Both the position numbers and the translations under genes were made by a program. The notes beneath the pieces were generated by a model. That model was not told the origin of the DNA. It was given only the letters and a program-made list of their open reading frames with translations, and ran no database searches. DNA of 46,198 nucleotides from an uncultured Bacteroidota bacterium (lineage in GTDB: Bacteria > Bacteroidota > Bacteroidia > Bacteroidales > UBA12481), in contig CAIXKO010000530.1 in NCBI GenBank assembly GCA_903919925.1, positions 1 through 46,198 on the forward strand. Direction: 5' to 3'. Of the stretch, positions 1 to 46,198 are shown one piece after another. Position 1 is the first letter of the stretch. Every line of letters starts with the position of its first letter.

Positions 1-1170
1 GGCATTATGTCCTGGAGAACCATCCTGCAGCATGTAATCCGGGTACGGTGGATCAGCAAATTCAAATTGTGGTTCGGCTTGAATGGAATTCATCTCCACA
101 CTTTGGGCCGTTTGCAAAGCAGCCAGACTGTAATAGGAGTTAGGCGTGAACGCCTGGGTGCTCAGTAAATACGTGACCGAAGTGTTTGCCCGGTAGAAGA
201 GGTTGTAATCGCTATGATAGGAAGCTGGTACTCCTTGGGTATTGAAGCGGATATCCCAGAGTAAACCGTTTGGCGTATTATGGCGGTTGGCCAGGATATT
301 GTTGAATGCATGAAAAGTATTAAGAGTTAAGGCTTTGACAAGGGTACTGACGGTGGAGACGTTGGAAGAAATCGTGTTGTTTTCCAGCGTAAGATCAAGC
401 ACGGAGCCGTTGCAATAAATGGCAGGTAGGGTAGCGGATCCCTGATCTACGAACAGGGAATTCTTGATGGATACGGCGCCAGCCACCGATCCTGAAACAA
501 ACACTCCATCCCCAGTTCCCCCGGTGAATGTGCACCGGTTAATGACGCTGGTTCCGGATATCATTTTGAGGTAAACAGCCGCTGTAACCCCACCAAAGAA
601 GTAAGAATCTTCAATGATAATCGAAGCAATATTGTAGGTGTCAACTGCCCGGTCTGTTGAAAACCCCGATACGTTATTGAAACTGCAATTTCGGATAATA
701 ACATTCTTGGCTGGGTTGAACTGGGCCAGGATATTGGCCGAGGCATTGACATTGATGGTCACACCAATCAGGGTGACATTCGAGGTTGCTCTTCCGCAGC
801 GGATCGCTTTGTTCCCGGACCCGGTGATCAAACAGTTACTGATGATGTAATCAGAATCAGCATAGGTGTTATTGAAGTACAGAGCACCATTGACAAAATT
901 CTGAATGTGGAATCCAATGAATTCGATATTGTGTTTGGCCGTTCCCCCAAAAGTTATAGCAGTAGCCCCGGCTCCGTCAATGACCGATGTGTCAGGGGTT
1001 TGTATGGTGAGCTTGAAGGTGGAACAGTTGCCGCTATAGGTGAACCCGGCAATTCCGGAGGATTCACCGGTAACCTCGATGGTATAATTCTGAGTCAGGG
1101 TGGCGGGTAATCCGGCAATGGCCAGGGCAAGGGTTGCGTACGTTGCATCGGTTGTGATATTCTTAATCAT
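1..1170 (-). CDS. Right-handed parallel beta-helix protein, phage-associated (truncated by window edge)
   Basis: Reverse-strand reading frame open from ATG at 1170 to the window edge (MIKNITTDATYATLALAIAGLPATLTQNYTIEVTGE...NNTYADSDYIISNCLITGSGNKAIRCG...), with the repetitive N/I/S-rich pattern of beta-helix proteins. Start overlaps the stop of 1167..1718. Confidence 0.75.
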   Translation of the reverse strand, partial: MIKNITTDATYATLALAIAGLPATLTQNYTIEVTGESSGIAGFTYSGNCSTFKLTIQTPDTSVIDGAGATAITFGGTAKHNIEFIGFHIQNFVNGALYFNNTYADSDYIISNCLITGSGNKAIRCGRATSNVTLIGVTINVNASANILAQFNPAKNVIIRNCSFNNVSGFSTDRAVDTYNIASIIIEDSYFFGGVTAAVYLKMISGTSVINRCTFTGGTGDGVFVSGSVAGAVSIKNSLFVDQGSATLPAIYCNGSVLDLTLENNTISSNVSTVSTLVKALTLNTFHAFNNILANRHNTPNGLLWDIRFNTQGVPASYHSDYNLFYRANTSVTYLLSTQAFTPNSYYSLAALQTAQSVEMNSIQAEPQFEFADPPYPDYMLQDGSPGHNA

Positions 1171-1718
1171 GGGAGTTGCGGTTTATTGAGTAACAGGATT
1201 TCTTTAACGTAAAAGGGTATCTGAGATTTGTACTGGATCATCATGAATTCGAACGATGCCGGGGCATCCAATACGAATTCAACGAGTTGCAGCTCACCGG
1301 TTAGGGTAGTGTCATAAGTGCCAAGATATTCGTCGGTATCGCTGACCACACGAATTTCCAGAGGACTGCCTGGTTCTGCAACCGAGGGCGCTATCAACCG
1401 GAGTAAAAATCCGTTCACCACGGATGCCTGGGGGATATAATATTCATTTAAGTAACAGAAGTACAGGGAGGAATGAGCGAACTGTAATCCATAAAACCCG
1501 GGGAAATTATCACGGGGCAGTGCCGTTGCATTGATCACATTGATATTGGTTATGGTTCCCCCGGTGTTTCCTTCTCCACCAGAAACCACCCCGTTTGATG
1601 AATCCAATATGTCATGCAGGAACTCCTGAATAGCCACACCATCAATCGACCGTTCATGATTTTCATGAATCCGGTCGGTGATCATATTCTTGAGAACCTG
1701 TATGCTATACTTGGTCAT
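1167..1718 (-). CDS. Hypothetical phage tail-region protein
   Basis: Intact ORF tightly packed between other minus-strand phage genes. Confidence 0.6.
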   Translation of the reverse strand: MTKYSIQVLKNMITDRIHENHERSIDGVAIQEFLHDILDSSNGVVSGGEGNTGGTITNINVINATALPRDNFPGFYGLQFAHSSLYFCYLNEYYIPQASVVNGFLLRLIAPSVAEPGSPLEIRVVSDTDEYLGTYDTTLTGELQLVEFVLDAPASFEFMMIQYKSQIPFYVKEILLLNKPQLP

Positions 1719-1720
1719 GG

Positions 1721-3313
1721 TTACTCGTTCGGGAAGTCGTCGTTAAAATCATCGGTAAACTCAGCCGTAACGATTTCGCGCGAGTAAAATTCGCTAACGT
1801 AGGACCGCCGGTATTCGAATTCCAGGTAGTACAGTTCTTCCTTATCCGCCCGGTGACGCGCCTGTGTGGTAGTCACCACAACCGGAACCAGCTTGTTTAC
1901 ATTAATGAGAAAAACCTGATGGGAAAGAAAGAAATCCCGCAGCCAGGAAATTTCCTCTCGGGTTCGCCATCCGGTATTGGCTTTATATACCATCGATTCA
2001 CTGACAAATCCGGTAGCGTTTTCGTGGTCCATCTCCGTAAAATCGGCGGAGAGGATCTTACTGATGGAAACCCTGTCATAATCGAGAGTATCTTCCTGGT
2101 CACCGGTGGTGCGAAGCGTATCGAATCCTCCCAGGGAATTTCGGAACAGAAAATACCGCTGGTTCTCCTGGAATGTCCGGTCAATATGATAGGTGCGGAT
2201 TTCGCTGATTCTTTCCGACTGGTATTCGATCCAGACTTTAAAATAATCAATGTTTTCGGGGTCACTGCTCGATGCTTTAATGATGGTTGGGGAAACAGTC
2301 AGTTCCACAACCCCTTTATTCGGTGGTAGGTCAATCGCGGAAAAGGGCACCGACAAATCACTGGTTCCATCGAGAAAATAGAAATCCATTCGATAGGAGA
2401 GCCGGGTCATTTCCGTCTGACAGAAAAAGAATAGTTTCTCCACCTGGTTGATGGATACCCATTTTTCTTTGGGCTGCCAGGTTAAGAAGTACATGTTGTA
2501 GGTCAATTTGAGCCAGAAGCTGGAACCCTGACGGTTGTAAATGGCTTCCTGTGATTTGGATACTCCGCCGACCAATGCATAAAAGGACTGAGATTGAGTA
2601 ACCACACAAGGTACTATTGGGCTGCCGTATTGCTCATAATACTGGATACGATACTCGGCTGAGGAGTGGGGTCTAAGATCCATGAAATAGAGGCTGGTGA
2701 TCTCCGGCCATTGGAATTCCGGATAAACGTGATCGGCGAAAAGCGTGTGGATATCAAAATGGGCATCTCCGGATTCATTCACCGGATGGATATCCTCGCC
2801 AATGAGATCCCAGGCTAAACCATTTTTGATCAATAATTGAAGTCCGATCTTGTAGAATTTCCTATTGCTTCCAAAAACGCCGGTAACTGTTGACGAGGTT
2901 GGCGGAGTTTCCGCATTCCAGTCGAAAGTAACAGAAGGCGTTCCAACGTTTAAGGTTTTCCCGTACATCAGGATGGATGATCCGCTTACTACCATGGCCC
3001 AATCCCGGTTGATGAAATAATTGCCGAGCATGTATTCGGAAACCAGTTGCACCCAATCGTTCAGATCGGGTATCACGGTTGCATCTGGTATCTGTGAACC
3101 GGAATTATCCGGATCGGGTTTACAAGTTAGCGTCAGGTTAACGGCACCCCAAACCAGCTGGATGGTCATATCCTCAGCTCCCTTGTTTGAAAAATAGAGG
3201 TTGAGCCGGCTTTGGACGGCTCCTGATTCGAGCGTATTATCCGAATGGACAGTAAACCGGATCGGGTTTCCGGTTAGCGAAACAAGGGGTGGAGTTTTGG
3301 TTACGGTAAGCAT
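1721..3313 (-). CDS. Hypothetical phage tail/structural protein (530 aa)
   Basis: Long intact ORF downstream of the tape measure and lysis genes. Confidence 0.6.
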   Translation of the reverse strand: MLTVTKTPPLVSLTGNPIRFTVHSDNTLESGAVQSRLNLYFSNKGAEDMTIQLVWGAVNLTLTCKPDPDNSGSQIPDATVIPDLNDWVQLVSEYMLGNYFINRDWAMVVSGSSILMYGKTLNVGTPSVTFDWNAETPPTSSTVTGVFGSNRKFYKIGLQLLIKNGLAWDLIGEDIHPVNESGDAHFDIHTLFADHVYPEFQWPEITSLYFMDLRPHSSAEYRIQYYEQYGSPIVPCVVTQSQSFYALVGGVSKSQEAIYNRQGSSFWLKLTYNMYFLTWQPKEKWVSINQVEKLFFFCQTEMTRLSYRMDFYFLDGTSDLSVPFSAIDLPPNKGVVELTVSPTIIKASSSDPENIDYFKVWIEYQSERISEIRTYHIDRTFQENQRYFLFRNSLGGFDTLRTTGDQEDTLDYDRVSISKILSADFTEMDHENATGFVSESMVYKANTGWRTREEISWLRDFFLSHQVFLINVNKLVPVVVTTTQARHRADKEELYYLEFEYRRSYVSEFYSREIVTAEFTDDFNDDFPNE

Positions 3314-3370
3314 TGCTGAGATATTGAATCAATTTTAACTGAGGAGTTTGGGAAAATAGAGAACAGCTAA

Positions 3371-3406
3371 AAAGCCGTAACTACTTGGTTATTTCGCTAC
3401 GGCTTT
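3371..3406 (-). terminator. Hairpin, possible terminator, between two phage genes
   Basis: AAAGCCGTA (3371-3379) / TACGGCTTT (3398-3406) perfect 9-bp inverted repeat in the 3314-3433 intergenic gap; minus-strand product continues TTTTTAG. Confidence 0.55.
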
Positions 3407-3433
3407 GGGGAACCTTGAGTAGAGCAGATTTCG

Positions 3434-3622
3434 TTAGCCAGGATCAAGGTCCGGCTTGGTTACCGGATCCTCGACAGGCGGTTCTATCGGGGGTTTGACT
3501 TCCTTCTTGGTTCTGAATTCCCGAACAATCCGGATTCCCCACCTGGCCACCTCATAAACCATGGGTCCGACATTAATGAGGTACTTTAAAAAAACGGGAA
3601 TGTATTTCAGGAACTTCCACAT
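3434..3622 (-). CDS. Small protein with N-terminal hydrophobic segment and Pro-rich tail
   Basis: 62-aa ORF MWKFLKYIPVFLKYLINVGPMVYEVARWGIRIVREF..., adjacent to lysis genes. Confidence 0.5.
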   Translation of the reverse strand: MWKFLKYIPVFLKYLINVGPMVYEVARWGIRIVREFRTKKEVKPPIEPPVEDPVTKPDLDPG

Positions 3623-3624
3623 GG

Positions 3625-3975
3625 CTACGCGGCTTTAATGATCGCTGCCAATTCAATACCATCCCCTACCAATTCGGATATGGTAATAGCGGTTTTAAAT
3701 GATTGCATGACAATCGCTTTAGCTTTAACGCTATTGACCTGAAGCCTTTCCGAAACGTAGGCCAGGATTTCTGCTTCATCGGCCTCGTCCATATCCTCGA
3801 ATTCAGTATAAAACTGTTTTGCGGCTCCGATGGCTTTTGGAACCTGGATCACGTTATCGATGAACAGGAATGAATCAGTGATCTGAAACTTTCCGTCAGC
3901 CATTGCTTTCTGAGCATCGGCCACAAAGTCCAGCACGAATGCCAGAATGATTTTGATGTTTAAAGTGCCTTCCAT
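3625..3975 (-). CDS. Hypothetical phage protein
   Basis: 116-aa ORF in a tightly packed operon. Confidence 0.55.
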   Translation of the reverse strand: MEGTLNIKIILAFVLDFVADAQKAMADGKFQITDSFLFIDNVIQVPKAIGAAKQFYTEFEDMDEADEAEILAYVSERLQVNSVKAKAIVMQSFKTAITISELVGDGIELAAIIKAA

Positions 3976-3984
3976 GATGTTGAA

Positions 3985-4410
3985 TTATTTATAGGGTACG
4001 ATTAATAATGAATCCATATTGGTGAACCGGCAGTCAATGTGCGTCCAGGTTGGGGTGCCGCCTTCGATGGTGGTAAGTCCGGATGCCCGGAACAGTTCAA
4101 AATTCTTGATGATATCCGCCCGGATTTCCATCGGTGACATTCCCTGGATGCGAAAGTCAATGGCCCGGCCATGACGGTGCTGTGAATTTTCTGCCCCGAT
4201 GGTGCAGGCATTATCCCGGAATCCGGAGTATTGAAAGGTTCCTCCGGAGAGGTAATTGTTGATCGTGATCGGCTTCCCGAACCGATCCCGGATAAACTGT
4301 GCCATCTGAACAATCTTGGGATCGATGAACCAGATCGATTTCTCGCCGAAATGCTCATAGATAGCCGGCGGTACGAATTCCTGAATGGAAAAATTCTTGC
4401 TAATCTTCAT
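3985..4410 (-). CDS. Peptidase M15-like (D-Ala-D-Ala carboxypeptidase fold) endolysin
   Basis: FSIQEFVPP...FIRDRFGKPITINNYLSGGTFQYSGFR...SQHRHGRAIDFRIQGM...THIDCRF: M15_3-type zinc-ligand pattern (H..xxxxxD...H.D). Confidence 0.8.
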   Translation of the reverse strand: MKISKNFSIQEFVPPAIYEHFGEKSIWFIDPKIVQMAQFIRDRFGKPITINNYLSGGTFQYSGFRDNACTIGAENSQHRHGRAIDFRIQGMSPMEIRADIIKNFELFRASGLTTIEGGTPTWTHIDCRFTNMDSLLIVPYK

Positions 4411-4714
4411 TGAGTTTGAGCTTTAGAGAGATTACTGCGATTTCCGTGATGTTCTTATGAATGGCACGGGTTTGGTCTTCCAACCGGTCATCAATGCTTT
4501 TACACCGGTGGTCGCAATGTTTTTGGATTTCATCGACCGTGGCTTTGGTGCCGGCGAACAGGATTTTGAGATTGTTGAGTGCTTCGGTTAGTGCATCTGT
4601 TGATCGGATCCATTTTTGAATCCAGAATCCGATGATTCCCAGCAGGAACAGGATCAGGAATCCTGCAATGGAAAGTAGAAGTTCGATCAGATGCAATTGC
4701 CCAGCGTCAATCAT
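4400..4714 (-). CDS. Small single-TM protein, holin/lysis-accessory-like
   Basis: N-terminal TM segment (LLLSIAGFLILFLLGIIGFWIQKWI) followed by coiled coil; directly upstream of the M15 gene and overlapping it. Confidence 0.5.
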   Translation of the reverse strand: MIDAGQLHLIELLLSIAGFLILFLLGIIGFWIQKWIRSTDALTEALNNLKILFAGTKATVDEIQKHCDHRCKSIDDRLEDQTRAIHKNITEIAVISLKLKLNED

Positions 4715-4784
4715 GAGTTCCGGTTTATTGGCTGAAAGTAGGAGTACCCGGACTGACGAAAAAGGACAGATTATTGGCCAGATT

Positions 4785-7700
4785 TTAGGACAAAGTGGTT
4801 TTCGTTTTTATGAAATCAAACTCTGCCTGGGTCTCCCGGATGGAAGCAAAACTGACCGTCCCCGGCTTCTCATGTGCAAGGATCACCTGCCTCATCATCT
4901 GCATGTTCGCCTGAAGCAGAGCTGTTATCTGCATGGCCGACTGCTGACTGGTTCCCCCGAGGTCGGGGTACATTCCCCCGGCATATTGGTTTACCCTGGC
5001 AGCGTTAATTGCACCTAGTATTTCAGGGAAATTGGCTTTGATATTCCGGGTGGTGGGCCCATCGATCACGATCTCCGGTTCACGCTCCGAGAAAAGACCG
5101 AGAGTCGGTTTTGAATAGTAGCCGGTCTTGACATTACCCAACAGGGAAGCCTGGTAGGTTCGTCCATCATTTGCTCCGATAACCGGGTATTTCCCTTTTG
5201 CAAATTGCTGGGATTGGATCAGCGCGACGCTGGCTCCAGTCCTGAGAATTGCTGCGCCGGTCAGGAAAGCACGCAGTGTTTGAGTCAGATCGGCATTTAC
5301 TCCCGCATTGGAGTTCACCCTGGCCACTTCCATTACGCCCTCGATAATTGTTTGGGCAATGGCGATTTTCTGCTGACGTTGAGCATATTTTTTTTCAATG
5401 GCTGCTTTTTGTTTGTCGGTAAGCCCGGCAGCTGCAAGCTCCCGGTTCTTGGATGCCTCATACATAGTGGTAACGGCATCCATGATGGTATTGGCTCCGC
5501 GAGCCCAATCCTCCATTTGCTGAAACTGCTTTTCTGCCACTTGCTGATCCAGGGCTTTGATTTTGTCAGTGTATTCGGTATAGCCGATCAGTTTGTCGTC
5601 CAATTCTTTCTTGAGTTTAGCCTTCTGACCTTCATAAGTTTTCTCCATCCAGTAATCCAGTTCCAATTGCTGCTGGACATACCAGTCTGGTAACTTGGCG
5701 TTTTCACCGGCTTCCTTCAGATATTTCTTGCTGTCCTCATCCCATTTTTCATAGAATTTGTCATACTCTTCATATAACTGCTTCGAAGCCTCAGCAGTTT
5801 TTTTCTGTCCCGCTTCCCTGGCAGCGATAATGACATCCTGGATCTTTTCTTCTTCGTCTGCCGTACTTTGACCGTGTTCCTTAAGCCGATCTATGGAGGC
5901 ATTCAGGTAACGGACCTCTTCGGTATCCAATTTTTCGAGGTAAACGTCTTTATCATCAATGCCTTTAGCATACTGAGCTTTAATGATAGCGTTCTGGTTT
6001 TTGTGGAATTGCTCAATATCCTTAAGAGCCTCAGCACGTTTGAACTTTTCTTCATCCCCACCATCGAGGTTGGACCCACGGGCTTTCTTTAGCTCCGCAT
6101 CAACAGCAGCAACCTTTTTCTGCAGCCGGATATATTCCGTTGTTCCGATTTTGGCATTATTCAGGGCCAGGGTGTACCGATCCAACTTTTCCTCCATCAT
6201 CACAATGGACTCAGTACCGATTTTGTCGCCGGTGGCTTCTGCCGTAAGGATATCGGTGAGTGTTAGCTTTTGATCCTTTAAAGACTTTATCATGTCTCCT
6301 GATTTCCCCAGGGCAACATCAATATCCGCAACCGCTTTCAGGCCATTGGCTCGTGCCTTTTCGAGTTTACCGGAATTGCTCCAGGTGGTGAGGAATTGCC
6401 AGGCATTGAGTTGGGTGTTATCCGCTCGAAGTTCACCCCGTTTGGATTTTTGAAGGTCATAATTTGCCTCGGCCAGTTTTATTGTCGCATCCAGCTGCTG
6501 CGCTAGTTCCCGTTTCTGATCCACTGACATCCGGTTCAGTTTATCCTGATCTTCGGATAGCATGTCATACGATGCACTAAGTTCCTGATTGCTGGTTGTT
6601 AAGGAATCAACCAGTTCCTTTTTGCGCGCCTCCATGGCGATGGCTTCCTTACTGTTACGGGCATAGATCATTGAAGCTGCGATCAGAGCCGTGATCCCGG
6701 CAATAACCAAACCGACCGGATTAGCCGCCTGGGCTGCATTCAGGAGCCACTGGGTTACAACGGCTGCTTTTTGAATGATGGTTAGTTTTGCTATTTGAGC
6801 AGTCTGGGCCTCGGTCATGAGGATTTGAAGAGCAGTAGATTTAATCGTCAGCAGGTCGGCAGTACGTTTCCATGCGGACACTGCGATATGAGCAATCAAT
6901 GCTCCATTGTAAGCCAGGACTGCTCCAACAAGAGAAACAATCAGCACCCGGTTATCGCTGATAATTTTAGGGAGCGCCATCATGGTCCGGAGGAAAATAT
7001 TAAGAGCGTTGGTGGAGAAGATCATGGCCGGGGCCAGCTTTTCACCCACCTCAATATACATGAGGGTGACTTTGTTTTTTGCCTGGGCCAGCTTTGCGGC
7101 CATGTTATCGGTATTCTTCCCGGCCTGTTCAAAGGCAACCTTGGTTCCGGTAACCCCTTCGGTAAACCGGTTGATGGCATCCCGGTTCATCACCAACACT
7201 TCGCCCATTTTAGCCTGATGCACCCCAAATATTTTAACGGCTGATTCTCCGCTCTTGTAACGGGCGCTGAGTTCATCAATTGCACGGTTGATATCAAAAA
7301 CCCCTTCTTTGAACCCGATGCCGCGTTTTCTCATTTCCAGAAATACCCGGTCCAACGCGGTTCCTGCCACTTCGGCCATCTGGAATTTTGGAGCAATTCC
7401 TTCGATGATCCCGGTCATCTGTTCGATGCTGATACCCATCAGGTTGGCGGTGGTACCTGATTTTTCAAGTACCTCCGTGAGGTAAGGGATCTCCCCGGCA
7501 CCGACCAGGGCGCCTGCTCCCAGGACGTTAATAATCCGGTTGACTTCCGACGCTCCAAGATTAAACTGGTTCATCGTGGTGGTGAGGGCCAGTGTGGCGG
7601 GTTCGAGTTTGGATTTGGCAGCTTCCGAAAGCACGATTGCTGCTTCCGTGACTTTTGCTAGGGCTTCCTTGTTTTTCAGCAGCTCCGGTCGCTGGGATCC

Positions 7701-8207
7701 TATCTTGGTGTATGCATCCACAATATCGGTGGCCGATTGTTTGATCCGGACTCCGGTTTCGGTGATGGATACCGAGGAATCTTTCGCTTTCTGACCGAGC
7801 CATTGCAGGGAACGTCCGGTCAAGCCTGTGAGGGCCGAAAGATTATCCAGGCGTTCCTCCATCAGCATTGAGGCTTCCGTGGTTTTCCGGAATGCCATCA
7901 CAATACCAACAATGGTGGCTATCGCAGCTACCCCGACTGCCTGGAAGCGATTGAACCAATCGCCCATGGCGCCCATGGTTTCTTTCCAGGAGCGGTTCAT
8001 GTTTTTCAATTGCAGGGAATGCTCGTTCAAAATTCCTTTCAGAGACCGGATCTTTTCCCCGTGAGCCACGTATTCTTTAGAACCAACGATCATCTTGGCC
8101 TGTTCATTCACCAAAAGCTGCATCTCGGCACGGATACTTTTGATATCGTTATTGATCTGCTTGCCATTGATATACAAGTAAATCTCCCGGGTGTATTCTC
8201 TGGCCAT
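4785..8207 (-). CDS. Phage tail tape measure protein (TP901-like)
   Basis: 1140 aa; N-terminal coiled coil; LTGLTGRSLQWLGQKAKDSS..., central TM-rich segment, Ala/Lys-rich coiled-coil C-terminus. Confidence 0.88.
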   Translation of the reverse strand: MAREYTREIYLYINGKQINNDIKSIRAEMQLLVNEQAKMIVGSKEYVAHGEKIRSLKGILNEHSLQLKNMNRSWKETMGAMGDWFNRFQAVGVAAIATIVGIVMAFRKTTEASMLMEERLDNLSALTGLTGRSLQWLGQKAKDSSVSITETGVRIKQSATDIVDAYTKIGSQRPELLKNKEALAKVTEAAIVLSEAAKSKLEPATLALTTTMNQFNLGASEVNRIINVLGAGALVGAGEIPYLTEVLEKSGTTANLMGISIEQMTGIIEGIAPKFQMAEVAGTALDRVFLEMRKRGIGFKEGVFDINRAIDELSARYKSGESAVKIFGVHQAKMGEVLVMNRDAINRFTEGVTGTKVAFEQAGKNTDNMAAKLAQAKNKVTLMYIEVGEKLAPAMIFSTNALNIFLRTMMALPKIISDNRVLIVSLVGAVLAYNGALIAHIAVSAWKRTADLLTIKSTALQILMTEAQTAQIAKLTIIQKAAVVTQWLLNAAQAANPVGLVIAGITALIAASMIYARNSKEAIAMEARKKELVDSLTTSNQELSASYDMLSEDQDKLNRMSVDQKRELAQQLDATIKLAEANYDLQKSKRGELRADNTQLNAWQFLTTWSNSGKLEKARANGLKAVADIDVALGKSGDMIKSLKDQKLTLTDILTAEATGDKIGTESIVMMEEKLDRYTLALNNAKIGTTEYIRLQKKVAAVDAELKKARGSNLDGGDEEKFKRAEALKDIEQFHKNQNAIIKAQYAKGIDDKDVYLEKLDTEEVRYLNASIDRLKEHGQSTADEEEKIQDVIIAAREAGQKKTAEASKQLYEEYDKFYEKWDEDSKKYLKEAGENAKLPDWYVQQQLELDYWMEKTYEGQKAKLKKELDDKLIGYTEYTDKIKALDQQVAEKQFQQMEDWARGANTIMDAVTTMYEASKNRELAAAGLTDKQKAAIEKKYAQRQQKIAIAQTIIEGVMEVARVNSNAGVNADLTQTLRAFLTGAAILRTGASVALIQSQQFAKGKYPVIGANDGRTYQASLLGNVKTGYYSKPTLGLFSEREPEIVIDGPTTRNIKANFPEILGAINAARVNQYAGGMYPDLGGTSQQSAMQITALLQANMQMMRQVILAHEKPGTVSFASIRETQAEFDFIKTKTTLS

Positions 8208-8674
8208 CAGGTATTGAGTTTGAGATTTTTAACATCGAAAATCTGATCCGCTTTAGTTTTGGCAATAATGTCGGCCAGCATTGGAATTGATTTTGTGAAA
8301 ACCGGATTGAACCATTCTTTTGGGTGGCGTTTGAGTGGTCCCTGAACCGGATGAATAAAAGAATTTTGAGGGGTGTTCGCGGAATGGCCTTTGGTATCCT
8401 TTCGTTTTCCTCTTACCACGGTTCCGGCCACCATGATATATCCCCGGCCAACACCTTTATGAAAAAAGACTCCATGCCTGAGGAAGTTGAATATCACAGC
8501 TTCTGTTTCTCCGTAGTCCTTTTTGGTTTTGTACTGCAGCCGGGTCATCAGTTCCTTCTTCCCTTTCATGGACAGCCGGGCAACACTGCTCTTGAGCATA
8601 TTGCGGGTCTTGAATCCCCACTGATCGATCAGGGCATTGTAAGAGGCTGTTTCAGCCGTTGACATCTGAGTCAT
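8207..8674 (-). CDS. Tail-completion / HK97 gp10-like protein
   Basis: 155-aa ORF immediately upstream of the tape measure; basic with a FFHKGVGRGYI segment; position typical of tail-completion proteins. Confidence 0.45.
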   Translation of the reverse strand: MTQMSTAETASYNALIDQWGFKTRNMLKSSVARLSMKGKKELMTRLQYKTKKDYGETEAVIFNFLRHGVFFHKGVGRGYIMVAGTVVRGKRKDTKGHSANTPQNSFIHPVQGPLKRHPKEWFNPVFTKSIPMLADIIAKTKADQIFDVKNLKLNT

Positions 8675-9167
8675 TCCAGGCCTCCGGATTTACATCGTTA
8701 TTAACAGGCCACGACAATTCGAAAGCGTACCGGAAGCCGTAATGAATCAGGTTCATGTCCGTGATGGGCGTTCCGGTGATGGTTTTCGCATGAAAATAGC
8801 CCAGGCAATCTGCCTTATGTTGACGCTTATCGGATAATATCCTGACCACCAATTCATCGCCGATCTCTTCCAGGGAATCCCATAGTTCATGGATCGCATC
8901 GAAATCGCCTTTGTCCTTTACGTGGCCAAGGAGCATGAATGCGCAATTAACCCTCTTTTGGAGGTTATCCGAATCGTGATCCACGAACTCGAAATCATAT
9001 CCTTCCAGGATGAGGGCCGGATAGTTCAGGTTTGACTTCATACCGGTCAACATTTCTTCGAGTTCAAAGCGAAAGAAATGTTTCTCCCCGATTTGGTGGT
9101 TGATCGCACTATGCTGGGTGGCCAGATTCTCAAAGTAGGAAACCAGTTCAGCGAATTTTGCCTTCAT
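8652..9167 (-). CDS. Hypothetical phage structural protein
   Basis: 171-aa ORF overlapping its neighbours in a phage operon. Confidence 0.5.
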   Translation of the reverse strand: MKAKFAELVSYFENLATQHSAINHQIGEKHFFRFELEEMLTGMKSNLNYPALILEGYDFEFVDHDSDNLQKRVNCAFMLLGHVKDKGDFDAIHELWDSLEEIGDELVVRILSDKRQHKADCLGYFHAKTITGTPITDMNLIHYGFRYAFELSWPVNNDVNPEAWNDSDVNG

Positions 9168-9888
9168 GTCTGTTGGTTTTGATGCGTTTATCGAGATACC
9201 GGAGTACCGTGGATATCGGAAGGTTGGCGTACTCGGCTTCCTTTACGATGTCGTCCCCAACGATGGCATCATATACATCGATCCAGGAAGATTTCTCTTT
9301 TTTAGTCTGGTCCATGGCTGGCTCGAATACGTTCGGGTATTGTTCCACGAACCACTGACGAATCAGATAATAATTGAGGATAATGGCCTCTTGCTCATCA
9401 GCCGGGAGACCCGCAATGATTGCCGAATTGGGTTTGATATCGGCTTCCCGGAATACTCCAGTGCGGTAATAGCAGGATATGAATTTTGCTAAGTACTCTT
9501 TGTCGCCGGTGGCGGCGTATTTCTCGAAATAGGTTTCAGCGAAGATGAAGGTTCCGAATGTTTCGTCCTTTAGCCTGGGCTGTGGGCGTGAGAACTTACC
9601 GATCGCAGGGAGAATGAATTTGTAGTAGGGGTCATGTGTTTCCAGAAACCCCAGAAGATTGATAATGCAGAACTTTTGGTAAGCAGAAAGTCTTTTGACC
9701 AGTCTCTTTTTGATATTCAGCATCGATGCAATCAATTCATCATCCGTGATGGTCTCCTGCATGACCCAGACGGCTGCGATTAACTGCTTTGCAGATAATT
9801 CGCTCCAATTATCCGGATGCTGGCAATTCAGCTTCCGGGAATACCGGAGCCATCTAACGGGGCAATATTCCAATGCAATCGGAGTCAT
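9148..9888 (-). CDS. Hypothetical phage protein
   Basis: 246-aa ORF overlapping neighbours on both sides. Confidence 0.5.
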   Translation of the reverse strand: MTPIALEYCPVRWLRYSRKLNCQHPDNWSELSAKQLIAAVWVMQETITDDELIASMLNIKKRLVKRLSAYQKFCIINLLGFLETHDPYYKFILPAIGKFSRPQPRLKDETFGTFIFAETYFEKYAATGDKEYLAKFISCYYRTGVFREADIKPNSAIIAGLPADEQEAIILNYYLIRQWFVEQYPNVFEPAMDQTKKEKSSWIDVYDAIVGDDIVKEAEYANLPISTVLRYLDKRIKTNRHEGKIR

Positions 9889-19133: not shown

Positions 19134-20225
19134 ATGAAAAACCTGATCCACTACCTCCTGGTTTTATGTCTTGTAAGCAGCGCACCAGCTTGCAAGAAGA
19201 AGACGGAGAACAAATTCGGTAATAAACTTGGTGATATCGGAGCTAAAGCCGATCCCATCAAGGTGGAAGGCCAGCTCATTGAATACGGCGACTTTCCGAT
19301 CGAATTGGTGAGCAACGGCAAACTGGAAGCCTTTCATAAGGCATCGCTAAAATTCAGAAACAGCGAGAAGGTAGTTAAGATTCATTGCCAGAACGGTGAC
19401 TGGGTAGAAGAAGGAAAACTCATTGCGGAGCTGGACAATCAGATGGAAAAACTGGATCTGGAACAGGCAAATCTGCGGTTGGAGAAAGTTAAACTCGATC
19501 GGCTCGACCTGATTGTCAGTCACCAGGTGGGAGCCAAGCGTCCGGAGGATGTTTCCCCTAATGCCCTTAATGCCTTTAATATCAAAGTGGGATACCGGGA
19601 AACGGAGCTTGCGTACGAACAGGCTCAGATTCGTTATGCATATAGCCGGTTGATTGCACCCATTTCTGGTCGCATTGCTGGTCTGGAATGCCAGGAACAA
19701 AACTTTCCGGCAGGCGACAAACCTTTTTGTTGGTTGCTTAACGATAAGGAGTTTTATGTCGTATTCCCTGTGATGGAAAACGAAATAGCAAGGTTGCGGG
19801 TTGGACAGGAAGTATCTGTGAAACCATTTGCAATTGACTCTGTAACATACACAGGCCGGATCGTTGAGATCGATCCCATGATTGATATACATGGAAATGT
19901 TAGGATCAAGGCTCGTATACCCAATACTGACGGCCGATTGGTTGAAGGTATGAATGTTAAGGCGCTGATCAGGGATAAGGTTGCCGGCGGGCTGATCGTT
20001 CCAAAGGAAGCCGTTGTGCTCCGCAACAATCAGCAGGTTGTTTTCTCGCTTCTCAATGGCCGCTCCTACTGGAATTACGTGGAATCCGACCTCGAAAACT
20101 CCACGAGCTACACCATTCGCGTTGTCAAGGCGGGTATATTGAAAGCCGGTGATACCATTATCACTAAAGGGAATCTTAACCTGGCGAATGATGCCGAACT
20201 GGAATTTAAGTTCAATGCAAAATGA
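19134..20225 (+). CDS. RND periplasmic adaptor (membrane fusion) lipoprotein
   Basis: Lipobox SAPACKKK; hairpin/lipoyl segments (VVKIHCQNGDWVEEGKLIAELDN... YAYSRLIAPISGRIAGL... VEGMNVKALI...GLIVPKEAVV). Confidence 0.88.
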   Translation: MKNLIHYLLVLCLVSSAPACKKKTENKFGNKLGDIGAKADPIKVEGQLIEYGDFPIELVSNGKLEAFHKASLKFRNSEKVVKIHCQNGDWVEEGKLIAELDNQMEKLDLEQANLRLEKVKLDRLDLIVSHQVGAKRPEDVSPNALNAFNIKVGYRETELAYEQAQIRYAYSRLIAPISGRIAGLECQEQNFPAGDKPFCWLLNDKEFYVVFPVMENEIARLRVGQEVSVKPFAIDSVTYTGRIVEIDPMIDIHGNVRIKARIPNTDGRLVEGMNVKALIRDKVAGGLIVPKEAVVLRNNQQVVFSLLNGRSYWNYVESDLENSTSYTIRVVKAGILKAGDTIITKGNLNLANDAELEFKFNAK

Positions 20226-20258
20226 ACTCACCAGGCAACCTGAATAGTACCCCCCTAA

Positions 20259-20277
20259 CCCCCCTGAAACAGGGGGG
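20259..20277. repeat. REP-like GC hairpin CCCCCCTG-AAA-CAGGGGGG
   Basis: Perfect 8-bp stem between the adaptor and the second RND gene, preceded by ACCCCCCTAA. Confidence 0.7.
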
Positions 20278-20340
20278 AATGAGCACTGATGCGACTTTCC
20301 TGTCCGGCACACGATACCCAGTAAACGATAACCGATACCC

Positions 20341-23300
20341 ATGGTAAACTTCCTCATCCACCGCCCGATCGCAGTAATCATGTCCTTTCTGGCTATCCTG
20401 TTTCTGGGAGTGGTCACCATTTTCCAGCTGCCAGTTTCTCTGATGCCGAATATCGACATTCCGGAGATAACCGTTCAGGCTACCTATCTGGGAATCCCGG
20501 CCCGCGAAATGGAAAACTCCGTGTCAACACCGATTCGTCAGCAATTGATGCAAGTGGCACATCTGGAGGATATCGAGAGTGAAACACGGGATGGGTACAG
20601 CATTATCCGGATGAAATTCACACACGGCACTGATATCAACTATGCCTACATCGAATGCAATGAAAAGATCGACGATGCCATGAACCAATTGCCCCGGGGT
20701 TTCGACCGACCGAGGGTGGTAAAGGCATCTGCTACGGATATCCCGGTTTTCAACCTGATGATCACCCAGAAATCGGAATGGGCCGATCCGGAAAAAATGG
20801 TGGAATTGAGCGAATTCGTGCAATCGGTGATCCTCAAGCGCATCGAGCAGCTGCCAGAAGTGGCGATGGTCGACATGACCGGCGCCATGGAACCGGAACT
20901 GGTGATTACTCCGGACCCGGAAAAACTCAAAAGTATCGGCATCACCGATCAGGATATACTGAACGCCCTCGAATCCAATAACACAAATATTGGTAACCTG
21001 ATGGTCAGGGACGGCTATTATCAATACCAGATCAAGTTCGCCAATTACCTGAAGGACGCGAAAGATATTGGCAATCTGTATATTGGAAAGAACGACCGGT
21101 TGATGCAATTGAAAGACCTGGCTAAGGTTGAAGTGCGGACGCAGGAACGTCGTGGTATCTTCATGAACAGGGAACGAACCGGACTCTGTCTGGCTATCAT
21201 TAAACAGGCTGATGCCCGCATGGCTGATATGAGAAGCGAGATCAATAAGATGATCACCGCTTACCGGATTGAATATCCGCATCTTGATTTTGAAATTGAA
21301 AAAGATCAGACCACCATCCTCTCCTATTCGATGGGCAATCTCACCCAAAGCCTTTGGCTGGGCGGATTGCTGGCTATGCTGGTGATGTTCTTGTTTCTGA
21401 AGGATTTTCGGTCGCCGGTATTGATCGCTTTTTCGGTACCGATATCGGTAATCGTCAGTTTGCTGTTATTTTATTTACTCGGAATGTCCATCAATATCAT
21501 TTCCTTATCCGGATTGGTACTGGCGGTCGGGATGATGATCGATGATTCCATCATCGTGATCGACAACATCAACCAGTATCTGGATATGGGTGATCCCATT
21601 GATGTCGCGTGCGTGAAAGGAACCAACGAGGTAATTCGCCCGCTCATCTCGTCGTGTTTGACGACCTGCGCAGTTTTTATTCCGCTGGTCTTTTTGAGCG
21701 GCATAGCAGGAGCTTTGTTTTATGATCAGGCATTATCGATAACGATCGGATTATTGGCAGCCTTTCTGGTGTCCATCACTTTAATTCCAACTCTGTTCAG
21801 ACTTTTTTTTATCCGTAAACCCAAAGCGGCCTCCAATAATATTCTGGGCCGGATCAACCGGATCAATTACGAACATGTTTATGAGCAATCATTCAGTCAT
21901 GTTTTTAAGTACCGGACCATCTATCTGACGGTTTCAGCTTTGCTGGTTCTGGCCTGTTACCCTTTATACAAAATGTGCGGGGTCAGCCAGTTGCCCAAAC
22001 TCGAACAAACTGAGCTGGTGGCTCAGCTCGACTGGAATGAACCCATCCACGTGGAAGAGAATGCCCGGCGAGTGGGGCAGCTGGTGACGTCCCTGCCGGA
22101 TAGCCTGTTACAGTATTCATCGCTGGTGGGGGAACAGCAGTTTATCATCAATCGTGAAGCGGAAAGAACAGCGTCGGAATCCGAAATCTATTTCCGTTTG
22201 AACAATCCGGACTCAATCGATCAGGTGGCCGTGCACATCCGCGAATTCCTGTCTGCCAATTATCCGGTGGCCACCGTCAGCTTTCATCCGCCCGAAAATA
22301 TATTTGAGGCCATTTTTTCGGAAAAAATCCCTGAACTGCTAACACGCCTATCGAGCATGAAAGGTCAGGAGCAGCCTTCTCTTCAGGAGGTCTGGTCGTT
22401 CTCCGATTCTTTGGCAAGGAAGGAAAACCTTACTTTTGAACAGGTGCCGGTTCACGACCAGATTGTCATTGAGGTGGATCCCGAACGACTGCTTTTATAC
22501 AAAGTGAGTTTCGCGGCGGTAGCCGATCAGCTTCAGAAAGCGTTCAATCAGAAACGGCTGGGGGTATTGAAGACCTATCAGCGGTTTATCCCGATCCTCC
22601 TTGCCGATGTTCGCAGACCGGTAGCCGACATTATTCAGAATTCATTTGTACGGAACAGCGATGGAATCGATTATCCGCTTTCGGGGCTCGTTAATATCGG
22701 ACGGGAACAGCAGTACAAGACAATCAGGGCCTCTCGCAATGGGGAATATGTACCATTGGTGGCCAAAGCATCAACCCTTTCGGTTCCGGCAATCATTGAC
22801 AAGATCAAAGGTGGGATCAGGAATACCAGCGTTTTGCAGGCCGATTTTGATGGTACCTGGTTTCATCAGAAATTATTGATGAACCAACTGGCTGTTATTT
22901 TGGTGATCTCCCTTCTGCTTTTATACTTTATCCTGGCTGCCCAGTTTGAATCCTTTTCACAACCGCTGTTGGTTTTGATTGAACTGCCGATCGACCTTTC
23001 AGCCTCGCTTTTTATGCTCTGGTTATTCGGCGAAACCATCAACCTGATGTCGGCCATTGGAATCATTGTCATGTGCGGGATCATCATCAATGACTCGATC
23101 CTCAAGATCGATACGATCAACCGGACCCGGGCCGACGGATATAAAGTACTGGATGCCATTCATATTGCAGGCCAGCGACGATTGAAGCCAATCATCATGA
23201 CCACCTTGGCCATGATTCTGGAAATAGTTCCATTTCTGTTCTTCGGAGGTTTGGGTAACGATCTGCAACGACCGTTGGCACTCACGATTGTCGGTGGTTT

Positions 23301-23418
23301 AGCCATCGGAGCACTTGTCAGCTTGTACATTGTGCCAATCATTTACTGGTTGGTGTATAAGCATGAGGACAAAGAAGTCATGAAAGTCACCAACAGAGAT
23401 AACACCCAATTTCGATGA
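20341..23418 (+). CDS. RND efflux permease (AcrB family, canonical DD)
   Basis: MVNFLIHRPIAVIMSFLAILFLGVVTIFQLPVSLMPNIDIPEITVQATYLGIPAREMENSVSTPI...; GMMIDDSIIVIDNI. Confidence 0.93.
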   Translation: MVNFLIHRPIAVIMSFLAILFLGVVTIFQLPVSLMPNIDIPEITVQATYLGIPAREMENSVSTPIRQQLMQVAHLEDIESETRDGYSIIRMKFTHGTDINYAYIECNEKIDDAMNQLPRGFDRPRVVKASATDIPVFNLMITQKSEWADPEKMVELSEFVQSVILKRIEQLPEVAMVDMTGAMEPELVITPDPEKLKSIGITDQDILNALESNNTNIGNLMVRDGYYQYQIKFANYLKDAKDIGNLYIGKNDRLMQLKDLAKVEVRTQERRGIFMNRERTGLCLAIIKQADARMADMRSEINKMITAYRIEYPHLDFEIEKDQTTILSYSMGNLTQSLWLGGLLAMLVMFLFLKDFRSPVLIAFSVPISVIVSLLLFYLLGMSINIISLSGLVLAVGMMIDDSIIVIDNINQYLDMGDPIDVACVKGTNEVIRPLISSCLTTCAVFIPLVFLSGIAGALFYDQALSITIGLLAAFLVSITLIPTLFRLFFIRKPKAASNNILGRINRINYEHVYEQSFSHVFKYRTIYLTVSALLVLACYPLYKMCGVSQLPKLEQTELVAQLDWNEPIHVEENARRVGQLVTSLPDSLLQYSSLVGEQQFIINREAERTASESEIYFRLNNPDSIDQVAVHIREFLSANYPVATVSFHPPENIFEAIFSEKIPELLTRLSSMKGQEQPSLQEVWSFSDSLARKENLTFEQVPVHDQIVIEVDPERLLLYKVSFAAVADQLQKAFNQKRLGVLKTYQRFIPILLADVRRPVADIIQNSFVRNSDGIDYPLSGLVNIGREQQYKTIRASRNGEYVPLVAKASTLSVPAIIDKIKGGIRNTSVLQADFDGTWFHQKLLMNQLAVILVISLLLLYFILAAQFESFSQPLLVLIELPIDLSASLFMLWLFGETINLMSAIGIIVMCGIIINDSILKIDTINRTRADGYKVLDAIHIAGQRRLKPIIMTTLAMILEIVPFLFFGGLGNDLQRPLALTIVGGLAIGALVSLYIVPIIYWLVYKHEDKEVMKVTNRDNTQFR

Positions 23419-23550
23419 GCCTTATATACCTGTCAAATTATAAAGTATTGATAGCTGATTTTTGTCCGTATATTGCTTTGCCTTAATTAATTAAACAAAA
23501 TGAAAACCTTTAACAGCACGTCAATTAATCTCCTCAAATACGAACCGTTT

Positions 23551-24840
23551 ATGAAATCAATCTTTAGGGGACTCATTTTACTGGCTTTGTTAGCCTGCGT
23601 GATTCAATCCCAGAATCCCTGCTCTGGACAGTCCAACCTTCCTGATACCGTGATTCTTAAGACAAAACTTGAGAAAGGATTAGGATTGATGTACTATCTG
23701 ACCGGCATAAATCACTTAAAGTTTAAGATCAAAGATTCCTTAAAATATGATGTCATTCTTCCGGCCAATATTAGTGACATCAAGCTTGCATTTGAGGTTA
23801 TCGATTATAACAGCTATTTTATTCAGAAGAGAGAAAAGGGTAAGGGAGTATCAGAATACTGGAAAGGACTCATTGCAGGACACAAGATTGATACAATAAA
23901 TGAACTTTCAACCAAGGAAAACTCTGTTTGTTTTCTTAAAGGCCTGAGAGGTAAGGAGGAAGTTTTCATTATTGATGAGAATAATAATAAGGACTTCAGG
24001 GATGACCCGATTAGGCTGGTTCAGAATATCGATGTTTTTTCAAAAGATAACCTAATCAAGTGTGCCTATACTATATACAATGGCAAAAAGTATGTTAAGG
24101 TGTCGTGCTGGATCAATATGGGTATTTGGGAAGGTGAAGATCTTTGCTACTTCACCAGCCAGCACCATTCGGTACAGTTTAAAGTTGGAAAATCCAGTTA
24201 TGATATTGATATAAAAATGTATGACTCAAGGTTCAATTTTGATAAACCCCAAATTGCTTTAATTGGAGGAAATGGAGTTAAGAGAGACACGGTCTTAGAA
24301 GGTGAATTCCTGCAAGTTGGAGAGTATTTAAAGTTAAAGGAGTGTGTATATAAATTTGCAGATCTTTCCAATGATGGTAGTTATTTAACCTTAGTCAGAG
24401 AGGATCATTACCAAGATATATCAGGGACACAAATCGGTGTTATCGCTCCGGCTTTTAAATGTCACACTACCGATGGCGATTCAATTTCATTGGAAGATTA
24501 CAAAGGCAGGAATGTCCTTCTGGCAAATATATCAGCTTGTTATTCGGTGCCAGGCAGTCAGGAAGTATACAAGGATCTGGCTGAAAAATACGGATCGAAG
24601 CTGGATATGATTGTGATTGATCGGGCTGGTGGATATTTAAAACAAATCGAAAACTATAACCTCCCGGGTAGGCTGGTTAATGCCGATACCCCAGATAATA
24701 AAGAGTTTGCAAAAAACTATCGTCCCGATTATTGCTCCCGCACCTGTTTTCTGATTGGTCCGGATGGCAGGATCGTCGACAAGTTTGAGATATTTGATTG
24801 GGAGAAAAACTTGCCAAAGCACCTTATCCCAAAGAATTGA
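23551..24840 (+). CDS. Thioredoxin-fold (TlpA-like) C-terminal protein lacking the CxxC pair
   Basis: Signal peptide (start at MKSIFRG); APAFKCHTTDGDSISLEDYKGRNVLLANISACYSVPGSQEVY...CFLIGPDGRIVDKF. Confidence 0.7.
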   Translation: MKSIFRGLILLALLACVIQSQNPCSGQSNLPDTVILKTKLEKGLGLMYYLTGINHLKFKIKDSLKYDVILPANISDIKLAFEVIDYNSYFIQKREKGKGVSEYWKGLIAGHKIDTINELSTKENSVCFLKGLRGKEEVFIIDENNNKDFRDDPIRLVQNIDVFSKDNLIKCAYTIYNGKKYVKVSCWINMGIWEGEDLCYFTSQHHSVQFKVGKSSYDIDIKMYDSRFNFDKPQIALIGGNGVKRDTVLEGEFLQVGEYLKLKECVYKFADLSNDGSYLTLVREDHYQDISGTQIGVIAPAFKCHTTDGDSISLEDYKGRNVLLANISACYSVPGSQEVYKDLAEKYGSKLDMIVIDRAGGYLKQIENYNLPGRLVNADTPDNKEFAKNYRPDYCSRTCFLIGPDGRIVDKFEIFDWEKNLPKHLIPKN

Positions 24841-24892
24841 TTTTTAAAGAAAAGAATAATCTCATTATTGGTCCTTTAGCAATATCTCAAAA

Positions 24893-26113
24893 ATGAAAAC
24901 CAATCAAGCATTAACAATGGTATTGTCTTTACTCGTGATGGCCTGTTCAGGCCCAAAACAAGAGCAGTCAAATGAGATCATCAAAATAGATGTACTCAAA
25001 GCTTTCGATAACCAAAAGAACGTCAAGCTCAGTGAATTCATCCGGGAAATTGAATTTATTCCATTGGAATCGACAAAGGATTCGTGGTTCAGATATTCAG
25101 AAAATTATATAGTGGGGAAAAAATACGTGATGGTTGGGGACGCCGAACGAGCTCATGTGGTTTTGTTCGACAGACAGGGGAAATTCATCCGGACCATCGG
25201 AACGAAAGGGGAAGGACCCGGCGAATTAATCGAACCTCGTATTTCTATTATGGATCCGGATGAGGAGTTTATTTTTGTTTATGATGTTGTCCAGGGTAAA
25301 CTGGTCGAGTTTTCGATTGAAGGACAGTTCATCAAAGAGATTGGCATCAAAAAAATAACTCCGGCAAGATATATCAGCGGCATACAGTTTATCAATGAAA
25401 ATGAATTTGTGCTGGTAAATTATCGACCCTGGGCACCAATGGACGGATTTGCCTCTCTCCCGGTTTTTGACAGGAATCTAAACCATGTTAAGGATATCCT
25501 TCCGCGGGCAAATGATGAAAATCTGGTGATCAATGTTGCACCCCATGCCGTACTAACAATAAATCCTGGAAGAATGAGCTTTTGGGAGCCTTCTTTAGAT
25601 ACGCTGTACACCATCACACCAGAAGGATCAGTCAAGCCAACCCATGTAATCGGCTTCTCAAAAGGTGGTCCGGATCACGATTTTGTGACGACTAATGTCA
25701 ATCCAAACCTGTATGCCGAAAACTCGATAGTATCGATCATGGATGCCGGGCACTATTTTCACATACTGGGCAGGAAAAGCAATGGTTGGTTTACGGCCTT
25801 ATACAATCAAAAAACAAAAGAAATATTCGAGGTAGTTCAGAAATCAATCTGCGATACCTCCATGTATGCCGGTCGATACGGATTTGAAAATGATCTGTTT
25901 GGAGCCGGTAGGGGCTGGCTGCGAAATTACTCAAATAAGATTGACCGTTTTATTTCGCTGATCGACCTGGAAACTTTTTCCGATTATTACGATCTGGCAT
26001 GCATTCGTGAAAAAGAGGTCAAATTCCCGGAACTACGCGATCGTTTTATAGAATTGGTAAAGAATCCTGAAGCCAGGTACCAGAAGCTTATTGTATTGAT
26101 GAGAGCTAAATAA
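24893..26113 (+). CDS. 6-bladed beta-propeller lipoprotein
   Basis: Lipobox VMACSG; KFIRTIGTKGEGPGEL; RANDENL. Confidence 0.83.
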   Translation: MKTNQALTMVLSLLVMACSGPKQEQSNEIIKIDVLKAFDNQKNVKLSEFIREIEFIPLESTKDSWFRYSENYIVGKKYVMVGDAERAHVVLFDRQGKFIRTIGTKGEGPGELIEPRISIMDPDEEFIFVYDVVQGKLVEFSIEGQFIKEIGIKKITPARYISGIQFINENEFVLVNYRPWAPMDGFASLPVFDRNLNHVKDILPRANDENLVINVAPHAVLTINPGRMSFWEPSLDTLYTITPEGSVKPTHVIGFSKGGPDHDFVTTNVNPNLYAENSIVSIMDAGHYFHILGRKSNGWFTALYNQKTKEIFEVVQKSICDTSMYAGRYGFENDLFGAGRGWLRNYSNKIDRFISLIDLETFSDYYDLACIREKEVKFPELRDRFIELVKNPEARYQKLIVLMRAK

Positions 26114-26223
26114 ACCATTGGTTAAAGGCAATTTAGTAACGGCGCGCAAGACTTTCATTAAGAATACTCTCTAATATTATTCGAATTGTGCCTGATTTTT
26201 AAATAACTCATTAAATCGATCCT

Positions 26224-27444
26224 ATGAAACATCGCTACATTCCTGTTATTGCCGCATTCACTATTCTCGTACTTTCATGCAGCAACAAAGAAACCGGAAA
26301 CCTGACCACCATTGACCTTAAAGAGGCTCTGAAACATACCGGAGTTGTCAAACTCAGCGAGTTGGCTTCTGATGTTGAGTTTGTCGAGTTTGATTCGACG
26401 AATCCAGAGGCCTATTTCCAACAGGTTCGAAGCTTATCGGTTGGTAAAAATCATATCATGGTTGTCGACGAATTCCGTAATCAGGTTATCCTGTTTAGCC
26501 GGTCAGGGAAATTTATCCGGCTGATCGGGCGGGTTGGGAAAGGTCCCGGTGAATATCTTCAATGCTGGCTTTCAGCAATGGACCCTGAGGAAAGTTGCAT
26601 CCTAGTTGCCGATCATTTACAAAAACAATTGATAAAGTATGCCATAACGGGAGAGTTTCTCAAGAGTGTTTCCTATAAAGACCTGATCCCCGTATTCTTG
26701 TTGGATGGTTTGGAGTTTATCGATGACGAACATTTTGGATTGGTGGCCAGGAGAACGGGTAAGCCATCTGATGACTTCTCCAGCGTACCGGTTTTCGACC
26801 TTGATCTGAACTTGACCCATAAATTTCTGAATCGAGCAAATGATGAAAATCTAAAAATCAATAATAATACGAATCAATCACTGTTCAGATTGAAGGACAA
26901 ATTGTTGTACCATGAGTCTTTTTTTGATACATTGTATTATCTCTATCCGGATGGCCATGAAAAACCTGCTTATCGGATTGATGTGGGTAAGGGCGGGCTT
27001 ACCAGGGAATACCTTTCAGATTATAATGTCTATATAAATACAAACCCGCAGGTCTTTGATAGGGTTCTTAATGTGGTAGAAGTCGGTGATTATATCTTTA
27101 TGAGGGGTTTTGCTGGTGAACAATTTGAGCTGGCCTATCGAAAAAAAACCGGTGAATCCTTCAGCCTCACGGCACCGGACAACTGCTACAAATCGGAAAT
27201 CCAGATTCCTTGCGTCGAGAATGATCTGTTCGGGTACGGTATTTTTCAAATACGCAAGTTCAATCCGGATTTGGGAATTTATGCAGAAATTTTGTGGACC
27301 CCCGATTTACAGGATACTGCTGTATTAAATTGCATCAGGGGAAAGCAGGTGTTATTACCAGAGAAACGTGAAGAGTTTATTCACATCATTGAACGAACGG
27401 GTGGTGGTACCGAAATTTTGGTTTTATTGAAAACCTTGAAATAA
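26224..27444 (+). CDS. 6-bladed beta-propeller lipoprotein
   Basis: Lipobox VLSCSN; KFIRLIGRVGKGPGEY; RANDENL; close paralog of the preceding gene. Confidence 0.85.
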   Translation: MKHRYIPVIAAFTILVLSCSNKETGNLTTIDLKEALKHTGVVKLSELASDVEFVEFDSTNPEAYFQQVRSLSVGKNHIMVVDEFRNQVILFSRSGKFIRLIGRVGKGPGEYLQCWLSAMDPEESCILVADHLQKQLIKYAITGEFLKSVSYKDLIPVFLLDGLEFIDDEHFGLVARRTGKPSDDFSSVPVFDLDLNLTHKFLNRANDENLKINNNTNQSLFRLKDKLLYHESFFDTLYYLYPDGHEKPAYRIDVGKGGLTREYLSDYNVYINTNPQVFDRVLNVVEVGDYIFMRGFAGEQFELAYRKKTGESFSLTAPDNCYKSEIQIPCVENDLFGYGIFQIRKFNPDLGIYAEILWTPDLQDTAVLNCIRGKQVLLPEKREEFIHIIERTGGGTEILVLLKTLK

Positions 27445-27513
27445 AATGGTCATGAAATGTCGCAATATACAGGGTATCCATGCGTATTATCTTCAATATC
27501 AAATCCCAGTATA

Positions 27514-28632
27514 ATGAAATTTACCAAGCTAATTTGTGGACTTTCTTTAATCCTGTCCTCATGTTCCCAGCATCCTGACAATTTAATCAGGACCATTGAG
27601 GCAGATATAAATCAGGTTGCCAGGTTACCTCTCCAAAGCCTGACCGACCGCATAGAGTTCGTCAGGCTTGAGACCTCGAAAGATTTTTTAATTTCCTCCA
27701 TTTCCAAAATAGTTTTCCATGGGCAGAGGATTTATATTTTGGATGTTCAATCTCAGAAGGTGTTTTGCTTTGACAGGTCTGGGAAAGGCATCTTTTGTAT
27801 TAATAGCAAGGGCAAAGGACCTGGTGAGTATGTTGCCGTCCAGGATATTGCTATTAATAACTCAAACAATACGTTAGAACTTCTGGATCGTTATAATCTT
27901 CACCTTTTGCAATACGATCTGGATGGCAGATTTATTAAGAATCAAAGATTGCCTTTGGAAACATCGTTTTTTGCAGTATCGAATAAAGGCCGGTATTTGC
28001 TCTATAATCAATTTATTAACCAATCTCTCAGACCCGAATATCAGCATTCATTGTTTTTTTCAACTCTAAAGGACACTGTCTTCTCAGGAGTCTTGCCATT
28101 TTACCATAATTGTGAGCGTCTGACAACTCACTGGCCATTATCAAAGTGCGGGGATTTGATTACCTTCTATTCAGGATACCTTGATACCATTTACGAATTT
28201 GAAGATGAAAGGATTAATAAATATTTTGTTGACTTCAAGAACTATGGAATACCTATGAATAAGCTTGTCAAAACTTTGGATTTAGAGGCAGGGAATGAAA
28301 TAACAAAATTATACAACCATATAGCGGTCAAATCTGCTTTCTCAGATGCAAATCGCATCTACTTTGAAATCTCAAAAGATGGGTTAAAGGGTTTGCCATC
28401 TGTCTTATATAACAAAAGAACTCAAAAATCATTGGTATTCTATCAGTTAGAAGATAATATTGATGGCTTGCCATCGGGTGATGTCGAGGGATTTTTTGAA
28501 GGTTCGCTAATTGTGATTCATGAAGCCATTGATTTAATAAAAGTTCCCAAAATTGTGTCTGATACTTATGGGAGCCTTAAAGGGCTTAACGAAAATGACA
28601 ATCCGGTGATCGGCTTTTATCATTTGAAATGA
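27514..28632 (+). CDS. 6-bladed beta-propeller lipoprotein
   Basis: Start at MKFTKL; lipobox LSSCSQ; NSKGKGPGEY; C-terminal NENDNPVIGFYHLK. Confidence 0.83.
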   Translation: MKFTKLICGLSLILSSCSQHPDNLIRTIEADINQVARLPLQSLTDRIEFVRLETSKDFLISSISKIVFHGQRIYILDVQSQKVFCFDRSGKGIFCINSKGKGPGEYVAVQDIAINNSNNTLELLDRYNLHLLQYDLDGRFIKNQRLPLETSFFAVSNKGRYLLYNQFINQSLRPEYQHSLFFSTLKDTVFSGVLPFYHNCERLTTHWPLSKCGDLITFYSGYLDTIYEFEDERINKYFVDFKNYGIPMNKLVKTLDLEAGNEITKLYNHIAVKSAFSDANRIYFEISKDGLKGLPSVLYNKRTQKSLVFYQLEDNIDGLPSGDVEGFFEGSLIVIHEAIDLIKVPKIVSDTYGSLKGLNENDNPVIGFYHLK

Positions 28633-28652
28633 AATTGGGAGATCTTAATATT

Positions 28653-29840
28653 TCACTTCAGCGTATAAAAGACAATCACCGGATTATCCTCAACTGTCAT
28701 TTTCTCAATTTGCGTAATTAATTCCGGTGGATAGCTGAAGTTCCTATTGGCTTTTATCTTTGGCAGGGCCTCGATAAGTTCTCCTGCCCCGACCACCGAA
28801 ACCCATTCTCCGGATGAGGCAACAGTCATGAAAACTTTAGAGGTGCAAAACAGAATATCATCGCTATCTAATCCTTCTTCCAGGTGCCATGATTTATTTT
28901 CTGACTCGTTGATCATTACATGTGCCCATATGTAGCTTTTCTGTTCATTTTCCCGCGTTAAAAGAAATTGGTAATAGCCACTCCCGGAAAGAACTCTCCC
29001 CACTCCGATTATTAATTTGCCAGGCGGATAATTGAGACCTTGAATAACTGCTCTCATATAATCTTGTGTTGAATAATGGCCTGAGCCAAAATTGCAAATT
29101 ATCTTTGGTCGCATGGAATCCTGGTCAATCCTCCAGATGGTATCCATACCGACGCCGGTATAGAAGAATCCTGTGAGCGGGCTGCCCTCAAGACTGCCAA
29201 ATCCTGATTGAGTTTCCTTTGTCACCTTAATGTATCTGGCTGTATCTGAAGTCTTGGCGTTGATAATGTTAACCTTATAATCAATATAACTTGTGAAGGC
29301 GCTCCGGTTCCCGTCAAAAATCCGACAGTTATTTAAACCATTTCCGAATGGAATTTCCCGATTCAACGTTCCATTGAATGAGTATTCCAATATTTTAAGC
29401 ATCCGTGATGGATAGATCATTACCCTCAGCGGATTCTCAAAAACACTCATGTCATTGACATCCGAATATTCCCCCGGGCCTTTACCCACTCTTCCGATAT
29501 TGTTCAGGAATTTACCCCCGGAAGTGAAATGCAGTAACTTACTTTCTCCCCCAGATTTTCCACCTCCCCCTGATGTTGAAACCAGGATGGAATTTTTACC
29601 GGCATAAAGGTTCTGAATGGATCCGATCAGGCATCCCGGATTTGTTTCCAGCGGTACAATCCTTATACTTTTGGCTATTTCAGACAATTTGGCAATAGGT
29701 GGAAGATGCGCCGGATCAATTGACAGAAGGATTACATCTTTTTGATTTTGGTGCTGCTTGGCTGGTTGACATGAAACCAGAAATGAAAGAATTAACACAA
29801 ATATAAAAGACCGGAAATACACAAGAACAGTAGATTTCAT
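28653..29840 (-). CDS. 6-bladed beta-propeller lipoprotein with Gly-rich insertion
   Basis: Lipobox LVSCQ; NIGRVGKGPGEY; STSGGGGKSGGESK insertion; C-terminal VEDNPVIVFYTLK. Confidence 0.83.
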   Translation of the reverse strand: MKSTVLVYFRSFIFVLILSFLVSCQPAKQHQNQKDVILLSIDPAHLPPIAKLSEIAKSIRIVPLETNPGCLIGSIQNLYAGKNSILVSTSGGGGKSGGESKLLHFTSGGKFLNNIGRVGKGPGEYSDVNDMSVFENPLRVMIYPSRMLKILEYSFNGTLNREIPFGNGLNNCRIFDGNRSAFTSYIDYKVNIINAKTSDTARYIKVTKETQSGFGSLEGSPLTGFFYTGVGMDTIWRIDQDSMRPKIICNFGSGHYSTQDYMRAVIQGLNYPPGKLIIGVGRVLSGSGYYQFLLTRENEQKSYIWAHVMINESENKSWHLEEGLDSDDILFCTSKVFMTVASSGEWVSVVGAGELIEALPKIKANRNFSYPPELITQIEKMTVEDNPVIVFYTLK

Positions 29841-29898
29841 AATGGTTGTTAAGGTTTGTTCATGACCAGTATGGAGGCATCAGTTAAAGCATTTACGG

Positions 29899-31095
29899 CT
29901 ATTTTAGGTTAACAATCATAACCACCGGATTATCATCATCTTTCAAGCTGGTTACCATTTTAACGAAATTATCACGATCGGCCTGACTTTTGAATTTCTT
30001 ATTTTTCATTTCTCCGCTCTGCCATTGTTGTAGCAGATTGACCGGCTGGATGAAACTGTAAACCTTATTCACTCCGTCGGTTTCTTTTGGCCAGAAATCC
30101 TGTCCCCCGTCCAGATCATTTTCAACTAATCCTTTATCCGTTTTAAACCCACTCATTTGGCCATCCTTCAGAGAAACCAACCCGATCCGGTTTGATTTTT
30201 GATAAATAAACCGAACAAACAAAGTGCTTTTAGTTTCAACCAGATTAATATAATTGATGTAATCGTATTTCACTTTTTCGTATTTGGCGCTTTCGTACCA
30301 TACCTCATCCGGGATACGGCTTTTGCCAAAATCAAGTACATACCTGGGCAGGAAGGCTCCCTTGTCGCTAATTGCAAAAACGGTATCGCACATTTGCTGA
30401 TAGGTCAATCTTGTTAAGGGGTTTATGTAGAAATTACCGAATTCGATAACACCTCCAATGGGGAAGTTAGTTTTGGTTTGATACTTCTTCGTCACATTCC
30501 CTTTTTTATCTTGCAGATAATAGAAAAAGGCCGATGAATCCGGAACCGGATATCCAAATGGCGCAAGAAAGATATGTTGATCATTGGCTAATGGCGCGAA
30601 CCACCAACTTGCATAGGCGACAGGACATTCGCTAAGCTTTTGACCTTCTGCCGAATAGCACGACAAGTGGTTGGAGCTTTTAGAAAACAGATAGACCTTA
30701 TCGCCAGTGGGGGAAGCCTGGATATTGAATGCCCCAAGATGTTCCAACGGACCCTTTCCAATAGTGCCAATTTGCCGGATAAATTTCCCCTGCTTGTTAA
30801 ACAGGAAGACTTTACCATTATCCCGGTCCTTTGCAAAAATATGATCGCCTCTGACTATATATTGTGAAGGAGTAAAAAAGCAATCTTTGGTGGTTTCCAA
30901 TTTTACGTACGAAATATCGGTAGCAATTTCAGAGAGTTTTATTGACCCGGAGGATTTGGCGATCTGCTCCAGGTTTATGGTTAGGATTTTTCCATCTGAC
31001 GGAATATTAGAAGACCGGAAACTGCACAAAGTTCCAAATATCACAAAAATGACAAATTGGATTGTCCTTCGCTGAAATGATCTTGCAATTTTCAT
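29899..31095 (-). CDS. 6-bladed beta-propeller protein
   Basis: LSEIATDISYVKLETTKDC; GTIGKGPLEHLG; DLDGG; C-terminal DDDNPVVMIVNLK. Confidence 0.85.
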   Translation of the reverse strand: MKIARSFQRRTIQFVIFVIFGTLCSFRSSNIPSDGKILTINLEQIAKSSGSIKLSEIATDISYVKLETTKDCFFTPSQYIVRGDHIFAKDRDNGKVFLFNKQGKFIRQIGTIGKGPLEHLGAFNIQASPTGDKVYLFSKSSNHLSCYSAEGQKLSECPVAYASWWFAPLANDQHIFLAPFGYPVPDSSAFFYYLQDKKGNVTKKYQTKTNFPIGGVIEFGNFYINPLTRLTYQQMCDTVFAISDKGAFLPRYVLDFGKSRIPDEVWYESAKYEKVKYDYINYINLVETKSTLFVRFIYQKSNRIGLVSLKDGQMSGFKTDKGLVENDLDGGQDFWPKETDGVNKVYSFIQPVNLLQQWQSGEMKNKKFKSQADRDNFVKMVTSLKDDDNPVVMIVNLK

Positions 31096-31186
31096 AGGAT
31101 GGCTTGTTTTAAAAAGTGTTTAAATAGAACGTTATCCGAACGATTCAATTATGTCGTAAAATCTTAAAAGTGTTAAACTCTATCTG

Positions 31187-32371
31187 CTATTTATATCGGC
31201 CTACAATCAAAACAGGATTGTCCGCATCGCCCAGTTGGGCAATAGTTTCTTTTAATTTTGAGCGATAGGGCTCGGCAAATTTCGGATCAGCCAGAGCGGT
31301 TTTGGCCTGCTTCAGCAAATCAATGGCCTGGTAATCATACTGCATTATTCCATTTCCCTGAAAAACAACAAACTGACTCTGGGTTGAAGGGATAAATTGA
31401 TTGGTTGGGTCGAAATAAAGAGGGCCTTGTTTAAAAACTCTTCCAGCCTTTTTATCCAGGATATAATCTATTATGTCTCCCTGGGTGGAGTTTGATGTAA
31501 TGTTTTTAGTTAGATAGAAGTTGTAGAACGAGACCCAGTCGGTCGTTTCAAAGTTCAGGAACATACTTTTGTGACCCGCTATTCCTCTGGCTGGATTTAC
31601 ATCTCCATGATCAAATACCATAAATGGGATCAGCTGATTTCCCTGAACTGTGTAAATGGTATCCCTGTCTCTTACATGATACCGGAAAAGAAACTTGCCG
31701 TTAAACAATGTAACGCTTTGCATCCTGATATTCAGGCCCAAAGGGGAATCAATTTTTCGAATGAGATTCCCTGATAAATCCTGTTCATACAGATAGCAAT
31801 TCTCGTCAGCTTTTTTTGATGGTCCGGCCGGTAACACCCGCAGCCGGGTATCTTCCGTAAGCTTTATATCTGTATCCATTCCTGAAAATGCCTTCTTCAG
31901 GTTCCCCAGATACTTCCCCGACCTTAAATCAAAACTTAAAAAATAGCTTTCTTTGGCGTAATCATTCAGGTACAAAATCTGATTCTTCTCGTCAACCACC
32001 CATTTTGAAAATATATATTCCGTTGGACCTTTTCCCTCGTGAACCAATTTCCGTATAAATCTTCCGTCAGAATGAAACTGGAGAATACCAAACTTGGGCT
32101 GCTGAGCCAAAATGTAATCCTTAGTGACATAATAGGTTGCCTCGCCCAACAGGCACTCTTTATTCGTTTCCAACCGGACGAATTTAAAATCTTGCGCAAA
32201 ATCCGACAGCTTTAGTGACAGGGAATCCTTAACTTTTTTAAGATGAATCAGATACTCGCTATCCTTGCCGTGCTGGATGATGCTGACTGTTTCATCATCC
32301 TTTTGCCGGAAGCCCAAAAGCAGGAGAAACAAAAGAAACGTGATCTGGAACAAACTTTGCTTTTTTGTCAT
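31187..32371 (-). CDS. 6-bladed beta-propeller protein, signal peptide without lipobox
   Basis: KFVRLETNKECLLGEA; VHEGKGPTEYIF; C-terminal GDADNPVLIVGRYK. Confidence 0.8.
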   Translation of the reverse strand: MTKKQSLFQITFLLFLLLLGFRQKDDETVSIIQHGKDSEYLIHLKKVKDSLSLKLSDFAQDFKFVRLETNKECLLGEATYYVTKDYILAQQPKFGILQFHSDGRFIRKLVHEGKGPTEYIFSKWVVDEKNQILYLNDYAKESYFLSFDLRSGKYLGNLKKAFSGMDTDIKLTEDTRLRVLPAGPSKKADENCYLYEQDLSGNLIRKIDSPLGLNIRMQSVTLFNGKFLFRYHVRDRDTIYTVQGNQLIPFMVFDHGDVNPARGIAGHKSMFLNFETTDWVSFYNFYLTKNITSNSTQGDIIDYILDKKAGRVFKQGPLYFDPTNQFIPSTQSQFVVFQGNGIMQYDYQAIDLLKQAKTALADPKFAEPYRSKLKETIAQLGDADNPVLIVGRYK

Positions 32372-32422
32372 TGTATAAGGTTAAGTATCTAAAAATGATT
32401 TTATTATCCTGATTGGAGTTCT

Positions 32423-33580
32423 TTAAAAATCTTTAAACCGATAATACACCAAAACTGGATTACCATCCATGGTTACCTTCTCTGCTTGGATAAACCCCGG
32501 AACCTCTCTCCGCAGAATTACCTTTTGGGCTTCTGTGAGTTTACTGATGGATTCAAACCAATTAATACCATCAATAACTGAAACAAACCACGATCCGTTC
32601 GTCTGCCTGGGGATGTTAACCGGACAACCCTTGAAATTTCCAATAGAATTTAAGGTGTCAGCAGCGAGGAATCGATGATTTTTTGATTGGTGATCCAGCA
32701 CCCAGGTCCCGCGGGGTTCACCTCCCATGCGTATCGAGGCAGCCAGATGAGATGGCGTATTGGTCAGATAAATAAGTCCGTGTACCTTTTGTTTTTCGTC
32801 GTATGATTTAAAAAAATCGCCTGGAGTTGAAAAGTATTTGAGTGTATCGATCGCGGACGAACCAAAATCAAGGGTTAGCAAGGTATCGATATGGTCAGGC
32901 CAGATTTCATAGATCCTGGTATCGAAAACCTTGTGGTAAAGTACTGATCCTGCAGTTGTTCCAGCTGCAAATCCCCTGCACTTATCTCCGTCAACGGGCT
33001 TTGGGAAAGGAAAGCAAAGCTGTTGAACCCGGCCATCCCAATTGATGAGGGCAAGTTCGAAATTCTCTCTGTTTGCACCCATTCTCCCGGCATGAACGGC
33101 GATGAGATCCTTGTTAATCAATTGATATGGATAACCTTCGAAAGAAGTTTTGGCAGATCTAAGGAATTCACCTTTCAGGTTAAAGTAGAGCAATTTCCCG
33201 ATCTGGTAGTCATTCATGAGCAATTCCGATCTTTCTTCATTGACTGTAATATCGCCTACTGAAACGTATTCTCCGGGGCCTTTCCCATTTGTACTTAACG
33301 GATGAAGAAAATTCCCGGTGGAATCGAAACAGCTGAAACCATTGCTGTTCGCTATGATAATCAAACCCGGGGCATACTTAATTTCATAAACATATCCGAT
33401 CTGGCACTCCGGTTTGGTTTCCAGAGGGATGACCCGGATTTCTTTGATGATATCGTCCAGCGCAACGGTCTGGGTTGGCCAGCTCTTAGGATCGACGCGA
33501 TAGTTTGTGTTTGTAGATAGTGGTGAAGTGCAGCTGAACAGTCCGATTAGGGAAAGAATAATAATAAAATATCTGGTCAT
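32423..33580 (-). CDS. 6-bladed beta-propeller lipoprotein
   Basis: Lipobox LFSCTS; IRVIPLETKPECQIG; STNGKGPGEYVSVGD; MDGNPVLVYYRF. Confidence 0.85.
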   Translation of the reverse strand: MTRYFIIILSLIGLFSCTSPLSTNTNYRVDPKSWPTQTVALDDIIKEIRVIPLETKPECQIGYVYEIKYAPGLIIIANSNGFSCFDSTGNFLHPLSTNGKGPGEYVSVGDITVNEERSELLMNDYQIGKLLYFNLKGEFLRSAKTSFEGYPYQLINKDLIAVHAGRMGANRENFELALINWDGRVQQLCFPFPKPVDGDKCRGFAAGTTAGSVLYHKVFDTRIYEIWPDHIDTLLTLDFGSSAIDTLKYFSTPGDFFKSYDEKQKVHGLIYLTNTPSHLAASIRMGGEPRGTWVLDHQSKNHRFLAADTLNSIGNFKGCPVNIPRQTNGSWFVSVIDGINWFESISKLTEAQKVILRREVPGFIQAEKVTMDGNPVLVYYRFKDF

Positions 33581-33601
33581 CAGTCAAAAGTTTAATTCAG
33601 C

Positions 33602-34759
33602 TCAATTCTCCTTGAGTTTTGTCTTGATTATCACCGGATTACTATCCTCTTTCAGACCTTTAACGACATCCAGGTATTTCTGGTTTGGATTCTTAATCCA
33701 GCCTTCCTTTTGAGCGGACATCAGATAGATAGCTTCAATAGCGGTATACAGATTACCATTTAAGTAATTTTTCTCAAACCGGAATGGAAATCCACCATCC
33801 AGATCATTCGGAATTCCCATTGCACCAGGCTGCACAACCGTTATTTTACCGGTGGCCGTATTGCAGATTGCAGCGTAATCTTTATCCTGATATTGGAATT
33901 CAACGCAAAATGATTTATTACCAACAGGTTGCAAGGAAAGATTGGAAATATAGTTGCTTCTCTCCGCCTTTGTTGCACTTTTATAATACAATTCATCAGG
34001 CAGCATTTTCCCGTTGGTATTAACAACAGCAAACGGCCTTACTTCGTTTCCTTCTACAACATAAACGGTGTCACTCCGGGTAGGAACAAAAAGATCTTTA
34101 TCACCCATCCGGCAAAAAGAAGCGTATTGGTAGAGTGGTGGGATTTGAAGTTTACCGCCTGACGGCATGGTCATGAAGGGTTTGACCATCCCCTCAGTAT
34201 TAAATATAAAATGTCGCCCGAAAGCGGAACCCATCTGCCCTGGCATGAAAAGAATGCCCAAATAAGTACCGTTTTGCGTCCGGAATAGTTCCTGGGCGGG
34301 GTAAGGAACTTTGAAACTCCTTAGATGCTTTCCTTTAAGAGAATAGAATATCAGGTTCGCTTCGGTGCTATTGTAAACAATAATCTCATTTGCTTTATCA
34401 TCCCAAAACACCGTATTAATTGCACCAAACTCCCCGGGTCCTTTGCCAATATTGCCTATGTCATTGATATACTTCCCTTTCTGATCAAAGACTTTTATCT
34501 TGTTATCGCGGGTGGCCACAACCAGGAGATTCCCGGCTGGCAGAATAATATTAATTCCGGCCAAAAGAGATTTCGTAGTCAGCTCCAATGGAATGTAAGA
34601 GATTTCTGTCGCCAGGTCACTCAACTTGAGTTCAGTTGTTTGCCCCAGATTTTTACCCAGTTCAAATTCGGGAATCGATTTCTGGGCTTCGGTTTCAAAG
34701 TGGCTGAAGAGAGCCATAAGAAACAAACTCATTACAGGAAGGATGTTGGAAGTTTTCAT
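33602..34759 (-). CDS. 6-bladed beta-propeller protein, signal peptidase I-type signal
   Basis: Start at MKTSNIL; LSDLATEISYIPLEL; IGNIGKGPGEFG; NDLDGGFPF; EDSNPVIIKTKL. Confidence 0.85.
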   Translation of the reverse strand: MKTSNILPVMSLFLMALFSHFETEAQKSIPEFELGKNLGQTTELKLSDLATEISYIPLELTTKSLLAGINIILPAGNLLVVATRDNKIKVFDQKGKYINDIGNIGKGPGEFGAINTVFWDDKANEIIVYNSTEANLIFYSLKGKHLRSFKVPYPAQELFRTQNGTYLGILFMPGQMGSAFGRHFIFNTEGMVKPFMTMPSGGKLQIPPLYQYASFCRMGDKDLFVPTRSDTVYVVEGNEVRPFAVVNTNGKMLPDELYYKSATKAERSNYISNLSLQPVGNKSFCVEFQYQDKDYAAICNTATGKITVVQPGAMGIPNDLDGGFPFRFEKNYLNGNLYTAIEAIYLMSAQKEGWIKNPNQKYLDVVKGLKEDSNPVIIKTKLKEN

Positions 34760-34838
34760 TTGGTAAGAAGTGGTGTAAGTATATTGTTGAATTATAGACA
34801 CATAGATCAAAGTTCCATAGGATATTTATTGGGTTCAC

Positions 34839-35138
34839 CTAAAATAGTGAAGTTGGTGATAATTCCTCACTTTTCTTTATCAAACCAGACCTTGGACTCC
34901 GTTTAAGATCATAAGTATGACTGGTTTCCAACCTCTTAAGCACCTCGTCACTATTCACGCCGAAATACCGGCAAATGAACATGAAAGTAAACAATTCTAT
35001 TGAAGCGTCGCCTTTTTCCAATCGGGCAATGTTAATATTGGTCTCGCAGTATACTTCATTCTGCGTTTTCCTGGCCTGTTCCCTTTCCTTGCGTATTTCG
35101 GCTGCGAGTGCTCTACAAAATTCTTTCTCAGGTTTCAT
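34839..35138 (-). CDS. XRE-like HTH regulator
   Basis: MKPEKEFCRALAAEIRKEREQARKTQNEVYCETNINIARLEKGDASIELFTFMFICRYFGVNSDEVLKRLE: HTH_3 pattern. Confidence 0.75.
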   Translation of the reverse strand: MKPEKEFCRALAAEIRKEREQARKTQNEVYCETNINIARLEKGDASIELFTFMFICRYFGVNSDEVLKRLETSHTYDLKRSPRSGLIKKSEELSPTSLF

Positions 35139-35296
35139 ATTCGTTAAATTTTCAATTTTCAGAAGAGACATAATGCCCCTTCAAAAGGCATTAATTTGAC
35201 GAGAGTCCAAAACATTACCGGCAGTACTTAAAAAATGCTGCTAATTATCAGTATATCAGCAAGAAAACTTTGCGGCTAAAATTGCTTTTCTCTTCT

Positions 35297-35327
35297 TTGT
35301 GGGATTCTGAGAGATACAGTACATTTG
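35297..35327 (+). promoter_or_regulatory. Bacteroidota-type promoter, TTTG-N20-TACATTTG
   Basis: TTTG at 35296-35299 and TACATTTG at 35320-35327; ATG follows at 35334. Confidence 0.65.
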
Positions 35328-35333
35328 GCAGAC

Positions 35334-35942
35334 ATGAATAAGCGTAGACATTTGAATTACAGGGATGCAGAACTTTTGCATTTAATCCGGAGCAAGGATG
35401 AGCAGGCATCGGCATTTTTCATGAATAAATTAATCCCGCCACTTAAAAAGTACCTCAAGAGTATACGCCAATATTCCAGGGATAAGGATATTGAACTGAG
35501 TTCACGGGTATTAACAGCGATCATATTGATGAAGGATGAGCCTGTTCTTACATCATCTTTATTGACATTCGGAATTTCGATTGCTAAAAACCAATTGGGC
35601 TCAGAAAGTCAGAAGATCCAGGATGTCAACAAACCAGCGCAGTTTTTCGATGAATTGCCATCTGATTATGATATATACGAGGTAATTGAGAAGATCGAAC
35701 GAAAAATACTGGTTAACAAGTCGTTAAATATGATTTCCGATAAATGCCGGCGTATTCTGCAGCACTTTTGTAAAGAAATCAGAACACATATTGCCGCCGA
35801 AGAAATGGGCTTCAGCTCCGCAAAGGTATATCTGGTAAAGAAGTCGGAATGTTTGAAGAAGTTAAAAGAGATAATGATGGAAGCACCTGAATTTCCTGAA
35901 TTATTTAATGATTATTTAAAGAATGGTCATGAAAGAGCTTGA
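35334..35942 (+). CDS. RNA polymerase sigma-70-like factor
   Basis: DAELLHLIRSKDEQASAFFMNKLIPPLKKYLKS...LNMISDKCRRILQHFCKEIRTHIAAEEMGFSSAKVYLVKKSECLKKLKEIM: sigma2/sigma4-like layout. Confidence 0.65.
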   Translation: MNKRRHLNYRDAELLHLIRSKDEQASAFFMNKLIPPLKKYLKSIRQYSRDKDIELSSRVLTAIILMKDEPVLTSSLLTFGISIAKNQLGSESQKIQDVNKPAQFFDELPSDYDIYEVIEKIERKILVNKSLNMISDKCRRILQHFCKEIRTHIAAEEMGFSSAKVYLVKKSECLKKLKEIMMEAPEFPELFNDYLKNGHERA

Positions 35943-36579
35943 TGACATTATTGTGGAAGATGTGTTGGATGTTTTTGAATCCCGGGAAAAGATTAGGGAA
36001 ACTCTTGGCTTTGTCCGGGAATCCTATGATAATTATGTAAGGCATCGGCGCAAACGACTGGTGTTAGGCTTGTCAGCGACAGTAACAGGTATTGCAGCGG
36101 TTCTGTTTCTTTCGCTGATGATTATACCATCCTTAACCAGGCTTAATACCGAAACGATTTTTAACAGTGCTTACCGGAAATTTCAGGTCGACGTCAATAC
36201 GCGAAGCATTGAAAAAGCGGATCTGACTTCCGCAGCGGCAGCTTTATACAATCAGGGAGATTACAGTGGAGCATTAGCGAGGCTTGATTCATTGCTCGTA
36301 GGGAATCCCAAAAACAGTCAGGTATTATTCATAAAAGGGTTAACCAAAATGGAAACCGGCGAATATGACGCAGCCGGCAGTTTATTAAGCCAGGTAGCTA
36401 AAAGTGGCGGTTCTTTTGAAATAAATTCACAGTGGTACCTGGCCATGATACATTTAAAGCAGGGAAATATTGATGTAGCCAGGCAGCAATTCGGGTTAAT
36501 AAAATCAGCGAAGAACAATCCTTATCGGAAACAGGCCGCAAAAATCTACCGGCGTCTGCGTTTTAGAAACAGCCAATAG
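35923..36579 (+). CDS. Single-TM TPR protein
   Basis: TM segment VLGLSATVTGIAAVLFLSLMIIPSL followed by TPR-like repeats (ALYNQGDYSGALARLDSLLVGNPKNSQVLFIKG...). Confidence 0.75.
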   Translation: MVMKELDDIIVEDVLDVFESREKIRETLGFVRESYDNYVRHRRKRLVLGLSATVTGIAAVLFLSLMIIPSLTRLNTETIFNSAYRKFQVDVNTRSIEKADLTSAAAALYNQGDYSGALARLDSLLVGNPKNSQVLFIKGLTKMETGEYDAAGSLLSQVAKSGGSFEINSQWYLAMIHLKQGNIDVARQQFGLIKSAKNNPYRKQAAKIYRRLRFRNSQ

Positions 36580-39065
36580 GCCAGCAGGCTTAGTGTCAGC
36601 AATCCAGCACCTGAAAGGATTAGCAGGAAGCCGTGATTATTGGATTGAGAATTGCTGAAACACACAATTCCTGCCCAGTAAAATGGATGGTCGTTACCTG
36701 GGGATGAAGATTTCAGATAATCCGTTTTAGCTTTCTGCAAAGCCCGGTAATCAGGCAATCTTCGAATATTCCGATAGAAATTTCCGGATAGCTCAACTGC
36801 GGCCCGATCGGATACGGTCCAATAATGTTCGATCACTGAAGAACACCCGGCTATAGAAAACGCCAGGCCAAGAGACATCAGCCCTTCGCCATGGTTCAAC
36901 GGGCCATTGCCAGATTCACAACCATTTATAAAAACATGTTTCCCTGAAAGATTCAGATAAAGGATATCATGGAACCTGATAATTGCCGGTCCGGATGGAT
37001 AGCATGCCAGTCCGGATTTCAGAGGATCCGGATGATTGATAAGCAAATGAGTCAAAATATGAATTCGTAAAAGACTTTTAAAAACGGAGTCAATGGTGCT
37101 GGCCGGGTCATCGATATAATGAATCGCAGACTCGTGAACCACTCCTTGGATTTCAGAGATTTCATTAACCGTTTCAGGAATGCCTTCGGAATTTTTACAG
37201 GAAACGATTGTTATCGCATTGCTACTAACTTTTCCGGGGATATGGTTCAACATGGATGTCGATACATACCGTATGTTATATTTATTCATCAAATACGGAA
37301 GATCCCTGAATAATTTTACATCAGAATTAGCCGTAACAAGTGCCTCAAATGGGATTCCATTCAGAATTCCATCAGGATGAATGACCAGGTTATGTCCGTT
37401 TGATTTCCCTAAAACCGGTAATATGATCTTTTTAAAGAGCGAGTAACCAATTTCAGTGTATGATTTTACCTGTTCGGAATCATAAGAGCTTAGCGGTTTG
37501 TTTCTGAGGTTGAATTTAAACTGATTGATTTCAGAAAGCAATAGGCTATCTTTCTGAATCAGTGTATAATATATTTCTTTGCGGTTAAAACCAAAAACCA
37601 CAATTGCGGAATCAAGTTCGTAAAACCCTAAATAATTTTCAGCAAGTGATGAAGGATTCATGGATGAATAGTCCGAAAATAGTTGGGCAGGATTTTTAAG
37701 GTTGGCCTCACGGATCTGGTTGTAACTGCTCTGAATAAGCTTCTCAGAATTTTCATAATCCCTTAAAACATGTATGATGGAATCGGCTGAAACAGAGGTA
37801 TCCGGGTTTAGAGTATCACCCAATACTCTCTCCAGAATTTGCCTGTTGGTTTGAAGGCTTCGTATCAAATGGTCAGGAATTCCGACCAACGGATAAACAA
37901 GATCTTTCTCAACAAGCCAATTGAGCGAAAGTGACTTAGCCTGAAGTGACCATTTGAATGCGGTCTCAAGATATTTCTGATTCCGTGTTTTCTCATAGAG
38001 TTTCAACGCACAGGCAATCCCATGATTAAATGCGCTTCTTCCTTTCTCAGCAACAACAAATCGGGTGGTTTCGGAAGTTATAGAATGGGAGAGTTCGACA
38101 ATTCTGTTGATAGCTTTTGTAAATAGCCCAAATGCTTCATCCAATGATACATCCGCCATTTGTTTAAGTTCTCCGATTTTAAGAAGGCTTTGTAGATATA
38201 CAAACTCATATTGAGGTCTGCCTGGCTTGCCAACTGTGTCCGGATTACTGGCAGACAGAATTTTATACGCCTGGTTATAATGGAAGAATGCCGAATCCTT
38301 TTGACTAGTTTTTGAAAAATAGCCACCCAGTGCATAATTGCATATCCCTGTCTGATAATGATTTTCGCCATTTAGTCGCCTCGACTGGGCGAGTGCTTTC
38401 CTCAAATAAGAGAGGGCCTTATCAAACTCTCCGGTACCCTGAAGAAATCTCCCATAATTGCGATCCGCGACAATCCAGACAGGATCGCTACGGTTAAGAG
38501 CATTCCGATTTTTCTCCAGGAGTCTAAATTCCTTGACAGCGCTCAGGGTATCTTGACTTTCCATGGCCAGCAAGGCAAGATTCCCATGAATTCCAATGAA
38601 GAGAGAACTTCCAGGTGGGATGTTTTTACCAATGATTTGGGCATTCAGGGTATTCCTGGCAGCGGTACTATCCAATGATTCAAGCAGGAGACCGCTGTAA
38701 TTGTTAACTATGTAATCCTGGAGATAATGGTCATGAAGATTGTTAGCCAGGAGCGAGGACAGTTGATAATATTTCTTGGATAGAAAGAAATTACCTCCAT
38801 GGTGCAGAATGGAACCCTTGTAGCTGGTGAGATATCCCCAATACGGAAGCTGGTAACCGAGCTGGTTGGAGTCAATGATGCTATCAGCAAGGTTGTTAGC
38901 TTTAATGTCGTTCCCCTGGTTGAATAGATTATAAACTTTAGAGCAATTTTGATAAAGCTGATATTGTGGTGAAACGGTTGCGCTTTTCTGTTGGGGAAGA
39001 GCTGGGGTAAAACCCAACAAACAAAACATTGTGACAATAACCTGGAAATCGAAATACCGGTTCAT
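36546..39065 (-). CDS. CHAT-domain (caspase-like) protein with N-terminal TPRs and C-terminal TM
   Basis: HILTHLLINHPDPLKSG (His) and VFINGCESGNGPLNHGEGLMSLGLAFSIAGCSSVIEHYWTVSD (Cys); C-terminal TM with RRRR tail. Confidence 0.85.
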   Translation of the reverse strand: MNRYFDFQVIVTMFCLLGFTPALPQQKSATVSPQYQLYQNCSKVYNLFNQGNDIKANNLADSIIDSNQLGYQLPYWGYLTSYKGSILHHGGNFFLSKKYYQLSSLLANNLHDHYLQDYIVNNYSGLLLESLDSTAARNTLNAQIIGKNIPPGSSLFIGIHGNLALLAMESQDTLSAVKEFRLLEKNRNALNRSDPVWIVADRNYGRFLQGTGEFDKALSYLRKALAQSRRLNGENHYQTGICNYALGGYFSKTSQKDSAFFHYNQAYKILSASNPDTVGKPGRPQYEFVYLQSLLKIGELKQMADVSLDEAFGLFTKAINRIVELSHSITSETTRFVVAEKGRSAFNHGIACALKLYEKTRNQKYLETAFKWSLQAKSLSLNWLVEKDLVYPLVGIPDHLIRSLQTNRQILERVLGDTLNPDTSVSADSIIHVLRDYENSEKLIQSSYNQIREANLKNPAQLFSDYSSMNPSSLAENYLGFYELDSAIVVFGFNRKEIYYTLIQKDSLLLSEINQFKFNLRNKPLSSYDSEQVKSYTEIGYSLFKKIILPVLGKSNGHNLVIHPDGILNGIPFEALVTANSDVKLFRDLPYLMNKYNIRYVSTSMLNHIPGKVSSNAITIVSCKNSEGIPETVNEISEIQGVVHESAIHYIDDPASTIDSVFKSLLRIHILTHLLINHPDPLKSGLACYPSGPAIIRFHDILYLNLSGKHVFINGCESGNGPLNHGEGLMSLGLAFSIAGCSSVIEHYWTVSDRAAVELSGNFYRNIRRLPDYRALQKAKTDYLKSSSPGNDHPFYWAGIVCFSNSQSNNHGFLLILSGAGLLTLSLLAYWLFLKRRRR

Positions 39066-39270
39066 GAAATTGAATTAGTTGAAAAATCAGTAAATTATGC
39101 GATATGCCATTTAATCAGTTGTCAACCGGTGCAATGGATAACGCTTTAATATCATCCTTCCAATCTTAAAATCTCCAAAGGTAGAGAAACTAAGTAACAG
39201 GAATAATTGCTCAAGGAAAAGAAAAAAGGGGAGACCGACCCTGAATCTGATCTGGAATCCCCACAATTTC

Positions 39271-39525
39271 TTAAATGTTTTGTTCGCACTGATAAATGAA
39301 TTCAGGTTCAATGTTTGTCGAAAGCACGGTGAGTTTTATTCCCCTTTCGTCAGCCATCTTATAGGCCAGAGTAAGCATTTCGACAAAGTTGTGAGAGCGG
39401 TACACCTTCGAGGTAACCTTTTGGTAATATCCTTCCTCAGCTATCCACACCAGGCAGAGCGGAGCATGAGGATCCTTTATCGGATGGAAATGCTGGGAAG
39501 TGCATAGGTAAACTTGCAGATTCAT
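39271..39525 (-). CDS. Small hypothetical phage/mobile-element protein
   Basis: 84-aa ORF whose start overlaps the stop of 39522..39827 by 4 nt. Confidence 0.5.
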   Translation of the reverse strand: MNLQVYLCTSQHFHPIKDPHAPLCLVWIAEEGYYQKVTSKVYRSHNFVEMLTLAYKMADERGIKLTVLSTNIEPEFIYQCEQNI

Positions 39526-39827
39526 AGGTTTTTGGCATTAAATTCATCGAAATGTTCTGCTCTGACAAAATACCGGCAGTACCGGCCCTGTTCTGAATCG
39601 CAGTTCAATGCCTGATAGTGATTGACCCACTTGTCGAATTTGGTTTCCGCATCGGTCAGTATTTCTTTTGAAATCTCGCAAGGCTCTTTCCAAATGGAAT
39701 CAAAAGCCATCTTGCAAGGGTGCAGGAAAACCTCATATCCAGCGTCGTAAAGCTTTCGGGCCTTGCGCTTGTTGACCTGAATGATCTGTTTTCCATGGAT
39801 ATAAATCTGAACGTCTTTGTAAATCAT
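39522..39827 (-). CDS. Hypothetical accessory protein (start MIYKDVQIYIHGKQ)
   Basis: ORF downstream of leader copy A; start chosen 10 nt after the leader hairpin. Confidence 0.55.
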   Translation of the reverse strand: MIYKDVQIYIHGKQIIQVNKRKARKLYDAGYEVFLHPCKMAFDSIWKEPCEISKEILTDAETKFDKWVNHYQALNCDSEQGRYCRYFVRAEHFDEFNAKNL

Positions 39828-39837
39828 AAGATAAATG

Positions 39838-39876
39838 CCGATGCCTTTCGGACTTGTAAGGGTATCAAGCACACCC
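39838..39876 (-). promoter_or_regulatory. Leader element copy A (two-hairpin motif)
   Basis: Minus strand: GGGT-GTGCTTGAT-ACCC-TTACAAGT-CCGA-AAGGCA-TCGG, then CATTTATCTT-ATG. Confidence 0.8.
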
Positions 39877-39887
39877 GGTTGATTGAT

Positions 39888-40436
39888 TTAATGAATTTTG
39901 CAATAGATCTGTCTGCCGGCTTTCTGACAGCAATAATCGCATACCCGACAGTTAAGCGGACAAGTAACCCCATCGATATAATCGTCAGGATCCTTTACCG
40001 CATTGAACTGATTATCGAGCATGAATCCAGATCCTGAGACGGTAAGATTACCTGGAAGATTGGAAAAGTCGAGATCCCGACGGGCTGTATACGTCCAAAC
40101 TGGTTTCTCAAGCAGCAGGGCGATTGCTTTCACTTTAGTTACATCGCCCTGGTTCCGGAAATCACCGGCTTCCGAGGACCGGAGCTTTTCAAATTCAAAC
40201 TTGTTCAGTTCGTAAATGAAAAGTTCCGGAGAGCACATATCCCAGAACTTAGCCTGATGGTTCCGGTGACCTCTAACACCGGGGAAAGCTCGTTCGGGAT
40301 ATTTGGCATAGCAGACTTTCGGATTGCGGCAAAGCCCGAGTTTTTCCGAAAAGCAGCTAAGTGCAGGAGTCATGTTGAAGATCGCGGTTGAGGTATCCTG
40401 CTTTTTGTTGCCGAAGCTGAATAGGGTATGAATCAT
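39888..40436 (-). CDS. Phage Gp88-like protein
   Basis: MTPALSCFSEKLGLCRNPKVCYAKYPERAFPGVRGHRNHQAKFWDM... C-terminal Cys cluster CPLNCRVCDYCCQ; resembles gene-product-88 phage proteins, from memory. Confidence 0.55.
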   Translation of the reverse strand: MIHTLFSFGNKKQDTSTAIFNMTPALSCFSEKLGLCRNPKVCYAKYPERAFPGVRGHRNHQAKFWDMCSPELFIYELNKFEFEKLRSSEAGDFRNQGDVTKVKAIALLLEKPVWTYTARRDLDFSNLPGNLTVSGSGFMLDNQFNAVKDPDDYIDGVTCPLNCRVCDYCCQKAGRQIYCKIH

Positions 40437-40441
40437 GATGA

Positions 40442-41119
40442 CTACGGCATTAAATTATCATCAGCCATCGAGAGGTAACCCTGTTCTGAGAGGATGAGGT
40501 GATCCAGTACCGACAGATCCAGAAATGCAGCTGCTTCCTTGATTTTCTTAGTGATTTTCAGGTCAGCTTCCGATGGAGACAAGTTGCCTGACGGGTGGTT
40601 GTGGGCAAGTATGATGCCTGATGAAAGCCTTTCTACCGCTGCGTTTAGGATCAATCGTACATCGGTAACGGTACCGGATATTCCACCCTGGCTGATCCTT
40701 TTCTGATCGATGATCTGATTGGATCGGTTGAGTAACAGCACCCAGAATTCCTCATGCTGGAGATCGGACATTAAGGGCTCCAAAACTTTCCAGGCATCCT
40801 GAGAGCATTTAACCTTTGGACGGATGGTTGCCGGAGTGGATCTTCTTCTTCGGCCGATCTCGAAGATGGCAGCGATACGGATGGCTCTTGCGGTGGTGAT
40901 TCCATCGATCTGGCACATGATACTGAGCGACATTTTTGCCAGATTGTGAAAATCGTTGCCGGCCAGTACCCATAAGTTCCGGGCACATTCTTCTGAAATT
41001 CCAGCTGCCACGGCCAGAATTTCGATGTTTGATAACGCGCTGGTGCCGGTCTGGACCAGTTTGGCAGCTGCTGAATCGTTCACCTGCCAGGGAGTTGAGA
41101 TCACTGAATCGTACTTCAT
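40442..41119 (-). CDS. radC: RadC-like JAB/MPN domain protein
   Basis: JAMM motif ILAHNHPSGNLSPSEADLKITKKIKEAA; start MKYDSVISTPW placed 11 nt after leader copy B. Confidence 0.9.
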   Translation of the reverse strand: MKYDSVISTPWQVNDSAAAKLVQTGTSALSNIEILAVAAGISEECARNLWVLAGNDFHNLAKMSLSIMCQIDGITTARAIRIAAIFEIGRRRRSTPATIRPKVKCSQDAWKVLEPLMSDLQHEEFWVLLLNRSNQIIDQKRISQGGISGTVTDVRLILNAAVERLSSGIILAHNHPSGNLSPSEADLKITKKIKEAAAFLDLSVLDHLILSEQGYLSMADDNLMP

Positions 41120-41130
41120 GGAAATGTTCA

Positions 41131-41169
41131 CCGATGCCTTTCGGATTTGTTTGAGTATCAAGCGCACCC
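41131..41169 (-). promoter_or_regulatory. Leader element copy B (two-hairpin motif)
   Basis: Minus strand: GGGT-GCGCTTGAT-ACTC-AAACAAAT-CCGA-AAGGCA-TCGG, then TGAACATTTCC-ATG. Confidence 0.8.
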
Positions 41170-41429
41170 AGATTAATGATGCACACTTCCTGGAGCAAGC
41201 ACGGAATTGGAGCGAGTGGCGAAGGTCAGTTTGTGTACCCGCAAACTGAATTCGTGGTGTGCTAATCCATGGCCTGGATGGGAATAGTGGACCGGCGGAG
41301 AGGTGGTCATGGATCCCGAGCGGTTTTCCGGGATTGCGACTACCTTTGTGCAGTCATTAATAATATAATTATCACATCCTTACGGTGCGAAGAGGGATGC
41401 GGAACGTACCGCTGGCCAGTTGATCCGGT

Positions 41430-41700
41430 TTCTTTTTGGTTCTTTTTCTTTTGCGGTGCGAATTGAAAAGAAAAAGAACGATCGCAGCGGCTGAAAAAAT
41501 ATCAAACAGTTGATTCCAACGATTTTCTTTTTGGGTACTTTTTCTTTTATCGTGGAAAGAAAAAGTTCGCTTTAGCGCAAAATTGCGGGGCACATTAAAT
41601 CGACGAAGCATAAGGAGATTAGAATGTAGGCCCGCAATTTTGCTACCAGGCTGCGCCTGGTTACGTCTGTGACCCGACCCCGCCCTAACCCGACTTGGAG
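41430..41700. repeat. Multi-hairpin noncoding repeat element
   Basis: Consecutive perfect inverted repeats: 41439-41452/41466-41479 (14 bp), 41537-41547/41556-41566 (11 bp), 41577-41589/41631-41643 (13 bp), 41645-41650/41656-41661 (6 bp). Confidence 0.75.
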
Positions 41701-41708
41701 GGCGAAAG

Positions 41709-41775
41709 ACTCCATTTTCAGGAAATATGACTCCACGTTTTGGCATCGCACTCCACGTTTCGGACTTATTCCATT
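41709..41775. repeat. Short tandem ACTCC(A) repeats, period about 20-21 nt
   Basis: ACTCCATTTTCAGG (41709), ACTCCACGTTTTGG (41730), ACTCCACGTTTCGG (41750), degenerate ATTCCATTAATC (41769). Confidence 0.55.
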
Positions 41776-41978
41776 AATCAAAATTCCATGATTTGAACAG
41801 GGATCGAGTCCTACATTCAGTGCGGTACTCCGCACGCAAACCTGCGAAGCATGAGCACAAACATGAGGTGTTGTAATCGACACACCATATATATACCGTC
41901 GACACGCGAGTCCTACTCTAGTGATATGATTGGCAATCAATTACCACTGCATTACTGAACAGTCTGGCCAAAAGAAAA

Positions 41979-42002
41979 GAGGGAAGCCGCCAGGCTTCCC
42001 TC
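41979..42002 (-). terminator. Rho-independent terminator of 42020..42202
   Basis: Perfect 10-bp stem GAGGGAAGCC/GGCTTCCCTC with 4-nt loop; minus strand continues TTTTCTTTT. Confidence 0.8.
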
Positions 42003-42019
42003 GATAGATCAGTTAACAA

Positions 42020-42202
42020 CTAATCATTATCATCAACCGATCCATTCTCAATTAGTTGCAGAATTTCTTTTGTATCAGAGAAGATCAGATCAGTCATCCG
42101 TTTAGAGGATACCAACACTTCAGATAACAGTTCATTCATGTGATCAGAGAAGTCACGTTCCTGGATCGACTGATTAACACTGTAAGGAATTGAATAACTC
42201 AT
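42020..42202 (-). CDS. Small hypothetical protein (MSYSIPYSVNQSIQERDFSDHMNELL...)
   Basis: 60-aa ORF 10 nt downstream of leader copy C, with a terminator after its stop. Confidence 0.6.
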   Translation of the reverse strand: MSYSIPYSVNQSIQERDFSDHMNELLSEVLVSSKRMTDLIFSDTKEILQLIENGSVDDND

Positions 42203-42212
42203 GTGAAAGTTG

Positions 42213-42251
42213 CCGATGCCTTTCGGACTTGTATGAGTAGCAAGCACACCC
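42213..42251 (-). promoter_or_regulatory. Leader element copy C (two-hairpin motif)
   Basis: Minus strand: GGGT-GTGCTTGCT-ACTC-ATACAAGT-CCGA-AAGGCA-TCGG, then CAACTTTCAC-ATG. Confidence 0.8.
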
Positions 42252-42427
42252 ATTGATAATCTGAGATTAATGTTGCGCCACAACCTTGAGCAGTCCTGAT
42301 TTTTGGTGAATGGCGCAGGTCAGATTGTTGGATATCAACAGAATAATAGTTGAAAAAGAATCTGAATGCGTGCGAAGCAATTCCGGAATTTCAAGAGGTG
42401 ACCCCTGCGTAGGAAACCGATGGACAC

Positions 42428-42457
42428 AAAAAAAGCCTCATCGCTGAGGCCTTTTTT
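42428..42457 (-). terminator. Rho-independent terminator, possibly bidirectional
   Basis: AAAAAAAGCCTCA-tcgc-TGAGGCCTTTTTT just downstream of the 42471 stop. Confidence 0.8.
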
Positions 42458-42470
42458 AAAAGCTGGGTTC

Positions 42471-42761
42471 CTAGAACGGCAGGGGCTCGACCGGACTTGC
42501 CTTCTTGCCGATGCTTTTCAATTTCTTGGCTTTCTTGGCTGGTGCCTGGGCCTCCTGCAACATTTTGGAGTGGTAGCAAGCATGGGTTCTTCCGAACTGG
42601 TCGGTTTCCTTCATCTCAGCGATTTCGAATGTGACATAAGCCACTCCGTCGTACTCATAAGCAATTTCCTGCAACTTTTCCAGAGGCACAGTTACTTTCA
42701 CAATGTTCATTCCCTGGACTTTCTTGCCTTTTCCGATGTAGGACTTCTCAAATTTTGTCAT
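42471..42761 (-). CDS. Small phage/mobile-element-associated protein, Lys/Ala-rich tail
   Basis: MTKFEKSYIGKGKKVQGMNIVKVTVPLEKLQEIAYEYDGVAYVTFEIAEMKETDQFGRTHACYHSKM...; terminator downstream; decayed homolog at 42941-43150. Confidence 0.7.
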   Translation of the reverse strand: MTKFEKSYIGKGKKVQGMNIVKVTVPLEKLQEIAYEYDGVAYVTFEIAEMKETDQFGRTHACYHSKMLQEAQAPAKKAKKLKSIGKKASPVEPLPF

Positions 42762-42940
42762 GACGTTTTTTGTTTTTTATAGTTTAGAAACATGGCTGTA
42801 TTCATTAAATCGAGCTGAGCTAATAACAAGAGTTTGCGGAATACCGGACCGACGAAGGAGGGAGGATATGCCGTAAAAACTATTGGAATTAGATTGGCCG
42901 ATTTATCTTTGCCATGTTTTCTGAGCTATAGAAAACCGTC

Positions 42941-43150
42941 ATGACAAAATGAGAAGGGCTACGAAGGGAAAGGCTTAGAAAGTCGGGTAGGAACGTTGTA
43001 GAAAGTAACGCTGCAACTGGGAAGTTGCAGGAAATGCCTTATGAGTTTGCCGGGGTGGCCCCTTTACATTCGGATCGTTGGGATGAAGTCTTAAGAAACC
43101 GCCGGTTCGGGAGGATCCATACTTGCCACTTCAAAATGGCTGCGGAGCGC
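42941..43150 (+). pseudogene. Inverted, decayed copy of the 42471..42761 gene
   Basis: ATGACAAAATGAGAAGGGCTAC...AAAGTCGGGTAGGAACGTTGTAGAAAGTAACGCTGCAACTGGGAAGTTGCAGGAAATGCCTTATGAG... aligns along its length with the intact gene but carries in-frame stops and frameshifts. Confidence 0.8.
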
Positions 43151-43542
43151 CCGGTCACCGGCCAGGAAAGCTTAGAAATTCCATCGGAAAGAAGGTTTAG
43201 CCGGCCACCGTTCTTGGGACGCTGCTTTTGAGTCTCAGCGGTGAGCATTTTTTTGAGTCCTTCGGGTTCCGTGCGCAGCGAGCGAGGAATCCTGAACCAA
43301 ACATCAGGATGCGATCAATACCTTTGTGCCACATTAATAGACACTGCCAAATCGGATAAAATATGGCAGTCCTGAATTTAGTAATTTCTAACACATAGCA
43401 TGTGAGAATGTGGCGGAGTGATTATCACTTTCTTCTTAAGTTAACAGTTTGATACCCGGTATAAGTCACTTTAGCTTTACAACAGATGGGTTATCACGTA
43501 TCGCTAAAATTTGCATTATGCTATAGGCCAGATTAATAGTAG

Positions 43543-44142
43543 TCAATTAAAAAACCTTCTTTTTACCAAGAGCAAATAATTTATCGTTCGCTTAGATAAG
43601 TATTTGTTTGGATAAAATAATAAACCAATTTGCATGGTTTTTGCATCTACCACAAGAAAGAACGACTTTGTTTGCTTTCTTAAAATCGGTAAAATATTAT
43701 TTTTTGTTTCAAAATAGCGATTGCCGAAAATAGCTTTATTAAGTTGATTAAAAGACTCTGAAGACTGCATAATTATATTGACTGAGTGTACTGATCTAAT
43801 TGGAAAAATATCATTCAGGAGGTTTATTTCTTCAGAAATACACTCATGACAATCAGAACTTGAAAAACAATAAAGTATGGAATACTTATTCCCTAAGACT
43901 TCGGAAATGCAAATACTATCAACTCCATTATACAATTTTATGGAAGAAATAATACCAGATAATGCTATTGAATTATTATCAAACTCATTAAGTAGAATCT
44001 GCGACTCATCTTGAATCTCAAGAACTTCTTTCTGAGCCTTTGAATTAGACTCTATATGCAGAAAGCGATAGACTAAGTATGAATTGATTATGGTAAATAC
44101 AAAGCAGATAATTATAACTAATCTCCTATTAATAATTTTCAT
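43543..44142 (-). CDS. Membrane-anchored thioredoxin-fold-like protein with CxxC (CHEC)
   Basis: N-terminal TM; SILYCFSSSDCHECISEEINLLNDIF; C-terminal KRRFFN parallels KRWFY of 12928..13533; ATGA overlap with the propeller gene. Confidence 0.7.
   Translation of the reverse strand: MKIINRRLVIIICFVFTIINSYLVYRFLHIESNSKAQKEVLEIQDESQILLNEFDNNSIALSGIISSIKLYNGVDSICISEVLGNKYSILYCFSSSDCHECISEEINLLNDIFPIRSVHSVNIIMQSSESFNQLNKAIFGNRYFETKNNILPILRKQTKSFFLVVDAKTMQIGLLFYPNKYLSKRTINYLLLVKRRFFN

Positions 44143-46198: not shown

Follow-up and report, generated by a model that had tools for sequence, protein, structure and literature searches.

The window, by which we mean the whole stretch of 46,198 nt that was analysed, contains on its minus strand three copies of a 39-nt sequence, each placed shortly before a start codon, together with genes of phage type. 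Positions within the 39-nt element are numbered 1-39 throughout. The features that the text refers to are as follows.

39838..39876, minus strand: copy A, 39-nt leader, from the window sequence and covariation in homologues
39876-39873 with 39863-39860, minus strand: copy A, stem P1
39870-39868, minus strand: copy A, predicted kissing bases of loop 1
39851-39848 with 39841-39838, minus strand: copy A, stem P3
39845-39843, minus strand: copy A, predicted kissing bases of the P3 loop
41131..41169, minus strand: copy B, leader of the RadC-like gene, operon-first form
42213..42251, minus strand: copy C, leader of the 60-aa ORF, operon-first form
39522..39827, minus strand: 101-aa ORF, ATG 10 nt past copy A
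40442..41119, minus strand: RadC-like JAB-domain protein, ATG 11 nt past copy B
39888..40436, minus strand: GP88-like protein without an element of its own, start 5 nt past the RadC stop
42020..42202, minus strand: 60-aa ORF, ATG 10 nt past copy C
42471..42761, minus strand: small protein with a GKGK motif, basic tail and LPF end
41227..41248, minus strand: HPb, the hairpin ahead of copy B, CAGTTTG (41248-41242)/CAAACTG (41233-41227), flanked by TT and AC
41178..41184, minus strand: arm P0 ahead of copy B, GUGCAUC, with complementarity to positions 2-8 of the element
42321..42364, minus strand: HPb, the hairpin ahead of copy C, CAGATT (42364-42359)/AATCTG (42326-42321)
4785..8207, minus strand: phage tail tape-measure protein
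9885..12234, minus strand: DUF6712 protein and an adjoining 446-aa protein

The sequence-only reading, made from the letters of the window, had placed the three copies exactly at these coordinates, and the AUG was found 10, 11 and 10 nt past the last G of copies A, B and C, which agrees with the 10-11 nt that it gave. A scan of the window with the consensus pattern returned exactly three matches, against 0.00 in 100 shuffles, and a repeat search of the window grouped the three copies as one family. The earlier description of the stems also holds: stem 1 is GGGU/ACCC in copy A and GGGU/ACUC in copies B and C, with G-U pairing retained, and stem 2 (CCGA/UCGG) shows no variation among the three. 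The frame relative to the ATG is, as had been noted, the same in A and C and another in B. A homologue of the 101-aa ORF also follows an element copy in genome G004 (L015), and a homologue of the GP88-like gene at L014:10111 does have an element.

A covariance model seeded from the copies and run over Bacteroidota samples, the check that the sequence-only reading had outlined, recovered a larger family. The loci examined contain 106 distinct matches, which come from 14 viral contigs and from 28 of the 393 genomes sampled in the window's order and are mostly clustered on one strand. Two models were made, R1 from 19 copies and R2 from 24, and both comprise the 39-nt core alone, with the flanks left out. 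Applied to the order sample, R2 found the element in 28 of 393 genomes and 21 of 206 genera, with at most 10 copies per genome. The window's own genome holds eight copies by pattern and ten by model search. By pattern search, two further genomes of the window's genus were found to contain the element, and a contig scan with one conserved 20-mer detected divergent copies, including one in the cultured Sunxiuqinia indica (Marinilabiliales, Prolixibacteraceae; L021). The phylum sample of 297 genomes gave only the window's own genome and three weak matches, and the class sample searched with R1 gave, besides the window's own genome, a single weak match. Weak model matches outside the order (L025, L069, L070, L071) were discarded as noise, none having an ATG at +8 to +11.

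Comparison of the window-type sequence with phages and plasmids, and a narrow viral pattern, produced no match, nor did two DNA searches with the element plus the upstream module described below. A wider consensus did detect viral contigs. Pattern scans gave 14 of them in total, and nine of the ten searched over the whole record carry three to six copies each, on a single strand and mostly within a few kilobases. A weak match at L065:1501-1539 (28.1 bits, ATG at +9) precedes a lipoprotein-like gene and is possibly an element copy outside the phage clusters.

Stem P1 of the core consists of pairs 2-16, 3-15 and 4-14, with 1-17 in addition in some copies, and reads GGC/GCC or GGGU/ACCC. An A-rich linker joins it to P3, which consists of pairs 26-39, 27-38, 28-37 and 29-36 around a loop RRGGCA, and three of its four pairs covary freely. 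G-U pairs are present in both stems. The P1 loop may contain an optional hairpin, P2, which also covaries (for example UCCGUC-UACC-GACGGA in L028). Long-form elements with P2, up to about 90 nt, were seen at L021:5518, L022:2997 and 4031, and L023:4116, and further ones at L028:1501, L045:1084, and L073:7818 and 10346.

Covariation was tested on 76 distinct ungapped 39-mers by ranking all 741 column pairs with an APC-corrected G statistic. The top four of the 741 pairs, 28-37, 29-36, 27-38 and 4-14, are predicted stem pairs; their scores of 59-106 compare with a maximum of 18.4 in column shuffles, which leave shared ancestry in place. Each of these pairs is 99-100% Watson-Crick or GU and occurs as several pair types, and these four also rank first among the 61 copies held out of R2. 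In the full alignment, which was fitted to the structure, 132 doubly changed cells were counted; shuffles gave 35, and slid controls no more than 20. The ungapped test matters because of that fitting. A prospective viral scan left positions 28, 29, 36 and 37 free, and all five new copies that it found were paired there (TA, CG, AT, GC and TG), new pair types included, with an ATG 8-10 nt downstream in each. The minimum free energy of the core is not lower than that of dinucleotide shuffles (mean z -0.19), and unusual thermodynamic stability was dropped as evidence for the fold on this account. Since the core is not more stable than its shuffles, a protein partner, a ligand or tertiary contacts such as kissing are likely to be needed.

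The two loops can be paired with each other. G7, C8 and C9 of loop 1 are complementary to G32, G33 and C34 of loop 3. Among 99 scorable copies, pair 7-34 is GC in 90, AU in two and GU in two, and pair 9-32 is CG in 84 and UG in 14; pair 8-33 is mostly CG or UG. Positions 10 and 31 covary (A-G or U-A; rank 6 of the ranked column pairs), as expected if both bases face each other beside a loop-loop helix. In pairs 8-33 and 9-32 only one of the two bases varies, and 7-34 has just two full replacements. We regard the kissing helix as well supported, although less strongly than P1 and P3.

The position of the element relative to genes is fixed. An ATG lies at +8 to +11 behind 95 of the 106 copies, compared with 2.4% at random positions in the same loci, and one further copy is followed by GTG and one by TTG, both at +8. 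The models used for the search included no flanking sequence. The sequence-only reading had argued that conservation acts on the nucleic acid and is not driven by codons, and in agreement with this the reading frame of the ATG meets a stop within the element in 32 of 76 copies. The start-codon frame is interrupted in these copies, and the element is therefore not coding. A coding or chance repeat, for which one could cite only the window copies, readable as open in the ATG frame, retains virtually no probability in view of these stops, the use of all three frames and an expectation of zero by chance. The coding explanation is rejected and can be regarded as already refuted. Stem covariation, fixed place, the lack of a codon signal and the lack of an Rfam match together give strong support to the earlier claim of structure at the RNA level. 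The loop-loop pairing, the optional hairpin P2 and the upstream module of operon-first copies lay beyond what that reading could see. The element is a real structured RNA family.

Covariance-model scores against Rfam 15 placed no family above its gathering threshold at any element copy, in keeping with the sequence-only reading, which could not match it to a named motif. A single weak overlap, with 6A RNA at L022:3038, reached 24.8 bits against a gathering threshold of 41.2 (E 2.6) and is at chance level. No earlier description was found in the papers searched, although large candidate surveys such as PMC8040213 may already list the element without a name. Covarying helices and a fixed 5' place (95 of 106 copies), by which cis-regulatory leader RNAs are recognised, were both found. 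Judged from sequence comparison, we would rate the element as a family new to Rfam 15 within the known class of cis-acting structured leaders. Its deployment is unusual in that the separated cistrons of a phage accessory cluster have one copy each.

The kissing hairpins of guanidine-II RNAs have ACGR loops. The loops of the present element, GNGCYNGAW and RRGGCA in about 100 copies, contain no ACGR, its P1 has three to four pairs, the genes behind it are phage accessory genes, and it has no Rfam match. In architecture guanidine-II (mini-ykkC) is nevertheless the nearest known RNA; as outlined in PMC9094411 and PMC9300104, it has two small hairpins in a 5' leader that kiss through their loops, as predicted for the element. 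The radC RNA motif (RF01754) resembles the element as a leader-type RNA named for radC genes, but it is listed as Proteobacterial (PMC2864571) and has 149 positions, unlike the 39-nt element. Identity with RF01754 was rejected, and a search of 149 genomes from the class to which the window belongs gave no match to it. DUF805b RNA (RF02914) is also a short cis-regulatory RNA but differs in sequence and fold, and its 35-position model matched none of the element copies. A DUF805b RNA was observed above gathering (38.6 bits) at L040:3504-3537 on the minus strand, where there is no element copy; this viral contig carries five copies, the nearest about 560 nt away. STAXI (RF01728) is a structured motif near antirestriction, Ssb and other DNA-handling genes (PMC2864571). 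This neighbourhood is similar to that of the element, but STAXI consists of tandem pseudoknot repeats in Enterobacteriales, whereas the element is a single copy 8-11 nt before a start, and RF01728 gave no match in Rfam scans of the copies. Phage translational operators such as the MS2 coat hairpin, the T4 gp32 pseudoknot and RegA sites lie at the ribosome-binding region. They are likewise phage RNA folds or sites controlling translation there, a role that is putative for the element, but the element differs from them in that its fold is reused before many unrelated genes.

The copies occur in two forms. About 38 are core-only and follow closely after the previous stop, and about 66 have a longer upstream region. 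The operon-internal copies begin about 1-25 nt past the previous stop and have no upstream module, and hence the core alone accompanies each start codon. Overlapping or nearly abutting genes mostly have no element, an effect that is partly built in because the element needs about 48 nt. Many operon-first copies share a strongly covarying hairpin TT[CA...TG]AC, in which the stem sequence differs and complementarity is kept; 25 of 47 have at least seven pairs, compared with about 3% in the control, and there are 28 distinct stems of at least five pairs. This hairpin lies about 55-70 nt before the operon-first copies, is preceded by a small hairpin of NNC-TTCG-GNN type and is followed by TTGAC and further conserved blocks. 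It was seen in the window (41227-41248 and 42321-42364) and in homologues at L040, L042, L022, L074, L075 and L091. The upstream module may be a structured promoter, perhaps one that works as single-stranded DNA, or may belong to a long 5' UTR. The P0 arm is complementary to element positions 2-8 with z = 7.2 in operon-first copies and z = -0.5 in internal copies, and all seven bases can be paired in 20 of the 66 operon-first copies. Pairing of P0 would compete with, and exclude, P1 and the kissing pairs.

The gene most often found behind the element is RadC-like (21 of about 106), followed by an ArdC-type antirestriction gene (13), an unknown 120-150 aa family (12), a small cysteine-rich protein (8) and DUF6573 (4). 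GP88, SymE-like and SLOG-like genes and about 25 single small ORFs make up further cases. Neighbouring families without the element include DUF6712, a family of 450-aa proteins with a single member that matches a portal profile, and a large protein with a P-loop-like motif, which by motif and size is most likely the terminase; no member of the portal-like, terminase-like or DUF6712 families has an element. In the window, the 446-aa protein beside DUF6712 is likely the portal by gene order, without a family match itself. The tape-measure, DUF6712 and portal-position proteins in the window, together with the neighbour families, indicate that the carriers are tailed phages or prophages. The element therefore marks the accessory gene cluster and not the structural genes, and the earlier suggestion that it is shared by phage or accessory genes was right, given the downstream genes and the tailed (pro)phage neighbourhood.

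A regulator gene conserved across the element clusters was sought and none was found. The GKGK protein (about 100 aa) has homologues in 11 element clusters (L013, L016, L017, L039, L040, L042, L044, L073, L074, L075 and L089) and in no case lies behind the element. It has a lysine-rich tail, and several members end in DDLPF, like SSB tips. Its predicted model is mostly beta (pLDDT 77) and found no fold match in the PDB. It is a candidate nucleic-acid-binding neighbour; as a proven partner of the element it was set aside as unsupported, considering the pLDDT of 77, the missing fold match and its occurrence in 11 clusters only.

Because the core stands at the start of each separated cistron, also inside operons, and at fixed spacing, translation initiation is favoured over transcription as the step concerned. 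The element probably controls translation of the downstream accessory genes. A part in translation control, or as a protein-binding leader, which the sequence-only reading had proposed, would suit this anatomy better than the other roles considered. The reading that we consider fairly probable is that of a cis-acting leader of Bacteroidota tailed (pro)phages whose kissing hairpins would place an accessory regulon under translational control set in trans. The element would act at translation initiation of each cistron, the kissed and open states would differ in access for the 30S subunit, and a shared trans-acting protein or ligand would set the state, so that the accessory genes would form one regulon. 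In operon-first copies, P0 paired with positions 2-8 would provide the alternative state. More tentatively, and with some doubt, the element may be a portable 39-nt kissing-hairpin initiation module, either ribosome-recruiting or switchable, that stands ahead of each accessory or anti-restriction gene translated on its own and joins unrelated genes into one RNA-defined regulon in SD-blind Bacteroidota phages.

The main rival, which we regard as unlikely, is a structured ribosome-landing element that recruits the 30S subunit constitutively at fixed spacing and has no switching partner. The narrow range of distances to the start codon (8-11 nt) and the single copy per separated cistron are consistent with such a role, as is the failure of Bacteroidia ribosomes to recognise SD sequences, which PMC9976891 in outline attributes to sequestration of the 16S tail. 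However, the structural genes, which would profit most from strong initiation, have no element, and the upstream P0 arm suggests alternative folding. That arm, with its mutually exclusive P0/P1 pairing in operon-first copies, would also suit a small-molecule riboswitch, a kissing two-hairpin mini-aptamer that would control translation much like guanidine-II, and so would the size, the kissing-loop architecture and the strongly conserved unpaired bases. Several copies per operon would be unusual for a riboswitch, however, and no metabolic theme is common to the downstream genes; this explanation is improbable.

That every separated cistron in a polycistronic unit begins with a copy could also point to RNA processing or stability, with a nuclease or RNA-binding protein cutting or protecting the fold and thereby separating or stabilising cistrons. 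A freely covarying stem with a conserved loop is found in protein-read hairpins, but the start-codon spacing is tighter than processing needs, and we regard this role as quite improbable. It is very improbable that the element acts as a DNA-level site, such as a single-stranded DNA promoter or a recombination or cassette site, and not as RNA. Operon-first copies do come after a hairpin module next to TTGAC, and IS110-family elements insert inside the element, but its strand specificity, its fixed distance to the start codon, the operon-internal copies without an upstream module and the G-U pairs in P1 and P3 argue against a DNA site.

The RNA family described here is compact and covaries clearly, and Rfam 15 does not contain it. 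In a group of Bacteroidota phages it marks the accessory and anti-restriction genes, which it probably co-regulates. Under the translational reading, a 39-nt module at 8-11 nt spacing may offer a testable part of how Bacteroidota and their phages initiate without Shine-Dalgarno pairing. The covariance model doubles as a finder of accessory genes, many of which encode unknown small proteins that may counter host defence.

Paralogous 6-bladed beta-propeller proteins (DUF5128/DUF4934) are encoded in the window at 14565-15812, 28653-34810 and 44139-45290. Together with an RND efflux gene (15930-19112), they flank the phage tail genes and the element cluster and also occupy the region that separates the two, and are either unusual cargo or a host segment.

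Three separate copies, L030:1019-1052, L034:111-144 and L066:139-170 (left end TCCTATGTTTGTAAAATGAAGCATAAG), were seen to be split by insertions, which enter the P3 loop behind AGG. One of the insertions leads into a transposase gene of the IS110 family (Pfam DEDD_Tnp_IS110 and Transposase_20). The three TCC-ended copies lie in this leader, and the five CCC-ended relatives follow other GAGG-type sites, some of which are hairpins. IS110 elements thus appear to target the leader specifically, perhaps with a bridge RNA as guide.
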